A DNA stretch of 64,000 bases from Planctomycetota bacterium (GTDB lineage: Bacteria > Planctomycetota > Planctomycetia > Pirellulales > PNKZ01), in contig JAFEBQ010000016.1 in NCBI GenBank assembly GCA_018242585.1, positions 1-64,000 of the forward strand, in the 5' to 3' direction. Made by a program: the position numbers and the translations under genes. Below, one piece after another: positions 1-64,000 of this stretch (position 1 is the stretch's first letter; each line of letters opens with the position of its first letter). The notes beneath the pieces were generated by a model that saw nothing but the letters and a program-made list of their open reading frames with translations, ran no database searches and was not told the origin of the DNA.

Positions 1-172
1 CTGTCGAGCCGCTTGTCACGCCGCTAATAGCAACTGGTGAACCGAGCAAAGCGTGCGGGCTTGCTAGCGATGCTGCCTCGGCAAACTTGGCGCAATCGTC
101 AAAGTTTCACAGTCGATCCCCTCTTGCGGTGGCCGATAAACCGGGACGATTGTCCATCCTCAGCGGATCGCC

Positions 173-2875
173 ATGCGCACCTTACGCGTTGCTATCATCG
201 CCCTGCCATTAGCCCTGTTCACGGGCTGTGCAAACCAGACGCGCAAACTCGTCTCGGTTGGCGATAACTATCGCGCGGCGCAAACGCACTTTGAAAACGC
301 CTTGGGGCCGGTGCAGCTTCCGCAGGTCTACAACGGCCCGCCGCCGGCCGACCCCGCGCAGCCTCCGCCAACGCTGCCGAGCGATACGCCGCCGACATTA
401 CAAGTGGGACGTCCCGACGCCTTTGAGGCCTGGCAGGTCTCGCTCGACGATGTGTTGCGAACTTCGATGGCCAATTCGGACATCGTCCGCGTGCTCAATT
501 CGACCAGCGTCACGGCTGGCTCGACCAGCTCGTACGATCCGCAATCGGCCGAGGCCAACGCCCGGGCCGCCTTGGCAGCGTTCGACCCGTACCTGACCTC
601 AGCGGCCTACTACAGTCGGATCAACCAACCAAGCGGCGAGTTCTTCGGTCCTGGCATTCCGGAAGCGACCCGCTACAACACGGCGGGGGTCACTTCGGCG
701 CTGGTCAAGCCGCTGGTCACCGGCGGCCAGGCGAGCATTGCGTACAACCCGCCGGTCGGCTACCAGTACTACCCCAACGGTGTGGGCAGCTTTTTGAACC
801 CGTTGAACACGGCCAACGTCGAATATGCCTTTCGCCAGCCGTTGTTGCGCGGCTTTGGCACCAACGTGAACAAGGCGCCGATCCGCATCGCCCAACTTCA
901 GGCCGATCAATCGAAATGGGACTTCAAGGCCAACTTGTTGGCGTCGATCCGCAGCGTCTGTGAAGCCTATTGGAGCTTGCAGGCGGCCCACGTCGCCTTG
1001 CAGACGCTCGATGAGATCGTGCCACTGATGGAAGAAGTCGTCCACCTTGAAGAGGAGCGACTCAAAGCCGAACGGAGTATCGTGGCGAACGTGGCCCGCG
1101 CGCGGGCCAATTTGCACAATGTCCGCCAGCAGCGTTTGCTGGCCCAGTCGACGGTCTATGAGCGTGAATTGCGGTTGCGCAACCTGATTGGCCTGCCGCC
1201 CCGCGACGGCCGGTACTTTGTGCCAACGGCCGCGCCGGTGAAGGCGCCGATCACCATTGACTCGCGCACCGTGGTAGCCAACGCGCTGGCCTATCGTCCT
1301 GACTTGATTCGCCAGCGGCTGAACATTCGCACCCGCGAGCTGCAATTGCTCGTCGCCAAGAACGCTTACCTGCCGCAACTCGACGCGACGGGCTTGTACC
1401 GGATGAACGGCATTGGCGCAACGCAGGGCCAAGCCATTGACCAGGTTTTTTCCAGCCAGTTCGCCGATTACCAGACCGGCATCTTGCTGAACGTGCCGCT
1501 TGGACGCCGGGCCGCCACGGCTGGCGTGCAGAACGCCGAGATCATGCTCGCGCGCGAGCGGGCCATGATGCGGCAGGCCGTCCACTCCGCGGCACACAGC
1601 CTGGGAGACATCATCCGGCAGATGGAGTTCTCGTACCGGCAATACCAGGAAGCCGAGGCCCGCTGGCGCGAGAACACCGTCTGGCTGGAGAACGAGCGGT
1701 TCCGCTTCCAGAACCCGCCACCGGCCGTCGATGGACAGGACTTGTTGGCGCTGATGTTGAACAACTATCTGGCGGCCATGCAATCGCAGTACACCGCCGC
1801 CACGGACGCGGCCACCTTGCTCGCTCAATACAACACGCAGCTTGTCCGGCTCGACGAAGCGATGGGAACCTTGGCCATGTCGTTCAACATCGCGTTGGAA
1901 GGGGACGCCGAGCTCTCGCCACGTCAGGCGGCCTTGCTGGCGGCCGACGTCTACAAGTTTGGCCTGCCGGTCGGACCCTATTACACCGACATCCCGGCCA
2001 AGCCCTCGACGCGGATTCCGATTCCACCGAACGCCATGCCCGGGCCGACGACGCAAGGTTACGACCTGCCGCCTGGCGACGTGGGGGCTGGCGCCACTCA
2101 AGCGTCGACAACGACTCCAGCCGCGCCGACACCTGCCCAGAAGGAACCCGGGCTGACGGTAAATGGCCTTCGCCGGCCGCCTGACTTAAACGAGGGCTTA
2201 GACTCGCTGCCAGTCTTACCCGAAGCTGTAGCCAATCCGAATGCGCCACGCATTCACGGGCTGCGCAACCCGACGGACTTCGGTAATATAGAACCGCCCG
2301 CACCGGTGAACGTCGCCCCCGACGCCAACAGCGTGCCTCAGATCAATGGTCTGCGTCCGCCGACACAACAGACACTTCCCGAGCCAGTTCTCCCCGCGCC
2401 AGTCGCGCCACCAGCCGCAAATGGTCCTCGCGTCAATGGGCTCTATGCACCCATCGAAACCGAGCCGGTGAGTGCGCCTCCGCCAGCGTCCACCAGCAAC
2501 CAAGGCCCCCGCGTTAACGGACTGCGCGCCGCGGCCGAGCCAGCGCCATTCGCCTCGTCAATCGACGCATCGCCGTTGGGGCCAGCGACGGCCCGCGGCC
2601 CGCGTGTGAATGGCCTACGAACGGCTTCGCTGGCCGGTGACGTGATCAGCCGCCCGCTGGCCACTCCTGCTGCGCCAGCGAACGTGAGCGGCAACCGCAT
2701 CCACGGGCTGCGATCAATCGAGCCGAGTGAGCCCGCCGACAGCCCGGAAACATCCCCAGCCGTCCGGCCCAGCGGCGCGCGGATCAACGGTCTGCGCGGG
2801 ATGCCGACGAACTATGACGAGCCGGCGGCCATTGCGCCACGCGGCCCAACTGACGGGCATAGTTATCTGAGGTAG
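173..2875 (+). CDS. TolC-family outer membrane efflux lipoprotein with C-terminal NGLR repeats
   Basis: Probable outer-membrane channel of a tripartite export system. The N-terminus is a lipoprotein signal (hydrophobic run, then LFTGC with Cys19 as the lipid-modified residue). Roughly residues 130-640 have the alternating helical and small/hydrophobic character of the outer membrane efflux (OEP/TolC) family, including a long charged helix with LEEERLKAERS near residues 300-320. After about residue 655 the protein becomes a Pro/Ala-rich tail holding eight copies of a short motif, [V/I][N/H]GLR (one copy ends in Y), spaced 27-31 residues apart. TolC proteins are usually 450-550 aa, so the tail adds over 200 residues. 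The start at 173 gives the complete signal peptide. A convergent gene for an HlyD-type adaptor lies downstream, which fits a shared export role, but no ABC or RND pump is next to it. The tail function is unknown. Confidence 0.85.
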   Translation: MRTLRVAIIALPLALFTGCANQTRKLVSVGDNYRAAQTHFENALGPVQLPQVYNGPPPADPAQPPPTLPSDTPPTLQVGRPDAFEAWQVSLDDVLRTSMANSDIVRVLNSTSVTAGSTSSYDPQSAEANARAALAAFDPYLTSAAYYSRINQPSGEFFGPGIPEATRYNTAGVTSALVKPLVTGGQASIAYNPPVGYQYYPNGVGSFLNPLNTANVEYAFRQPLLRGFGTNVNKAPIRIAQLQADQSKWDFKANLLASIRSVCEAYWSLQAAHVALQTLDEIVPLMEEVVHLEEERLKAERSIVANVARARANLHNVRQQRLLAQSTVYERELRLRNLIGLPPRDGRYFVPTAAPVKAPITIDSRTVVANALAYRPDLIRQRLNIRTRELQLLVAKNAYLPQLDATGLYRMNGIGATQGQAIDQVFSSQFADYQTGILLNVPLGRRAATAGVQNAEIMLARERAMMRQAVHSAAHSLGDIIRQMEFSYRQYQEAEARWRENTVWLENERFRFQNPPPAVDGQDLLALMLNNYLAAMQSQYTAATDAATLLAQYNTQLVRLDEAMGTLAMSFNIALEGDAELSPRQAALLAADVYKFGLPVGPYYTDIPAKPSTRIPIPPNAMPGPTTQGYDLPPGDVGAGATQASTTTPAAPTPAQKEPGLTVNGLRRPPDLNEGLDSLPVLPEAVANPNAPRIHGLRNPTDFGNIEPPAPVNVAPDANSVPQINGLRPPTQQTLPEPVLPAPVAPPAANGPRVNGLYAPIETEPVSAPPPASTSNQGPRVNGLRAAAEPAPFASSIDASPLGPATARGPRVNGLRTASLAGDVISRPLATPAAPANVSGNRIHGLRSIEPSEPADSPETSPAVRPSGARINGLRGMPTNYDEPAAIAPRGPTDGHSYLR

Positions 2876-2935
2876 CGCTAAGCCGGCTCGTGCGCGGTAG
2901 GCAGCATTCGTCAGTGTCATTTGCCACAACAACGA

Positions 2936-2970
2936 AGCAGCCCCAGGGGAGGTGAAACCCTGGGGCTGCT
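2936..2970. terminator. Bidirectional terminator-like hairpin between convergent genes
   Basis: A perfect 13-bp inverted repeat (AGCAGCCCCAGGG at 2936-2948 and its complement at 2958-2970) with a 9-base loop lies between the stops of the TolC-like gene and the convergent M50/HlyD gene. There is no long T run, but the position and stem strength suit a terminator shared by both strands. Confidence 0.65.
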
Positions 2971-3000
2971 CGCTTTCGCGGACGACTGTGCGGCGGACGT

Positions 3001-5433
3001 TTACCACCAGAACTCGGTGCGGAAGTAACGGACGGCCCGCTCGCAAGCGATGTTGCCGAGCGATTCCTTGCCGCGGAAGATGCGGCCCATGCCCGTCATG
3101 CCAGCCAGCAAGTCTTCGTCACCGTGGTGCAGGCGACAGTAGACGGTGATCGTCCCTTGCGGAGCCCCTTCGACCGTGTTGGCACGCGGGGCAACCCGTT
3201 CGACCGTGGCCAGGAAGGTGCGGAACGGCAGGGCGCGAGCCTTGAGTTCGACATCCTGGCCCGGCTCGACGCCGGTCACGTCCTGCTCAGCCAGGGCAAT
3301 TTCGGCTTCGAGGCCGGTCGAGTCTTCGACCACGCAGATCAAGGCGCCTTTCTCCAGGTACTGGCCGATCTTTTCCTTCATGCGAGCCGTGGTGATCAGG
3401 CCCTTGATCGGGCTGTTGACCGCCAGCTTGGCGCGGGTGTCGGTCAAGAACTTCAGCTCTTCTTCCAGGCGAGCCAGACGAGCCTTCTCGGCGTCGATTT
3501 CTTCCGGACGGGTGCCGACTTCCAGCAGCTTGAGCGCCATTTCAGTGTCGGCCAATTCCTTGGTGCGACCGGCCAACGCGGCGCCCGAGTCGGTGGTGCC
3601 CACCGCTTCGCGAGCGCGCTTCTGGGCACGAACCTGGTCGAGTTGCAACTGGGCGATGTCCGCCTTCTTCTTCTCGGCCAGATACTGCTGACCGGCCATC
3701 GCACCACGTTCGTACAGCATCTTGGCTTGGGCCAGGGACTGCAGCGAGTAGCTGTGCTCGGCCTGGAACTGGGCAATCTGGCCTTCCAGGCGAACGAGTT
3801 CTTCGTTCAAGCTCAGCTTGGCGCGATGCAGATCCTGCTCGGCCAGATCGCGCCAGGCCTTGACGCGTTCAACCTTCAAGCGGGCTTCGCGAACTTCCTC
3901 CTTGCGCGGGCCAGCCAGCAGCTTCTTGAGATTTGCCTGTGATTCGGTGATCTGGGCGTACTTCTGGGTGATCTGGCTTTCCAGGTCGGGAATCTCGAGG
4001 CGGACCAGCGTGGCGCCGGCGTTGATCTTGTCTCCCTCCTCACAGTTCACTTCACGCAGGAAGCCAGCCACCATGGCCCGCACTTCCACACGCTGAGCTG
4101 GCCGCACCTGAAAATTGCCCGAGCTGCGGTTTTCAAAGCTCAGACCAATCATGGCCGCGGCCACGGCCGCCAGACCAACGCCCCAGGTCGCCGTACGAAG
4201 CTTGCGATTCTTCAACATTTTGATCACCTCACCTGCAAAGAGTCCGCGAAACAGTCGTGTCAACACCATATATGCCAACCAGGATGCTCCGAGGATGCCG
4301 ACCCATCCCCAACGAGCCCCCAGGAACTTGAACAAGCCGAGCAACATCGCGTCGAGGAACACCACCGAGAAGGTCCAGGTGATGAGCCCGTAGATCAACA
4401 GCAGCCGGCCGGAGGCCACGGCGGCGGGGCGCTGGGCGCCCCACAGGAACCAACGCAGCCAGGCGGTGCGGTACTCGCGAGCCTGCTTCCGCAAGTTCGG
4501 AACCTGGCACCAGTCGCTCAACAGGTAGTAACCGTCGAGCTTCATCAGCGGATTGAAGTTGAACAGCGTCCGCGTGCCGCAGACGGTGATGATCACCCAG
4601 GCCAGAAAGTTCACCGGGCTGCCGGGCAACGTCACCCGCCAGACGAACACGCCGACCGCCCACAAGCACAGGTCCAAGTAAGCGCCGGCCGCGGTGATCA
4701 GCAACCGCTTCCAGCGTTCGGGAATGATCCAGGCGTCCGAAACATTGCAGTAAAAGCAAGGCGTGAAGAACATCACCAGCACGCCCAGTTCGTGGACTTC
4801 GCCGCCGTAGTGCTTGCAGGTCAGGCCGTGAGCAAACTCGTGCAGCAGCGTGACCGCGACGATCGTTAACCAGATCATCACAGCCGTTTCCCACCGCAGA
4901 TTGCGCGTTAGGTCGGCCGTGAGTTGCGTATGGTTTTGCCAGGCGACCATGCCGGCCAGCCCGATCGTCACCAGGCTCAGCAGCAAGAAGCCGCGTGTCC
5001 AGACGAACCGCACCTGCGGTTCCAGCCAGTTGAACAGCGTGTCGGGATCGAAGACGCTGTACCGGAAGTTCAGAATGTGCTGGCTCTTCTTGCCCGTCGG
5101 CGTGGTGACGTCTTCGTCATCGTCGCCAGCATTCGCCGGGGTGGCCTCAGCCTGTGAATTGGCCAGCAGGCCCTGCTTGCCGACCAGCGTGATGAAGTCG
5201 TTCAGCTCTTCGCGCGACAGCGGTTCGGCGAACTGCTGGGCAAAGGCCGCGCGAACTTCGCGGCCCGACTTGTTGCCGTCGAGTTGCAGCAACAGAAAGT
5301 ATTCGAACTCGCCCAGCCGGTGGTACGTGCCCAGCCGGCGGTGCTTGACGACGTATTCGCCATTGGCACTGAACGGCTTGACGACCAGGTCTGGGTGGAT
5401 CGTCGGCAGCGACGATCCGGAAACGGTACACAT
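3001..5433 (-). CDS. M50-type membrane peptidase fused to an HlyD-like adaptor, with PqqD-like N-terminus
   Basis: About 810 aa. The start at 5433 is preceded by AGGGAGA at good spacing; the frame is open further upstream but without comparable support. Residues about 10-100 resemble a PqqD-like winged-helix domain. Then come several membrane segments with the M50 zinc signature HEFAH (about 198-202) and the second motif LMKLDGYYLLSDW (about 296-308). The C-terminal 350 residues form a biotin/lipoyl-like barrel (VAGFLREVNCEEGDKINAG), a long coiled-coil hairpin and a beta-barrel typical of HlyD/membrane-fusion adaptors. Known relatives in planctomycetes carry the same fusion. It probably sits in the inner membrane with the adaptor in the periplasm and may contact the convergently encoded TolC-like protein. 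Whether the peptidase centre cleaves anything or is only structural cannot be judged. Confidence 0.85.
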   Translation of the reverse strand: MCTVSGSSLPTIHPDLVVKPFSANGEYVVKHRRLGTYHRLGEFEYFLLLQLDGNKSGREVRAAFAQQFAEPLSREELNDFITLVGKQGLLANSQAEATPANAGDDDEDVTTPTGKKSQHILNFRYSVFDPDTLFNWLEPQVRFVWTRGFLLLSLVTIGLAGMVAWQNHTQLTADLTRNLRWETAVMIWLTIVAVTLLHEFAHGLTCKHYGGEVHELGVLVMFFTPCFYCNVSDAWIIPERWKRLLITAAGAYLDLCLWAVGVFVWRVTLPGSPVNFLAWVIITVCGTRTLFNFNPLMKLDGYYLLSDWCQVPNLRKQAREYRTAWLRWFLWGAQRPAAVASGRLLLIYGLITWTFSVVFLDAMLLGLFKFLGARWGWVGILGASWLAYMVLTRLFRGLFAGEVIKMLKNRKLRTATWGVGLAAVAAAMIGLSFENRSSGNFQVRPAQRVEVRAMVAGFLREVNCEEGDKINAGATLVRLEIPDLESQITQKYAQITESQANLKKLLAGPRKEEVREARLKVERVKAWRDLAEQDLHRAKLSLNEELVRLEGQIAQFQAEHSYSLQSLAQAKMLYERGAMAGQQYLAEKKKADIAQLQLDQVRAQKRAREAVGTTDSGAALAGRTKELADTEMALKLLEVGTRPEEIDAEKARLARLEEELKFLTDTRAKLAVNSPIKGLITTARMKEKIGQYLEKGALICVVEDSTGLEAEIALAEQDVTGVEPGQDVELKARALPFRTFLATVERVAPRANTVEGAPQGTITVYCRLHHGDEDLLAGMTGMGRIFRGKESLGNIACERAVRYFRTEFWW

Positions 5434-5706
5434 GAAGCCATCTCTCCCTGCGAAGTTGAGACGCTGCGTGAACATCAGGGAGAAAGAACACATTTCGTGC
5501 CCGGTGAGTGCGAGTTCAGTTGATTCGCAGCTAAGTCTCAATAGGGTTGGGACTTCCAGTCGTTCCTGAGAAAGCGTGGCAAATCCTCGGTGTTTACTTT
5601 TTGCATCACTACGCTGCCCCAATGATGCTTTCCATCTGCACGCTTGATTAAGCCTGTTGTCCAATAGTCCCACGCCTTTCTTACTCACCCACCGCATGGC
5701 ATCGGC

Positions 5707-7203
5707 ATGAAGCGTTTTCTAGAGTCAGCGATCTCTCGGTTGTTGATGACGCTCGTCGTGGTCGGCGTGGCGACGACGGTGATGGCGAAGCAGCCCAACA
5801 TCTTGTGGCTGGTCGGTGAAAACCTCAGCCATGACCTGGGCTGCTATGGGGCTGGGCACGTTCACACGCCGAATCTCGATCGCTTGGCCACCGAAGGGGT
5901 GCGATTCACGCGCGCGTTTGCCACGAACCCGGCGTGCGCTCCCAGCCGTTCCGCCTTCTTTACCGGAATGTACCAGACGACCATCGACGCACACGCCATG
6001 CGGTCTCATCGCCACGACGACTTCTGCTTGCCGGCCGGCGTGCGACCGATCACCCAGCGGTTGCGCGATGTCGGCTACTTCACGGCCAACATCAAGACCG
6101 CCGGTGGGCAGCGCGTCGGGACCGGCAAGCTCGACTTGAACTACGTCAACGAAGGCCCGATCTACAACGATCGCTCCGACGAGTGGGAGACGCTGAAGTC
6201 GCGCCAGCCGTTCTTTGCCGTAGTGAACGCCGAAGAATCGGAATACGACATCTACGACCGCCAGAGCGCCGCGAAAGAGCGCGTCGAATGGGTCGGCGAG
6301 CGCGAACATGTGCTCTACGCCAAGCCTGACGAGGTCACGCCGCCGCCGTATTACCCCGATCATAGAGTCGTGCGCGAAGAGTGGGCGCGCTACTTGAACT
6401 CGGTCTCGGGCATGGACGCCCGGTTTGGCAAGGTATTGTCGCAACTGAAGGCCGACGGGCTTGAAGACGACACGATTGTCATCTTCATGGGTGACAACGG
6501 TCGCTTGGAGCCGCGCGGCATTCACTGGTGCTATGACAGCGGGCTGCGCGTGCCGCTGATCATCCGCTGGCCGAAGAAGGTTGCCGCGCCGCCGCAGTTT
6601 CGCCCCGGCACGGTGGACGAACGCATCGTCAGCTTGATCGACGTGACGGCCACCACCATTGCCGTGGCTGGCATCGAACGCCCGGCGGCAATGCAAGGCC
6701 GCGTTTTCTTGGGCGAGCGCGCCGATCCGCCGCGCCCGTTCGCGTTTGCGGCGCGCGACCGGATCGACGAAACGTCGCAGCGCATCCGCTCGGTGCATGA
6801 CGGGCGGTATCACTACCTTCGCACGTTTTCAACCGGCCCCACGTTCGCTTCCTTGAATCGCTACAAGGAAAAATGCTTCCCCATCATGGGTGTGATGCGT
6901 GAGCTGCACGCCCACGGTCAGTTGCAGGGCTTTCCCTTGGAACTGATGCAGCGAACCGGCCCCTGTGAAGAGTTGTACGACACACAGCAAGATCCCCACG
7001 AGGTGCATAACTTGCTGTCGTCGTCACGGCCGGAACATCAGCAGGCCCTGGCGCGACTGCGGCCGGCGCTCGACGCCTGGATTGTCGAAAGCGGCGATCG
7101 TGGCGCCATCCCCGAGCCCGCGTCGGTCGTGGCCGAGGCGGCCGCCGAGATGGACCGCTGGTTCGGCACGCCGGCGTGGTATCGGAACAGCGTCAAAAAT
7201 TGA
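5707..7203 (+). CDS. Secreted formylglycine-dependent sulfatase
   Basis: Arylsulfatase-type hydrolase that removes sulfate esters, likely from sulfated polysaccharides, outside the cytoplasm. The N-terminus is a Sec signal (hydrophobic core to about residue 27, VMA before KQPNILWLVGE). The sulfatase signature CAPSR at residues 77-81 gives Cys77, the residue converted to formylglycine. A second conserved block, FMGDNGRLEPRG, supplies metal-binding Asp/Asn. The length (498 aa) is normal for the family. It is divergent from the M50/HlyD gene and followed by a sugar isomerase and a DUF1080 hydrolase on the same strand, so these may act together on carbohydrates. Its exact substrate cannot be read from sequence. 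No sulfatase-maturing enzyme is in the window. Confidence 0.93.
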   Translation: MKRFLESAISRLLMTLVVVGVATTVMAKQPNILWLVGENLSHDLGCYGAGHVHTPNLDRLATEGVRFTRAFATNPACAPSRSAFFTGMYQTTIDAHAMRSHRHDDFCLPAGVRPITQRLRDVGYFTANIKTAGGQRVGTGKLDLNYVNEGPIYNDRSDEWETLKSRQPFFAVVNAEESEYDIYDRQSAAKERVEWVGEREHVLYAKPDEVTPPPYYPDHRVVREEWARYLNSVSGMDARFGKVLSQLKADGLEDDTIVIFMGDNGRLEPRGIHWCYDSGLRVPLIIRWPKKVAAPPQFRPGTVDERIVSLIDVTATTIAVAGIERPAAMQGRVFLGERADPPRPFAFAARDRIDETSQRIRSVHDGRYHYLRTFSTGPTFASLNRYKEKCFPIMGVMRELHAHGQLQGFPLELMQRTGPCEELYDTQQDPHEVHNLLSSSRPEHQQALARLRPALDAWIVESGDRGAIPEPASVVAEAAAEMDRWFGTPAWYRNSVKN

Positions 7204-7289
7204 CGAAGCGCCTTGACTCCAGGGTGTGTGAATCACAGCTTGTGGGTGTGCCCGTCGTCCAACCTCAAACCCTTTCATCGAGCGATGAC

Positions 7290-8210
7290 ATGCAACTTGG
7301 CTTTGTAACCGCGATCTTAGCGGAGTTGAGTTTTGAAGAAGTGCTGCGCTTCGCGGCCGACGAAGGCTTTGACTGCGTCGAGGTGATGTGCTGGCCGGTG
7401 GGCAAGGCCGAGCGCAAGTACGCCGGCGTGACGCACATCGACGTGAATCAGCTTTCGCCGGCGCGCGTCGACGACATCGGCGGGTTATGCGACAAGTACA
7501 AGGTCGGCATCTCGGCGTTGGGTTACTATCCCAACCCGCTGGCGGCCGATCCGGCCGAAGCGGCCGCGGCGCTCGAACATCTGCGCAAGGTGATTGCCGC
7601 CGCCCCGCGTTTGGGGTTGAAGAACGTCAACACGTTTATCGGCAACGACCATCGGCAGAGCGTCGAGGCCAACTTTGCCCGGTTCCGCGAAGTGTGGCCC
7701 GACGTGATTCAATGGGCCGAAGCCGCCGGCGTGTTCATCGGCATCGAGAACTGCCCCATGTTGTTCTCCGCCGACGAATGGCCCGGCGGGAAGAATCTGG
7801 CCAGATCTCCGGCCATCTGGCGGAGGATGTTCGAGGCGATTCCGTCGCCGCACCTGGGCTTGAACTACGACCCCTCGCACCTGGTGCTGCAGATGATGGA
7901 CTATGTCGGGCCGATCTACGAATTCCGCGACCGACTGTTCCACGCCCACGCCAAGGATATGAAAATCGACCGTGGCCGGCTCAATGATTTGGGCGCGTGG
8001 GCGACCGACGTCCGACCGCATTGGAGTGTCCCCAAGATTCCCGGCCTGGGAGACGTGAACTGGGCGGCCTGGATTTCGGCCTTGAGCGATGTGGATTATC
8101 GTGGACCCGTGTGCATTGAGGTCGAGGATGGCGCGTTCGCCGCCGACCTTGAAGCTCGTAAACGATCGCTGCGAATCAGCCGCAACGTGCTGCGACCGCT
8201 GATCGGATGA
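7290..8210 (+). CDS. Sugar phosphate isomerase/epimerase (xylose isomerase-like TIM barrel)
   Basis: Cytoplasmic AP-endonuclease-2/xylose-isomerase-like TIM barrel of 306 aa. The start at 7290 (MQLGFVTAILAELSFEEVL) is where family homology begins; an upstream in-frame extension has no family character. Candidate metal-binding positions are spread as in the family: a Glu in IGIENCPM, Asp/His in NYDPSHL, His in FHAHAKDM and a C-terminal Glu in CIEVEDGAF. Such proteins interconvert sugars or inositols, and the planctomycete members are often near sulfatases and oxidoreductases. It lies 86 bases after the sulfatase and 97 before the DUF1080 gene, same strand. The specific substrate is unknown. 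Confidence 0.88.
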   Translation: MQLGFVTAILAELSFEEVLRFAADEGFDCVEVMCWPVGKAERKYAGVTHIDVNQLSPARVDDIGGLCDKYKVGISALGYYPNPLAADPAEAAAALEHLRKVIAAAPRLGLKNVNTFIGNDHRQSVEANFARFREVWPDVIQWAEAAGVFIGIENCPMLFSADEWPGGKNLARSPAIWRRMFEAIPSPHLGLNYDPSHLVLQMMDYVGPIYEFRDRLFHAHAKDMKIDRGRLNDLGAWATDVRPHWSVPKIPGLGDVNWAAWISALSDVDYRGPVCIEVEDGAFAADLEARKRSLRISRNVLRPLIG

Positions 8211-8307
8211 AAACCGCGCGGCGGCAGCGTATGCTAAGGCACGCCGAAGTTGTTCCCGCATCGACAATTCAATCACTTACTCCTGTAACCCCAAAAGCCA
8301 CCACGCC

Positions 8308-9015
8308 ATGAAAACCTTTCTGACCACTGTTTCGTTGCTTGCCTTGGCGCTCGCTGCCGCCGACGAGAACTCTTTCTTCAACGGCCGTGATCTCAGCACC
8401 TGGAAGGAACCGCTGGGAACCTGGTCGGTTGTCGGCGACGTCAGCCTGGACAGCAGCGCCCCGAAAGGCTTTGTGGTGAAGCCGGGCACCGGCGTGATGC
8501 TCAACAGTCCGGCTGGCAAGACGGTGAACCTGACCAGCGACGCCGAGCACGGTGATGCCATCATCCACGTCGAGTTCAACGTCCCCCAGGGCTCGAACAG
8601 CGGCATCTACCTGCAAGGGAACTACGAAGTGCAGGTGTTCGACAGCTATGGCAAGGACGTCATCGGCGTGCATGACTGTGGGGCCATCTACGAACGCTGG
8701 GATCCCGCCCGCGGCAAGGGGAAGGAAGGCTATGAAGGGCACGCGGCGAAGGTGAACGCCTGCAAGGCGCCGGGCGAATGGCAGACCTTTGACATTACCT
8801 TCCGGGCACCGCGGTTCGACGCCGCGGGCAAGAAAACGGAAAACGCGAGGTTCCTCAAGGTGGTTCACAACGGCCAGGTCATTCACGAAAACGTCGAGAT
8901 GAACGGCCCGACTCGCGGCGCGAAGGTTCCCGCCGAGGCCCCTCTCGGCCCGTTGGTGATCCAAGGGGACCACGGCCCGGTGGCCTATCGCAATCTGACG
9001 GTCACCAAGCCATAA
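8308..9015 (+). CDS. Secreted DUF1080 (3-keto-disaccharide hydrolase-type) protein
   Basis: A signal peptide (MKTFLTTVSLLALALAAADE) is followed by a single DUF1080 domain of about 210 residues. Family landmarks are FFNGRDLSTWKEP at the start of the domain, GSNSGIYLQGNYEVQVFDSY in the middle, and GPLVIQGDHGPVAYRNLTV at the end. The fold is a concanavalin-like beta sandwich; some members hydrolyse 3-keto-disaccharides, while others are probably only carbohydrate binding. It is the third carbohydrate-related gene in a row. Planctomycete genomes carry many paralogues, so the role cannot be assigned more closely. Confidence 0.88.
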   Translation: MKTFLTTVSLLALALAAADENSFFNGRDLSTWKEPLGTWSVVGDVSLDSSAPKGFVVKPGTGVMLNSPAGKTVNLTSDAEHGDAIIHVEFNVPQGSNSGIYLQGNYEVQVFDSYGKDVIGVHDCGAIYERWDPARGKGKEGYEGHAAKVNACKAPGEWQTFDITFRAPRFDAAGKKTENARFLKVVHNGQVIHENVEMNGPTRGAKVPAEAPLGPLVIQGDHGPVAYRNLTVTKP

Positions 9016-9189
9016 GCGAAGTGGCCCTATGGCGTCTCGCCTGCCAATTGCCCGGTTTTCCGCTGTGGCTGGAAACGCTCCGTGCGCCGCCGGGGCGTGC
9101 CGCGTCATGCGAGACCTGACATTTCCCCTAAAAACCTGCCATTGAGGGCAAATCGGGCCGTCGGACTGGCTAGACCGCTCTGACGTAAA

Positions 9190-9198
9190 TGTTATGAT
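9190..9198 (+). promoter_or_regulatory. Candidate extended -10 promoter upstream of infA
   Basis: TGTTATGAT reads as an extended -10 (TGn plus TATGAT at 9193-9198) about 155 bases before infA. No good -35 is seen, as is common for extended -10 promoters. The remainder of the 338-base gap 9016-9353 shows no gene. Confidence 0.4.
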
Positions 9199-9353
9199 AA
9201 GCAGGCGTTATCGTCGCGGCTCCTCGTTGCGTCCCGACTTGCTGCGGTCCAACGGTCCACGGCAGTCGGTCCCGTAACGTAAGTTTGCTGAGTTGCCCGA
9301 AGGGGCGAGCCTCGATCCTTCCTTAGCTATCGTGCTGTCCGCTGGAGTTGTTT

Positions 9354-9575
9354 GTGCCCGAAAAAGAAGAAGCGTTAGAAGTCGAAGGTACGGTCACCCA
9401 AGCGCTGGCGAACACGCGCTTTCGGGTCACCATCGAAGGGGGTCACGAAGTGATCGCCCACGTTGCCGGCCGCATGCGCCGCAACTTCATCCGCATTGTC
9501 CCTGGCGACAAGGTCCGGGTCGAACTCTCCCCCTATGACCTGACCAAGGGGCGGATCACCTTCCGCGAGCGTTAA
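9354..9575 (+). CDS. infA: Translation initiation factor IF-1
   Basis: An S1-like OB-fold protein that binds the ribosomal A site during initiation. At 73 aa it is close to the usual 72, and it matches the family along its whole length: [48 protein letters not shown] and [10 protein letters not shown] chose the GTG at 9354 because GGAG ends six bases before it; a TTG two codons upstream would put that site directly against the start. The gene stands alone rather than in a ribosomal protein cluster. Confidence 0.96.
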
Positions 9576-10069
9576 ACCGCTGGCTCGCTCTTGCGCTTGA
9601 CGCATCTTGGATTCGCCACGTCTCGGCAAACCAATCGAAAGCTGCTAGCGCGTTGCTGCGCGCATTGATCGGCGCTCCGTGACACAAGCGCGGGTAACGA
9701 CTTCGTTTCTTTCCCACGAACGGAGCTGTCGACAGTTTGGATCGGCCGTCCAATGTTCACGCTCCATTAACGGCCGGCAATCGGCCCCATTTTCTTGAAA
9801 CGCGCCGCGTCGACAGCGGGTATTTTCCTGGAACTCTCGGGGGCGGCGCGGTAAGTTGTGCGGGCTTTTATCCCCCGTTTGGGCGCTGGTCGGGCCGTTG
9901 GCCCAGCCAGCGCTAGATAAGTTTGATGCGCGCGGCGCGTGTGCTCGTCGAACCATTGCCGGTTCATGCCGCGCTTGATCCTATCGTCACCTATGAGGAG
10001 CGAGTTGTGCTTCAACAGAGTACTTTCAAAACTGGGCAAACTTTGAACATCGAGCGGACTCTGAACACC
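9576..10069. other. Intergenic region without recognisable gene
   Basis: 494 bases between infA and the next secreted protein. The frame of the downstream gene stays open back to 9923, but the signal peptide begins only at 10070. I see no structured RNA, repeat or convincing promoter here. Confidence 0.5.
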
Positions 10070-11749
10070 ATGCGTCAGCTGAAAACCTTTGTCACCGGTT
10101 GCTTGTCGATCGCCTTGCTGCTGGCGTCGAGTGTCGTCGCTCGGGCCGAGCAAAAGCCGCTCGTCGTCGTCTCGTTCGCGGGCTATGAAGCCCTGCGCGG
10201 CGACGTCGATTTTCTGGGAAAGTCCGCGGACTATCCCGAGTTAGTGCAAAGCCTCGATGGCATTGTCGCCATGTTCACCCAGATGCAGGGGCTGCAAGGG
10301 CTCGATAAGACCAAGCCTTGGGGCTATGTCCTGACGGCCGAAGAAGGGGGCTTTCCGCAGTTCGGCTTCCTGCCGGTCACCAACTTGGACAAGTTGCTCG
10401 GCGCGTTGGTCGGGATGGTCGGCCAGCCGCAAGACGTCGGCGACGGCGTGAAAAGCGTCACGGTCAACGGCATGCCCATCTTCTTGAAGCCGAAGGGGAA
10501 GCTGGTGTTCGTGGCCTCGAACTCGGACGACCTGAACAAGGTGCCCGAAGATCCGATGGCCTGGCTGGGCAATCTGCCCAAGGAGTACGATCTGGCCGTG
10601 CAGGCCAATGTCCAGAATGTGCCGCCGCAGTTGCGGCAGATGTTCATGGATCAGATCAAGCTCGGCCTGCAGCAAGGTCTGAAGAAGGGTGACGACGAAA
10701 GCGACGAGCAGTTCAAGGCTCGCGGCAAGCTGGCCGAAGAGCAGATGGCGCAGCTCGATCGAGTGGCGAACGAGTTGGAGCAGGTCACGGTTGGGTACTC
10801 GCTCAGCCCTGAGAAGAAAAACGCCACGATCGATTTGGTGTTAACGGCTGTGTCCGGCTCGTCGCTGGCCAAGGAACTGGCGGCCCAGCCGAACACCGGC
10901 GCCAGCAAGTTCGCTGGCTTCCTCACCTCCGACGTCCTGGCCAACGGTCACTGGAACGCGGTCTCGTCGGAAGAATCGCGCAAGCAGTCGGCCGCCACGT
11001 TTGAATCGCTCCGCCAAAGCGCCGAGCAATCGATCGACGCTTCGGACGAGCTGAGCGATGAAGAAAAGCCGGACGTCAAGGAACTGGTCGGCGAATTGAT
11101 CGCGGTGGCCAAGGCCACGGCGGAAAAGGGGTTGGCCAACGGCGGCTTTGTCATCACCGGCGAAGGTCCGTTCACGATCGTTGCCGGCGGCGCCGTGGCC
11201 GAGGGCAACCGGCTGGACAAGGCCATTCGCAAGGCCGTGGCTCGGGCCAAGAAGAAAGGCAAGCTCGGCGACGATGTCGAGATCAGCCTTGATGACGAGG
11301 AATACAAGGGGATCAAGTTTCACACGCTCGACGCCCCCTGGCCCGAGTCGGACGACGACGACACGGCTGAACAAATCGAGGAGTTGCTCGGCGACGAAAT
11401 CAACATCGTCGTCGGCGTCAGCGACAACGCGGTCTACTTCGCGTTGGGCGAAGACGGCTCGGACGCCATCAAGAAAGTGATCGACGGTTCGGCTTCGGCC
11501 CCTTCGCCCAAGCTGCCGGCGCAAGTCACGGTCGCTCTGACCCCGATCCTCGATTACCTCGCCGATCAGGATGAAGACAACAAGCAGTTGGCGCAGATCG
11601 CCAAGGAGCTTGACGAGTTCGGCAAGGATAAGATCAACCTCACGGTTGACTATGTGCCGAACGGCCAGCGGGTCCGTTACGAGCTGCAGGAAGGCGTGCT
11701 CCGGGCCATCGGCCTGGGGGCCAAGGCCGCCCAGCAGCGTGGGCAATAA
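10070..11749 (+). CDS. Secreted protein of unknown function, acidic, planctomycete type
   Basis: A 559-aa exported protein. Translation is placed at 10070 because MRQLKTFVTGCLSIALLLAS with cleavage after ARA makes a complete Sec signal; the upstream in-frame part does not look like protein. The mature part is rich in Asp, Glu and Lys, with stretches such as GDDESDEQFKARGKLAEEQM and PESDDDDTAEQIEELLGDE, and alternates helical and beta segments with no cysteines or catalytic motif that I recognise. A terminator-like hairpin with a T run follows. I do not recognise a family with known activity. Confidence 0.75.
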   Translation: MRQLKTFVTGCLSIALLLASSVVARAEQKPLVVVSFAGYEALRGDVDFLGKSADYPELVQSLDGIVAMFTQMQGLQGLDKTKPWGYVLTAEEGGFPQFGFLPVTNLDKLLGALVGMVGQPQDVGDGVKSVTVNGMPIFLKPKGKLVFVASNSDDLNKVPEDPMAWLGNLPKEYDLAVQANVQNVPPQLRQMFMDQIKLGLQQGLKKGDDESDEQFKARGKLAEEQMAQLDRVANELEQVTVGYSLSPEKKNATIDLVLTAVSGSSLAKELAAQPNTGASKFAGFLTSDVLANGHWNAVSSEESRKQSAATFESLRQSAEQSIDASDELSDEEKPDVKELVGELIAVAKATAEKGLANGGFVITGEGPFTIVAGGAVAEGNRLDKAIRKAVARAKKKGKLGDDVEISLDDEEYKGIKFHTLDAPWPESDDDDTAEQIEELLGDEINIVVGVSDNAVYFALGEDGSDAIKKVIDGSASAPSPKLPAQVTVALTPILDYLADQDEDNKQLAQIAKELDEFGKDKINLTVDYVPNGQRVRYELQEGVLRAIGLGAKAAQQRGQ

Positions 11750-11784
11750 CCTCGCCGGCGGCTCGCACTGACCGAGCGAACTAC

Positions 11785-11835
11785 GGCGTCGGTCGCCAGC
11801 GGCTCCCTGCAAGCCGCGGCGGCCGACGCCTTTTT
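11785..11835 (+). terminator. Rho-independent terminator after the secreted protein gene
   Basis: GGCGTCGG (11785-11792) pairs with CCGACGCC (11823-11830), followed at once by five T. The long loop itself contains GC-rich pairing. It lies 36 bases after the stop codon. Confidence 0.6.
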
Positions 11836-11862
11836 GCTGCGCGCGCGTTGGCATGTTATGGT
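11834..11862 (+). promoter_or_regulatory. Candidate promoter for nadB
   Basis: TTGCTG (11834-11839), a 17-base spacer, then TATGGT (11857-11862) preceded by TGT as an extended -10. It partly overlaps the T run of the upstream terminator and would give nadB a leader of about 220 bases that includes the paired-hairpin repeat. Confidence 0.4.
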
Positions 11863-11912
11863 GGGGCAGTGAGATTGCTCGGAGCCCCGAGTTCCCATGT
11901 TCCATTGCGAAC

Positions 11913-11998
11913 GGGTGCCATGCTCAAGGCCTTAAGCCTTGAGCATGTCGGTACACGCTTCGCATGCTCAAGCCTGAGGGGCTTGAGCATGGCACCCC
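11913..11998. repeat. Paired-hairpin (REPIN-like) palindromic repeat
   Basis: Two hairpins of the same design lie side by side: CATGCTCAAGGC with its complement around a 5-base loop (11919-11947), and CATGCTCAAGCC with its complement around a 5-base loop (11963-11991). The outer ends also pair: GGGTGCCATGCTCAAG at 11913-11928 with its complement at 11982-11997. Two inverted REP units forming one element is the REPIN layout. Confidence 0.8.
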
Positions 11999-12092
11999 AG
12001 CGGTGTGGTGAACATTGAGCGACGAGCCATGACGGCTCTTCAGTGTTGCCAACCGACGAATATCGTCTTCAGCCCTTACAGAAGCACTTGCC

Positions 12093-13700
12093 GTGTGGGT
12101 TCCCCGTTACCTGACGCCGTTTCACCCCAAGCGCGTTCCGCACCATTTCACCGACGTGCTGATCCTGGGGGGCGGGCTGGCCGGACTGCGGGCCGCCTTG
12201 GCGATTGACCGGCGAATGAACGTCCTGGTCGTCACCAAGGACGACTTGCTGCAATCGAACAGCAACTATGCCCAGGGGGGCATCGCCGGGGTGATCGACC
12301 CCGAGGACCGCTTCGAGAACCACGTGGCCGACACGTTGGCGGCCGGCGGCGACTTGTGCGATCGCGAGATCGTCGAGCTGGTCGTCCGCGAGGCCCCGGG
12401 AAGGATTCGCGAACTGATCAACTGGGGCGCGCACTTCGACGAAGAGGCCGGCGGACTCGCGCTCGGCCGCGAAGGGGGACACAGCCACGACCGCATCGTC
12501 CACGCCTTGGGGGACTCGACTGGCAAGGAAGTGATGCGGGCCGTGATCGAAAGCGCCCGCGCCTTGCCGCAGCTCGACACCTGGCAGCAGACGTTCACGC
12601 TCGATCTGCTGGTTCACGAAGGGGTCTGCCGCGGCGCGCTGGTCTGGAACCCGGCGCACGGCAAGACCTTGGTCTGGGCCAAGCAGACCATTCTGGCCAC
12701 CGGCGGCGCGGGACAGATCTATCGCGAGACGACCAACCCCGCGGTCGCCACGGGGGACGGGCTGGCCATCGCCTATCGCGCCGGGGCCGAGCTGCGCGAC
12801 ATGGAGTTCATGCAGTTCCACCCCACGGTCCTCTACATCGCCGGCAGCAGCCGCAACCTGATTACCGAGGCCATGCGTGGCGCGGGCGCGCACCTGATCG
12901 ATCGAACCGGCCGCCGGTTCATGGCCGACTTCGACCCCCGCGGCGAGTTGGCGCCGCGCGACATTGTCAGCCAGGCGATCGTCACGCAAATGGAGCGGAC
13001 CCGCCACCCCAACGTCTATCTCGACATGTCCCACCTCGAAGCGGAGAAAGTCCGAGCGCGCTTCCCGGGCATTGCGGCGGTCTGCGCCGAGTTTGGCATC
13101 GACATCGCGCGCGACCGGATTCCGGTTCGCCCCGGCGCCCATTACATGATCGGCGGCGTGACCGTCGACAGCCACGGTCGCACGACGATTCCGGGCCTGT
13201 GGGCGGCGGGCGAAGTGAGTTGCAGCGGCCTGCACGGAGCGAACCGTCTGGCCAGCAATAGCTTGCTCGAAGGGCTGGTCTTCGGCGCGCACGCCGGCGA
13301 AGGGGCGCAACTGGCCGCGCAGCAATGGCCCGACGATTACCGGGCGTTGTCGCTCGAAAACCCGCCGGTTCGCTCGCCGCAAGAGCCGTTGGACCCGGCC
13401 GATATTCGCAATTCGCTCACGGCGCTGATGTGGCGCAACGCCGGCGTCCGTCGCGAACGAGCCGGGTTGCTCGAAGCCCGCGATTCGATCGAACATTGGT
13501 GCAGTTACGCGCTGCAGCGACAGTTCAACAACCCTGCTGGCTGGCAGTTGCAGAACATGCTCTGCGTGGCGCGGTTAATGATCGCGGCCGCGCTCGAACG
13601 CGAAGAAAGCCGTGGCGTGCATTTGCGCGTCGACTTCCCGCAGCTCGACAACGAGCACTGGCGGCGGCACATCAGCTTTCGCCGTAGCGAGAATCCCTAG
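12093..13700 (+). CDS. nadB: L-aspartate oxidase
   Basis: Flavoprotein that oxidises L-aspartate to iminoaspartate, the first step of de novo NAD synthesis. At 535 aa it has the family length. Landmarks are the FAD dinucleotide site LILGGGLAGLRAAL near residues 24-37, SNSNYAQGGIAG, the substrate-loop region GREGGHSHDRIVHA, HPTVL in the flavin domain, LAPRDIVSQAI, YMIGGVTVDSHGRTTIPGLW and GANRLASNSLLEGLVFG. These distinguish NadB/succinate-dehydrogenase flavoproteins from other oxidases, and the absence of an SdhB gene nearby favours NadB. The GTG start is the one that keeps the N-terminus short before the FAD site. nadA and nadC are not in the window. REPIN-like elements flank the gene on both sides. 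Confidence 0.93.
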   Translation: MWVPRYLTPFHPKRVPHHFTDVLILGGGLAGLRAALAIDRRMNVLVVTKDDLLQSNSNYAQGGIAGVIDPEDRFENHVADTLAAGGDLCDREIVELVVREAPGRIRELINWGAHFDEEAGGLALGREGGHSHDRIVHALGDSTGKEVMRAVIESARALPQLDTWQQTFTLDLLVHEGVCRGALVWNPAHGKTLVWAKQTILATGGAGQIYRETTNPAVATGDGLAIAYRAGAELRDMEFMQFHPTVLYIAGSSRNLITEAMRGAGAHLIDRTGRRFMADFDPRGELAPRDIVSQAIVTQMERTRHPNVYLDMSHLEAEKVRARFPGIAAVCAEFGIDIARDRIPVRPGAHYMIGGVTVDSHGRTTIPGLWAAGEVSCSGLHGANRLASNSLLEGLVFGAHAGEGAQLAAQQWPDDYRALSLENPPVRSPQEPLDPADIRNSLTALMWRNAGVRRERAGLLEARDSIEHWCSYALQRQFNNPAGWQLQNMLCVARLMIAAALEREESRGVHLRVDFPQLDNEHWRRHISFRRSENP

Positions 13701-13715
13701 GGTGCCCAAGCGTCG

Positions 13716-13816
13716 GGGTGGCACGCCCGTCCTTCGGGCGTGGGGAAGCATGTATTAGCCCCGCAATCGCATTGGCGATTCACCACGCCCTGCGCTGCGC
13801 TTGGGACGTGCCACCC
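13716..13816. repeat. Second REPIN-like element, after nadB
   Basis: Outer arms GGGTGGCACG (13716-13725) and CGTGCCACCC (13807-13816) enclose at least two smaller hairpins: ACGCCCG/CGGGCGT around TCCTT (13723-13741) and AATCGC/GCGATT around ATTG (about 13767-13782). The sequence differs from the element before nadB but the layout is similar. Confidence 0.6.
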
Positions 13817-13866
13817 AGGCGACGAGCATGTGCGAACTGCTGTAATAGAATCCTGCAAGTCGTTGG

Positions 13867-15624
13867 CTACTCGCCGATGACGCGAGTGCTTTCTTCCTTG
13901 GTGATTGGCGAGTGAATCTCGTCGCTGGTCACTTGCACTCTCAGGCGGTGATCGCCCGGCGCGCCGGCTTGCACGCGCAATTGGAACGTCGCTTCGGCCT
14001 TGGGGGCCAGGCGCGGAATCGGCTGGAATCGGACGCCGTTCGTGGCGTCATAGCGCGTCGGCGCTTCGACCGACAACAGCTTCATATCGCTGGGCAGCAA
14101 GGCCACAACCTGGACATTCATCGAATCCTTCGAGCCCTGGTTCACGACTCGGATCAGGTAGACCGTCTCGCCGCCGACTTCCACCGGGTCGGCCTGATCG
14201 GCCACTTCGAACAACAGCGCCGCCACGCCCTCGACCTGGATCGTCTCCTGGCGCTCGGTCGACAGCCCGCGCTCGGCCGCCGCGGCAATCCGCAAGGGCA
14301 GGGCCCCCTGTTCGCGCGGCAATACGGTCATGGTCACGTCACCCTGCTGACCAGCCGGCAGCTCTTCGAGCAGCCAGTGAACGCTGCGCGACGCCTGGTT
14401 GAAGCGCCCCTGGTGATTGGCCTGCAGGAACTCGACTCCCGGCGGCAAGTACGCCACCAGCTCGACTTGCTTGGCCGGCGCGGTGCCGGGATTGGCGATG
14501 TTTACTGTGTAGGTCGCCTGGCGCTCGAGGAACCGGCGGCGCGAGCCTTCCAGTCCCACCGCTAGCGCCGGCGCGAGGACGCGAATCGGCATCTGCTTAT
14601 CAACTTTCAAGCCACCCTGGGCGTGCGCCGCCACGACGTTTACCCCTTCGCCGGCCGCGCGCGCCCGCATGACCAGGTCGATCGTCCGGCTTTCGCCGGG
14701 ACGCAGCGCGCCAATGTCTTGCTCCAGATCGACGCCCGCCGGGTGTTCCAGGTTGGCCGGCACGTGATCGACCAGCACCACGCCATTGGCCGCGCCGGTG
14801 CCGGTGTTGGTCAGCTTGATCCGATAAGGGATCGTTTCGCCTTGCAGGGCTTCGCTCGGCGCCGAGACGTCGATGGTCAGCTCGGGTCGCGTCACGCGGC
14901 TGCGCGACGAGGCCATGGCCGAGAATTGCAACGTGGCCACGCTGCCCAGTTCACCTTCGCCCAGCGGCATCCATTCGATTTCGATCTTGGCCGTTTCGTT
15001 GGCGCGCAGCGCGCCAATCGTCCAGACCAACTCACCTTCGGGGCCAGTCTGCGGCGTCGGCTTCGAGCCGATCAGGCGCGCGCCTTGCGGTACATCGTCA
15101 CGCACCGACACGTCATAGGCGGTCGCCTGGCCGGCGTTGCGGACGACGATTTCACTTTTGGCGGGCTGGCCGACTTGGACTTCCTTGGGGGAATGTTTTT
15201 CGATGGTGACCGACGGGGTTTGCAAGCCGTCGAGTTGCTTGGGGCCAGGGCGGCCCGTGCCGGAGTCTTGTGGTTGGCTGGGCGCGGTTTGAGTTTGCGG
15301 CGCGAGCGCGGGTCCGCCATCGTTGACCGTGGCCCCCAGATCGACCGGCGGCGTCTCGACGACGACTGGCTGGGTGAACGGGCCCGGATCGATCGGCCGC
15401 GCTGGCGAGACTTCCACGTCGGGGGTGCGGGGCGTCGCCAAACGTCGCGGCGGCTGCGGAATGCCGGCCGAGCGCGGCGCGGCGGGCCGCCGGGGCGGCG
15501 CTTGATACGGGACGTAACCCGGCGGCAGCGAGTTCTGGGCCGTGGCCGACATGGTCAGTGCCAGAGTCGAAGCGAGGGCAAGTAAACCGAGCGCAACTGT
15601 CCGCGGGGCAGGCGATCGTGACAT
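13867..15624 (-). CDS. Secreted DUF11-repeat (conserved repeat domain) protein
   Basis: A 585-aa exported protein. The signal runs over residues 1-29 (cleavage near SATAQ). A Pro-rich spacer to about residue 125 is followed by about four Ig-like DUF11/CARDB-type beta-sandwich repeats. Each carries the recognisable core: VGQPAKSEIVVRNAGQATAY, LQGETIPYRIKLTNTGTGAA, ERQATYTVNIANPGTAPAKQ and VGGETVYLIRVVNQGSKDSM, each followed by a V..LP....PSG-like strand. Such repeats occur in planctomycete and chlamydial surface proteins. A structural or adhesive role at the cell surface is likely, but it has no anchor that I can see. Confidence 0.85.
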   Translation of the reverse strand: MSRSPAPRTVALGLLALASTLALTMSATAQNSLPPGYVPYQAPPRRPAAPRSAGIPQPPRRLATPRTPDVEVSPARPIDPGPFTQPVVVETPPVDLGATVNDGGPALAPQTQTAPSQPQDSGTGRPGPKQLDGLQTPSVTIEKHSPKEVQVGQPAKSEIVVRNAGQATAYDVSVRDDVPQGARLIGSKPTPQTGPEGELVWTIGALRANETAKIEIEWMPLGEGELGSVATLQFSAMASSRSRVTRPELTIDVSAPSEALQGETIPYRIKLTNTGTGAANGVVLVDHVPANLEHPAGVDLEQDIGALRPGESRTIDLVMRARAAGEGVNVVAAHAQGGLKVDKQMPIRVLAPALAVGLEGSRRRFLERQATYTVNIANPGTAPAKQVELVAYLPPGVEFLQANHQGRFNQASRSVHWLLEELPAGQQGDVTMTVLPREQGALPLRIAAAAERGLSTERQETIQVEGVAALLFEVADQADPVEVGGETVYLIRVVNQGSKDSMNVQVVALLPSDMKLLSVEAPTRYDATNGVRFQPIPRLAPKAEATFQLRVQAGAPGDHRLRVQVTSDEIHSPITKEESTRVIGE

Positions 15625-15851
15625 GGCGGGAGTTTCCTGGAGAAAAGCGCAGACTTTGAGGGCTGGGTTAAGTATCAGATTTGCCAGCAGCGGAACAGGG
15701 CAGTTCCAGCAGAACCGCTAGAAGAAGGGCTGTCGACATAAAGTCTTATTTTTGATGGGCTTGTGACGTATTGTCTGGCCTCAAGCCGGATGCGATTTGC
15801 CTTGACGTTGCCAAACTCTGAGGCAAGAATTGATTCTTCTGGGACATTTTA

Positions 15852-15871
15852 ATCAACTGTTTTGTGTTGAT
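15852..15871. promoter_or_regulatory. Small inverted repeat upstream of the fic gene
   Basis: ATCAAC (15852-15857) and GTTGAT (15866-15871) form a 6-bp inverted repeat with an 8-base gap, about 30 bases before the Fic start, in a locally AT-rich stretch. It could be an operator for the Fic protein's own HTH domain; this is inference only. Confidence 0.3.
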
Positions 15872-15902
15872 GTAAACAAAACTCATTTCAGTGGAGTGGT
15901 TT

Positions 15903-17126
15903 ATGTCATATGGAAATGGGACATTGATGGAGGCGCCAAAGCGGAAATATCAACAGTCACACTCGTGGCTATCATTCGAACTCGACTTGCGAAAGGCGTC
16001 GCACGGGTTCTGGATGAACCTGGGGGCAATTCAATCTAAGTGCGAGCACGTTGCCAACGTGATGCTGCCTCCGGAGGAAGCTAAGCGGCTTTACGAGTTG
16101 TATTTGGCCAAGGGCGTAAGAGCGACGACGGCGATCGAGGGAAACACGCTTACCGAAGAAGAGGTACGCGATCGCATTGCTAAGAAAAAGTCGCTCCCCA
16201 AGTCTCGTGAATACCTTGGGAAAGAGATCGATAATGTTATCGCTGCCTGCAATTTAATCGCGGACCAGATGATTAAAGATGGTGATGACTGCAAGATCAC
16301 GATTGAGAGAATTAAGCAGTTCAATGCTTTCGTCCTCAAGGACTTGCCCGTTGACGAGGGTGTAGTCGCAGGTGAGATCGCGCGTCATTCTGTTGTCGTC
16401 GGCAACTATTTGGGCGCTCCGCGAGAAGATTGCGAGTTCCTTTTGCAAAAGATGTGCGAATGGATTAATTCGCTGAAGCCAGCCGATGAGCACCATCAGA
16501 TTGCCTTTGGCGTTTTGCGAGCGGTGATGGCGCATCTTTACCTGGCTTGGATTCACCCATTTGGCGACGGTAATGGTCGAACGGCTCGCCTCATCGAAGT
16601 GCAAATCTTGATTGGCGCGGGTGTGCCGCAGGTTGCAGCGCATCTGCTCAGTAATTTCTATAACCAAACTCGTACTGAGTATTACAGGCAGCTATCCGCA
16701 TCGAGTAAATCCGGCGGAAATGTTTTGCCTTTCTTGGAGTACGCGGTGCAGGGCCTCGTAGATAAGCTTGATCTTCAAATTCGGCGAATTCGTAGATACC
16801 AACGAGCCATCGCCTGGAAAGACTATGTGTATGAGAAGTTCCGCGCATTGAAATCAAGGGCTGCACATCGTCAGCGATTGCTCGCATTGCACTTACGCCG
16901 CGACGGAAAAGAACGGCGTTGGGTTCATGTTTCCAAGATCAGGGTGCTAACTCCCGAATTAGCGGCGGAATATGCGGGCCGGACACGAAAAACAGTCAGT
17001 AGGGATTTGAATGTTTTGGAAAATATGGGGCTTGTACGGCGGCTAGGTTCGACGCAAGTTTCTGCCAACGTCGAGGCCCTGACTAACTTCATTACTCCTC
17101 GACGAGACGAGTCACAGCGTGAATAA
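15903..17126 (+). CDS. Fic-domain AMP-transferase with N-terminal inhibitory helix and C-terminal HTH
   Basis: Predicted adenylyltransferase (AMPylase) of 407 aa. The start at 15903 has GGAG six bases upstream. The core signature HPFGDGNGRTAR spans residues 218-229 with catalytic His218. An N-terminal motif TTAIEG (T75...E79-G80) matches the [S/T]xxxE[G/N] inhibitory helix of class II Fic proteins, so the enzyme is probably self-inhibited by Glu79. The last 60 residues (LTPELAAEYAGRTRKTVSRD, then LNVLENMGLVRR) look like a winged HTH that could bind DNA. Base composition is less GC-rich than the neighbours and no partner gene is adjacent, which suggests acquisition by transfer. It is not the FicTA type, in which the inhibitor is a separate antitoxin. 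Confidence 0.92.
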   Translation: MSYGNGTLMEAPKRKYQQSHSWLSFELDLRKASHGFWMNLGAIQSKCEHVANVMLPPEEAKRLYELYLAKGVRATTAIEGNTLTEEEVRDRIAKKKSLPKSREYLGKEIDNVIAACNLIADQMIKDGDDCKITIERIKQFNAFVLKDLPVDEGVVAGEIARHSVVVGNYLGAPREDCEFLLQKMCEWINSLKPADEHHQIAFGVLRAVMAHLYLAWIHPFGDGNGRTARLIEVQILIGAGVPQVAAHLLSNFYNQTRTEYYRQLSASSKSGGNVLPFLEYAVQGLVDKLDLQIRRIRRYQRAIAWKDYVYEKFRALKSRAAHRQRLLALHLRRDGKERRWVHVSKIRVLTPELAAEYAGRTRKTVSRDLNVLENMGLVRRLGSTQVSANVEALTNFITPRRDESQRE

Positions 17127-17337
17127 GACTGGCGTTTCGTGGTTGGCCAGAACACTTTTAGATGTTTGTAGCGACGTTCAAGTTGACGCGAGCGACCTGG
17201 GAGAGTTACCCTGAGGTGCTAGCAATCGCGCGGGCGCGGGTTTGAATTTCGCCGGGAGTTGTTCCCAGGCGGTCACGTGCTTGGCCAGGTCCGTCTGGCG
17301 ACTGAGCGGCTGTCCCCCATCAGATATCGTTGGTTAC

Positions 17338-18672
17338 ATGTCCGATTCGAGCAGGAAGCACGAGCAGCGTACCGTTTCGACTGAGTCGGGATTCCGCGCC
17401 ATCGAATTGTCGGACATCATGTTCGCCTCCCTGGCCGAAGCGGGCTATGAACAGCCCACGCCTGTCCAGGCCGGCGTCATTCCCCGCGCGCTCGCCGGAG
17501 TCGACGTGTTGGGCCAGGCCCGCACCGGCACCGGCAAGACGGCGGCGTTCGTCATCCCGATTATCGAGAAGCTCGAACCGCACAGCCGCGCGGTGGGGCC
17601 GCAAGCGCTGATCCTGGTGCCGACGCGCGAGTTGGCCGTGCAAGTCAAGGACGAGTTGGTCAAGCTTTCGCACGGCCGCAAGGTCCACTCGGTGGCGGCC
17701 TATGGCGGCAAGCCGATTCGCAGCCAGGCCGAAAAGCTGCGCCGCGGCGTCGACGTGGTCGTCGGTACGCCGGGCCGCGTGCTCGACCACATGGGACGCG
17801 GGACGTTGAATCTGCGCGATCTGCGGATCGTGGTCCTGGACGAAGCCGACCGGATGCTCGACATCGGCTTCCGCCCCGACATCGAACGCATCTTGCGGGC
17901 TTGTCCCGAGTCGCGGCAGACGCTGCTCTTGAGCGCCACGGTCCCGCCGACGGTCGAACGCTTGGCGCGGCGCTACATGCGCGAGCCCGAGACGCTCGAC
18001 TTCTCGCCGGGTGAAGTGGCGGTCGAGACGATCGAGCAGTTCTACTGTACGGTCACGCCCGAGAATAAATTCGATCTGCTGGTCAAGCTGCTCAAGCGTG
18101 AAGAGCCGAAGCAGGCGATCATCTTTTGCCGGACCAAGCGTGGCACCGATCGGGTGTTCCGCAACCTGAGCAAGAAGTTTGATCACGTGCAGTGCATTCA
18201 CGGCGATCTGTCACAAAGCGTGCGCGACCGGGTGATGTCGTCGTTCCGCGAAGAGAAGGTCCGCTATCTGGTGGCGACCGACGTCGTGGGGCGCGGCATC
18301 GACGTCAGCACCGTCTCGCACATCGTCAACTACGACCTGCCGGCCTTCTGTGACGACTATGTTCACCGCGTGGGGCGCACGGGGCGGATGGGACGCGAAG
18401 GGGTGGCCTATTCGTTCGTCACGCCGGAAGAAGGCCCCGAGCTGACGCGGATCGAAATGCGGATCGATCGGCTCTTGAAACGCGAAGAGATCGAAGGGCT
18501 GACCCACGTCGGCGGCGCCAGCCGCCCCGCCGCGTCACACGCCGCAGGGAACGCCGGTCACGCCCCCGGGGCGTCGGCCGATTCACCACCGACCGAGCCA
18601 GCGCCGCCGGCCAAGAAGCCGATGTTCGGCCGCGACGGTCGCCCCGCCCGCCGCATCCGCCGGGCGCTTTAA
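17338..18672 (+). CDS. DEAD-box ATP-dependent RNA helicase
   Basis: A 444-aa RhlE/CsdA-like RNA helicase. The start at 17338 precedes a short basic N-terminus and the Q motif region (FASLAEAGYEQPTPVQAGVI). All core motifs are present: ARTGTGKT (I), PTRELAVQ (Ia), GG and TPGR (Ib), DEAD (II), SAT (III), FCRTKRGTDR (IV), ATDVVGRGID (V) and HRVGRTGR (VI). The tail is low complexity, rich in Ala, Pro, Gly and His, and ends in basic residues (GRPARRIRRAL), typical for RNA-binding extensions. The likely job is unwinding of structured RNA in ribosome assembly or decay. It is a single gene without an obvious operon. Confidence 0.94.
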   Translation: MSDSSRKHEQRTVSTESGFRAIELSDIMFASLAEAGYEQPTPVQAGVIPRALAGVDVLGQARTGTGKTAAFVIPIIEKLEPHSRAVGPQALILVPTRELAVQVKDELVKLSHGRKVHSVAAYGGKPIRSQAEKLRRGVDVVVGTPGRVLDHMGRGTLNLRDLRIVVLDEADRMLDIGFRPDIERILRACPESRQTLLLSATVPPTVERLARRYMREPETLDFSPGEVAVETIEQFYCTVTPENKFDLLVKLLKREEPKQAIIFCRTKRGTDRVFRNLSKKFDHVQCIHGDLSQSVRDRVMSSFREEKVRYLVATDVVGRGIDVSTVSHIVNYDLPAFCDDYVHRVGRTGRMGREGVAYSFVTPEEGPELTRIEMRIDRLLKREEIEGLTHVGGASRPAASHAAGNAGHAPGASADSPPTEPAPPAKKPMFGRDGRPARRIRRAL

Positions 18673-18929
18673 TTCCGCTCCGGATTCGCCACGGAGGCGC
18701 GGAGGAATGACGAATGTCTTTAGTGTTCACCTCGCTTTCGCCGATCATCCACCTGCGGCCTGTCAGTCGCCGCGAATCCATCGAAGAACTTGTTGACCAT
18801 GTCGGTGATACCTACATGCCGCCGAAAGCATGCGGTTGAACACCGCGAACAGTCTGTCGAAGTAATCCGCCGAGGCGCCGTCATCGCGAGGGTTGAGAGA
18901 GCCCGGTGGTCCCAAGTGCAAGCGGTTGC

Positions 18930-19892
18930 TCAGCGCGCCGGAATGACGGCTCCGTCAGGCTTTGGAAACGAGATTGTTCTACCGAACCCGTCGTGATCGG
19001 AAATATGATCGATCGACAGAATCTTCCACGCGCCGTTCCGTTGTTCAATCGCGATCTCACAAAAGCAGAACATCGGCGCGCCGTTAGCCCAAGCCGACCA
19101 CCTACCGCTGAAGCCGTTCGCCCACTGGTCGTTCAAGGGGTAGAAACGGCCGGCATCGGCTCCGAGCTTGATGATGCCGTGGAAGCCGCGCCCGTTCAGC
19201 CGATCGGCTTCGGTCATCCCTTGTGAAGCAACCATGACGTGAGGATTGCGCAATTCAAAGACGCAATCGAGCGGGATAACAGAAGGAAGGCCGCGCAGGC
19301 CCGAGTTGTTGGGCGGAAATGTTCGGGTAATGCGAACCCGGAATCCGTCGTTGGCTTTTGTCAGCTTCCAGGTTTTGATCGCCAGCAGCCCAGCTTCGCG
19401 ATCGAGTCCCGTCGCTAGCTTGTACGGCTTCAGGTGCTCGCCAAACGGCACTCCGAACAGGAGCCCGGTTTTATAAATCGGAATGTCGCCACCCGCGGAC
19501 GTGGGGCCAGCAGCGCGAAATGACGTGGGTTTTACTTGGGTAGCCGCGTAAATCAGGCCCGCCAGACAGACGGCGCCCAGGGGAATCAGCAATAACCACG
19601 CGGCCGAGGACTTTGGCCGGGCTCGCGGACGCCATCTTTGCTGGGTTGGAAAGGTCGGTTGCGCCGCCGAACCGATCGGCGGTGAAGGCATTGCGACCGA
19701 GGTTGACACAGCGGTGACGAACGCGCCGACTTCAGCCAGCGGTTGCCAAGCCGCCATTCCCTCGCACCAACATAGAACGGTCGAATCAAGTTGCCGAGTT
19801 CGGCAAGCGACGCGGATTTGTTCGGCCGTGAAAGGGCCGGTCGGCGTGTCGCCCGCGCGGGTTACGTACCAGCATCGACGTTCGTCATTCAC
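18930..19892 (-). CDS. GYF-domain single-pass membrane protein
   Basis: The N-terminus carries a GYF_2-type domain: WYVTRAGDTPTGPFTAEQIR with the GPFT core and a following CWCEGMAAWQPLAEVGAF. After a Pro-rich linker there is one membrane helix (SSAAWLLLIPLGAVCLAGLI, about residues 94-113). The remaining 200 residues, probably outside the membrane, carry no motif that I recognise. GYF_2 domains bind proline-rich peptides and are common at the N-terminus of bacterial membrane proteins. It lies downstream of and on the same strand as a zinc-ribbon membrane protein, with 44 bases between them, so they may be co-transcribed. Function unknown. Confidence 0.7.
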   Translation of the reverse strand: MNDERRCWYVTRAGDTPTGPFTAEQIRVACRTRQLDSTVLCWCEGMAAWQPLAEVGAFVTAVSTSVAMPSPPIGSAAQPTFPTQQRWRPRARPKSSAAWLLLIPLGAVCLAGLIYAATQVKPTSFRAAGPTSAGGDIPIYKTGLLFGVPFGEHLKPYKLATGLDREAGLLAIKTWKLTKANDGFRVRITRTFPPNNSGLRGLPSVIPLDCVFELRNPHVMVASQGMTEADRLNGRGFHGIIKLGADAGRFYPLNDQWANGFSGRWSAWANGAPMFCFCEIAIEQRNGAWKILSIDHISDHDGFGRTISFPKPDGAVIPAR

Positions 19893-19936
19893 CGCTGATC
19901 TCCTACCGCTCGCGTCATTGACGCACGTTCACGCCC

Positions 19937-21031
19937 TCATCGGTATCGATCCAAGGCGCCTTGCGGTGATCCGACGACTTTGGCGTAGTATTGCCTCATC
20001 CGGATCGAACGCTCCGCGCTGGCAAACAAATGCACCAAGACGATTGACCAGATGGTCAGGCTGATCACACTCGACATGATCCCCACGCGCAGGCTGACGG
20101 CCAAGATGACGCTAAGCATGGCCAGCACGGCGTAGACGATGGACAACAGCCGAGCCAGCGATAGCCCCCAGGCGTGAAAGGTCCACAGCCCATAACTTGC
20201 GACAAGGGTAAGTAAGCCGAGATGAAAGGTCAGGGCCGCCAGTGCTTGAAGCGTCAGGCTGGCGATCGTGCCCGCCGCGCCCAACTCCGCCGCGGCGCGG
20301 CTTTGCGCTTGGCCGATCACATGACTCATGCCGCTCAAGGCGCTGTCGCCAGCTTGGACTAATCCCGTGAAGATTAACCCGAGGATCATTACCGATAGTC
20401 CGTTAAGCACGAAGTAGAACGTCAGCCAGACAATTCCGATTGGCCTACCTCCTGCTGGCCCAGCCCGCTCAATGGGTAGGCTTGCGCTTTCCGAACGTGA
20501 GGATGGCGCTTGGGAATAAGCATCATTGTCGCTGGCGAATTCATTGCGATTGATGATATGGGTCGTTCGATCTCCCACCGGTGGCACGGGGGGCATGCCG
20601 TAGTTGACTGCCGAAGCCACGGGGCCGTTCGGTCCCATCATGAACTGAAATGAGCAGTGCGGACAGGCAACGCCGTGCCCAACCAAGGAAGGGTCAAAAA
20701 CGATCGGACTGTTGCAACCTGGGCAGGCAAAGGCCGGCTCGCGAATTGGAGGCGGGCCCCCGTTTGAGCCGCCTACCGGCTTGCCAGCCGAAGCCGTCAA
20801 TGGCATGGAACTCGGCGCTGGTGGAGTCGCTGAGGGAGCCGGAATCTGTGTCACTGGTGACGACCGCCATCGTTCAGTTGGCTCATTGGTTCTTTGGGCC
20901 GGCGGCGACGATCTTAGCTGGGGGACCATCAGCTTTTGTTGGCAACCAGGGCACGGCAGCTCTTTTCCATAAGCCTTTTCGGTCACGTTGATCATGGTGC
21001 CACAGTGGGTGCAATTCATCTTGAAAGCCAT
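19937..21031 (-). CDS. Double zinc-ribbon multi-pass membrane protein
   Basis: A 364-aa protein with two zinc-ribbon-like CxxC pairs: CTHCG and CPGCQ in the first 31 residues, then CPGCN and CPHCS around residues 100-125. A Pro/Ser-rich linker separates them. The C-terminal half has four hydrophobic helices (beginning at about IGIVWLTFYFVLNGLSVMIL, residue 205), ending with a basic tail. Many planctomycete membrane proteins have such an N-terminal FYDLN-type ribbon. It probably acts as a membrane sensor or scaffold, but no activity can be assigned. The Pro-rich linker could be a ligand for the GYF domain of the next gene; that is inference. Confidence 0.65.
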   Translation of the reverse strand: MAFKMNCTHCGTMINVTEKAYGKELPCPGCQQKLMVPQLRSSPPAQRTNEPTERWRSSPVTQIPAPSATPPAPSSMPLTASAGKPVGGSNGGPPPIREPAFACPGCNSPIVFDPSLVGHGVACPHCSFQFMMGPNGPVASAVNYGMPPVPPVGDRTTHIINRNEFASDNDAYSQAPSSRSESASLPIERAGPAGGRPIGIVWLTFYFVLNGLSVMILGLIFTGLVQAGDSALSGMSHVIGQAQSRAAAELGAAGTIASLTLQALAALTFHLGLLTLVASYGLWTFHAWGLSLARLLSIVYAVLAMLSVILAVSLRVGIMSSVISLTIWSIVLVHLFASAERSIRMRQYYAKVVGSPQGALDRYR

Positions 21032-21080
21032 TTGATTTACCCCGTTACTAAAAGCACTCTAGGCATCAACGCTCGCTACG

Positions 21081-21836
21081 TTACCGCCGGAGCACGACTG
21101 TGATCGGCGCGCGCTCGGTTTCGACACCGTGATTGTTCCAGTGAACTACCGGCGTGGTCAGCGACAAAGAAGCATTGTTGATCGGACGTACCGTAACGTG
21201 GAGCATGCGCACCTTGCGGCTGTGGTCGTCGGTAAATACCCCACTTAGGGTGCCGCGGTATGCGCCATCCCCGTGTTTTTCCAATCGACCACTGGCCCAG
21301 GAAATATTGCCGCCGCCAACATAACTGACGTAGAGGCCATCTCCTTCATCAATCACTTCAAACTGGGCGCCATTGCCGCAACCAAACCGGCCACTATTGA
21401 TACCTGGTTTTGCCGCCTGAGGGTGTACGTCGGTCGACGCAAGAGAAGCCTCAAGGATCGCGATTCGTTGCTCGAGACTCGCAATCAGCGCCGCGTCGGT
21501 TCGTGAAGCGACGTCCAGGCGCAGGCTGCTTAACTCCGCTCGGATGCGCTGGAGCTCTCGCAAGCTACGGTCAAGTCGCTCGAGTTGCTGAGCCAAGTCT
21601 TCGGTGATCTGGTCCGTTGCGGCAGCCCGCTCTTCCCATTGCCGAACGCGACTGCTCAAGGGCGCCCGGTATTGCGCTTCGGCGGTCACCGCAGATAATG
21701 TGATAGTCATCATCAAGACGATTAGCGACAGCCGACCACGGTTACCGGCAGGGCGGAATTGTCCGGAAAACTGGCGGTCAGGCCGATCATTGGTCGCGCA
21801 AGCGAGCTGCCGAGAGACTGCAAGGTTTTTTCGCAT
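21081..21836 (-). CDS. Exported coiled-coil protein of unknown function
   Basis: A 251-aa product if started at 21836, where AAAGG lies nine bases upstream; a GTG at 21914 would add 26 residues. A hydrophobic segment (LSLIVLMMTITLSAVTAEAQ) at about residues 36-55 looks like a signal peptide with an unusually long polar leader. Residues about 65-140 are a coiled coil (LAQQLERLDRSLRELQRIRA, SLEQRIAILEASL). The C-terminal 110 residues look like a compact beta domain (GRFGCGNGAQFEVIDEGDGL). It is transcribed away from the ECF sigma gene. I do not recognise the family. Confidence 0.6.
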   Translation of the reverse strand: MRKNLAVSRQLACATNDRPDRQFSGQFRPAGNRGRLSLIVLMMTITLSAVTAEAQYRAPLSSRVRQWEERAAATDQITEDLAQQLERLDRSLRELQRIRAELSSLRLDVASRTDAALIASLEQRIAILEASLASTDVHPQAAKPGINSGRFGCGNGAQFEVIDEGDGLYVSYVGGGNISWASGRLEKHGDGAYRGTLSGVFTDDHSRKVRMLHVTVRPINNASLSLTTPVVHWNNHGVETERAPITVVLRR

Positions 21837-22105
21837 GGCTGTAACCTTTGTCCTGGAAATGACTTGTGGTTGTTTTGCGATTTCGTCCAACGGGATGGTT
21901 GTTGTTCCCTTCACATAAAAATCAGGAATAGGATCGCAAACCGAACAAAAGAATAAAAAATGTGATCGAGCCCTGGGGCACGGAATTCAGGTTTGGCTGA
22001 GTGGTGGCTATCGTGAGTCGAAGCAATGCGTGCCCAGTCCGACACGCGCGGCTGTTGGCTGGTGTCGCACAATGCATCGTTCCCAGTCGAGTTGAGGCAA
22101 CGCCG

Positions 22106-22693
22106 ATGGCTACCAACGCGGAATTTGTTGAACTGATCGCGCGTGTCCGTCGGGGAGACCAACAGGCGACTGCCGAGTTGGTGCGGATGTATGAGCCGGA
22201 AGTGCGTCGCTTCATCAACGCTCGGCATACCGACGAGCGTATTCGTCCGAGCTTTGGCGCGTCGGACGTGTATCAAAACGTGATGATGAGCTTCTTCGTC
22301 CGCGTGGCGCTGGGCGAATACGAAATCAACGCGCCCGAACAGTTGATCGCGCTGCTAACAACAATGGGGCGCAATAAGCTCGTGAATCACATCGAGCGCG
22401 AACAAGCGGGCAAGCGCGATGTCCGTCGTATCGGTCAGGAAGAAGTGACAAACCTGCCAAATCAGGCGGTCGATACGCCCAGCCAGATAGCGATGGGACG
22501 CGAGTTGTTGGCGAACGTGCGCCGGCAAATGACTTCGCGGGAACTGTACCTTGTCGAGCAGCGAGCGAGCGGCCGAAGCTGGGAGGAGCTGGCAAAAGAA
22601 GTCGGGGAACCCGCTGACACGCTAAGAATGCGATGCAGTCGCGCGATCGATCGTGTGGGCCGCGACATGGGCTTCCACGAGGAGCCCGCGTGA
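22106..22693 (+). CDS. ECF-type RNA polymerase sigma factor (planctomycete kinase-linked group)
   Basis: A 195-aa extracytoplasmic-function sigma factor. The start at 22106 is preceded by GAGG at good spacing. Region 2 covers about residues 10-90 (DQQATAELVRMYEPEVRRFI, RPSFGASDVYQNVMMSFFVR), and region 4 about 135-190 (MTSRELYLVEQRASGRSWEE followed by a helix-turn-helix with TLRMRCSRAIDRV). There is no anti-sigma gene. The stop codon overlaps the ATG of a membrane Ser/Thr kinase, so the two are translationally coupled. ECF factors linked to Ser/Thr kinases are a known planctomycete arrangement, in which phosphorylation is thought to control the sigma factor. Confidence 0.92.
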   Translation: MATNAEFVELIARVRRGDQQATAELVRMYEPEVRRFINARHTDERIRPSFGASDVYQNVMMSFFVRVALGEYEINAPEQLIALLTTMGRNKLVNHIEREQAGKRDVRRIGQEEVTNLPNQAVDTPSQIAMGRELLANVRRQMTSRELYLVEQRASGRSWEELAKEVGEPADTLRMRCSRAIDRVGRDMGFHEEPA

Positions 22694-24423
22694 TGGACGA
22701 CGACGAATCGCTCGAAGCGTTGACGCGAACGCTATGTGCCGATCAGCGGCACCGCTGGTTGAATGGCGACAAACGGCCGGTGGAAGCGTACTTGGCGGAA
22801 TATTCCCAGCTGGTGGAACATACCGATTCGCTTTTGACGCTGATCTGTAATGAGTTGGCGTTATGCGATCAGTTCGGCAATAAGCCGAGTGAAGCAGAGC
22901 TAATAGCTCGGTTTCCCCAGTGCGCAACCGAGTTGCGACAGCAACTGGCCGTCAACGCTGGGGTCTCGCCCGCGTTTCCAACGCTAGATTGGCTGGGTGG
23001 CGCGACGGGCAAGAAGCCAGTCGCCTCCATTCATGTGAACACTCCGCGCCGATTTGGTGGTTACGAGCTTGAACGCCAAATCAGTGCCGGCGGAATGGGC
23101 GTGGTCTACCAGGCGACGAAAACCGAACTCGGTGGCCGCATTGTCGCCATCAAGCTGATTCAGCCGAACCTATTGCTTGAGCCGCGCGCGGTCGACCGAT
23201 TTCGCGCGGAAGCAGTTGCCGCCAGTCGATTGAACCACCCTGGCGTGGTGTCGATTTTTCACTATGGCGAACATCAAGGCCAACACTTTATTGAAATGGA
23301 GTATGTGGAAGGAAAGAATCTGGCTGAAGTAGTGGCCAATGGCAAGCTTGCTCCGGAAAAGGCGGCGCGCGTGGTGCGCGAAATCGCCGATGCGCTGCAA
23401 TATGCCCATGAACAAGGCATCGTGCATCGAGATATCAAGCCGGGCAATATTCTGATGGCGCATGATGGTCGGCTGAAGATCGCCGACTTTGGCTTGGCCA
23501 AGATGTTGGAGGCCGATGGCCACCTCACGGAATCAGACGCCAGGATCGGCACGCTCGACTATATGTCACCGGAACAGGCCCAATCTCGCCACCAAGAGAC
23601 AGGCTCCCGCTCGGACATTTATTCCTTGGGAGGCGTCTTGTATTGCCTCTTGACCGGCTACCCGCCAGTGGAGCGAGGCAACCAACAAGAAAAGCTCAAG
23701 CAAATCATCGAGGATCGGCCGCAGCCACCCGAGAAGCTGAATCCCAAGATTCCCAGCGATCTCAACACCATTTGCCTCAAATGCTTGGAAAAACTGCCCG
23801 AGGATCGGTACGCCACGGCGGCGGAATTGCGCGACGATTTGGACCGGTTTCTCCACGATCAGCAAATCTTGGCGCGGCCGACGAGCGCGCTGCAGCGAGT
23901 GTTGCGAACTTGTCGGCCACCGCGGTTTGGACCAGAGTTCAAGGGCTGGGAAGTTTACGCTTTTGGCGCGGCCCTGGTGATGCTGGTGAGTTCCGCCGTC
24001 ACCGCATTCGCGCCAAGGCCCGGCTCTTTTATTTTCTATGCGGGTCTTGCACCACTTTTCTTTTTCCTGGTCGTGCGTGGGGTCAAACGGCAAGCGACGC
24101 TAGAGCGGCAACTATTGATGGCGCTCGTCATCAACGTCGCGCTTTCACAGATCATGAATTACCTGGTGTTTAACCGCTTGATTCCAAGCTATGGCAACAA
24201 CGTATGGTCGCCCGCTTCGGTCATTAATTGCGCGGTGTTTATCATGCTCGGAGTCATCTTCAGGACTCGATATTTCTTTTGGGTCGCAGGCTACTTTCTC
24301 GCGGTTGGGCTTCTATTGGCGGCACTTCCGTTTGAAGGGGCATGCATCGGCTATGGGATCGCCTGGGCGCTATTCCTGGCGTACATGGGCTATCGCTTCA
24401 CCCGTATTGAGGGCGCGTGCTAA
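22693..24423 (+). CDS. Membrane-bound Ser/Thr protein kinase coupled to the ECF sigma factor
   Basis: A 576-aa kinase. The ATG overlaps the sigma factor stop by one base (TGATG). An acidic N-terminal region of about 115 residues precedes the kinase domain (about 119-390), with ISAGGMGVVYQA (glycine loop), VAIKLI (ATP Lys), HRDIKPGNILM (catalytic loop), DFGLAK and GTLDYMSPEQ (activation segment). The C-terminal 150 residues hold about five or six membrane helices (for example VYAFGAALVMLVSSAVTAFA). All catalytic residues are intact, so it should be active. It is the natural regulator of the adjacent sigma factor; the membrane part may sense a signal. Confidence 0.93.
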   Translation: MDDDESLEALTRTLCADQRHRWLNGDKRPVEAYLAEYSQLVEHTDSLLTLICNELALCDQFGNKPSEAELIARFPQCATELRQQLAVNAGVSPAFPTLDWLGGATGKKPVASIHVNTPRRFGGYELERQISAGGMGVVYQATKTELGGRIVAIKLIQPNLLLEPRAVDRFRAEAVAASRLNHPGVVSIFHYGEHQGQHFIEMEYVEGKNLAEVVANGKLAPEKAARVVREIADALQYAHEQGIVHRDIKPGNILMAHDGRLKIADFGLAKMLEADGHLTESDARIGTLDYMSPEQAQSRHQETGSRSDIYSLGGVLYCLLTGYPPVERGNQQEKLKQIIEDRPQPPEKLNPKIPSDLNTICLKCLEKLPEDRYATAAELRDDLDRFLHDQQILARPTSALQRVLRTCRPPRFGPEFKGWEVYAFGAALVMLVSSAVTAFAPRPGSFIFYAGLAPLFFFLVVRGVKRQATLERQLLMALVINVALSQIMNYLVFNRLIPSYGNNVWSPASVINCAVFIMLGVIFRTRYFFWVAGYFLAVGLLLAALPFEGACIGYGIAWALFLAYMGYRFTRIEGAC

Positions 24424-24476
24424 CGATTTACGCGCGAGAGAACTGCGTAAGCTGGCAAATCCAAGGGATTAGTATC

Positions 24477-25094
24477 GTGGCTCAAACGAATTCGTGTCAT
24501 GAATCCTCCCTGTGGATTGCTGGTGCGTTACTGGCCGTGGCGCCGATCGCTTCGTTCGTCACTCAATACATGCTCAGCGCTGGCCCGGAGAACCTGTTGT
24601 TTCGAAACCCCACGGTCGCCTATGTCGATTGGGTGTTCGTGCCGTTCAATTTGTTCGTCGTACACCTGATCGATTGGAGTCGCGGCGGCCGGCTGTTTGT
24701 CGTTATGGCGGTGGCTGTCACGGCAAATACCGCGGCTCACGCCTTTTGGCAAATCGACCATCAAGACCCTGGCCATATGATTGCGCCTGACGGCGTCTTT
24801 CTGCCCGCGGGCTGGGTGCATTTGATCTACAGCACCATGCAAATGATTCTGATCGGCGCATTCATATTCGTACGCCGTCGTGAGGCGCCTTTTGGTCGGG
24901 TCACTTCTGCATTGGCGGTCGCGTATTTCATGGGGGCCGGAGTTTGTGGTTATTTGATCCATCATGGGGTCATGATCACCGATGCCATGATGGTGCTGAC
25001 TGGCTTGGCATTGGTTCTCGTTTACCCGCACCGGCGCGAGTCTCGGCGGCGAAAAGCATTGTCCAGGGCCCCCGAAGTGTCTCGGGTGCCGTGA
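24477..25094 (+). CDS. Multi-pass membrane protein of unknown function
   Basis: A 205-aa protein with about six hydrophobic segments (SLWIAGALLAVAPIASFVTQ, FVVMAVAVTANTAAHAFW, LIYSTMQMILIGAFIFV and others) and a basic tail. The GTG at 24477 has AAGGG nine bases upstream; another GTG at 24417 overlaps the kinase gene end. It follows the sigma/kinase pair on the same strand and may belong to the same transcript. Its stop abuts the stop of the convergent phosphatase/nuclease gene with no base between. I recognise no family. Confidence 0.6.
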   Translation: MAQTNSCHESSLWIAGALLAVAPIASFVTQYMLSAGPENLLFRNPTVAYVDWVFVPFNLFVVHLIDWSRGGRLFVVMAVAVTANTAAHAFWQIDHQDPGHMIAPDGVFLPAGWVHLIYSTMQMILIGAFIFVRRREAPFGRVTSALAVAYFMGAGVCGYLIHHGVMITDAMMVLTGLALVLVYPHRRESRRRKALSRAPEVSRVP

Positions 25095-25838
25095 TTAGTC
25101 TCGATCTCCTGGGCTGGCCCGCGGCCGGAGATGAAAGTCGATCACCAACGGCAGGTGGTCCGACGCGTCGCGGGCGGGGCGCGAGTGGGCCACCCGGGCG
25201 TGCGTCACCTCGATCGCGCCAGAACAGAACGCCTTGTCCAACGAGCCGACCGGTAGCCAGGCCGGGAACGAGCGAAACCGACTCGGCGGGGCGCTGACCT
25301 GCCGGTAGCCTTCGCGGCGCAGCGCGGTTCGGTGCAGCCGATTGCGCCAGTCGTTCAAGTCGCCGATCAACAGGGTGGGCAACTCCCCCGTCGAAGCAAA
25401 CAGATGATGCCCCAGCAGGTGCTCGATCTGCCAATGCCGCTCGCGCTCCTGCAAGCCCAGGTGCATGTTCACCAGCCGCAGCGTTCCCTCGGGCGTGTCG
25501 ATGATGGCGATCTGCGCGCCGCGCGGCTTGCGCTGCCGCAAGCGCAATGAGATCTGATGATGCGCGCTCAGCGGCCAGCGCGAGAGGAGCAGATTGCCAT
25601 AGCCGCCGCCGGAGCGGAGGTGGAAGTTCATCTGGTACATCTGGGCCGCGGCGTGGAATCGCTCGGCCAGCATGTGGGGCTGATCGTCGTGCGACGAGCG
25701 GCGGCAGCGCTGGTCGACTTCTTGCAGGCAGATCAGGTCGGGATTCTGCTCTTCGACCGTGGCGACGATCCGCGCCAAGTCATAGCGACGGTCGCGGCCG
25801 CCGATCCCCTTGTGAATGTTGTAGCTCAGTACGCGCAT
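25095..25838 (-). CDS. Endonuclease/exonuclease/phosphatase (EEP) family protein
   Basis: A 247-aa metal-dependent phosphodiesterase/nuclease fold. Landmarks in order are LSYNIHKG (N-terminal Asn), LICLQEVDQ (metal Glu, about residue 40), VNMHLGL, LLIGDLNDWRN (Asp/Asn) and DASDHLPLVIDF (C-terminal Asp-His pair). No signal peptide, so it acts in the cytoplasm. It lies 7 bases after the sigma54-type regulator on the same strand and is very likely in its operon. The actual substrate (nucleic acid, phospholipid or other phosphodiester) is not evident. Confidence 0.88.
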   Translation of the reverse strand: MRVLSYNIHKGIGGRDRRYDLARIVATVEEQNPDLICLQEVDQRCRRSSHDDQPHMLAERFHAAAQMYQMNFHLRSGGGYGNLLLSRWPLSAHHQISLRLRQRKPRGAQIAIIDTPEGTLRLVNMHLGLQERERHWQIEHLLGHHLFASTGELPTLLIGDLNDWRNRLHRTALRREGYRQVSAPPSRFRSFPAWLPVGSLDKAFCSGAIEVTHARVAHSRPARDASDHLPLVIDFHLRPRASPGDRD

Positions 25839-25845
25839 GGGAACG

Positions 25846-27816
25846 TCACTGCGGCGGCTCGTCGGTGTTCATCCCCAACTGGCGCATCTTGCGATACAAG
25901 TTCGAGCGGTGCAGCCCCAACTGCTCGGCCGCGGCGCTGATGTGGCCGTTGGCTTGCCGGATGGCTTGTTCCACGTATTCGACTTGAAAGCGTTCGGTGG
26001 CTTCGCCAAGCGGCAGGTTCTGAGGAATCGTGGCGCTGGCGGCCGGCGCCTCGGACGCGAACATGAAGCTCAAATCGTCCAGGTCGACCTTGTCGTCGGC
26101 CGAGAGATACGCCAGCCGTTCCATGGCGTTGCGCAGCTCGCGAACATTGCCCGGCCAGCGATGCGATTCCAGTCGCGCTCGCGCCGCAGGCGTGAACTCG
26201 GGAACCGGTCGCCGCGCCTGGCGGCAGAACTGTGCCAAGAAGTGTTCGGCCAGCGGGATGATGTCGACCGCCCGCTCACGCAGCGGCGGCAACCGCAGCG
26301 CCACGACATTCAAACGGAACAGCAAATCTTGCCGGAACCGCTTCTGGCGGACCATCTCGGCCAGGTCTTGATTGGTGGCGGCGACCACGCGCGTGTCGGT
26401 CGGAATCGACTTCGAGCCGCCGACGCGAACGACGACTTTTTCCTCGAGCACGCGCAGCAACTTGGCCTGACCCCCCAGGCTCAGATCGCCGATCTCGTCC
26501 AGGAACAGCGTGCCGCCCGAGGCCAGCTCGAACTTGCCAGCATGCGATTCGTGGGCGTCGGTAAAGGCCCCGCGCTCGTGGCCGAATAATTCGCTTTCCA
26601 GCAGGCTCTCGGTGATGGCCGCGCAATTGACCGCAATGAGCGGCTGGTCGCGGCGCGGGCTGAGGTAATGAATCGCCTGGCTAACCACTTCCTTGCCGGT
26701 GCCATTCTCGCCCAGGACCAGCACCGCCAGCTCGGTCGGCGCCACGCGGCGGATCGTCTGGCGCAGCTCTTCGATCGCTGGGCTGACGCCGATCAGCTTG
26801 GCGCCGCGGGCCGCTTGCTCGCTTAGCTCGCGGCGCGAGTCGAGCAGCTTTTTGCGCTCTTGCGTATTCTCGAGCGCAATGGCGGCGTGGTTGGCCAACT
26901 CGACCAGCGCGGCTTCGTCTTCGGTCGTGAAGTTTCCTTCCAGCCGGTTGATCACCTCGAACGCGCCCAGCATCTCGCCGCGCCGACTTCGCAGCGGCAC
27001 GCACAGCAGCGTCCGCGTGGTGTAGCCCAGTTGCTTATCGACGTTGCGGCTGATGGTGTGTTGTTCGTGCTCGGCGTCGACGCGGCGTGGCGCGGCGGTT
27101 TGAATCACCTGGCCGACGATCCCTTCATTGTCGGGAATGCGCAGCTCGCCCCCCTCGACCCCCAGCGCCGGGCGCGCCACCAGCAAATGGTTGCTCCGGT
27201 CCCAAAGAAAAATGCTGGCCCGATCGGACCTGAGCAGCCGAGTCGCCGCCTCGGCCATCTCGTTCAGCAACGGCTCCACCTCGTGGGCCTGGTTCCACTG
27301 GGCGGCGATTTCGAGAATCGTGCTCAGGCGTTCATTCTTGCGCCGCTGTGCCGCGCGGTCGCGAATCGCCGCCAGCGCCGCCCCCAGCGTGGCCGCCAGG
27401 GCCGCCACATCGGCCAAGGCGGGCGCTCCGGCCGAGCCAGCGCGCACGACCAGCAACTCGCCCCCGGCGGCGTGATGGGCCAGCGGGGCCGCGATCCAGG
27501 CCTGGCGCGCGGCGGGTTGCTCGCCGTCGAGCACCTCGGCCAGCCAATCGGCCGGCAAGGTGCCGCGCGGGCCGGCTTCGTACAGTGCTGTCAGTCCTTT
27601 GGCTCCCGTCGAGCGCACCAGGGCCGCGTATTCGACCGCCAGGGCCTTGCGCACGTCCCCCAGGGCCAGCGTCACCGGCCCCGCCTCCTCGACGGCCGAG
27701 AAGCCGACACTGGCGATTTGCCACGCCACGGGCAGCAGCGCGGCCGGTACCGCGGGCAGGGTGCGATCGTGATTTGACTCGGCGTTCACAGGGGGTGCTG
27801 GTCTCAGGGGTGTCAT
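25846..27816 (-). CDS. GAF-domain sigma54-type enhancer-binding regulator (GAFTDA variant)
   Basis: A 656-aa protein with GAF-type sensory region(s) in the N-terminal half (clear GAF block about residues 190-320, PDNEGIVGQVIQTAAPRRVD), an AAA+ domain with Walker A LGENGTGKE and Walker B GTLFLDEIGDLS, and a C-terminal Fis-type HTH (NGHISAAAEQLGLHRSNLYR). The sigma54-contact loop reads ERGAFTDA rather than GAFTGA. In classical activators changes in this loop weaken sigma54 contact, so the protein may be an altered activator or act otherwise. The start is placed at 27816; the open frame reaches further back but lacks protein character. Its gene leads directly into an EEP-family gene. Confidence 0.88.
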   Translation of the reverse strand: MTPLRPAPPVNAESNHDRTLPAVPAALLPVAWQIASVGFSAVEEAGPVTLALGDVRKALAVEYAALVRSTGAKGLTALYEAGPRGTLPADWLAEVLDGEQPAARQAWIAAPLAHHAAGGELLVVRAGSAGAPALADVAALAATLGAALAAIRDRAAQRRKNERLSTILEIAAQWNQAHEVEPLLNEMAEAATRLLRSDRASIFLWDRSNHLLVARPALGVEGGELRIPDNEGIVGQVIQTAAPRRVDAEHEQHTISRNVDKQLGYTTRTLLCVPLRSRRGEMLGAFEVINRLEGNFTTEDEAALVELANHAAIALENTQERKKLLDSRRELSEQAARGAKLIGVSPAIEELRQTIRRVAPTELAVLVLGENGTGKEVVSQAIHYLSPRRDQPLIAVNCAAITESLLESELFGHERGAFTDAHESHAGKFELASGGTLFLDEIGDLSLGGQAKLLRVLEEKVVVRVGGSKSIPTDTRVVAATNQDLAEMVRQKRFRQDLLFRLNVVALRLPPLRERAVDIIPLAEHFLAQFCRQARRPVPEFTPAARARLESHRWPGNVRELRNAMERLAYLSADDKVDLDDLSFMFASEAPAASATIPQNLPLGEATERFQVEYVEQAIRQANGHISAAAEQLGLHRSNLYRKMRQLGMNTDEPPQ

Positions 27817-28053
27817 CCGAGCGCGAAGCTGACGGTATTCAACTTTACGATGCCAGGGGGCGTGACGTGAAGTCAATTTGATTCGATTGACAGGTTTGGT
27901 CTGGTGTAAAGCGTGCCCTGGGGCGCGCCGCCGCCATTGATGCTGGCGAAAAATGTTTGAAATGCAACTATTTGTCGGTAGCTTGAAGGGGCCAGCCAAC
28001 CTGGGGCAGGGGGCCGCTGGGTCTGGCCGGCGTTTGCACGAAGGGATTTCGAA

Positions 28054-28977
28054 ATGCCAAGCGTATTGGTGGTGGACGACTCAGCCGTCGATCGGCTGTT
28101 GGCGGGGCGGCTGTTGGAGAAGGATCCGCAGTTGGTCGTTAGCTATGCCACCCAGGGGGCCGAGGCGCTCGAACAGATCGCCCGGCAATTGCCCGACGTG
28201 GTGTTGACCGATTTGCAGATGCCGATTTTGGACGGGCTGCAACTGGTCGAGGCGATTCGCGACCGGTTTCCGCTGGTGCCGGTCGTGCTGATGACGGCCC
28301 ACGGGGGCGAAGACGTCGCCGTTCGCGCGTTGCTCTCGGGCGCCGCCAGTTACGTGCCCAAGTCCGAACTGCCGCGCCATCTGTTGCAGACCGTGCAGAA
28401 CGTGCTGACCGTGGCTCAGACCCACGATCAGCACCGCCGGCTGCTCGACTGCCTGGAAGAGCGGAAGATGACGTTCGAGTTGGACAACGACCCCAGCCTG
28501 GTCCGGCCGCTGGTCGATCACGTGCAGCAATGGCTGGTGACCATGCGATTGGTCGATGACGCTTCCCGGCTGCAACTGGCTTTGGCCTTGGAAGAGGGGC
28601 TGTTCAACGCCCTGTACCACGGCAACTTGGAACTCACGTCCGACGAGCTGGAAGAATCGCGCTGTTCGTTGTTTGAATCGGGTGCGCGCGACGTGGTGGC
28701 CGAGCGTGCCGCCCAAGAACCGTACCTGCAGCGCAAGATTCACGTCGAGGTGAACTTGGTGCGCGACGAAGCCCGGTTCATCATCCGGGATGGCGGCCGC
28801 GGATTCGATCTGTCGCGCGTCCCCAGCCTGGCCAGCGACGCCTCGGCCCTGACTCGCGAGCGGGGGCGCGGCCTGGTGCTGATGCAGACCTTTATGGACG
28901 AAGTGACCCGCAACGAGTCGGGGAACGAAGTCTGCCTGGTCAAGCGGCGGACGACCGACTTGGCCGCGGCTCACTAA
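28054..28977 (+). CDS. Response-regulator receiver fused to an RsbW-type ATPase domain
   Basis: A 307-aa two-domain signalling protein. The receiver (residues 1-120) has acidic residues DD8-9, phospho-acceptor Asp53 in LTDLQMP, and Lys103 in YVPKSE. After a linker, residues about 150-300 form an HATPase_c_2 domain like the anti-sigma/serine kinases RsbW and SpoIIAB: LALEEGLFNALYHGNLEL (N box), RDGGRGFDL (G1) and RGRGLVLMQTFMD (G2). Phosphorylation of the receiver would control the ATPase, which in related proteins acts on anti-sigma antagonists. No partner sigma or STAS-domain gene is adjacent. It stands between the GAF regulator (divergent) and a glutathione peroxidase. Confidence 0.9.
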   Translation: MPSVLVVDDSAVDRLLAGRLLEKDPQLVVSYATQGAEALEQIARQLPDVVLTDLQMPILDGLQLVEAIRDRFPLVPVVLMTAHGGEDVAVRALLSGAASYVPKSELPRHLLQTVQNVLTVAQTHDQHRRLLDCLEERKMTFELDNDPSLVRPLVDHVQQWLVTMRLVDDASRLQLALALEEGLFNALYHGNLELTSDELEESRCSLFESGARDVVAERAAQEPYLQRKIHVEVNLVRDEARFIIRDGGRGFDLSRVPSLASDASALTRERGRGLVLMQTFMDEVTRNESGNEVCLVKRRTTDLAAAH

Positions 28978-29013
28978 TCGCAACCGACGACAAAACACTT
29001 GGAGATGTGACCG

Positions 29014-29589
29014 ATGAGACTCCGTACCGTGGCGGCTTGTGTCGGGCTGGTGGCCCTGGTTTCGGTGAGCTTGATTCAAGGAGCGGAGCAAGTGCCGAGC
29101 ATGCTGCAGTTGACGATGAACCGGCTGGACGGCAAGGCCACGCCGCTGGCCAATTACCAGGGGAAAGTTCTGCTGGTGGTCAACGTCGCCAGCCAGTGCG
29201 GCTATACGCCCCAGTACGCTGGCTTGGAACAACTGCACGAAAAGTACGCCGCTCGCGGCTTGGCGGTGCTTGGCTTTCCCGCCAACGAGTTCGGCGCGCA
29301 AGAGCCCGGCAGCAACGCCGAGATTGCCGACTTCTGCCAGAAGAACTACGGCGTGAAGTTCGACGTGTTCGCCAAGGTCGTGGTCAAAGGCCCGGGCCAA
29401 TGCGAGCTGTACAAGATTCTGACCTCGCCGGGCGCTGATCCCAAGCTCGCCGGCGACGTGAAATGGAACTTCGAGAAGTTCCTGGTCGGGCGCGACGGCC
29501 GTGTGATCGGCCGATTTGCGTCGCACGTCGAACCCGACGACGACAAGCTGGTATCGGCCATCGAAACCGCGCTGGCGGCCAAGCCGTAG
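29014..29589 (+). CDS. Exported glutathione peroxidase-family protein
   Basis: A thiol peroxidase that reduces peroxides, using Cys rather than selenocysteine. The N-terminus is a signal peptide (MRLRTVAACVGLVALVSVSL, cleavage near GAEQ), so it probably works in the periplasm. Catalytic residues are in place: Cys62 in NVASQCGYT, Gln in FPANEFGAQEPG and Trp in VKWNFEKFLV. At 191 aa it is a normal length for the family plus the signal. A GAG-containing purine run precedes the start. In bacteria most of these enzymes use thioredoxin rather than glutathione; the reductant here is unknown. Confidence 0.93.
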   Translation: MRLRTVAACVGLVALVSVSLIQGAEQVPSMLQLTMNRLDGKATPLANYQGKVLLVVNVASQCGYTPQYAGLEQLHEKYAARGLAVLGFPANEFGAQEPGSNAEIADFCQKNYGVKFDVFAKVVVKGPGQCELYKILTSPGADPKLAGDVKWNFEKFLVGRDGRVIGRFASHVEPDDDKLVSAIETALAAKP

Positions 29590-29605
29590 TTTGCAGCGCG
29601 GTGCG

Positions 29606-29812
29606 AACGACGAGCCGCTAGACGATGATCGTCGTCAGGGCCTGGAAGTCGGGGTCAGCCCGCAACGGGTCAAAGTCCCGTTCGTCGCCGATGGCGTCCC
29701 GGTACTCGGGCTGTATCTCGATCGCCCGACCAAAGCGAATGACGAATACCACCGGCGTAAACGTCCGGCTCGCTGGCTTCCGAAAGTCCTGGGCTATCGC
29801 ACGAGGAAACAT
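29606..29812 (-). pseudogene. Chimeric remnant: 3' tail of a TPR gene joined to a dispersed repeat
   Basis: The stretch 29606-29727 matches 40587-40708, the last 33 codons plus downstream flank of the TPR gene at 40.6 kb, with about 10 differences in 122 bases by eye. Upstream (in minus-strand sense) the match stops at a GATCGCCCG junction and is replaced by the dispersed element also present at 33264-33346. A 64-codon ORF crosses the junction (29618-29812) and ends in ADPDFQALTTIIV, but it lacks the TPR body and is probably not a functional gene. Confidence 0.6.
29720..29800. repeat. Dispersed intergenic repeat, copy A
   Basis: Contains GAATACCACCGGCGTAA, then CGTCCGGC, GAAAGTCCTGGGCTATCGC. 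A close relative is at 33264-33346 and a worn one at 33598-33647. It lies immediately before the secreted protein gene at 29839. Confidence 0.6.
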
Positions 29813-29838
29813 TTCGCGCCTTCATCCAAGGAATTGCC

Positions 29839-31380
29839 ATGCTGAAGCTCACTTGTCGAATCGGTGTCGCTGTTCTCGTTGTGCTCTGCGAGTTTGTCTC
29901 TTCAGCTCAGGCTGAGGGACGACTGCCCACCCCGGCAGAAAGCGATCTCAAAGAGTCGCAGGCCACATTGAAAGACATTTTCAAGGAGGACATCGACCAA
30001 GCTACGACGCCCGCAAAAAAGTTGGCGTTGGCGAGGAAGCTTTTCGTTCAAGCCGTTGAAACGAAGGACGATCCATCGGGCAAGTACGCCCTGCTTATGG
30101 CGGCAAAGAACTTGGCGATGCGCTCTAGCGATCTCATGCTTTCCTTGGACATCGCCGACGAATTGGGCAGGTCATTTGAGATCGACGAATTTGTCACCAA
30201 GGTCGCCGTGATTAAGGATGCCACTCCGACAATCACGTCAGCCGAAGCCAACCGAGAGCTTTGCGAAGCAGCGTTAAAACTGCTCTCGAAACTTCTTGAT
30301 GCAGATCGCTATGACTTGGCAAAAGAGGTTTCTGACTTGGCCTCTGAAGCGGCGCGAAAGTCCAAAGACATGTCGGTTGCCAAGCGAGTACGAACTCAAG
30401 CTAAAGAAGCTGAGGATGCGAGCATTCGATATGTCGCCGCCAAAGCCTCGATGGACGCACTGATCCAGAATTCGACCGATCCCAAGGCCAGCCAGGTCGT
30501 CGGCGAATTTTACTGCTATTTCAAGGCGAATTGGGCGAAGGGCCTCCCATTTCTTGCTCTTGCGGATGATTCGCAAATCAAATCTCTCGCGGAGCAAGAC
30601 CTCGCCGAGCCCAATTCGCATACTGCACGCGCGAAGATCGGAGATGGCTGGTGGAGCTTGAGCGAGACTGAAGATGGTGTTGCGAAAGCGAACCTTCAGA
30701 GGCGTGCCACCTATTGGTATCAGAAGGCTATGCCTGAGCTTTCCGGATTGACGAAGGCAAAGATCGAAAAGCGGCTGGCATCGATTGCCTCGCCAACCGC
30801 CTTGTCAGGCGAAACGTCGGCTACGAGTGCAAACATTAACTTGTTGGCGGACGTAGCCCCTGCCAAGCACGGCGATGCTGGTCAGTGGCAAAAGCTAGAT
30901 GAGGCGATTGCCACTAAGAATCGGGACTGGGTTGTCAAGATCGAAATTCCGACCACGTTGCCACCTCAATACGACCTTGATGCCTCCGTTACGATCAGCG
31001 GTGAAGAGGAATTCAGCGACACGTATTTCGTTTTGCCACATGGGGCAAAGCGGTCCCCGTTTACCATTCGCCGCAAGGACAAAAAGCTGATGCTGGGTTT
31101 TTGGGGGAGCCAAGGTCAGAAATTTGGTGAAGACCAGCGCCTTGGCACCCTTCTCCCTTGGAGCGATGGGCAAATGAAGCTGCAAATCACTTTCCAGGTA
31201 CGCAAGGATACGATTGCGGTATTCACTGGACGTAAGATGCTAGTTAGCATCCGCAATATGGAGTTGCTCAAAAATGGCGATGGGGACAAGCTCGTCTTGA
31301 CAACAAACACCCCCACGACGTTCACGGAGTTGTCGTGCCGCCTAGTTTCTGAACCTAGCCGCAAGAATGACGGTAGATAA
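29839..31380 (+). CDS. Large exported protein of unknown function (planctomycete type)
   Basis: A 513-aa exported protein; signal peptide to about residue 25 (VSSAQA). The start has AAGGA eight bases upstream. Residues 26-320 are mostly helical with TPR-like helix pairs (ARKLFVQAVETKDDPSGKYA, ANRELCEAALKLLSKL) and end in ATYWYQKAMPELSGLTKAKI, a phrase I associate with many planctomycete secreted proteins. The C-terminal 170 residues look like an all-beta lectin/LamG-like fold (DASVTISGEEEFSDTYFVLP). There are no catalytic motifs. It could be a carbohydrate-binding or scaffold surface protein; function is not known. Confidence 0.75.
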   Translation: MLKLTCRIGVAVLVVLCEFVSSAQAEGRLPTPAESDLKESQATLKDIFKEDIDQATTPAKKLALARKLFVQAVETKDDPSGKYALLMAAKNLAMRSSDLMLSLDIADELGRSFEIDEFVTKVAVIKDATPTITSAEANRELCEAALKLLSKLLDADRYDLAKEVSDLASEAARKSKDMSVAKRVRTQAKEAEDASIRYVAAKASMDALIQNSTDPKASQVVGEFYCYFKANWAKGLPFLALADDSQIKSLAEQDLAEPNSHTARAKIGDGWWSLSETEDGVAKANLQRRATYWYQKAMPELSGLTKAKIEKRLASIASPTALSGETSATSANINLLADVAPAKHGDAGQWQKLDEAIATKNRDWVVKIEIPTTLPPQYDLDASVTISGEEEFSDTYFVLPHGAKRSPFTIRRKDKKLMLGFWGSQGQKFGEDQRLGTLLPWSDGQMKLQITFQVRKDTIAVFTGRKMLVSIRNMELLKNGDGDKLVLTTNTPTTFTELSCRLVSEPSRKNDGR

Positions 31381-31525
31381 TTGCAAGTTGCGGCATCGGC
31401 TAAGATTGACATCCAATAGCTTTGGGGGCTTTACGATGAAGCCTGCCCGATGCTCGTAGCCCATTGTGGCCGCCGCTCCTGCTTGGGATCTCCTGGAAGG
31501 CATAAATTGCAAAAAAGCGCCATAT

Positions 31526-31658
31526 AATGCGCATTTCGATTGATTTCCATCGTTAACCTAGTATGATTCATTATTAAAGCGCATTTTAATGCCTTTATAT
31601 AAGTGTGTCAGGTTGGGTGCATTGATGTTTTAATATAAAAAAGCACTAAAATGCGCAT
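31526..31658 (+). promoter_or_regulatory. AT-rich hip promoter region with repeated GCGCAT operator-like sites
   Basis: In a strikingly AT-rich 296-base gap, TTGATT (31540-31545) and TATGAT (31562-31567, 16-base spacer) form a good sigma70-type promoter. Around it lie AATGCGCATT (31526-31535, perfect palindrome), GCGCATTTTAATGC (31579-31592) and AAATGCGCAT (31649-31658). A second, weaker promoter (TTGATG 31622-31627; TAAAAT 31647-31652) overlaps the last site. Repeated palindromes around the promoter suggest operators for the HipB repressor encoded just downstream. Confidence 0.5.
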
Positions 31659-31676
31659 GGAGAATGGCAGATAGCA

Positions 31677-31895
31677 ATGACGAACCAGCAAATCGGGGAA
31701 AAACTCCGTATTCAGAGGAAATTGCTACGTCTTCGTCAGCGTGATCTAGCCGAACTCGCTGGAGTCACGCTGAGAGGTCTGACCCGGCTCGAAAGCGGGC
31801 AAGCGAATCCAACCATCAATCAACTCGCCAAAATTGCCGAGGTACTGGGGCTAGAACTCCGCCTGACGGAAAGATCCCAAAATGCGCCGAGCTAA
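31677..31895 (+). CDS. hipB: HipB-like XRE-family DNA-binding antitoxin
   Basis: A 72-aa helix-turn-helix protein. The XRE fold is clear: IGEKLRIQRKLLRLRQRDLA, ELAGVTLRGLTRLESGQANP, TINQLAKIAEVLGLELRL. It is the first gene of a three-gene overlapping set; its end overlaps the next start by 14 bases. In hip systems HipB binds palindromic operators in its own promoter and binds the toxin complex. Repeated GCGCAT-type palindromes directly upstream are candidate operators. Only a distant GGAG is present before the start. Confidence 0.88.
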   Translation: MTNQQIGEKLRIQRKLLRLRQRDLAELAGVTLRGLTRLESGQANPTINQLAKIAEVLGLELRLTERSQNAPS

Positions 31896-32211
31896 CGTGT
31901 ACTGTCGAGGCCTCCGTGCGGGGATCCTGAGCAAGGAGGAAACGGGACGCTACCTGTTTTTTTACACGCCAGAGTATTTGAACAACCCCAAGCATCCTGC
32001 CATTAGCCTGTCCCTGCCAAAGCAAGGCACTCCCTTCGAGTCCCCCGTTCTGTTCCCGTTCTTTTATGGACTATTAGCGGAAGGGGACGAAAAGACCCTG
32101 CAGTGCCGGTTGCTAAAGATCGACGAGAACGACCACTTCATTCGCCTATTGAAAACCTGTCAAACCGAAACGATTGGTGGGGTGACCATCAACGAGGACG
32201 TCACGGAATGA
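31882..32211 (+). CDS. hipS: HipS-like small antitoxin (detached HipA N-terminal subdomain)
   Basis: A 109-aa protein equal to the N-terminal subdomain of HipA kinases (Couple_hipA type): AGILSKEETGRYLFFYTPEY, ISLSLPKQGTPFESPVLFPF and FYGLLAEGDEKTLQCRLLKI. In classical HipA this piece is joined to the kinase. Here it ends in a stop codon that overlaps the next gene's ATG in the pattern ATGA. This is the gene order and split of the E. coli HipBST system, where HipS is the actual antitoxin of the HipT kinase. A frameshift of a normal hipA is an alternative, but the clean ATGA coupling and the full length of both parts argue against it. Confidence 0.85.
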   Translation: MRRANVYCRGLRAGILSKEETGRYLFFYTPEYLNNPKHPAISLSLPKQGTPFESPVLFPFFYGLLAEGDEKTLQCRLLKIDENDHFIRLLKTCQTETIGGVTINEDVTE

Positions 32212-33221
32212 CTGGTTGCCCAGGGTGCTTCAAGGCCGGCCAAAACACCTACTGTGTCACCTGCCGAAAGCGACTATTCGGAGGCCAGAAAATTCCTTTC
32301 GTGCTCCCGTTTTCTCGCCCGGCCTATGATCAACAAAAGCTCGACTTCACGCCCGACCGGCTGTCAATCTCAGGCATCCAGTCAAAGATTTCACTCGCGT
32401 TGAACAACGGGCGTTTGGAAATGGCCAAGTCGGGTGGGCGGTACATCCTCAAGCCCAGGCCGCGAGGGACATTCCTACGGTTGGAAATAGCGCCCATCAA
32501 CGAGCACCTGACGATGCAAATTGCTCGTCAAGTGTTTGACATCGAAGTAGCTGACAACGCCTTGGTCGCGTTTGAGGGCGGGGAACTCGCATATCTCGTC
32601 CGTCGGTTCGACATTCAACCGGACGGAAAACGCTCACTTCAAGAGGACTTCGCCCAGATTGCTGGCAGGTCGGAAGAAACCCACGGGGAGAACTACAAGT
32701 ACGACTTCTCGTATGAAGAGATCGGCGAGCTGATCCGCAAAAACGTGGCCGCTTACAAGGTGGACCTGGAGCGGTTCTACAAGCTTGTCGTTTTCAACTA
32801 TCTCGTTCATAACGGCGACGCGCACGTGAAGAACTTCTCGCTCATCAAAAGCGAGCAGACCGGTTCCTATAACCTGACACCCGCGTACGACCTGCTGAAT
32901 ACGCGCCTGCATCTGCCCAATGAATCGCCAACCGCGCTCGGGTTGTTCAAAGGCGAATTCGAGACAGCGAGCTACGCGGTGAACGCCTATTACGCCTACG
33001 ACGATTTCGTCGAATTCGCCAAGAAACTTGCGCTCGTCGAAAGCCGCTACAAAAGGATTCTCGATCAATACATCGGGTGCCGAGACGAGGTGTTCTCGCT
33101 GATCGAGCGCTCGATGCTGCCGGATGAATCGAAACAATTGTACAAACAGCATGTGGATGATCGGGTGCGCGCCATCTCCTATTCTTACTCCGAATCGCAA
33201 GCGTCAAACCCGGCACAGTGA
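32208..33221 (+). CDS. hipT: HipT-like Ser/Thr kinase toxin
   Basis: A 337-aa HipA-type kinase without the N-terminal subdomain, close to the length of E. coli HipT. It starts with two Cys pairs (CPGC, CVTC) before KRLFGG. The glycine-rich-loop motif reads RLSISGIQSK, with Ser53-Ile-Ser55 equivalent to the autophosphorylated SIS motif of HipT. The catalytic loop is HNGDAHVKNFSL and the metal-binding motif is LTPAYDLLNT. Known HipT phosphorylates tryptophanyl-tRNA synthetase and halts growth; the same target is plausible but not shown by the sequence. The start overlaps the hipS stop by 4 bases. GC content is somewhat lower than in neighbouring housekeeping genes. Confidence 0.88.
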   Translation: MTGCPGCFKAGQNTYCVTCRKRLFGGQKIPFVLPFSRPAYDQQKLDFTPDRLSISGIQSKISLALNNGRLEMAKSGGRYILKPRPRGTFLRLEIAPINEHLTMQIARQVFDIEVADNALVAFEGGELAYLVRRFDIQPDGKRSLQEDFAQIAGRSEETHGENYKYDFSYEEIGELIRKNVAAYKVDLERFYKLVVFNYLVHNGDAHVKNFSLIKSEQTGSYNLTPAYDLLNTRLHLPNESPTALGLFKGEFETASYAVNAYYAYDDFVEFAKKLALVESRYKRILDQYIGCRDEVFSLIERSMLPDESKQLYKQHVDDRVRAISYSYSESQASNPAQ

Positions 33222-33263
33222 GCCTCTTGGCGCGCCACCACTTTCAACCGCCGTTAACATTCT

Positions 33264-33360
33264 TGATCGCCCGGCCAAAACGAATCACGAATACCACCGG
33301 CGTAAGCGTCCGGCCCGTCGGTGTCCGAAAGTCCTGGGTTATCGCAGTCCTGGGCTATCG
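33264..33360. repeat. Dispersed intergenic repeat, copy B, with partial tandem duplication
   Basis: Close match to 29720-29800 (GAATACCACCGGCGTAA shared exactly). The end of the unit, AGTCCTGGG[T/C]TATCG, is duplicated in tandem at 33330-33344 and 33347-33360. Confidence 0.65.
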
Positions 33361-33597
33361 TATCTCCCGCATTCACGCCAACTGCCGATTTGATAGTCGC
33401 GTCAGGCGTCAATCATCATTCGCAAGTCCCGCGCCGAACAGGCGCGGGGTGATTCAAGTTCTTTCTTCGGGCCGGACAGATTGTCGCCCCAAGGCGTCTT
33501 ATGTGACGACGTGGCGCGCCCTTCCTCGCTAATCTCCAAACAACCAGAGCCAGAAACCATTAATCTGCTATCGGCTTAACTCGCGCCTTGGCGTCAG

Positions 33598-33647
33598 GGG
33601 CGTACACGTCCACCCCGCTGGCGTCCAGAAGTTCAGGGCTATCGCAG
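33598..33647. repeat. Dispersed intergenic repeat, diverged copy C
   Basis: GGCGTACACGTCC, GCTGGCGTCC and AGTTCAGGGCTATCGCAG align in order with copies A and B but with several differences; the 5' half is missing. Confidence 0.4.
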
Positions 33648-33796
33648 CTTCGTTTTTATTCTGAATTCGAGCCGCAGCTTCATTGGCCAGCATGCCAATC
33701 TGTCGCGTCCGTCCGAGGCGATTTGATCTAGGCCTGGTTCAGTTGCATACTGATTCGTAACCGGTCATTTGATACGGGGTCTTGGCCCGTAACATC

Positions 33797-33835
33797 TCCA
33801 ACACCGACAACCGAGTCAGCCCGGTTGTCGTTGGA
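33797..33835. terminator. Hairpin before the histidine kinase gene
   Basis: CGACAACCG (33805-33813) pairs with CGGTTGTCG (33822-33830) around an 8-base loop. The stem is extended by TCCAA/TTGGA across a small bulge. There is no T run. It could end the hip transcript or sit in the leader of the kinase mRNA. Confidence 0.4.
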
Positions 33836-33967
33836 ATATGATTTGGTCATCGGTCAAGGAGCCTGATCGCGTACGTCCCATCGCCCGAATGGCGCAATGG
33901 CCGGACGAACGATAAGTTCACTTCAGATTTTGACATTCGGCTGTCTGTAAAAAAGAGGATGAAGCGC

Positions 33968-35473
33968 ATGCGGCTCCACCGCTTGACGCTGTATGTAGGC
34001 GTCAGTGTCTTGGCGGTCATCGCTCTAGCGATGTGGGCCATCGGAGCCGCTTTATATTCGGCAGTCCAAATCAGGGAGTCTTTAGAGGCAGCGAGCGCGC
34101 GTGAAATGCACCGCGTGTTTGTCGAACAAGATTTGGCGTTGGCCCTGCTCGAGCAGCGTGGGCTGGTGACCACTTATGTTTTGGACAACGGCAACCCTCG
34201 TTGGCTCGATGAATTGGAGAAGGGGCGCGCGCGGCTAGCCGATCAAATCGCCTTGGCGGGCCAGCTTGCCGGGGAAGATGAACAGGCCGTGCATCTGCAG
34301 CGGTTGCGGGCGAAGTACGAGGAATGCGATCGTCAACGTCGGGAAGTGGTCCGCCTGTTCCAGGCGGGACAAATTCAAGAAGCGCGGCGCACTTCGACGG
34401 AAGAGGTAACGCGATTGTTTCGCGAAACCGCCGCGGAACTACGGTTATTGACCGAGTCGAGTCAGCGTTCACTGCAGGCGGCAAATAGCGAGGCCCAGCA
34501 GTATGTGAGCAGAATAGCCACGCTCACGATGATTGCCGTGGCCTTGATCGTCGCGATTTGTATTCTGATTCTGTTCTTGTTGTACAGTCAGTTATTGCAG
34601 CCACTCAGGGCCATGGTCCGCGAGGCGAATGCGCTCCCCTCCAGCTTTGGCGAGTATGGAGCACCAGATGAGATTCGCGCCCTTGGGCGCCATTTGCGGA
34701 CGTTGATGAACGACGTCGCCGCCGCCAAATCCGACCTGGTACACAAGAATTCTCGACTGTTGCAGGCGGAAAAACTGGCGTCGGTCGGCAGGCTGGCATC
34801 CAGTGTCGCTCACGAAATCAAGAATCCATTAACGGCCATTAAAATGTGGCTGTTCTCGATCAAGAAGTCGGTTGCGGAGACTCCTGACTTGGATCGAAAG
34901 TTCGAGATCGTGTCGGGCGAAATCACGCGACTAGAAGGAATCGTGAATAACTTTTTGACATTTTCGCGACCGCCGGCCGCCCACATCGCCCCGCTCCAGA
35001 TTTCACAATTACTCGACCAGACCCTGCAATTGATCGGTCCCCAGTGCCACGATCATGGCGTTCGCATCGAAGTGGAAATCAGAGGCGCGCTTCCTGTCGT
35101 GCAAGGGGATCTCGGCCAAATGAAGCAAGTGCTGGTCAATCTTCTGCTCAACGCCGTGGAAGCCAGTGAGGCCGACACAATCGTTCGTATTACCGCCGAG
35201 TGCGAGCCGGCAAATGGCAGGCGCGAGACCGTAGTCATTCGCATTCAAGACCAGGGCCGGGGCATCCCTCCCGATCTCCAGGAGCGAATCTTTGAGCCCT
35301 TCTTTACCACTCGCGAACAAGGCACGGGGCTCGGGTTGTGTATCGCGTCGCAGATTCTCTTGAACCATGGCGGCTGGCTTGAGTTGGAGCGATCCGACAA
35401 TCGAGGCAGCACATTTGCCATGTGGATTCCGACCGAAGCAGTTGCAGCCTATGAGCACAGTCCTCGTCGTTGA
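33968..35473 (+). CDS. NtrB-like membrane sensor histidine kinase
   Basis: About 501 aa. The ATG at 33968 has GAGG at ideal spacing; an ATG three codons earlier lies directly on that site. There are two membrane helices (about 5-33 and 182-208) with a helical periplasmic sensor between them that resembles a four-helix-bundle domain. A HAMP-like linker is followed by the phospho-acceptor block SSVAHEIKNPLTAIKM (His at about 282), the N box LVNLLLNAVEAS, and the ATP-binding G boxes DQGRGIPPD and GTGLGLCIA. The gene overlaps the following sigma54 response regulator by 23 bases, so the two form a two-component pair. Confidence 0.93.
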   Translation: MRLHRLTLYVGVSVLAVIALAMWAIGAALYSAVQIRESLEAASAREMHRVFVEQDLALALLEQRGLVTTYVLDNGNPRWLDELEKGRARLADQIALAGQLAGEDEQAVHLQRLRAKYEECDRQRREVVRLFQAGQIQEARRTSTEEVTRLFRETAAELRLLTESSQRSLQAANSEAQQYVSRIATLTMIAVALIVAICILILFLLYSQLLQPLRAMVREANALPSSFGEYGAPDEIRALGRHLRTLMNDVAAAKSDLVHKNSRLLQAEKLASVGRLASSVAHEIKNPLTAIKMWLFSIKKSVAETPDLDRKFEIVSGEITRLEGIVNNFLTFSRPPAAHIAPLQISQLLDQTLQLIGPQCHDHGVRIEVEIRGALPVVQGDLGQMKQVLVNLLLNAVEASEADTIVRITAECEPANGRRETVVIRIQDQGRGIPPDLQERIFEPFFTTREQGTGLGLCIASQILLNHGGWLELERSDNRGSTFAMWIPTEAVAAYEHSPRR

Positions 35474-36869
35474 CGACGATTTGCAGATCGTCGCGGGATT
35501 CGTGGACCTGTTAGAGACTCAGGGCCATCGGGTCGTCAGTGCGCGCGCCGCGGAAGCCGCCCTGCCGTTGATCACGAAAGCGGCCCCCGACCTGATCATC
35601 CTGGATGTATTCATGCCGGGGATTAGCGGCCTCGAGGCGCTGCGGCAATTCAAACAAATCAAGCCAGACATTCCCGTGATTCTGATCACTGGACAGGGAG
35701 ACGTCGAAATTGCGCTGCAGTCGACCAAGGCCGGGGCCTTCGACTATCAACTCAAACCCTTCGATCCTGAGGAAATGTTGCGGTTGGTCGAGGCGGCCAT
35801 CGAGCATCATCGCTTGCTTTCCTCGCGAATTGAGCTGGGAGCGTCGGAGAAGCGCTCCGGCAACATGGCGATCATCGGCAACAGTGCCGCGATGCAGCAA
35901 GTTTACAAGACGGTCGGGCGAGTTGCGCAGACGGATGCCACCGTTCTGATCCAAGGTGAATCGGGCACGGGCAAGGAATTGGTGGCACGCGCTATCTATC
36001 AGAATAGCAAGCGCAGTCAACAACCCCTGGTTACGGTGAACAGCGTGGCCATTCCGGACAACTTGCTGGAAAGCGAGTTGTTTGGCTACGAGCGCGGCGC
36101 GTTCACCGGGGCCACTTCTCGTCGCATGGGAAAATTCGAGCAAGCTCAGAGCGGGACCATCTTCCTTGACGAGATTGGCGATCTGCCCAAATCGCTCCAG
36201 GCAAAGCTCCTGCGAGTGTTGCAGGAACACACCGTCGAACGACTGGGGGGAAACCAGCCGATTAATGTTGACGTCCGCGTGCTGGCGGCGACCAATCGCG
36301 ATCTATCCGCCGCAGTAGGCCGACGAGAGTTTCGTGAAGATCTGTTCCATCGGCTGAATGTCGTCACCATTCGCTTGCCCCCGTTGCGCGAGCATCGTGA
36401 AGACCTGGCCCCGCTGGTCGAGTTTTTTTTACGCCGCACTTCCCTGGAATTGGGTATTGAGCCATTGGCCATTTCGCCTGACGCCCTAGCGGCGCTGGAG
36501 AACTATTCTTGGCCTGGGAACATTCGCGAGCTTGAGCATTGTCTGCAACGTATCGCGATCTTTGTCCGTGGCCACACCATTCAAGTGGCCGACGTGCGCG
36601 CAGCGCTAACTCAACAAGAAGCGGGAACCACTTTATCGCAGGCCATTGAGACGGAGATGGCGGAATTAGTGCGCCGTTATCTCGGTACCGCTCAAAGCAA
36701 CATGGGGCACCAACATTTGCTCGAACGTCTCGACAGCATCCTCGTAAACGAAGCACTGCAGCAATGTCGCGGCAATCAAACGCGTGCCGCGCGACTGCTT
36801 GGCCTGCCGCGACCAACGCTACACGCCAAGATTCAGAAGTACTTGCCGCTTCCCAACGGCATCGAATAG
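35451..36869 (+). CDS. NtrC-family sigma54-dependent response regulator
   Basis: A 472-aa regulator. The receiver (1-120) has DD8-9, phospho-acceptor Asp52 (LDVFMPG) and the conserved Lys in YQLKPFD. The AAA+ domain has GESGTGKE (Walker A), an intact GAFTGA loop (sigma54 contact), and GTIFLDEIGDLP (Walker B). The C-terminal Fis-type HTH is RGNQTRAARLLGLPRPTLHA. The start overlaps the kinase gene. All parts needed for phosphorylation-controlled activation of sigma54 RNA polymerase are present. Two sigma54-type promoters with upstream palindromes lie just downstream and are the likely targets. Confidence 0.94.
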   Translation: MSTVLVVDDDLQIVAGFVDLLETQGHRVVSARAAEAALPLITKAAPDLIILDVFMPGISGLEALRQFKQIKPDIPVILITGQGDVEIALQSTKAGAFDYQLKPFDPEEMLRLVEAAIEHHRLLSSRIELGASEKRSGNMAIIGNSAAMQQVYKTVGRVAQTDATVLIQGESGTGKELVARAIYQNSKRSQQPLVTVNSVAIPDNLLESELFGYERGAFTGATSRRMGKFEQAQSGTIFLDEIGDLPKSLQAKLLRVLQEHTVERLGGNQPINVDVRVLAATNRDLSAAVGRREFREDLFHRLNVVTIRLPPLREHREDLAPLVEFFLRRTSLELGIEPLAISPDALAALENYSWPGNIRELEHCLQRIAIFVRGHTIQVADVRAALTQQEAGTTLSQAIETEMAELVRRYLGTAQSNMGHQHLLERLDSILVNEALQQCRGNQTRAARLLGLPRPTLHAKIQKYLPLPNGIE

Positions 36870-36898
36870 TCGTCCGGTTCGTCGGAATCCTAAACAAC

Positions 36899-36914
36899 TG
36901 TCAGTTTTCTGACA
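36899..36914. promoter_or_regulatory. Candidate activator-binding palindrome 1
   Basis: TGTCAG-TTTT-CTGACA, a perfect 6-bp inverted repeat with a 4-base centre, 62 bases before the sigma54-like element at 36976. A near copy lies at 37635. It could be the enhancer site of the adjacent NtrC-type regulator. Confidence 0.5.
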
Positions 36915-36975
36915 CCCCGCCGACAATCTCAGCCAAAAACAACGGAAAACAAGCTCGTTTCTCCGGATGATCACT

Positions 36976-36992
36976 TCGGCTCGATTGTTGCT
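36976..36992 (+). promoter_or_regulatory. Candidate sigma54 promoter before the receiver gene
   Basis: TCGGCTCGATTGTTGCT keeps the invariant GG (36978-36979) and GC (36990-36991) ten bases apart and the TTGCT of the -12 part. It departs from YTGGYRYR-N4-TTGCW at two positions. It would start transcription about 95 bases before the receiver gene at 37099. Confidence 0.45.
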
Positions 36993-37098
36993 CTGTAGAT
37001 CGGGGTGGGAATTTCGCTCCGATCGAAAGCGAATTCCGTTTAGGCGTATGGTATGAAGGCCGTTGCTCCCCAAGCCGGTCGCCAATCGAGGCCGTTTC

Positions 37099-37467
37099 AT
37101 GTCCAAAGTACTGGTATGCGACGATAACTTCGCAATTCGAGAGTTCTGCCGTCTGGAACTCGAACGGCGCGGTTACGTTGTCCTGGTAGCGAATAATGGC
37201 CAAAACGCGCTCGACCTTTGCCAGGTCGAGCGGCCAGATCTGGTTGTTCTCGATATGCGAATGCCGGGGCTGGACGGGCAAGAGGTCCTCTTTCGCCTTA
37301 AACAACTGCATCCTCAGCTCCCCGTGATTGTCCACACGGCTCATCCTGAGGAATACCACGATCAGGACGTCAACCATCTGGCGAATGCTTGCGTCGCCAA
37401 GGATGCCAATCCCGATGGCCTGATACATGCGGTCGCTTTGGCGCTCGCGCTCCCCGACGCTCCCTAG
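37099..37467 (+). CDS. Stand-alone response-regulator receiver
   Basis: A 122-aa CheY-like receiver with no output domain. It has acidic DD8-9, phospho-acceptor Asp52 in VLDMRMPGLDG, a Thr in VIVHTAHPEE and Lys in CVAKDANP. The ATG at 37099 begins the receiver fold directly. Single receivers serve as phosphate relays or as binding partners. Here it sits downstream of a kinase/regulator pair and is preceded by a possible sigma54 promoter and palindrome, so it may form a feedback or branch in the same circuit. Confidence 0.9.
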   Translation: MSKVLVCDDNFAIREFCRLELERRGYVVLVANNGQNALDLCQVERPDLVVLDMRMPGLDGQEVLFRLKQLHPQLPVIVHTAHPEEYHDQDVNHLANACVAKDANPDGLIHAVALALALPDAP

Positions 37468-37634
37468 CGGTTCTTAGCCGTTGTTCGGCGATTTTGTCGC
37501 CCTGCTCGGGTGCGCCGAACGCACGAACCGCTCCCCAGCTGACGAGCGGCTTGGGTCTGCTCCGCGAATCCTCCCGTGCTCGAACGCGACACTCGCAGCG
37601 CTTAAAGGTCGTCGGTTCAGAAACTCGACAAGGA

Positions 37635-37650
37635 TGTCCGACTCCTGACA
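37635..37650. promoter_or_regulatory. Candidate activator-binding palindrome 2
   Basis: TGTCCG-ACTC-CTGACA differs from the palindrome at 36899 at one arm position only. It lies 95 bases before the sigma54 element at 37745, in the usual range for enhancer sites of NtrC-type activators. Confidence 0.5.
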
Positions 37651-37744
37651 CCATCAGCGACGGATCGATCATTCTTGCGGGCAACACATCAGGCAATTCA
37701 CGCTGCTTTTCATCTTGCGCACCCCCACTGGCCGCTCGGTGGTT

Positions 37745-37761
37745 TTGGTACACCTTTTGCT
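37745..37761 (+). promoter_or_regulatory. Sigma54 promoter before the CHAP gene
   Basis: TTGGTACACCTTTTGCT fits the sigma54 consensus YTGGYRYR-N4-TTGCW at every position, with GG (37747-37748) and GC (37759-37760) ten bases apart. Expected initiation is near 37772, about 60 bases before the gene start at 37830. Confidence 0.65.
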
Positions 37762-37829
37762 TTCCTGCAGGAGTGATGTGTGAACCGATTGTTCCGCCGC
37801 ATCGCATGCGCTCAACGTCGAGAATCGTC

Positions 37830-38525
37830 ATGGCACGGCGCTCTATGACTCGTTCGCGAACAGTATTGCGACTTTTCGTTCTGGCCTGGGCGGTCGCGAC
37901 GGCCGTAAGCGCGGCAGGCGCGCCCTATGTATCGGCGGATCCCAATTGGCATTTTCCCGAAGGGCAATGCACCTATTACGCCGCGATCGAATTCGAACGC
38001 CAGGCGGGCGCCAAAGTGAATTGGGGCGGCCATGCGGCAGCGTGGTTCGAAAACGCAATGGCAAAAGGTTGGCACACCAGCACCAATGCGAGCGATGTCA
38101 CCAAGGGTTCGCTGCTGGTCTGGAAGGGTGGCCGATTCGGCCACGTTGCCGTTGTTGGCGACGTGGTCGGCGACCGCGTGTTGGTACTGGAAATGAACGC
38201 CGGCCGCGTGCTCATCGACTCCACAAGAGGAATCACCGATGGCTTCAACCTCTTGCGAAGGCGATATCTATACACATCCAATCAATTCCGTCGCGGCGAG
38301 TTGTTATTTGTCGGCATCATCTTTCCCACGCCGTCCGTAACGCCTGCCAGTGTTGCGTCGCACCCGGCTTGTTCCTGCCTGGGGCTTGAATCCGACGAGT
38401 TGGAAGATTCTCCGCCATCGGTCACACGTGTCTCCGCTGGGCCATTGTCCTCTGGATTGTTGAATTCCATACACCCAGTAATGTCGGAACATCGCCATTA
38501 TCCTTCGAGGAGAACATCGCCGTGA
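37830..38525 (+). CDS. Secreted CHAP-domain amidase/peptidase
   Basis: A 231-aa protein. The frame is open from 37389, but the ATG at 37830 follows GAGAA at usable spacing and starts a proper signal peptide (VLRLFVLAWAVATAVSAAGA). Residues about 30-160 form a CHAP domain: Cys in FPEGQCTYYAA, His in GRFGHVAVVGD and a following Glu/Asn in LEMNAGRV. CHAP enzymes cut peptidoglycan peptides or glutathionylspermidine-like amides; outside the cytoplasm the cell wall is the likely substrate. The Ser/Pro-rich tail has no motif. A consensus sigma54 promoter lies upstream, so expression probably depends on the adjacent two-component regulator. Confidence 0.85.
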   Translation: MARRSMTRSRTVLRLFVLAWAVATAVSAAGAPYVSADPNWHFPEGQCTYYAAIEFERQAGAKVNWGGHAAAWFENAMAKGWHTSTNASDVTKGSLLVWKGGRFGHVAVVGDVVGDRVLVLEMNAGRVLIDSTRGITDGFNLLRRRYLYTSNQFRRGELLFVGIIFPTPSVTPASVASHPACSCLGLESDELEDSPPSVTRVSAGPLSSGLLNSIHPVMSEHRHYPSRRTSP

Positions 38526-38722
38526 CGCCCGAGCAACCTGAAGAGTTCGAGTCGCAAAGCGTCGATCCACATGACTTTGCGGAACTCTTTCCGCATACGA
38601 TCGAGGAATTCTCACTTTGGATGACCGTCGAGCTTCAAGAGTTCGAGTCTCGCTGGATAAAACTGGCGGCGCCTCGGGCCAAGGCTCCTTTGGCCGGCAT
38701 GCGCCGCCGGCCAATCTCCTAA
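38522..38722 (+). CDS. Small acidic protein, translationally coupled to the CHAP gene
   Basis: A 66-aa ORF. Its GTG start overlaps the CHAP stop in the pattern GTGA, which suggests coupled translation. The product is acidic at first (MTPEQPEEFESQSVDPHDFA), has a possible amphipathic helix with TIEEFSLWMTVELQEFESRW, and a basic tail. I do not recognise a family. It could be an accessory or inhibitor of the CHAP enzyme, but the evidence is only its position. Confidence 0.45.
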   Translation: MTPEQPEEFESQSVDPHDFAELFPHTIEEFSLWMTVELQEFESRWIKLAAPRAKAPLAGMRRRPIS

Positions 38723-38832
38723 GCAGGGCCAATCCAAGCCCGTGATCACCAGCATCGGCGCCACACCGAGAGTGCGCGGTTTGGCTCTGCCGCACACCTT
38801 GATTGACGTCATAGCCGGAACAGGAATATGCC

Positions 38833-40521
38833 ATGATCGGAGTCTGCCTAGTCACCGTTGCCTCCGCTGCAATTGGGTTGATCGACGTTGTTTTTGCCTG
38901 CCTACGCGCGTCTTGTCGCTGGCCGCACGGCGGCTTCGTCCCAGCGAGAGCGCCGATTCACCTGCGTCGTTGGTTCGTTCTGGCTTTGACTTTGACCTGG
39001 GGCGCCTCCTTGCCACCACTGCGCGCCGCGGAGAAAGAGTCCGGCGACCGGACGATAGCGGCGAACGACCAGGACGCCCTTCGCGACGTTGTCGAGACGT
39101 TAGCCAACGACATCTTCGAGGGACGCGCCGCCGGAAGCCGCGGTGGGCATGCGGCGGCCTATTACTTGTTGACGAAGTTCCAGAACTTCGACCTCCTCCC
39201 GATGGGAGATCGCCGACAGGGCTATTACCAGGCCTTTGGCAATCAATGCCAAAACATTTTGGGATTGCTTCCCGGGTCGGACCCCACGGTGAAAGATCAG
39301 GTGGTCATGGTCTGCGCGCATTTTGACCATGTGGGCTACGGCAACAAAAGCAACAGTCGAGGGGGTATCGGTGAAATTCACAACGGGGCCGATGACAACG
39401 CCAGCGGAGTGGCCGTGCTGCTAGAGGTCATCAAGGCGTTCCAGTCGCTGCCAAGTGCCCCCCGGCGCTCGATTCTGTTTGCACTCTGGGACGGCGAAGA
39501 AGAAGAGCTGCGAGGGTCTCGCTACTGGACCGCGCATCCGACTACGCCGCTCAATCAGGTGACGTTTGTGTGCAATCTCGATATGGTTGGTCGGCTCGGT
39601 GACAAGAAGCTAGAAGTTATCGGCTGGCGTTCGCAAGCGGGCCTGCGCCGGCTGGTCGTTGAACAAAACGACCATGCGACGCTACCACTGGATTTTTGTT
39701 GGAAGTTGAAAAAAAACAGCGATCACTATTCCTTCTATCAATTCGATATTCCAGTGTTAATGTTCCATACCGGCTTACATGACGATTATCATCGCCCCAG
39801 TGACGACGCCGACAAATTGGACTACGCGGGCATGGCCAAGATTACGCGTCTCGTCGCAGACACCATACGAGCCGTCGCCGACCTGCCGCAGGTTCCGGCA
39901 TTCCGTACCTCGGTGCATACCGAAACGTCGGCCCTGCGCGGCGCCATCGAAAGTCCGGTCGCGGCTCCCCCCGGCCGCCTGGGAATCGAGTGGAAATACA
40001 GCCGCGACAACGACCGGTTACTGATCACGCGCGTCAACGCGAACTCAGCGGCGGAACGGGCTGGGCTTTGTCAAGGAGACACCCTCTTAAGTGTCGACGG
40101 CAATCAGCTCGGCGAAGGTGTGGATCTTGACTCGCTGATTGTCATGGCGCCACCGTCAATTGACGTGGTTGTTCAACGAGCTGACGACAGCGCGAGCGAA
40201 CTTCGCACGGTTGACCTCCACGGAGAGCCAGTTCGCATCGGCATTTCCTGGCGTGTCGATCCGGCCGATCCAACAGCCATCATCCTGGTGCAAGTAGTTC
40301 CCTATTCTCCTGCCGATCGGGCGGGATTGCGCTTGACCGATCGCATTTACCGGGTCGATGGCCTCGGCTTTCTGAACGACGAGGAGTTCCAGCAACTTAT
40401 CGAAAGACGATCGCTGCCCCTGGAGTTGCAATTTGAGCGAGACGGAGTGACGCATGTCGTGAAGCTTGACGCGCCAACGCGAAATGTTTCTGTGAAGGCC
40501 ACGGCAAGGGCTCGCCATTGA
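38833..40521 (+). CDS. Exported M28-family zinc aminopeptidase with two PDZ domains
   Basis: A 562-aa protein; AGGAA precedes the ATG. The N-terminus has two hydrophobic stretches (residues 1-25 and about 45-62), so it is either a late-cleaved signal or a membrane anchor. The M28 zinc ligands are all visible: His in VCAHFDHVGYG, Asp in NGADDNASG, Glu-Glu in WDGEEEELRG, Asp in CNLDMVGR and His in LHDDYHRPSDD. Two PDZ domains follow (about 375-450 and 455-550), with RLGIEWKYSRDNDRLLITRV and SPADRAGLRLTDRI. M28 enzymes remove amino-terminal residues. It follows the CHAP gene and small ORF on the same strand and could act with them on cell-envelope peptides. Confidence 0.9.
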   Translation: MIGVCLVTVASAAIGLIDVVFACLRASCRWPHGGFVPARAPIHLRRWFVLALTLTWGASLPPLRAAEKESGDRTIAANDQDALRDVVETLANDIFEGRAAGSRGGHAAAYYLLTKFQNFDLLPMGDRRQGYYQAFGNQCQNILGLLPGSDPTVKDQVVMVCAHFDHVGYGNKSNSRGGIGEIHNGADDNASGVAVLLEVIKAFQSLPSAPRRSILFALWDGEEEELRGSRYWTAHPTTPLNQVTFVCNLDMVGRLGDKKLEVIGWRSQAGLRRLVVEQNDHATLPLDFCWKLKKNSDHYSFYQFDIPVLMFHTGLHDDYHRPSDDADKLDYAGMAKITRLVADTIRAVADLPQVPAFRTSVHTETSALRGAIESPVAAPPGRLGIEWKYSRDNDRLLITRVNANSAAERAGLCQGDTLLSVDGNQLGEGVDLDSLIVMAPPSIDVVVQRADDSASELRTVDLHGEPVRIGISWRVDPADPTAIILVQVVPYSPADRAGLRLTDRIYRVDGLGFLNDEEFQQLIERRSLPLELQFERDGVTHVVKLDAPTRNVSVKATARARH

Positions 40522-40598
40522 AGGACTCGCCCTCGCACCTTTCCAGATACTTCTTGTAGGTCGCTGGATCACGTTGCGGAAATGCAAACGACGAGCCG

Positions 40599-41114
40599 CT
40601 AGACGATAATCGTCATCAGGGCCTGGAAGTCGGGGTCGGCCCGTAGTGGGTCAAAGTCCCGCTCGTCGCCGATGGCGTCCCGGTAGTCGGGCTGCATCTC
40701 GATGGCCCGTTGCAAGCAGGACAGGGCCTCGCTCTTGCGGCGGGCCAGGCTGTAGTAGCAGGCCAGGTTGTAGTGGACGATCGCTTCGGTCGGGGACACG
40801 TCACGTGCCCGTTCCAGGGCCGAAATCGCCTGGTCCAGCCGGCGGCTTCGCTTCAAGCACCAACCCAGCGTCAGCCAGGCGTGCAGATTGCTGGGGGTCA
40901 GGTCGGTCGCTTCTTCCAGGACGGTGACCGCTTGCTCGTAGCGCTGTAGCGAGCGGAGCGCCTCGCCCATCAGCGATAGCTGATGGCCGCGGAACGTGCC
41001 GGGGTCTTTCATCCGTTCCAGTCGATCGAGCGCAAGCTGCGGCAGTCCCAGCTCGAGGTAGCCCTCGGCTTCGCGCATGATTCGCTGGCACCGTACTCGA
41101 TGGCCCGACAACAT
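40599..41114 (-). CDS. TPR-repeat protein
   Basis: A 171-aa helical protein made of about four tetratricopeptide repeats: GEALRSLQRYEQAVTVLEEA, LGWCLKRSRRLDQAISALER and YNLACYYSLARRKSEALSCL are clear units. It ends in DERDFDPLRADPDFQALMTI, a common terminal cap. No signal or catalytic motif, so it is probably a cytoplasmic scaffold. The 3' end plus flank of this gene is copied at 29606-29727. It is convergent with the M28 gene and has a 700-base gap upstream. Confidence 0.85.
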   Translation of the reverse strand: MLSGHRVRCQRIMREAEGYLELGLPQLALDRLERMKDPGTFRGHQLSLMGEALRSLQRYEQAVTVLEEATDLTPSNLHAWLTLGWCLKRSRRLDQAISALERARDVSPTEAIVHYNLACYYSLARRKSEALSCLQRAIEMQPDYRDAIGDERDFDPLRADPDFQALMTIIV

Positions 41115-41827
41115 CGTTTCTGTCCCCTGAAGCCGGCCGCGCAGGCGTGTGTTGGCGACCCTGGCTCACGAACCCTTTCTATATTTAATTTTATCTCACA
41201 CTTATGCCAATCCCAAATGTGGCCGCGCCCCCGGCGAGCGGATTTGCGGTGCCGCACGACGCGATGAATCGATTGCGTAAAGCTGGCAGCGCGCCGTGGC
41301 GCGCCGCTACAACCGAGTCAACGCTCGAGACGGTCCCTGGCTGGCGGTGTCGTTCGCGCTTGGCTTGGCGATTAAACCGAGCCAGCGAGCGGGCGACGAC
41401 GACTTCTGGCAACGTGGGCGGTGGCGTTATGACAACATCGGCGATGCAGCTAGTATCAGATTTCGGCTCGCCCGCTCGGGCCCGCACAATCAATTTGCTC
41501 GTGGACGGGCGAAATTTCGTCATTTTCTCCCCTCCGTCACGGCCCTTTGACAAGCGGCCAGGTTCCGCTTTCGGCTGGGGCGATCGTCTTGCGCCCCTTC
41601 TAGTTGCAGCATAATTCGCGCCCTCGAAGCCAGCACGCCGCGAACCTGTTTTTTGTGAAATCTAGGCCGCCACCGCACGGATTCGACTGCTGGCACCCAC
41701 TATTGAGGATGCCAGCCCACTCTCCATTTGTTTCCGCGGGCTGGCGTGTTCTTGCCCCGCCGAATCACGTTTGCCATTAACTGACGACTTCGACATTAAC
41801 TGACACAGCCCTCGACGAGCGAATGCC
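41115..41827. other. Long gene-free region with hairpin and direct repeats
   Basis: 713 bases without a credible gene, between divergent genes. It holds a hairpin (GCCAGCCC at 41711-41718 with its complement at 41738-41745) and two exact direct repeats CATTAACTGAC (41775-41785 and 41794-41804), 19 bases apart, just before the next gene. The direct repeats could be a regulator site. Confidence 0.5.
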
Positions 41828-44332
41828 ATGCGATTGACCTTGCGAACCCTGTTGGCCTACTTGGACCAGAACCTCGAGCCGGGCGATTCCCAGGAGATTG
41901 CCAGCAAGGTCAAGGAGAGCGAGTTCGCCACGACGCTGGTGCATCGCATCCGCGACGTCACGCGCCGACTCCGGCTGGGCGCGCCCAAGGTCGAAGGTCG
42001 CGGCTTGGCGCTCGACGCCAACACGGTGGCCGAGTACCTGGACAATTCACTCTCGGCCGAGCGTGTGCCCGACTTCGAGCGCATCTGCCTGGAGTCGGAC
42101 ATTCACCTGGCCGAGGTCGCCGCTTCGCACCAGGTATTGGCCTTGGTGCTCGACAAGCCGGCCGAGATCGAGCCGGCGATTCGCCAGCGGATGTACGCCT
42201 TGCCGTCGCAGGCGGCCGCCCATGACGCCGCCGGTAGTGCCGCTCCCGCCGAGGCTGACAGCGCTTCTTCAGCCGCCGGTGGCGAAGCTGCGTCGTCGAT
42301 CGCCGCGTCCGTCGAGCACGAAGCCGAAGCGCCGCGCCGCGTGGCGCCGACTCCGCCGCCGATTCCGCCGCGCGACACGCCGCGCGTGCCGGCCGTGGCG
42401 ACCGACACCGCGCCAGTGCCCGAGACGGTTCCCAGCGAGGCGGATTTGCGTCCCGCGCGCCGACAGATCGAGGTGCCTGAATACCTGCGCGAGTCCACTC
42501 CGCGGCGTGGTTCCAGGGGCCGGCTGATCGCGGCGTTACTGTTGTTCATCGTGGTCGGAGCGGCGATCGGCGTGCTGCTCAACGGCGAGCAGTTGCAGTC
42601 GTGGCTTGCCAGTTCAAACCCGCCGACCGAGGGAACCGATTTGCCGACAGCCACCATGACGGGCCAGACCACGTCGAAGGACTTGAATGTCGTCCCCGGC
42701 CTGGACGACGCGGGCAAGATACCCGGCGGCTTGCAGCAGCCCGCCTCGATGCCGACGACGCCAGCAGCCACGGCACCGACGACAGCAGTGCCCACACCAG
42801 CAGCGCCAACTTCTCCGACCGCACCGGCCGCTAATGTGCCAACCGCGCCGACGCCCGGCACGCCGACAGTGGCACCTGCCGCCGGGACACCCGCCGCGCC
42901 GGGAACAGTCGCCCAGCCAGCGTCTTTGCCACCCGGAACCGCGCCGCCAGTAGTGGTGCCTGGTGCCGCACCTGCCGCGCCCGGTACAGCTCCGACAGCG
43001 CCGGGCATGGCGCCGAATCCACCGCCGGTGGCCACCACCCCGCCGACGGGTATCCCAGGCACAACGCCCGCAATCCCGGGGACGCCAGCCACGCCGGGCA
43101 GCGCCATTCCTGCGCCACCTGCGCCGGGGATTGGACCGGTGGCGATGAATGCCGGCACGCCGGGCGTCGCGTCGGGAGCAGCGGCCCCCGTGGCTCAGCC
43201 CGTGGTGGTTCCCCCGGCTGCGCCAGAGGGGGTCGGTCAGTACATGAATGAATCGGACCTGCTGGTGCGCGCGATCAATGGGCCGTTGCAGTGGGAACGC
43301 ATGTTGGGCAAGGCCACGGTGCTCAGCGGCAATCGGCTGCTCTGTTTGCCGAGCTACAGCGCCAAGCTGGCCATGACGGCCGGCGTGAGAGTCGACTTGC
43401 TGGGTGGTGCCGAAGTCAAGTTGTTGCCCAACGATCCGCAGAAAGTGCCTGGCGTGGAACTGGTCGAAGGACGGATCATGGTGCTTGAGGCTGCTCGACC
43501 CGAGACGGCGCTGAACGTGGTGATCAATGGTCAACCTGGGAGGCTCGTGCTGGCCGACCAGAACTCGGCGGCGGCGCTGGATGTCGATCGGTTGCACCTG
43601 GAAGGAACCGATCCCGAGAAGCAAGCTGGTCCGGTCGAAGCGGTACTCTACGCCTTTACCGGTCAGATTTCCTGGACCGACGCGACGGGCAAGACCGAGA
43701 AGCTGGCCGCGCCGGTGCGGCGTGTGTTAATGGGGTCGTCGACCACCCAGCAGGCGGGCATGCCTCGTTGGTTGACCAGCGAAGAACGCAGCGCCACGCA
43801 AATACGGGCCAGCGCCGAGCTGCCCAAGTTGCTGCCCCAGGATCGTCCGATCAGCCAGGCGCTGCAGGAAGAAGCGGCCACCGGTCGCAAGCAAGAGAAC
43901 GTGTTGCTCTCGCTCCAAGCCTTGGCCCGGTTGGACGATTACAACCCGCTGGTCTTGGCGCTCAAGGAGCGGACCCAGCGGTCTCTTTGGCCAGAAGTGA
44001 TCGACGCTTTGCGCGACGCGATCGGTCGCAGCCCGCAACACGCCGAACAGGTGCGCAAGGCGTTCGAGAAGCACTACGGCGCCAAGGGGCTCGAGCTGTA
44101 CCGGATGTTGTGGGGCTACACGCCGGACCAGATTCAGTCGGGGGGCGGCATGCAATTGGTCCGCTACCTGGACCACGAGGATCTCGAGTTCCGGGTGCTC
44201 AGCATTGGCACGCTCAAGCGGATGGCCGGGACCGATTTGTTCTACCGGCCGGACGACACGGTGGCGAAGCGCCAGCCGTTTGTCGTGAAGTGGAAGCAAA
44301 AGATCGAAACCGGCCAATTGTTCTCGCGCTAA
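41828..44332 (+). CDS. Single-pass membrane protein with FecR-like domain and Pro/Thr-rich linker
   Basis: An 834-aa protein. The N-terminal 130 residues are helical and cytoplasmic, with a phrase typical of planctomycete proteins (TLRTLLAYLDQNLEPGDSQE, AEYLDNSLSAERVPDFERIC). One membrane helix lies at about residues 235-252 (LIAALLLFIVVGAAIGVLL). Then comes a roughly 190-residue linker of Ala/Pro/Thr/Gly (APTSPTAPAANVPTAPTPGT), probably crossing the cell wall. The region about 475-640 resembles a FecR-type beta fold (GVRVDLLGGAEVKLLPNDPQ). The C-terminal part is helical. Planctomycete-specific in appearance; a sensor linking envelope state to the cytoplasm is possible but unproven. Confidence 0.75.
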   Translation: MRLTLRTLLAYLDQNLEPGDSQEIASKVKESEFATTLVHRIRDVTRRLRLGAPKVEGRGLALDANTVAEYLDNSLSAERVPDFERICLESDIHLAEVAASHQVLALVLDKPAEIEPAIRQRMYALPSQAAAHDAAGSAAPAEADSASSAAGGEAASSIAASVEHEAEAPRRVAPTPPPIPPRDTPRVPAVATDTAPVPETVPSEADLRPARRQIEVPEYLRESTPRRGSRGRLIAALLLFIVVGAAIGVLLNGEQLQSWLASSNPPTEGTDLPTATMTGQTTSKDLNVVPGLDDAGKIPGGLQQPASMPTTPAATAPTTAVPTPAAPTSPTAPAANVPTAPTPGTPTVAPAAGTPAAPGTVAQPASLPPGTAPPVVVPGAAPAAPGTAPTAPGMAPNPPPVATTPPTGIPGTTPAIPGTPATPGSAIPAPPAPGIGPVAMNAGTPGVASGAAAPVAQPVVVPPAAPEGVGQYMNESDLLVRAINGPLQWERMLGKATVLSGNRLLCLPSYSAKLAMTAGVRVDLLGGAEVKLLPNDPQKVPGVELVEGRIMVLEAARPETALNVVINGQPGRLVLADQNSAAALDVDRLHLEGTDPEKQAGPVEAVLYAFTGQISWTDATGKTEKLAAPVRRVLMGSSTTQQAGMPRWLTSEERSATQIRASAELPKLLPQDRPISQALQEEAATGRKQENVLLSLQALARLDDYNPLVLALKERTQRSLWPEVIDALRDAIGRSPQHAEQVRKAFEKHYGAKGLELYRMLWGYTPDQIQSGGGMQLVRYLDHEDLEFRVLSIGTLKRMAGTDLFYRPDDTVAKRQPFVVKWKQKIETGQLFSR

Positions 44333-44671
44333 AGCGGGGGTGGTGGCGAGATGTGCGGCGGCCCAGTCAGCTTGGAGACAATCCCCCCAGGCAATGGGGG
44401 TGCCCGCCGTGGCCATTCGGCGGAGCCCTCCAAGGGTGATTTGCCGTAAAAGGCCATGAATCGTCGACTTAAGGTTTGCGTTTGTGGGTTTTCCCGCTGG
44501 CAGGTAGAATGCGGCCTTTGGGGGAACGCTGTCGCCTTAACGGCTGGTCCGGGCCCATCTTGGGAGCCGTTGACCGCAGGCGTGATCTCTCTGCTTCAAA
44601 CGCACCGGAATTGACCCTGGCATGGGGTCGCCGGCGCGGCAGCCCAATTCAGATAGAACGGGAGTGTTGCG
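44333..44671. other. Intergenic region with candidate promoter for hpf
   Basis: 339 bases. TTGTGG (44482-44487), 17 bases, TAGAAT (44505-44510) may be a promoter for the hpf-pts genes. Nothing else is recognised in the gap. Confidence 0.4.
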
Positions 44672-45034
44672 GTGCTGATCAATATTTCGGCGCGTCATGG
44701 CCATTTGAGCGACGCGACCCAGGCCAAGATCAAAGCCAAGCTAGAAAAGATGACGCGGTTGTTCGAGCGGCTGATGGCCATTGACGTGACGGTCGACCTG
44801 GAAGATCGGGACAACCCGACGGTCGATCTCAAGCTGTCGGCCGAGCATAAGCACGACTTCGTGGCGACCGAGCAGGGGAGCGAGCTGATGGCCTCGCTCG
44901 ACGGCGCCATGCACAAGATCGAGCAGCAATTGCGCAAGTACAAGGAAAAGGTCCAGAATCACCACCGCGGGCCGGGCCTGCGGCAGGCCAGCGCCGAACA
45001 GGGGGCCGCGGAGCAAGAAGCCGAAGGTTCCTAA
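44672..45034 (+). CDS. hpf: Ribosome hibernation promoting factor
   Basis: A 120-aa HPF/YfiA-type protein that binds the 30S decoding centre and stabilises idle ribosomes. The N-terminal 95 residues have the family fold (LINISARHGHLSDATQAKIK, LEKMTRLFERLMAIDVTVDL, LKLSAEHKHDFVATEQGSEL). The tail after residue 100 is short and lacks the dimerisation domain of long HPF. The GTG start is preceded by GGGAG at proper spacing. It stands ahead of ptsN, ptsH and ptsI. In proteobacteria hpf also neighbours ptsN, so this order looks conserved across distant groups. Confidence 0.93.
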   Translation: MLINISARHGHLSDATQAKIKAKLEKMTRLFERLMAIDVTVDLEDRDNPTVDLKLSAEHKHDFVATEQGSELMASLDGAMHKIEQQLRKYKEKVQNHHRGPGLRQASAEQGAAEQEAEGS

Positions 45035-45282
45035 CTGCTGCGACGATTGGCGCTTTACGGGGCCGTCGCCTTGTAATCTAATCGAGCGGGTCGGGCCGCC
45101 GTAACATCCCTGTGCCCGACTCGGCGAACCGCGTGGCGCATGACCCCCTGGGCAACCATCGCCGCCTCGAACCGTACGAACTTCAGAGAACATCACACGC
45201 TCGACAGCGATTACGGACCACCGGTCCACGGTCGAAGTCGAGCATCGCATACATCAACGTCGAAATAGAAAGGAGTGGGTGC

Positions 45283-45759
45283 ATGAAGTTTGCCGACTTC
45301 GTGACCCGCCAGGCCGTCAAGGCGAACCTGGAGGCGGATGTCAAAGAGAATGTTATTCGCGAAATGGTCGAATCGTTGCTCTCGGCCGGCAATCTGCCCG
45401 CCGATCAACCCGACAGCATCGTCAAGGCGATTCTCAAGCGCGAAGAGCTGGGCAGCACGGGCATCGGCCGCGGCGTGGCCGTGCCGCACACCAAGCATCC
45501 CAGCGTCACCAAGCTGACCGGTGCCGTCGCCGTCAGCAGCGAAGGCGTCGACTTTCAGAGCCTGGACGGCGAGAAGGTCCACCTGCTGTTCTTGCTGGTC
45601 TCGCCGCCCGACCGGCCGGGGGACCACCTGCGAGCGCTGGAGTATGTCTCGCGCAAGTTGCGCAACGACAACTTTTGCAAGTTCCTCAAGCAGGCCAGGT
45701 CGACGGAAGACATCCTGACGTTGCTCGACGAAGCCGATAACGATCAGTTCAACGTCTAG
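45283..45759 (+). CDS. ptsN: PTS IIA-type phosphocarrier (PtsN/fructose family)
   Basis: A 158-aa EIIA domain with active-site His69 in [10 protein letters not shown]. Family landmarks are [38 protein letters not shown] and [20 protein letters not shown]. The ATG at 45283 has AAAGGAG upstream. No EIIB or EIIC gene lies nearby, so this is probably a regulatory rather than a transport subunit, as in the nitrogen PTS. It sits between hpf and ptsH on the same strand, with gaps of about 250 and 100 bases. Confidence 0.93.
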
Positions 45760-45858
45760 CCAGGCCAAGGACCACTGGCCAGCTTTACCCTGGGGTCCAG
45801 TGGCCCACGCGACCTGGCGAACGTCGTCGGTCGAACACCGCGAGTCAAGATTGTGCAT

Positions 45859-46137
45859 ATGAGCGAGCTGAAGCAAACGCGGGCGGCGGTGGTGAAAAAC
45901 CCCAATGGCCTGCATGCGCGGCCGGCCGACTTGCTGGTCAAACTCGCCATGAAGTTTTCCTCGAACATTGTCATTGTCAAAGGTTTCGAGCGAGTCGACG
46001 CCAAAAGCATTCTGGGCATCCTGACGCTGGCGGCCACCGAAGGAACCGAGTTGTCGATCGAGGCCGAGGGGGCTGACGCGACAGCGGCGGTCGACGCGCT
46101 GGCCGAGCTGGTCTCTAGCACGTTCGGCGAAGAATAG
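45859..46137 (+). CDS. ptsH: Phosphocarrier protein HPr
   Basis: A 92-aa HPr. The catalytic His19 is in NPNGLHARPA, and Ser50 in VDAKSILGI is the residue that HPr kinase modifies in bacteria that have it. The ATG at 45859 fits the family start; a GTG two codons earlier is possible. HPr takes phosphate from EI (next gene) and gives it to EIIA (previous gene). No HPr kinase gene is in the window. Confidence 0.94.
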   Translation: MSELKQTRAAVVKNPNGLHARPADLLVKLAMKFSSNIVIVKGFERVDAKSILGILTLAATEGTELSIEAEGADATAAVDALAELVSSTFGEE

Positions 46138-46244
46138 CGAATTAACCCGATACATCCGCGCGCCGGTCCCCCCAGGCGGGACGGGCCGCGGCAGTCGAGC
46201 GAGCACGCTGGCGCAAACCCACCGGGCTCGCTTGTGGAACAACC

Positions 46245-47987
46245 ATGCAACGTCTGCAAGGAATTGCCGTTTCGCCGGGCATTGCCATTGGCGAAGCGCT
46301 GGTGTTGGGCAACGAAGGCTTCCGCATCCCGCGGCGCTTTCTGTCGCGCGATGCCGTTGACTCCGAGCTCGAACGTCTGCAGTTGGCGTGTGACGACGCC
46401 GCCCACCAGATCGAGCGCAATCGCGACACGGTTAGCTCGGAACTCGGCGCCGGTTACGGCGCCATCTTCGAGGCCCACCTGCAGATGCTTCGCGACGCCA
46501 AGCTGCGCGCCGAACTTGAACAGTTGATTCGCGAGCGGCACTATTCGCCCGAGTACGCCGTCAGCCGCACGTTGCGCCGTTACGCCAAGGTGTTCCAGTC
46601 GCTGGAAAACACCCAAATGGCCGAACGGGCCAACGACATCGTCGACATCGAAAAACGCCTGTTGCGCAGCCTGCTTGGCCGCCGCCGCGAGGAAATCTCT
46701 CGCCTCACCTCGCCGGTGCTGGTCTTGGCCCACAACCTGACCCCCAGCGAGACGGCCACCCTCGACCGGCAGTTTGTCCGCGGCTTTGTCACCGAGATCG
46801 GCGGCGCGGGGAGCCACACCGCCATCGTGGCCGAAGGCATGGGCATTCCGGCCGTGGTCGGCACCGGGCCGTTCCTAACCGATGTGTCGGGGGGCGACAC
46901 GGTGATCATCGACGGGCACCAGGGACTGGTGATCCTGCACCCCGACGAAGAGACGCTGGGACGCTACAAGCAAGAGATCGAAGACAATCGCACCCGCGCG
47001 GCTAGCCTGGTCTCGATTCGCGATCTGCCGGCGCAAACCGCCGACGGCGTCAACGTCGCGCTGTTCGGGAACATTGAGTTTCCGCACGAGGTCGGCTTGT
47101 GTCTGCAGCAAGGGGCCGACGGCATCGGGTTGTATCGCACCGAGTTCTTGTACCTGGGCGCTGAGAAGGTTCCCGACGAGGAAGATCACTACCAGGCCTA
47201 CGCCCACGTCGTCCAGCAAATGCAAGGCCGACCGGTCACGATTCGCACCCTCGACCTGGGCGCCGACAAGGTGCCGCACGACGAGCCGTTGGACGAGGAT
47301 CGCAATCCGTTCCTGGGGCTGCGGAGCATCCGGCTGTCGCTGCGCAACTTGCCGCTGTTTCGCACCCAGTTGCGGGCGATTCTGCGGGCCAGCGTGCTGG
47401 GGCGGGTCCGCGTGATGTTCCCGCTGGTCGCCACGGTGCTCGAGCTGCGCCAGGCCAAGATGATTCTGGCCGACATCATGGAAGACCTGGACGAGCATGG
47501 CGTGGCGTTCGATCGCGATTTGGCCATCGGCATGATGGTCGAGGTGCCGGCCGCCGTGATGATGATCGATCACTTTGTCGAAGAGATCGACTTCTTGAGC
47601 ATCGGCACCAACGATCTGATTCAATACACTCTGGCCGTCGATCGCAGCAACAAGGACGTGGCCAGTTTGTACACGGCCAGTGATCCGGCCGTGATCAAGC
47701 TGATTGACATGGCGGTTCGTCCGGCCGTGGCGTCAGGCGTGCCGATCAGCTTGTGCGGACAGATGAGCGGCAGCCCGATTTACACCATGCTGCTGTTGGG
47801 CCTGGGCCTGCGGCAACTGAGCGTGGCCCCTCACAACATTCCCGAGATCAAGCAACTGATTCGCCACGTCAGCATTCCGCAATGCGAAGTGGTGGCCAAG
47901 AAAGCGCTCACGTTGGAGCACGCGCGCGATATTAAGAATTACCTGAAAGAGGAATTGAACCGCATCCACGGGGGGATCGACTGGTGA
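46245..47987 (+). CDS. ptsI: PTS enzyme I (phosphoenolpyruvate-protein phosphotransferase)
   Basis: A 580-aa enzyme that autophosphorylates from PEP and passes phosphate to HPr. The order is as usual: N-terminal HPr-binding region ([19 protein letters not shown]), phospho-acceptor His191 in [20 protein letters not shown], linker, then the PEP-binding TIM barrel with [12 protein letters not shown], the Arg-containing [31 protein letters not shown] and the Cys loop ISLCGQMSG. It completes a short regulatory PTS with ptsN and ptsH upstream. A strong stem-loop follows the stop. Confidence 0.96.
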
Positions 47988-48007
47988 TGGGAGGGTGAAG
48001 GATGCTC

Positions 48008-48041
48008 GCGCGGCATCGTCGCAGTTGCGACGGCTCCGCGC
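48008..48041. terminator. Stem-loop after ptsI
   Basis: GCGCGG (48008-48013) pairs with CCGCGC (48036-48041), and inside it CGTCGCA pairs with TGCGACG (48017-48032) around two bases. It starts 20 bases after the ptsI stop. No T run. Confidence 0.5.
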
Positions 48042-48692
48042 GTTCATCGTTCATCAATCTCGATGATCCGATCGAACCGACCTCCGCCGCGTTCGGCACG
48101 CGCGGAGCGATGCGATATGAAACCGTTGGTCAGTAACGAGTTCGCCCGAACTCGGCAAAGCAAACCAGGAACCGTTGTCCCGACTCGGCTAATTGCCACG
48201 CGCTGGTGCGCCATGCCCCGCCGACTTTTGCGCCGCGACACTTCGCACGGAGGTGACCGCTGGGCGCAAGTCGCAAATCGGGCCGGGCCGCCGCGGCAAC
48301 CGGTTCCGGAGTGAAACTGGTGCAGACAAACTGCTCGCAGACGATTGGCGCAGGTCGACTCGCCCTGGCGCGCCCGCCAGTGGCGCCGGTCGGCGATTGC
48401 GCGCCAGCATCCGAGTCGCGCCCTGGCACGGCGCGCCGGCTCGAGCGGCATGCCACCTGCGCCGATCGCCGCACGCCTCAGGCGGGGCCGCGATCGGGCG
48501 TCTTTGCCGGCTGCGGCGCTCGTTGCCGCGGACGATGTTCCGCCACTGACTCCAGTCGAACCGGCCCGGCCTGTTTGGCCGCCGGTTCCCCGCGCCTCTT
48601 CGTCCAGCATGCGACCGAGCGCACCGCGCCGTCGCCGCTGTCCCTGGCGCTTGCGTATCGCCCCCACAATTGCCGGTCTAGAAAGTACGGTC
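48042..48692. other. Long leader region before the RNase G/E gene
   Basis: About 650 bases with no convincing separate gene. The RNase frame stays open back to 48345, but that part is Arg/Ala/Pro-rich and unlike the family, so I treat it as leader. A GTTCATCGTTCATCA string near 48043 resembles the GATGAACGATGA-like repeats at 58.06 kb. Confidence 0.5.
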
Positions 48693-50315
48693 ATGAAGCA
48701 AGAGATGCTCATCAACGTCTCGCAGCCCGAGGAATGCCGCATCGCCATTGTCGAGGACGGCGTGCTCGAAGAGTTGTACATCGAACGGAGTAGCCAGGAA
48801 GGCTACGTCGGCAACATCTACCGTGGCCGCGTGGTCAACATCGAACCCAGCATCCAAGCCGCCTTTGTCGACTTTGGCGTCGGCCGCAACGGCTTTCTGC
48901 ACATCAGCGACATCGAGGCGCAATACTTCCGCCAAGGGGGCTTCGACCCCAATCGCCCGATCGACGAGCAAGGGGACGACGACAACGGCCATCACGGCGA
49001 GGACATCGACGAAGGGGACGACGGTCGCACTCGCACCCGGCGTCGCGCCCAACGTCCCGGCGGCCGCCCGCGGGTCAAGCCGCCGATCCAGGACATTCTC
49101 CGCCGCGGCGACGAACTGCTGGTCCAGGTCATCAAGGAAGGGATCGGCAACAAGGGGCCGACCCTGTCGACCTACATCAGCATTCCAGGGCGCTACGTGG
49201 TGCTGATGCCGGCGCTGGGTCGCACGGGCATCTCGCGCAAGATTGAAGACGAAGACGTCCGCCGCAAGCTGCGCTCGATCATGCACGAGCTGAACCCGCC
49301 CAAGGGGGTCGGCTTCATCGTCCGCACGGCCGGCATCGAGCGGACCAAGCAAGAGCTGTCGCGCGACCTGGCCTACCTGCTTCGTTTGTGGAAGGTGATC
49401 GTCCGCCGCATCAAGAAGCAGTCGGGCCCCGGCGGCATCTACGAAGAAAGCGACATGATCATCCGGACCATTCGCGACATCTTCACCGCCGAAGTCGACG
49501 CCATTTACATCGACGAACCGCAAGCCTACGAGCGGGCCAAGGAATTCCTGCAACTAGTCATGCCGCGCTACGTCCACCGGTTGCAGTTGTACGAAGGCAA
49601 GGAGCCGCTGTTCCACAAGTACAAGCTCGACGAGGAGATTTCGAGCATTTACCAGCGCTCGGTCCCCTTGAAGCAAGGGGGCAGCATTGTCATCGACCAG
49701 ACCGAGGCGCTGGTGGCCATCGACGTCAACAGCGGCAACTTCCGCGCTCAGGACAACGCCGAAGAGACCGCCTACCAGATGAACTTGCAGGCCGCCCGGG
49801 AAATCGCCCGGCAGCTTCGCCTGCGCGATCTGGGGGGCGTGATCGTCAATGATTTCATCGACATGCGGCGCGAAAGGCATCGCCGCGGCGTCGAACGCGC
49901 CTTGGCCGACGCGGTGAAACGCGACCGGGCTAGAACCAAGATCCTCCGTACGAGTCCGTTCGGGCTGATCGAAATGACTCGCCAGCGCATTCGCCCAAGC
50001 TTGAAGCGGAGCCTGTTCCGCAACTGCACCAGTTGTACCGGTACCGGCGTGGTCAAGACGGCGGAAAGCATGGCGATCGAGTCGGTTCGCTTGCTGATCA
50101 TGGCTTGCCAGTTGCCCGACATCGCGCGGGTGACGGTCACGGTGTTCGACGAAGTGGCCACGTACCTGAACAACCGCAAACGACGCGAGTTGACCCAGTT
50201 GGAAGAAGATCACAAGGTGAATATCCAGATCATGGGGCGCGAGGCCGTCGCGCCGGAACACCTGGTGGTCGAATGCTTCGACGCCTTGGGTCGCGAGCTG
50301 AAGTTCAACCCCTAA
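48693..50315 (+). CDS. rng: Ribonuclease E/G family endoribonuclease
   Basis: A 540-aa single-strand-specific endoribonuclease for rRNA maturation and mRNA decay. The start at 48693 (MKQEMLINVS) coincides with family homology. An S1 RNA-binding domain begins near residue 38 (GNIYRGRVVNIEPSIQAAFV) and is split by a 45-residue acidic then basic insertion (about 85-130). Catalytic Asp344 lies in VAIDVNSGNF, and further Asp residues in VNDFIDMRRE (387, 390). The zinc-link Cys pair is C445/C448 in NCTSCTGTG. It lacks the long C-terminal scaffold of RNase E. The long leader could allow autoregulation as for RNase E elsewhere; this is inference. Confidence 0.94.
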   Translation: MKQEMLINVSQPEECRIAIVEDGVLEELYIERSSQEGYVGNIYRGRVVNIEPSIQAAFVDFGVGRNGFLHISDIEAQYFRQGGFDPNRPIDEQGDDDNGHHGEDIDEGDDGRTRTRRRAQRPGGRPRVKPPIQDILRRGDELLVQVIKEGIGNKGPTLSTYISIPGRYVVLMPALGRTGISRKIEDEDVRRKLRSIMHELNPPKGVGFIVRTAGIERTKQELSRDLAYLLRLWKVIVRRIKKQSGPGGIYEESDMIIRTIRDIFTAEVDAIYIDEPQAYERAKEFLQLVMPRYVHRLQLYEGKEPLFHKYKLDEEISSIYQRSVPLKQGGSIVIDQTEALVAIDVNSGNFRAQDNAEETAYQMNLQAAREIARQLRLRDLGGVIVNDFIDMRRERHRRGVERALADAVKRDRARTKILRTSPFGLIEMTRQRIRPSLKRSLFRNCTSCTGTGVVKTAESMAIESVRLLIMACQLPDIARVTVTVFDEVATYLNNRKRRELTQLEEDHKVNIQIMGREAVAPEHLVVECFDALGRELKFNP

Positions 50316-50343
50316 GCGACTCAAGGTTCGGAGCACGCCCCCG

Positions 50344-51783
50344 ATGAGCATCGCCGGAATCAGCGAACTGGCCGCCGAGCTGCGCCGCATTGTCGGCCCC
50401 GACGGCGTTCTGTCCGCGGCCGGCGAGATGCTCGTCTACGAGTGCGACGGGTTCGTCGTCGAGAAAGATACGCCCGACGTGGTCGTGTTTCCGCGCACGA
50501 CCGAACATGTCAGGCAGATCGTGCTGCTCTGCCGGCGCCGGCAGGTGCCGTTCGTGCCTCGCGGCGCCGGCACGGGGCTGGCCGGTGGCAGCTTGCCCGT
50601 CGGCGGCGGGGTGTTGATTGTCCTGACACGAATGCGCGAGATCGTCGAGATCAACCTCCGCGATCGCTACGCCGTCGTGCAGCCCGGCGTGGTGAACGTC
50701 AAGCTCACCGAGCGCTTGCGCGGGACAGGTTTTCACTACGCCCCCGATCCGTCCAGCCAGGGAAGCTGTACCATTGGCGGCAACGTGGCCACCAACTCGG
50801 GCGGGCCGCACACGCTGAAGTACGGCGTGACCGTGAACCATGTCCTGGGGCTCGAAGCGGTCATGGCCGACGGCACGGTCTGCGAGTTCGGCGGGCCGAG
50901 CGAGGATCTGCCCGGGCTCGACCTGACCGGCGCGCTGGTCGGCAGCGAGGGCACCCTCGTCGTCGTGACGAAAGTCTGGGTCCGCCTGACGCGCGACGCC
51001 CAGAGCGTCCGCACCATGCTCGGCATCTTTGAAAGTTGTGACGACGCCACCGCGGCAATCAGCGACATCATCGCCGCCGGCATCATCCCGGCCGCGCTCG
51101 AGATGATGGACCACGGCATTCTTGAAGCGCTCGAACAGGCGTTCCACTTTGGCTTCCCGTTGGATGCGCAAGCGATCCTGATCATCGAAGTCGATGGGCT
51201 GGAAGCGGGACTCGACGCCCAGCGCGAACGAATCACGGCCATTTGCCAGGCCCATCACGCCCGCGAGGTGCGTCACGCCAACGGGCCGGCCGAGCGGATC
51301 GCGCTGTGGAAAGCCCGTAAGCAAGCCTTCGGCGCGGTGGGACGGATCAGCCCCAGCTACTGTACCCAAGATGGCGTGGTGCCGCGGACGCGGTTGCCCC
51401 ACATGCTGCGCAAGATCACCGAGATCACGGCCCGGCACGGCGTGCGAGCGGTCAACGTGTTTCACGCCGGCGACGGCAACTTGCACCCGATCGTGCTATT
51501 CGACGAGAAGAACGCCGACGAAATGCGCCGCGCCCTGGACGCCAGCAACGAGATCCTGGACGAGTGCCTGGCCTGTGGCGGCAGCGTGAGCGGAGAGCAC
51601 GGCATCGGCATCGAGAAGATCGATTTCATGCCCAAGATGTTCACGGCCGACGATCTGGACGCCATGAGCCGGCTGCGCCAAGCGTTCAATTCGGAAGGGC
51701 TATTAAGCCCAAAGAAGATGCTTCCCACCGCCGGAGCGTGCAGCGCCGAGCGGAGTCATCCGGGGCGGAGAGCGGCGGTTTAA
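50344..51783 (+). CDS. glcD: Glycolate oxidase FAD-binding subunit GlcD
   Basis: A 479-aa FAD-linked oxidase of the vanillyl-alcohol-oxidase fold that oxidises glycolate or another 2-hydroxy acid. FAD-binding landmarks are VPFVPRGAGTGLAGGSLPVG, YAPDPSSQGSCTIGGNVATN and SGGPHTLKYGV. The C-terminal part has NVFHAGDGNLHPIVLFD and SGEHGIGIEK, with the conserved His residues. It is followed by glcE and glcF on the same strand, which together make the three-subunit enzyme. A 165-base gap with repeats separates it from glcE. The substrate might also be lactate, as GlcD-like subunits vary. Confidence 0.93.
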   Translation: MSIAGISELAAELRRIVGPDGVLSAAGEMLVYECDGFVVEKDTPDVVVFPRTTEHVRQIVLLCRRRQVPFVPRGAGTGLAGGSLPVGGGVLIVLTRMREIVEINLRDRYAVVQPGVVNVKLTERLRGTGFHYAPDPSSQGSCTIGGNVATNSGGPHTLKYGVTVNHVLGLEAVMADGTVCEFGGPSEDLPGLDLTGALVGSEGTLVVVTKVWVRLTRDAQSVRTMLGIFESCDDATAAISDIIAAGIIPAALEMMDHGILEALEQAFHFGFPLDAQAILIIEVDGLEAGLDAQRERITAICQAHHAREVRHANGPAERIALWKARKQAFGAVGRISPSYCTQDGVVPRTRLPHMLRKITEITARHGVRAVNVFHAGDGNLHPIVLFDEKNADEMRRALDASNEILDECLACGGSVSGEHGIGIEKIDFMPKMFTADDLDAMSRLRQAFNSEGLLSPKKMLPTAGACSAERSHPGRRAAV

Positions 51784-51784
51784 G

Positions 51785-51807
51785 AAACGATAAACGCGAA
51801 ACGATCA
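51785..51807. repeat. 23-bp dispersed repeat, copy 1
   Basis: AAACGATAAACGCGAAACGA plus TCA, identical to the reverse complement of 58115-58137. It starts right after the glcD stop. Confidence 0.75.
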
Positions 51808-51819
51808 GCGATGAACGGA

Positions 51820-51851
51820 AGTGATGAATGATGAGTGCTGAGTGATGAATG
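51820..51851 (+). repeat. 32-bp direct repeat, copy 1
   Basis: Exact copy of 54476-54507: it begins AGTGATGAATGATGAGTG and ends with a second AGTGATGAATG. The two copies enclose glcE and glcF. Confidence 0.8.
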
Positions 51852-51878
51852 GGAGTCAGGTCACTCTGGCTTGGGTGC

Positions 51879-51901
51879 CACTGGTGGCTTGCCCACCAGT
51901 G
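51879..51901. repeat. Palindromic hairpin between glcD and glcE
   Basis: CACTGGTGG and CCACCAGTG pair around CTTGC. It is preceded by GGGTGC, as in the REPIN-like element upstream of nadB, so it may be a single unit of a related repeat family. Confidence 0.65.
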
Positions 51902-51948
51902 CGAAATGGTGAACGGTTCGGGGCTGACAACAAGACTTTTTGTAACGC

Positions 51949-53142
51949 ATGCTCGCTATTGCTTCTGCTGACGATGTGATTGAACTGGTGCATACGGCGC
52001 GCGACACCGATGCCGCGCTCTATCCCGAAGGGGGCGCCACGGCGCTCGATTACGGTCTGCCCGCGCGCAAGCCCGGCTACAGCGTCGAGTTGGCCGGCTT
52101 GAACCAGGTGATCGACTATCCCTGGCGCGATATGACCATCACGGTCGAAGCCGGCATCACCATGCAGTCGCTGGCCGCGATCCTGGCCGAGCAGCGGCAG
52201 CGGTTGCCCATCGACGCCCCCTTCGCCGAGCAAGCGACCCTCGGCGGCCTGATCGCCACCAACTACAGCGGCGCGCGACGCTTCGGCTTTGGCACGCTGC
52301 GCGATTACGTGATCGGCATTTCCGCCGTGGACGGCAACGCCAAGCTGTTCAAGGGTGGCGGCCGCGTGGTGAAGAACGTAGCCGGCTACGATATGTGCAA
52401 GCTGCTGGTCGGCAGCCTGGGCACGCTGGGGATCATCACCCAGGTCACGCTCAAGGTCCGTCCGCTGCCCGAGGCCAGCGCCCTGCTGGTCGCCCGGCCG
52501 GTGAACCTGGCCGCGGCCGAGAAGCTGTTGGCCGCGCTTAATACTTCGCTGGCGACACCGGTGGCGGTCGAACTTCTGTACGGCAATCAATTCGGCGACG
52601 AGTGGCGCTTTATCGTCGGCTTTGAAGGCTCGGCCGCCGAGGTCGCCTGGCAAATCGAAACCTTGCAGGCCGAGTGGCCTCGCGAAGCGCTCGCGGAAGA
52701 ACTGGCCGTCATCGATCAGCTCGAGCAACAGCCCGGCGCGTGGCAAGAGCTGACCGACTTTTCGCTGCCGGCCGGCGATGTGCCGCTGGTGGTGAAGTTC
52801 AGCGTGCGCCCCAGCCAAGTCTGCACGCTGCTCGACAAACTGCGCACGTTCGACGATCAGGCTGCTTTTCAGGCCCACGCCGGCAACGGGATCGTCATTG
52901 CCCAATTCCGACAGATTCCCGCGGTCGGCGCCTGCAAGTTCTTGCTCCAGCAACTGCAGCCGGCGGCGCACGCTTGCGGCGGTTACGCCCACGTCTGGTC
53001 GGCGGCCACGGCGGACGATTTCACGCGGCCGGCCTGGTGGGGAGGCGTGCGGGGCGAAATGGTTTACATGGAACGCGTCAAGCAACAATTCGATCCGCAG
53101 CGACTGCTCAACCCCGGGCGATTCATCTATGAAAACGACTGA
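51949..53142 (+). CDS. glcE: Glycolate oxidase subunit GlcE
   Basis: A 397-aa second FAD-binding subunit. It has the FAD fold in short form: ALYPEGGATALDYGLPARKP, FAEQATLGGLIATNYSGARR, GGRVVKNVAGYDMCKLLVGS and LGTLGIITQVTLKVRPLPE. The C-terminal end (MVYMERVKQQFDPQRLLNPG) is typical of the family. The stop overlaps the start of glcF by 14 bases, showing tight coupling. It lies between exact copies of a 32-bp repeat. Confidence 0.93.
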   Translation: MLAIASADDVIELVHTARDTDAALYPEGGATALDYGLPARKPGYSVELAGLNQVIDYPWRDMTITVEAGITMQSLAAILAEQRQRLPIDAPFAEQATLGGLIATNYSGARRFGFGTLRDYVIGISAVDGNAKLFKGGGRVVKNVAGYDMCKLLVGSLGTLGIITQVTLKVRPLPEASALLVARPVNLAAAEKLLAALNTSLATPVAVELLYGNQFGDEWRFIVGFEGSAAEVAWQIETLQAEWPREALAEELAVIDQLEQQPGAWQELTDFSLPAGDVPLVVKFSVRPSQVCTLLDKLRTFDDQAAFQAHAGNGIVIAQFRQIPAVGACKFLLQQLQPAAHACGGYAHVWSAATADDFTRPAWWGGVRGEMVYMERVKQQFDPQRLLNPGRFIYEND

Positions 53143-54472
53143 ACTGCCCGTCGTCGCGCCCCCTGCGACGTCCGCGGCTCCCGGCGGCGCGCCGAACCCG
53201 GGCGACGCCATCGAGTATCGCTTGCTGCAGGACTGCGTCCATTGCGGCCTTTGCACTGCTGCGTGCCCGACGTACAGCGAGCTGGGGGACGAGAACGACA
53301 GCCCGCGCGGACGCATCTACCTGATGCGGGCCATCGCCGATCGGCGGATCGAACTTGGCGACGACGTGCGACGCCACTTGGAGTTGTGCCTCGACTGTCG
53401 GGCGTGCGAGACGGCCTGTCCCGCCGGCGTCCAGTACGGCAAGCTGATCGAGCCGTTCCGCGTGGCCATGCAGCAGCAGGTCGAGGGGGACGCCGGTCCC
53501 GACTGGTTCCACCGCTGGATTCTGTTCGGCCTGTTCACTCAGCCACGTCGGATGCAGTTGCTGCTCGGTCCGATGCGCGTGGCGCAAAGCCTGGGGCTGG
53601 TCGCGCTGGCCGAACGGCTGGGGCTGTTTCGATTGCTGCCGGCTCGCCTCAGGCAACTTTCGCAAATGTTGCCGACGCTCGCCGCCGCCGAGCCTGAGTT
53701 ACCCGAGTTCTTGCCGGCCATTGGCCCGCGCCGCGCGCGGGTGGCCCTGTTCACCGGTTGCGTGGCCGACGCGGTCTTCCGTCCCACCCACTGGGCCACG
53801 GCTCGAGTCTTGCAGCAGAACGGCTGTGACGTGGTCGTGCCGCGCACTCAGCAATGCTGCGGCGCGATTCACTATCACGCTGGCAGCGGCGAACCGGCCC
53901 GCGAGTTGGCCGACCAGAATGTCCGCGCCTTCAACGCCGCCGACGTCGACGCGGTGATCGTCAACGTGGCGGGCTGCGGCGCGATGCTCAAGGATTACGG
54001 CCACCACTGGCACGACGCCGCGCAGCCAGCGCGCCAAGCGCTGGCCGACAAGGTCCGCGACGTTCACGAGTTTCTCGATTCGCTCGGGCTGATCGCGCCG
54101 ACCGGGCGGATGCCCATGGTCGCCACCTATCACGACGCCTGTCACTTGCTGCACGCCCAGCGGGTGCGCGCCGCTCCGCGTAAACTGCTCGCCGCGATTC
54201 CCGGGCTCGAACTGCGCGAGCTGCCCGAGACCGAAATCTGCTGTGGCGCGGCAGGAACCTATAACCTGACCCAGCCCGAGATGGCGTCCCGGCTGGCCCG
54301 CCGCAAGTTAGACAACATTCTCAGCACGGGCGCGCGGGCGGTGCTGACGGCCAATGCCGGCTGCCTGCTGCAGATCATGCGCGAGGCTCACACGCGGCAC
54401 GAACCCCTCTGGATCGCTCATCCCATCGACTTGCTCGATCGGAGCTACCGGCACTTGCCGCCGCCGGTGTGA
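53129..54472 (+). CDS. glcF: Glycolate oxidase iron-sulfur subunit GlcF
   Basis: A 447-aa electron-transfer subunit. Two 4Fe-4S motifs lie near residues 40-110: CVHCGLCTAACPT and CLDCRACETACPAG. Two cysteine-rich CCG domains follow, with TQQCCGAIHYHAGSGEP and TEICCGAAGTYNL, which bind a further cluster or haem-like centre in related proteins. It passes electrons from the FAD subunits to the respiratory chain at the membrane. The ATG at 53129 lies within the end of glcE. Confidence 0.93.
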   Translation: MKTTELPVVAPPATSAAPGGAPNPGDAIEYRLLQDCVHCGLCTAACPTYSELGDENDSPRGRIYLMRAIADRRIELGDDVRRHLELCLDCRACETACPAGVQYGKLIEPFRVAMQQQVEGDAGPDWFHRWILFGLFTQPRRMQLLLGPMRVAQSLGLVALAERLGLFRLLPARLRQLSQMLPTLAAAEPELPEFLPAIGPRRARVALFTGCVADAVFRPTHWATARVLQQNGCDVVVPRTQQCCGAIHYHAGSGEPARELADQNVRAFNAADVDAVIVNVAGCGAMLKDYGHHWHDAAQPARQALADKVRDVHEFLDSLGLIAPTGRMPMVATYHDACHLLHAQRVRAAPRKLLAAIPGLELRELPETEICCGAAGTYNLTQPEMASRLARRKLDNILSTGARAVLTANAGCLLQIMREAHTRHEPLWIAHPIDLLDRSYRHLPPPV

Positions 54473-54475
54473 GCG

Positions 54476-54507
54476 AGTGATGAATGATGAGTGCTGAGTG
54501 ATGAATG
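54476..54507 (+). repeat. 32-bp direct repeat, copy 2
   Basis: Identical to 51820-51851. It begins four bases after the glcF stop. Confidence 0.8.
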
Positions 54508-54515
54508 AGGGTGGT

Positions 54516-55472
54516 CTAGCCGTCAATGCGCAGCTTGCGAGCGTCGGCAAGCGCGATCGTGCCGCGCTCGGTGAAGGCGGCGACTTCGAGTGCCGCGAGC
54601 CGGGCGACGACTTCCATGGCGCTGTCCGGCCGGCGCAGCGGTTGCTTGCTGAGCAGCTCGTTGACTAACTTGGCCACTTCGCGCGGAATGTTGGGGCAAT
54701 GTTCCCTCACGTCGGCCGCTCGACCTTGACGATGAGCCGCGACCAGCGATGCCCGATCGGTGATCGCCAGCGGCAGTCGGCCAGTCAACATCTGGTACAA
54801 CACGACGCCCAGGCTGTACAAGTCGCTCCGCGCGTCGACGCGCCCGGCGGTGAGTTGCTCGGGGGCGATGTAAGCCGGCGTGCCGCGCGGCGTCGTTTTG
54901 TTCGTGCTCGCATGTTGCCCGAGCGGCTCAGCAAACCCCAGATCGACGAGCGTTACATGCCCGTGGGGGCCAATCATCACGTTGGCCGGCGCGACGTCGC
55001 CGTGAAGCCAGCCAGCCGCGTGCAGCGCCGCCAGACCTTCGGCCATCTGCCGTGCGTACCATAGGGCGTGCGCCAGCGGTAGCGGCTCGCTCACGCGCGC
55101 TATTCGCTGCGCCAACGACTCGCCAGCCAGCCAAGGGAACACCAGGAACGGCGTCGGGTGGTCATACCCCTGGGCCAATAGCGGCAGCAGGTGAGCATGA
55201 GTGACCTGTGACGCCACAATCGCCTCGCGCCGCAATAGCGCTCGGGCCAGCGCCCCGTTCTCGGCCCGGGGGCTGAGGATCTTGACGGCATAGGTGGCGT
55301 ACACGGCGGCTTGGCCGCGCGCCCGGGCGCGATAGACATCGGTCAGCGCCCCGGTGGCGGCGCGACGCATCAATTCCCAGCAATCGACGCGCGGCGCGGC
55401 CCCCTCGGCGGCGCTGGCGACGCCACCGGTTCGGACCACGCGGGCTGTCGGGCTGGGAAGCTGGTGCGGCAT
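54516..55472 (-). CDS. Atypical Ser/Thr protein kinase
   Basis: A 318-aa kinase-fold protein without a membrane segment. The ATP Lys is kept in YAVKIL. The catalytic loop reads LHGDVAPANVMI: the HRD Arg is Gly and the usual Lys after Asp is Ala, though the catalytic Asp and Asn remain. The DFG motif is VDLGFAE. The activation segment keeps GTPAYIAPEQL and the APE-like motif, and SDLYSLGVVLYQMLTGRLP follows. The loop changes suggest weak activity or an unusual substrate, but it is not clearly a dead kinase. The C-terminal 60 residues have no extra domain. It is convergent with glcF and divergent from the ABC importer genes. Confidence 0.85.
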   Translation of the reverse strand: MPHQLPSPTARVVRTGGVASAAEGAAPRVDCWELMRRAATGALTDVYRARARGQAAVYATYAVKILSPRAENGALARALLRREAIVASQVTHAHLLPLLAQGYDHPTPFLVFPWLAGESLAQRIARVSEPLPLAHALWYARQMAEGLAALHAAGWLHGDVAPANVMIGPHGHVTLVDLGFAEPLGQHASTNKTTPRGTPAYIAPEQLTAGRVDARSDLYSLGVVLYQMLTGRLPLAITDRASLVAAHRQGRAADVREHCPNIPREVAKLVNELLSKQPLRRPDSAMEVVARLAALEVAAFTERGTIALADARKLRIDG

Positions 55473-55772
55473 ATCAAGCCGATTCGTCCAGCCAGGGCGT
55501 CCGAGTTGACCTGCGGCCCGCGGGCAAGAACGTCCGGTGCAAGCGCGCCAGCCGGAACCGCGTTTCGCGGGCCGGCGGCGACAGTTGTAGCGGGCGTGCG
55601 GCGCGGCGCTTGCCGCGCGCCGGCATGGCTCTTAAAATCACAACTTCCGTAACAGCTTCGCGCGCCGCCGGGACCGCCACGTCGCAGGCCCAGCGGTCCC
55701 ATTTCCGAGCGCGAAATGTCACGGCCGCCGATCCATCAAGCCGCCGCCCGCCAACCGTTGAGAAACACCACG
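55473..55772. other. Divergent intergenic region between kinase and ABC importer
   Basis: About 300 bases, GC-rich. I see no ORF with protein character, repeat or convincing promoter. Confidence 0.4.
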
Positions 55773-56867
55773 ATGAAGTCGCTCGCCCGCGCTGGTTCGC
55801 TGTTGTTGATCGCGTTGTTCCTCGCCAGTCCGGCCGGTTGCACGTCGGGTGACTCGGGCGGTTCGTCGTCGCCGGGCGTCAAGCGAATGATCTTCGTCAC
55901 CAACGGCCAATCGCCGTACTGGGACGCCTGCCGCGCCGGCCTGCAAGCCGCCGAGAAGGAATTGAAGCTGGGCGATCGGGGTCTGAAGGTCGAAATGGAG
56001 GTCAACGACGGCACGCCCAAGGGGCAGATTGAAAAGCTGCGCCAGTACGCGACTCAGCGCGATATTGTCGCCGTGGGCATTTCGGTCACCGATGCCGCGA
56101 ATGTGGCCATCGCGGACGAGATGCGCAACCTGCAATCGAAGGGCATCCATGTGGTCGCTTGCGATGCCGACGTCGACCGCGCCACATTAGCCGACGCCCG
56201 CTTCGGTTTTATCGGCACCGACAACATCGCCGCTGGCCGTGAGCTGGGCGTGGCGATCAAGAACCTGCGTCCCGCGGGGGGTGAAATGGTGACATTCGTC
56301 GGCCGTGTCGGCTCGCAGAATGCCATCGATCGTCGCAACGGCGTTGTCGCAGGGGCCGGCGGAAAGTTCAAGCTGGTCGACAACATGGGTGATGACATGA
56401 ATCGCTCGCGCGCGCTGGAGAACGTGCGAAACGCGATCACCAATCATCCCCAGGCCAAAACCTTGGTGGGGCTGTGGTCGTATAACGGACCACGAATCGT
56501 CGACGTGCTGGTCGAGCGCAACTGCCGCGCCGAGTACACCGCCGTGACCTTCGATGCCGAGCCCACCAGCATCACCAGCATGGAACAGTCGCTGCTCGAT
56601 TGCATGATGGTGCAGAATCCGTACGAGATTGGCTTTCAATCGGCGCGCCTGATGGCCGCGCTGTGCGAAAAGAACGACGCGATCATCAAGGAAATGTATC
56701 CCAACCGTGGGCAGCCTGGGGGAGATATTTTCGAGACTGGGTTGAAGCTGGTCGTGCCGAACGGCGCCACGCCGCTCAAACCAGAGATGTTCGGCAAAAA
56801 GACGGAATTCCTCACGCTGGCCGATTTCAAAGCGTGGTTGGCGAAGTACGGACTCGAAGGCTCATGA
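55773..56867 (+). CDS. Sugar ABC importer substrate-binding lipoprotein
   Basis: A 364-aa periplasmic-binding-protein type I (RbsB-like). Lipoprotein signal with Cys23 (LASPAGC). The ligand fold begins at RMIFVTNGQSPYWDACRAGL and continues with AVGISVTDAANVAIADEM, GIHVVACDADVDRATLAD and FIGTDNIAAGRELGVAI, as in ribose/xylose binding proteins. The stop overlaps the permease start in the pattern ATGA. The sugar specificity is not readable. Confidence 0.92.
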   Translation: MKSLARAGSLLLIALFLASPAGCTSGDSGGSSSPGVKRMIFVTNGQSPYWDACRAGLQAAEKELKLGDRGLKVEMEVNDGTPKGQIEKLRQYATQRDIVAVGISVTDAANVAIADEMRNLQSKGIHVVACDADVDRATLADARFGFIGTDNIAAGRELGVAIKNLRPAGGEMVTFVGRVGSQNAIDRRNGVVAGAGGKFKLVDNMGDDMNRSRALENVRNAITNHPQAKTLVGLWSYNGPRIVDVLVERNCRAEYTAVTFDAEPTSITSMEQSLLDCMMVQNPYEIGFQSARLMAALCEKNDAIIKEMYPNRGQPGGDIFETGLKLVVPNGATPLKPEMFGKKTEFLTLADFKAWLAKYGLEGS

Positions 56868-58051
56868 GCACATCGAGTTCTGCCCGGTCAGGTTTTTGGC
56901 GACGTAGCGAAGTGGCCTTGGCGCTGGCCATTGTCGTGGTGCTGCTGTTGACGCTGGCCTTCGATCCTCAGCGCAACTACCTGCACTTCCCGCAGCTCAG
57001 CGCCATCGACATTGTCCGTGATGCGTCAATCCTGGGCATTTTCGCCCTGGGGAGCGCGGTCGTCATCATCGCCGGCGGGATCGATCTGTCGTGCGGCTCG
57101 CTGATCGCGTTCAGCGGCAGCATCTGCGCGGCCGTGATGTTGTTGCTGGCTCCGACGCAAATGAACTCGGTCGAGCCGATCGGCTTGGGCGTGATCGCGG
57201 CGGCGATCGCCGTGACGATCGGCGTCGGGCTGCTGGTCGGCAGTCTGCACGCCTGGCTGATTACGGTGATTGGATTGCCGCCGTTCATCGCCACGTTGGC
57301 CACGCTGGTCGGTTTGCGCAGCCTGGCGCGGGTGGTCGTGTTGAACGTCACGGCGCATGCTTCGCAAATCGACGTGGGCAATCGACAGTTTCGCTACTTG
57401 ACCAAATCCAACTGGATTCCGGTGGTCACCTTCGCGGTCCTGGCACTGGCGGTCTGGGTGTTGATGAGCCGAACCGTGGTGGGGCGGCATCTCTATGCCC
57501 TCGGCGGCAATGAAGCGGCAACCCGGCTGAGCGGCATTCGCACCGATCGACTCAAATGGCTGGCCTATTGCATCGGCGCGACCCTGTCCTCGATCGCCGG
57601 CATCTTCTACATCGCCAATGAAGGAACCGCCGCGCCGGAAACGATGGGCAACACCGCCGAACTCAACGCCATTGCCGCCGCGGTGGTTGGCGGATGCAGC
57701 CTGCAAGGGGGCGCTGGCACGATTCCTGGCACCGTTTTGGGATGCTTGTTCCTGCGAGTCGTCTCGGACGGTATCAACAAGGTGATCAAAAGCGGCGCCG
57801 ACCATTACCAAGGCATGATTGTCGGCGTGGTCGTGGTCTTGGCGGTCGCGGCCAGTCAGCTGCGCGAGGCCGGCGCGCTGCGCAAACAATTCTTTGCCGG
57901 GCCATTGGGCGCCGTGGCCGTATTGTTGCTGTCGCTGCTGGCCGGCCTGCTCGGCGCGCTGATCGGCGGGCGCAATGTTGGCATTGCTTCGCTCTCGGCG
58001 GCGCTGGTGCTGCTGATCGCCTGCCGCGTGCTGGAAAGCAAGAAACGATAA
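56864..58051 (+). CDS. Sugar ABC importer permease (RbsC-like)
   Basis: A 395-aa inner-membrane permease with about ten hydrophobic segments. Family landmarks are VVIIAGGIDLSCGSLIAFSG, PPFIATLATLVGLRSLARVV, YALGGNEAATRLSGIRTDRL and AIAAAVVGGCSLQGGAGTI. The ATG overlaps the binding-protein stop by 4 bases. The ATP-binding subunit follows after 92 bases that carry the 23-bp repeat. Confidence 0.93.
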   Translation: MSTSSSARSGFWRRSEVALALAIVVVLLLTLAFDPQRNYLHFPQLSAIDIVRDASILGIFALGSAVVIIAGGIDLSCGSLIAFSGSICAAVMLLLAPTQMNSVEPIGLGVIAAAIAVTIGVGLLVGSLHAWLITVIGLPPFIATLATLVGLRSLARVVVLNVTAHASQIDVGNRQFRYLTKSNWIPVVTFAVLALAVWVLMSRTVVGRHLYALGGNEAATRLSGIRTDRLKWLAYCIGATLSSIAGIFYIANEGTAAPETMGNTAELNAIAAAVVGGCSLQGGAGTIPGTVLGCLFLRVVSDGINKVIKSGADHYQGMIVGVVVVLAVAASQLREAGALRKQFFAGPLGAVAVLLLSLLAGLLGALIGGRNVGIASLSAALVLLIACRVLESKKR

Positions 58052-58114
58052 AGTGGAAACGATGAACGATGAAGTAAAGGCAAAGTGATCGTATCTCACG
58101 TCATCGTTTATCAT

Positions 58115-58137
58115 TGATCGTTTCGCGTTTATCGTTT
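58115..58137. repeat. 23-bp dispersed repeat, copy 2 (inverted)
   Basis: Reverse complement of 51785-51807, exact over 23 bases. It lies just before the ATPase gene, and similar but shorter GATGAACGATGA-type strings lie at 58060-58075. Confidence 0.75.
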
Positions 58138-58143
58138 ATTTCC

Positions 58144-59655
58144 ATGCCTCACATCATCGAAATCCGACACGTTGCCAAGCGCTTTCCCGGCGTGCTCGCG
58201 CTCGATGATGTCTCGTTCGAGGTCAAGACCGGCTCGCTGCACGCCATCTGCGGCGAAAACGGTGCCGGCAAAAGCACCCTGATGAAGCTCCTCGCGGGCG
58301 TGATCGTCGGCTTTGACGGCGAGATTCGCCTGCACGGCCAGCCGGTTCAGTTCACCGGCACCCGCGATGCCGAGCGCGCCGGCGTGAGCATCATTCACCA
58401 GGAGTTGAACCTGGTCGAGCAGTTGAGCGTGGCCGCCAATGTGTTCCTAGGGCGCGAGCTCTGCCGATCGTTCGGCCGCCTGGACGAGCGGGCCATGGAA
58501 GCCGCCGCCGCCCGACTGTTCGTCGAACTTGAATGTCCGATCGACCCGCGGGCTCGCGTCGGCGCCCTGCGCGTGGGCGATCAACAGTTGGTCGAGATCG
58601 CCAAGGCCCTGTCGCTGCGGGCCGAAGTCCTGATCATGGACGAGCCGACCAGCGCCTTGACCGAGGCCGAAGTCGCCCGGCTCTACCGCGTGATCGAGCG
58701 ATTGCGGCAACGCGGCGTGACAATCCTCTATATCTCGCACAAGATGGACGAGGTGTTCCGCCTGGCCGATCGAATCACGATCCTCCGCGACGGCCGACTG
58801 GTCCGCACGCTCGAATGCGCCGAAACCAGCCCGCGCGAGGTGACCCACCTGATGGTCGGCCGCGAGCTCGAAGCCACCCACTTTGGCGCGCGGCAACCGG
58901 GCGAGACGTTGCTCAAGGTCGATCAGCTCGCGCTCCCCTGGCGCGGACACGCCCGGGCCTGGCGCTTGCAAAACATCAACTTCGCGCTCCGCCGTGGCGA
59001 GATATTGGGCGTGGCGGGGCTGATGGGGGCCGGCCGCACCGAGTTGCTCGAAGCCCTGTTCGGCGCCAGCCCCGAGCGGCCGCAAGGTCAGATTGTCCTC
59101 GACGGCCAGCCGGTTCGCTTCGAGCACCCGGCCGACGCTTGCCGCGCCGGCGTGGCGCTGGTGACCGAGGACCGCAAGCGACTTGGCCTGTTCGACAAGA
59201 TGAATGTCGGCCAGAACATCTCGCTGTGCCAGTTGCGCGAAGCGGCCCGCGGCGGTTGGCTCAGCCTGCGCCGCGAAGCCGAGCTGGCCGAGCAGATGGC
59301 CGAGCGGATGCACGTGAAGACCGCCGGCATCGGAGCGGCCATTACCAGTCTAAGCGGCGGCAACCAGCAGAAAGCGATCATCGGCCGCTGGCTGTTGACG
59401 CGCCCCAAGCTGTTGTTGCTCGACGATCCGACGCGCGGCATCGACGTGGGCGCCAAGGCCGAATTGTACCGGTTGCTCGACGAACTGTGCCGCTCGGGCC
59501 TGGGCATCATCGTCACGTCGAGCGAGCTACCCGAGTTGCTGACCCTCTGCGATCGGATCGTCGTGCTATGCGAAGGGCGGCTGACCGGCGAATTCTCGCG
59601 GGCCGAAGCGACCGAGCAGCGAATCATGGAAGCCGCCACGAACCGCGTGGCGTGA
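58144..59655 (+). CDS. Sugar ABC importer ATP-binding protein (RbsA-like, two domains)
   Basis: A 503-aa double ATPase. First half: Walker A GENGAGKST, signature VGDQQLVEIAKALS, Walker B VLIMDEPTSALTEAE. Second half: the degenerate Walker A GLMGAGRTELL normal for RbsA, signature LSGGNQQKAIIGRWL and Walker B LLLLDDPTRGIDVGAK. It drives the permease encoded just upstream. The binding protein, permease and ATPase order (B-C-A) differs from the E. coli rbs order. Confidence 0.95.
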   Translation: MPHIIEIRHVAKRFPGVLALDDVSFEVKTGSLHAICGENGAGKSTLMKLLAGVIVGFDGEIRLHGQPVQFTGTRDAERAGVSIIHQELNLVEQLSVAANVFLGRELCRSFGRLDERAMEAAAARLFVELECPIDPRARVGALRVGDQQLVEIAKALSLRAEVLIMDEPTSALTEAEVARLYRVIERLRQRGVTILYISHKMDEVFRLADRITILRDGRLVRTLECAETSPREVTHLMVGRELEATHFGARQPGETLLKVDQLALPWRGHARAWRLQNINFALRRGEILGVAGLMGAGRTELLEALFGASPERPQGQIVLDGQPVRFEHPADACRAGVALVTEDRKRLGLFDKMNVGQNISLCQLREAARGGWLSLRREAELAEQMAERMHVKTAGIGAAITSLSGGNQQKAIIGRWLLTRPKLLLLDDPTRGIDVGAKAELYRLLDELCRSGLGIIVTSSELPELLTLCDRIVVLCEGRLTGEFSRAEATEQRIMEAATNRVA

Positions 59656-59691
59656 GTTTCAAGATGCGCGCCTTCATCACACGGCGCGCAC

Positions 59692-59832
59692 CAGCCCTTC
59701 TCCCTTCGGGAGAAGGTGGCCGAAGGCCGGATGAGGGTCACCGTCGCCTCCTTCAAACGCGTCGCATTGGGCCACGTGGACCCTCATCCGGTTCGCTGCG
59801 CTCACCACCTTCTCCCGGAGGGAGAAGGGTAA
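59692..59832. repeat. Large inverted repeat (REPIN-like) after the ABC importer
   Basis: CCCTTCTCCC (59695-59704) pairs with GGGAGAAGGG (59820-59829); GAGAAGGTGG (59710-59719) with CCACCTTCTC (59805-59814); GGATGAGGGT (59729-59738) with ACCCTCATCC (59780-59789). The CCCTTCTCCC/GGATGAGGG vocabulary recurs in repeats of many GC-rich bacteria. It separates the ATPase gene from the convergent ThiF-like gene and could also stop transcription. Confidence 0.8.
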
Positions 59833-59841
59833 GATGCGTGC

Positions 59842-60894
59842 TCACACGCCGACATAGCGGGCAAACAGCGTCCGCGCCGTGACGGGGTCGTCGGTGCCGG
59901 TGATGATCGCTCGCCCGTCGGGAAAGATCGTGAGCTGGTATTGGTCGACGCGCGCCCGTAGCAAGAAGCGATTGCGCTCGACGGTTGCGAGGCCTTGCAA
60001 CCTGCCGGCCAGTTCGTCCAAGTCGAGTCGCGCCCCCGCCGCGCCGCGCACCTGGACCGAGTTGCGCCCGCACAGCACGACGGTCTGGCTGCCGCGCGTG
60101 CCATCGAGCCAGTCATAGCGCCCCTGGCAGGCGGGGCACGTCGGCGAAGTGGCGGCTCGGTCGATCCGCATCTGGCGCCAGCGGTTAGTCCACAGATCGA
60201 CGACCAGCAATTCGCGCTGCACTGCGTCGCGCTGGCCGGTCAAGAGCTTGATCGCTTCGAGCGCCTGGATCGAAGCGATCACGTTGATGATCGGCGCGAC
60301 GATTCCCGCCGTGTCGCAGGTCGCCGTCGTCCCCGGCTCGGGCGGCTCGGGCACTATGCATCGCAAGCACGTCGTCTCGCCCGGCAGGATCGTCATCGTT
60401 TGCCCTTCGGCGCCGATGCAACCGCCAAAGACCCACGGCCGTTGGTAGCGCAGCGCCGCGTCGTTCAACAAGAACCGGGTGTCGAAGTTATCGGTCCCGT
60501 CCAGCACCACGTCGACGCCGGCGAACAGCTCGGCCACGTTCTCGGCCGTGACGTCGGCCACGATCGGCTCGATGGTGATGTCGGAGTTGATCCGCCGCAG
60601 CTTGGCGGCCGCCGCTTCGGCCTTGGGCAACGCCTGGGCCACGTCGTCTTCGTCGAACAACGCTTGCCGCTGCAAGTTGGTCAGCTCGACAAAGTCGCGA
60701 TCCACCAGTCGCAGTTGCCCCACGCCCGCTCGGGCCAGCGTCCCGGCCAGCACCCCGCCGAGCGCGCCACAGCCGACGACCAGCACGCGCGAGGCGCGCA
60801 AGCGGCGCTGACCCTCGACGCCAATCGGCGCGAAACGCATCTGTCGCGAGTATCGCGCCAGGGTCGGATCGTCATCAGCTTCGGCGTGCGACAT
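59842..60894 (-). CDS. ThiF/MoeB-family E1-like adenylyltransferase
   Basis: A 350-aa enzyme of the ThiF/MoeB/HesA group that adenylates the C-terminus of a sulfur-carrier protein. Landmarks are RYSRQMRFAPIGVEGQRRL, the nucleotide site VLVVGCGALGGVLAGTLARA, LQRQALFDEDDV, LDGTDNFDTRFLLNDAAL and a catalytic Cys in TATCDTAGIVAP. Zinc ligands are CLRC and CPAC. The C-terminal 90 residues are shorter than a rhodanese domain. The start at 60894 (MSHAEADDD) is preferred over one six codons earlier. It could serve thiamine or molybdopterin synthesis; no partner carrier gene is nearby. Confidence 0.9.
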   Translation of the reverse strand: MSHAEADDDPTLARYSRQMRFAPIGVEGQRRLRASRVLVVGCGALGGVLAGTLARAGVGQLRLVDRDFVELTNLQRQALFDEDDVAQALPKAEAAAAKLRRINSDITIEPIVADVTAENVAELFAGVDVVLDGTDNFDTRFLLNDAALRYQRPWVFGGCIGAEGQTMTILPGETTCLRCIVPEPPEPGTTATCDTAGIVAPIINVIASIQALEAIKLLTGQRDAVQRELLVVDLWTNRWRQMRIDRAATSPTCPACQGRYDWLDGTRGSQTVVLCGRNSVQVRGAAGARLDLDELAGRLQGLATVERNRFLLRARVDQYQLTIFPDGRAIITGTDDPVTARTLFARYVGV

Positions 60895-60930
60895 CGGGAT
60901 CGATCTATCCACAACGGTTCAGAAAGCAGT

Positions 60931-61821
60931 TCAAACCACGGCAAAGCCGGCACATTGGACGTGCCCGGCTAACAGCCCTTGGGCATGGTCGCACGCGGCG
61001 CGCGCCGCGGTCAAGTCGAGCGATTCGACCAGCCGCTGCGCGCCCACCAAGGGAAGCGACGCCGGCCAGGCGCCCCGCCGCGCCGCCAGTTCGTCGGCTC
61101 GATCAAAGACGCACCAGGCCAGTTGCTCCCAAGCGGCCGGTTGACCCGGCGCTTCCGGCGTCGAACGCCCGGCCAGAATCAACCGACGCGCCACCGTGCG
61201 GGCGTCTTCGTCCAGCAACGCATCGCGCGACAACACCACGATCGCCACGGCGGGGCATTCAGCCAATCGTACCAGTGTCTCGGTGTCGGCCCGATCCGAC
61301 TCGACCACCAGGGCTACGCCATACTCAGTCGCGGCGTGCAGAAGCTCGTCACTCGGCGACCGCACGATGGCGACGGCTGCTGCCGCGCGCCATTCGCTCC
61401 AATCGTGCGTGTCGCCCCAGGCATACGGCACACAGCGAGGCACCCAAGGCTTGCCCTGGCGTCGCAGCCAGCCGCCGCGCAGCTCGATGCCGCGCAGACC
61501 GACGGTGCGGCGCGCCTCGGCCACGCGCTCGCTGCCGCGCCACAACTCGACATCCAACTGATACAAGAACGGCTCGTCGGGCGTCCAAGGGCAGGGGTCG
61601 ACGACGACACCTTCGGCCAGCACGGTCGGCCCAGGGCCGCGGTCCACCAGCGGCATCCGCGCCGTCAGCGTGTGATGCCCGCGGCAAAACGGCCCCGTCA
61701 GCGTTCCCTTGATCGCCAATGCGTCATCATCAGCACGCGGTAATTGGACATAGACGCGCGCCGAGGCCGCGCTGGCCACGGTCGAGACGACGCGCAATTG
61801 ATCGAGTGGTGACATCGGCAT
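60931..61821 (-). CDS. Small GH2-like beta-sandwich protein of unknown role
   Basis: A 296-aa protein starting 8 bases after the uvrA stop on the same strand (start at 61821 or 61815). The first 130 residues resemble the immunoglobulin-like sandwich of glycoside hydrolase family 2: WTPDEPFLYQLDVELWRGSE, RRTVGLRGIELRGGWLRRQG and KPWVPRCVPYAWGD are all in phase with that family. The following 160 residues look like part of a barrel, but the GH2 catalytic acid motifs are absent. It may be a degenerate glycosidase relative. The position within the uvrA transcript is odd. Longer upstream ORF in this frame runs against uvrA and is not credible. Confidence 0.6.
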   Translation of the reverse strand: MPMSPLDQLRVVSTVASAASARVYVQLPRADDDALAIKGTLTGPFCRGHHTLTARMPLVDRGPGPTVLAEGVVVDPCPWTPDEPFLYQLDVELWRGSERVAEARRTVGLRGIELRGGWLRRQGKPWVPRCVPYAWGDTHDWSEWRAAAAVAIVRSPSDELLHAATEYGVALVVESDRADTETLVRLAECPAVAIVVLSRDALLDEDARTVARRLILAGRSTPEAPGQPAAWEQLAWCVFDRADELAARRGAWPASLPLVGAQRLVESLDLTAARAACDHAQGLLAGHVQCAGFAVV

Positions 61822-61829
61822 GCTCGATC

Positions 61830-64000
61830 CTAGACGCTGGCCGCGGCTTGCTGGGCCTCGGCCAACGCTTTGGCCAGGTAACGTCCCGTGATCGAGCGCG
61901 ACTGTCGGGCCACGTTCTCGGGCGTGCCCGTCGCGACGACTTCGCCCCCTTCGTCGGCCGCGCCGGGGCCCAGGTCGATCAGGTAATCGGCCGACTTGAT
62001 CAAGTGCAGGTTGTGCTCGACGACGATCAGCGAATGTCCGACGGCCAGCAGGGCCTCGAAGCAATCGAGCAACTGCACGATGTCGGCAAAGTGAAGCCCC
62101 GTGGTCGGCTCGTCCAACAGGAACAACGTCCGCCCGCGCTTGGCGGCCGAGATATAGGCCGCCAGTTTCAGCCGCTGCGACTCGCCACCGCTCAAGGTGT
62201 TGGCCGGCTGTCCCAACCGCAGATAGTCGAGTCCGACGTCGATCAGCCGCTTGAGCCGCGCTTGCACCTTGGCGTGGCCGCGAAAGAACGTGAACGCTTC
62301 GCGAACGGTCATATCGAGCACGTCGGCGATGTTGCGGCCGCGATAGTTGATGTCGAGAATCTCGCGGCGATAGCGCCGGCCGTGGCACTGGCTGCATTTC
62401 ATGAACACGTCGGCTAGGAACTGCATGTCGACCTGGATATAGCCGTCCCCTTCACACTGGCTGCAACGGCCGGCTTCGTTGTTGAAGCTGAAATGGGTGG
62501 CCGTGTAGTTGCGGGTTTTGGCGTCAACGGTCGCGGCAAAGACGGCGCGGATTTCGTCGAAGGCCTTGATGTAGGTCACCGGGTTCGAGCGCGGCGAACG
62601 GCCGATCGGCGCTTGATCCACCAGCACCACGTCGCCAATCTGACCGTCCCCCAGCACGTCATCGTGCGCCAATGGCGGAGTCGTCTCCTTCTTCATTCGT
62701 TTGCACAGCGCCGGATACAGCGTGTCTTGCACCAGCGTGCTCTTGCCGGCGCCGCTCACGCCCGTGACCACGCAGAGCATTCCTAGCGGAAACTCGACGG
62801 TCAGGTTTTTCAGGTTGTTCCCCCGCGCGCCGGCCAGGCGAATCCAGCCGTGGTTCGGCGTGCGGCGGCGCTGGGGGCTGCGAATGATCCGGCGTCCCGC
62901 CAGGTAGTCGCCGGTCAGACTGTCGGGCGACTCGATCATTTCCTCGGGCGTCCCCTGAAAGACGACGCGGCCGCCGCGCTGGCCCGCGCCGGGACCAATT
63001 TCGACCACCTGATCGGCGGCGCGGATCATCGCCTCTTCATGTTCGACGACGATCACGGTGTTTTGTCGCGCCAGCAAGCCGCGGATCGCGCCGATCAACC
63101 GGTCAGTATCGCGCGGGTGCAGCCCGGCCGACGGCTCGTCAAGGACGTACAGCATGTTGACCAGGCTGCTGCCGATGGCCGAGGCCAGCGCCACGCGCTG
63201 CGACTCGCCGCCGCTCAGCGTCCGCAACGACCGATCGAGTGTCAGATAGTCGAGCCCCACCACCACCAGAAAGTTCAACCGGGACTGGACCTGTTCGAGC
63301 ATGGTCCGGGCCACTTGCCGCTCGTGGTTGCTCAGTTCCAGGGCTTTCAAGAAGCCGAGCGCGTCGCCGACTTTCATGGCCGACAGCTCGGCCAGATTCT
63401 TGCCGCCCACGCGCACCGACAAAGCGTCGGCGTTCAGCCGCCGGCCTTCGCACGTGGGGCACGTGCGATAACTGCGCCAACGACTGAGAAAGACGCGGTT
63501 GTGCATCTTGTACTTGCGGCGCTCGAGCCAGGCAAAGAACCCGTTCAGGCCGCCGAATTTCCGCTCGGGCACGCCCGCGACGATCAGCGCCTTTTGCGCC
63601 TCGGTCAACTTGCCGAACGGCACATCGACGGGCAGCTCGTAATCGCGGGCGAGCGCCAACAACTCTTTCAGCTCATGCTCGTAGGCCGGCGTGTTCCACG
63701 GCGCGATCGCCCCCTCTCTTAGCGACTTGCTCGCGTCGGGGACGATCAGGTTCCAGTCCAGATCGATCACATTGCCGAACCCTTCGCATTCGGCGCACGC
63801 GCCGAGCGGGCTGTTGAAGCTGAACAGGCGCGGCTCGGGCGTGGGGTAATCGATGCCGCAATCGTCGCAGCGCAATTGGGTGCCAAAGCCGAGCCGACGC
63901 CAGGGCTGGCCGTCGAGTGTCGCGGGCACGCCGGCGGGCAAGACCTCGGTACGCACCTCGGCCGGTAGCCAGACCGAACAATGTCCCGCGCCGTGGCCGA
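61830..64000 (-). CDS. uvrA: Excinuclease ABC subunit A (5' end outside the window)
   Basis: The visible 3' portion covers about 723 codons of a roughly 940-residue DNA-damage recognition ATPase for nucleotide excision repair. The frame is open to the window edge. Visible parts: zinc-finger-like region with CDDCGIDYP and ACAECEGFG; YRTCPTCEGRRLN; first ABC signature LSGGESQRVALASAIG with LYVLDEPSAGLHP; second Walker A GVSGAGKST; zinc finger RCSQCEGDGY...KCSQCHGRRY; second signature LSGGESQRLKLAAYI with LFLLDEPTTGLHF. Everything expected is intact. The small GH2-like gene follows 8 bases later. Confidence 0.97.
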   Translation of the reverse strand, partial: GHGAGHCSVWLPAEVRTEVLPAGVPATLDGQPWRRLGFGTQLRCDDCGIDYPTPEPRLFSFNSPLGACAECEGFGNVIDLDWNLIVPDASKSLREGAIAPWNTPAYEHELKELLALARDYELPVDVPFGKLTEAQKALIVAGVPERKFGGLNGFFAWLERRKYKMHNRVFLSRWRSYRTCPTCEGRRLNADALSVRVGGKNLAELSAMKVGDALGFLKALELSNHERQVARTMLEQVQSRLNFLVVVGLDYLTLDRSLRTLSGGESQRVALASAIGSSLVNMLYVLDEPSAGLHPRDTDRLIGAIRGLLARQNTVIVVEHEEAMIRAADQVVEIGPGAGQRGGRVVFQGTPEEMIESPDSLTGDYLAGRRIIRSPQRRRTPNHGWIRLAGARGNNLKNLTVEFPLGMLCVVTGVSGAGKSTLVQDTLYPALCKRMKKETTPPLAHDDVLGDGQIGDVVLVDQAPIGRSPRSNPVTYIKAFDEIRAVFAATVDAKTRNYTATHFSFNNEAGRCSQCEGDGYIQVDMQFLADVFMKCSQCHGRRYRREILDINYRGRNIADVLDMTVREAFTFFRGHAKVQARLKRLIDVGLDYLRLGQPANTLSGGESQRLKLAAYISAAKRGRTLFLLDEPTTGLHFADIVQLLDCFEALLAVGHSLIVVEHNLHLIKSADYLIDLGPGAADEGGEVVATGTPENVARQSRSITGRYLAKALAEAQQAAASV

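Follow-up and report, generated by a model that had tools for sequence, protein, structure and literature searches.

A TolC/OprM-type outer-membrane channel of the Pirellulales with an eight-copy [VI][NH]GL[RY] array in its C-terminal tail: a possible docking strip

We analysed 64,000 nucleotides of a planctomycete of the order Pirellulales (assembly GCA_018242585.1, contig JAFEBQ010000016.1, positions 1 to 64,000, here called the window). Near its start lies the gene of a channel protein with a long C-terminal tail, P0001, and next to it the convergent gene of an adaptor-like protein, P0002. The features are listed in Table 1.

Table 1. Coordinates of the features at the locus and of three TolC homologues from other genomes (positions are those of the window, or of the stretch named in brackets).
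Feature	Position	Strand	Basis
P0001, OEP/TolC-type outer-membrane efflux protein with long C-terminal tail, 900 aa	173..2875	+	ORF, Pfam, AlphaFold, Foldseek
Channel core (approximately residues 86-580) with beta-barrel strands and long alpha-barrel helices	428..1912	+	predicted structure
Pro/Ala-rich tail, residues 594-900, predicted disordered	1952..2872	+	pLDDT, composition
Motif copy 1, VNGLR	2159..2173	+	
Motif copy 2, IHGLR	2252..2266	+	
Motif copy 3, INGLR	2342..2356	+	
Motif copy 4, VNGLY (variant)	2432..2446	+	
Motif copy 5, VNGLR	2513..2527	+	
Motif copy 6, VNGLR	2606..2620	+	
Motif copy 7, IHGLR	2699..2713	+	
Motif copy 8, INGLR	2783..2797	+	
P0002, PqqD-like (presumed)/M50-like/HlyD adaptor fusion, convergent	3001..5697	-	ORF, Pfam, synteny
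G201 TolC homologue (L159)	2593-6048	-	
G110 TolC homologue (L161)	4791-8012	-	
G098 TolC homologue (L160)	4480-8400	-	

The Pfam family OEP (PF02321) was detected in two stretches of P0001 (3.7e-22, 79.5 bits, cut-off 22), which bears out an initial annotation that had placed the tail on an outer-membrane channel. We examined an AlphaFold model of P0001, built from 39 aligned homologues. The core was predicted with pLDDT mostly over 80-90 and comprised helices 230-298, 304-339, 446-513 and 524-564 and strand pairs 140-152/166-180 and 402-415/431-440. When the model was compared with solved structures by Foldseek, it matched TolC (E 3.4e-17), VceC, CmeC and OprM (E 1e-17 to 1e-13 for this set) as well as CusC, and among 44 PDB matches at E <= 0.001 all those inspected were outer-membrane factors. 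By its predicted structure, the core is a TolC/OprM-type channel. Its scores fell below the NCBIfam cut-offs for type I secretion TolC (TIGR01844; 42.5 vs 225) and NodT (TIGR01845; 26.5 vs 210), and by these models P0001 is assigned to neither subfamily. The N-terminus is probably a lipoprotein signal with an atypical -3 residue: behind a hydrophobic stretch it carries GC at residues 18-19, shared with the orthologue in genome G004, and position -3 is Phe, not Leu, Val or Ile. P0001 resembles TolC, OprM, VceC and CmeC in its two OEP stretches, in its channel helices and strand pairs and in the GC at the position expected of a lipoprotein. It differs from them in its low identity to solved channels (about 13-17%) and in its tail of 300 residues, predicted to be disordered and bearing the motif eight times; their structures have no such tail.

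The tail was predicted with pLDDT mostly below 50 and was without secondary structure past its first ten residues. There are 48 Pro and 38 Ala in the last 260 residues of the protein. The motif [VI][NH]GL[RY] was found eight times, at residues 663, 694, 724, 754, 781, 812, 843 and 871 (window 2159-2797), with spacings of 31, 30, 30, 27, 31, 31 and 28 residues. The initial annotation had described an eight-fold [V/I][N/H]GLR tail at 2152-2800 with a period of 27-31 residues in a Pro/Ala-rich context, and we recovered all of this, with the addition that copy 4 ends in Y; in the remaining seven of eight copies the final residue is R. Arginine also directly precedes the motif in six of the eight copies, therefore the fuller consensus is G-P-R-[VI]-[NH]-G-L-R. 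Altogether, 13 of the 19 Arg of the tail sit within or just ahead of the motifs. The G+C content at third codon positions is 0.81 over residues 1-640 and drops to 0.67 for the tail (window 2093-2872).

When the tail was shuffled 20,000 times, the motif appeared at most once per shuffle, compared with eight copies observed, and chance or low complexity was thereby ruled out as the origin of the array. A BLOSUM-based repeat score, which was used at first, placed P0001 at the top (z 6.0) and left the arrays of other channels hidden. This score was dominated by proline matches, therefore we used a composition-aware repeat score, computed for 19 selected tails, in which P0001 reached z = 21.4 against shuffles. 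Its array was also the strongest among window ORFs of at least 300 aa.

We then compared the codons of the copies. Across all pairwise comparisons of the copies, differences in the five codons of the motif affected 77% of the synonymous sites and 15% of the nonsynonymous sites (pS 0.77, pN 0.15), while for the five codons just downstream of the motif both values were about 0.69; this contrast is descriptive, taken between copies within one gene and without a formal test. On this contrast the motif is kept at the protein level. Selection on the protein thus maintains the copies, which is what a binding motif would lead one to expect, and to this extent the role in binding initially suggested for the array gained support. 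Just one genome is known to carry the array, so selection is read here from copies in one gene and not from species, and the likeness among duplicated copies may partly reflect shared ancestry. The saturation of the synonymous sites, for its part, speaks against recent copying. The scrambling of the motif codons at synonymous positions ruled out a DNA-level repeat as the explanation; an RNA element was rejected on the same ground and since Rfam gave no match across the window. The spacers are weakly similar to each other (490 vs 433 +/- 23 for shuffled spacers; 4 of 300 shuffles as high), and this residual similarity is compatible with the array having arisen through duplication of a unit of roughly 90 bases.

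A model of the eight units recovered the complete set in P0001 and gave no convincing match in the rest of its genome. With the same model the array was not found in a sample of 396 genomes of the order or in an overlapping sample of 392 genomes of the phylum. All matches outside P0001 were single copies, and those inspected resembled shadow reading frames or very short ORFs. The motif array was also missing from the syntenic orthologues of P0001 in G004, G212 and G330 (44-45% identical), whose TolC cores are 48%, 44% and 44% identical to that of P0001, respectively. Their tails are Pro-rich, variable in length and free of the motif; this includes the closest homologue, from G004, a member of the same family (about 44-48% identical). 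A search for closer relatives in named genomes gave one truncated relative (L087) without a long tail. Thus, the orthologues and the two samples ruled out the array as a trait of the whole TolC family. As judged from these comparisons, in which the one genome with the array is the sole member of its genus, it is a lineage-specific feature. The initial annotation had proposed a search of TolC homologues for the motif, and had held that its reading would fail if the repeat were general in unrelated low-complexity proteins and not conserved among TolC homologues. Conservation was indeed lacking, in the three orthologues as in the 396 genomes of the order, but the motif did not occur in unrelated proteins beyond the single copies.

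The convergently encoded adaptor mentioned in the initial annotation was confirmed as P0002. Its longest ORF is given in Table 1, and the likely start is nearer 5433. The protein has a start which we take to be PqqD-like and an M50-like site (HEFAH at 286-290, LDGY at 390), joined to a HlyD-type adaptor. We compared its protease part with NF041824, the daptide biosynthesis intramembrane protease (3.3e-64, 217.4 bits, cut-off 300); on this score it is akin to the daptide-type protease and not a member of that family. Orthologues of P0002 are convergent with or adjacent to the TolC orthologue in L062, L163 and L164, and are 56% (G004), 47% (G212) and 46% (G330) identical to P0002. Both orthologues occur together in these three genomes, therefore the gene pair is conserved and the array is not. 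Since the adaptor orthologues adjoin motif-free TolC orthologues, the motif is not needed for the pairing in general. The genome of P0001 holds four further paralogues of the M50-like/HlyD fusion. In L062 (G004, 1-12001), the TolC gene has as neighbours another M50-HlyD fusion and additional ORFs for HlyD-like adaptors, and from this gene content the system may use several adaptors.

Long tails were also observed in a second group of TolC homologues, from G201, G110, G098 and G134 (tails of 360-560 residues). Their cores are 31-34% identical to P0001 and 45-58% identical to G201, with 58% between G201 and G110. The tails of G201, G110 and G098 (480-560 residues) are Pro/Gln-rich. We counted L-x-x-P-x-S-[VL] nine and seven times in G201 and G110, respectively (0.3 expected), the two tails being otherwise different, and three times in G134; in G098 we counted nine LQQP, its repeated motif being noted more fully as LQQPxLAPHK. 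These arrays on a distant TolC group are new in the present analysis. The LxxPxSV and LQQP motifs were spotted by eye before testing, so the shuffle values for G201 and G098 are not fully independent; the stronger evidence is that the motif of G201 recurs in G110. A model of LxxPxSV applied to the G201 and G110 genomes gave the TolC tail alone at useful scores; both arrays tested genome-wide, this one and that of P0001, were therefore confined to the TolC tail. When the cores were placed in a tree, P0001 and the G201-G098 group fell into different sub-clades with array-free channels between them, and the fork between the larger groups was moderately supported. The two sets of arrays thus likely arose separately, to judge from the tree. 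The channels from G201, G110 and G098 share with P0001 the channel type (31-33% identical) and a Pro-rich tail with a repeated short motif, but their motifs are different and irregularly spaced. We did not find an M50-HlyD gene near these three TolC genes in the stretches examined (L159, L161, L160).

The initial annotation knew of no TolC with such a tail. We likewise did not find the motif described, but a TolC-type channel with a repetitive tail has been published, namely Bucl8 of Burkholderia with its collagen-like (Gly-Ala-Ser)n tail (PMC7682875), and such proteins are therefore already known. In the open-access literature on repeat tails of TolC we found nothing beyond Bucl8. The spaced-motif architecture and the [VI][NH]GL[RY] motif were not found described there, which is no proof of novelty. 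In Bucl8, as in P0001, a long C-terminal region made of repeats follows the channel core. The P0001 tail differs in being Pro/Ala-rich with a spaced five-residue motif and in being expected in the periplasm; a run of Gly-X-Y triplets was sought in its sequence and none was found. The C-termini of TolC and OprM lie in the periplasm, by the variable equatorial domain; the C-terminal tail of OprM has a role in recruiting partners, and in AatA export depends on the C-terminal elongation region (PMC8277102). A similar part is proposed below for the P0001 tail, although the OprM truncations concern about 20 residues with no repeats reported there (PMC8277102), whereas the P0001 tail has 300 residues with repeats.

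On balance, we lean slightly towards the array being a lineage-specific, multivalent periplasmic docking tail on a TolC/OprM-type duct that works with P0002. P0001 would be the outer-membrane exit duct, paired with P0002 as membrane-fusion protein. Its tail would leave the channel at the periplasmic equatorial belt as a flexible strip with eight G-P-R-[VI]-[NH]-G-L-R copies about 30 residues apart, and a trimer would put about 24 copies on show. The array would most likely have arisen by repeated duplication of the roughly 90-base unit, after which the Pro/Ala spacers drifted and the motif was kept. Each copy probably docks weakly, with avidity, on one periplasmic or envelope partner, and the docking would recruit or tether this partner at the channel. 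We infer the periplasmic location, the trimer and the docking; the location follows from the topology of the family, and the authors of Bucl8 put the Bucl8 tail outside the cell. The remainder of the P0001 genome yielded neither a binding domain nor a shared motif. Contact of the equatorial domain with the wall has been proposed, and next to this domain TolC is bound by a lipoprotein partner; this partner in E. coli, YbjP, was reported only in 2026 (PMC13082787). How outer-membrane channels connect with partners in the envelope is a question still under study, and a tail with many copies of a short motif would be an unusual and easily tested route to partner recruitment.

Direct binding of the motif to the peptidoglycan wall, or to another polymer of the envelope, could instead anchor the channel with no protein partner, which we regard as unlikely. 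The belt where the tail is expected to exit has been placed near the wall (PMC13082787), and many weak sites together with the Arg gathered at the motifs (13 of 19) would suit a charged polymer. However, we saw no resemblance to a known wall-binding domain, and the strict G-L-R with N/H fits a shaped pocket better than charge alone. The entirely different motifs of the related channels (L-x-x-P-x-S-V, LQQP) would be odd for one conserved polymer, therefore a protein partner is favoured. We give similarly little credit to the tail being a spacer and the array a functionless duplication relic in a low-complexity region. The orthologue tails are indeed motif-free, Pro-rich and variable in length, and tail repeats are gained and lost, but a relic would lose motif and spacers together, and here the spacers show about 0.7 differences per site against a pN of 0.15 in the motif.

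A surface-exposed extension which binds something outside the cell, as proposed for Bucl8, is in our opinion rather improbable. The repetitive tail of Bucl8 was modelled as crossing to the outside and its recombinant form binds a ligand (PMC7682875), but in TolC and OprM the chain is known to end in the periplasm (PMC8277102) and P0001 is without the collagen-like Gly-X-Y run. We hardly credit the possibility that the tail is a multi-copy precursor cut into repeated short peptides, with the M50-type site of P0002 as one processing enzyme. Evenly spaced, conserved short units are like those of such precursors, and the protease part is related to NF041824 (217 bits vs cut-off 300). However, the tail of an outer-membrane protein, if periplasmic, would be out of reach for an intramembrane protease, P0002 is also conserved beside TolC proteins without the array, and there is no conserved cleavage signature outside the motif.

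With regard to the docking tail, the different arrays on related channels point to a fast-evolving surface for interaction and not to filler. A broader and speculative reading, to which we attach modest weight, is that TolC-type channels of the order repeatedly evolve disordered multi-copy docking tails with lineage-specific motifs, so that in each lineage the multivalent tail would wire the channel to a partner of its own.

Elsewhere in the window, a protein of 834 aa without a Pfam family is encoded at 41828-44332 (+ strand); it has one membrane segment, and its linker is rich in Pro, Ala and Thr and contains PAAPGT-like repeats.
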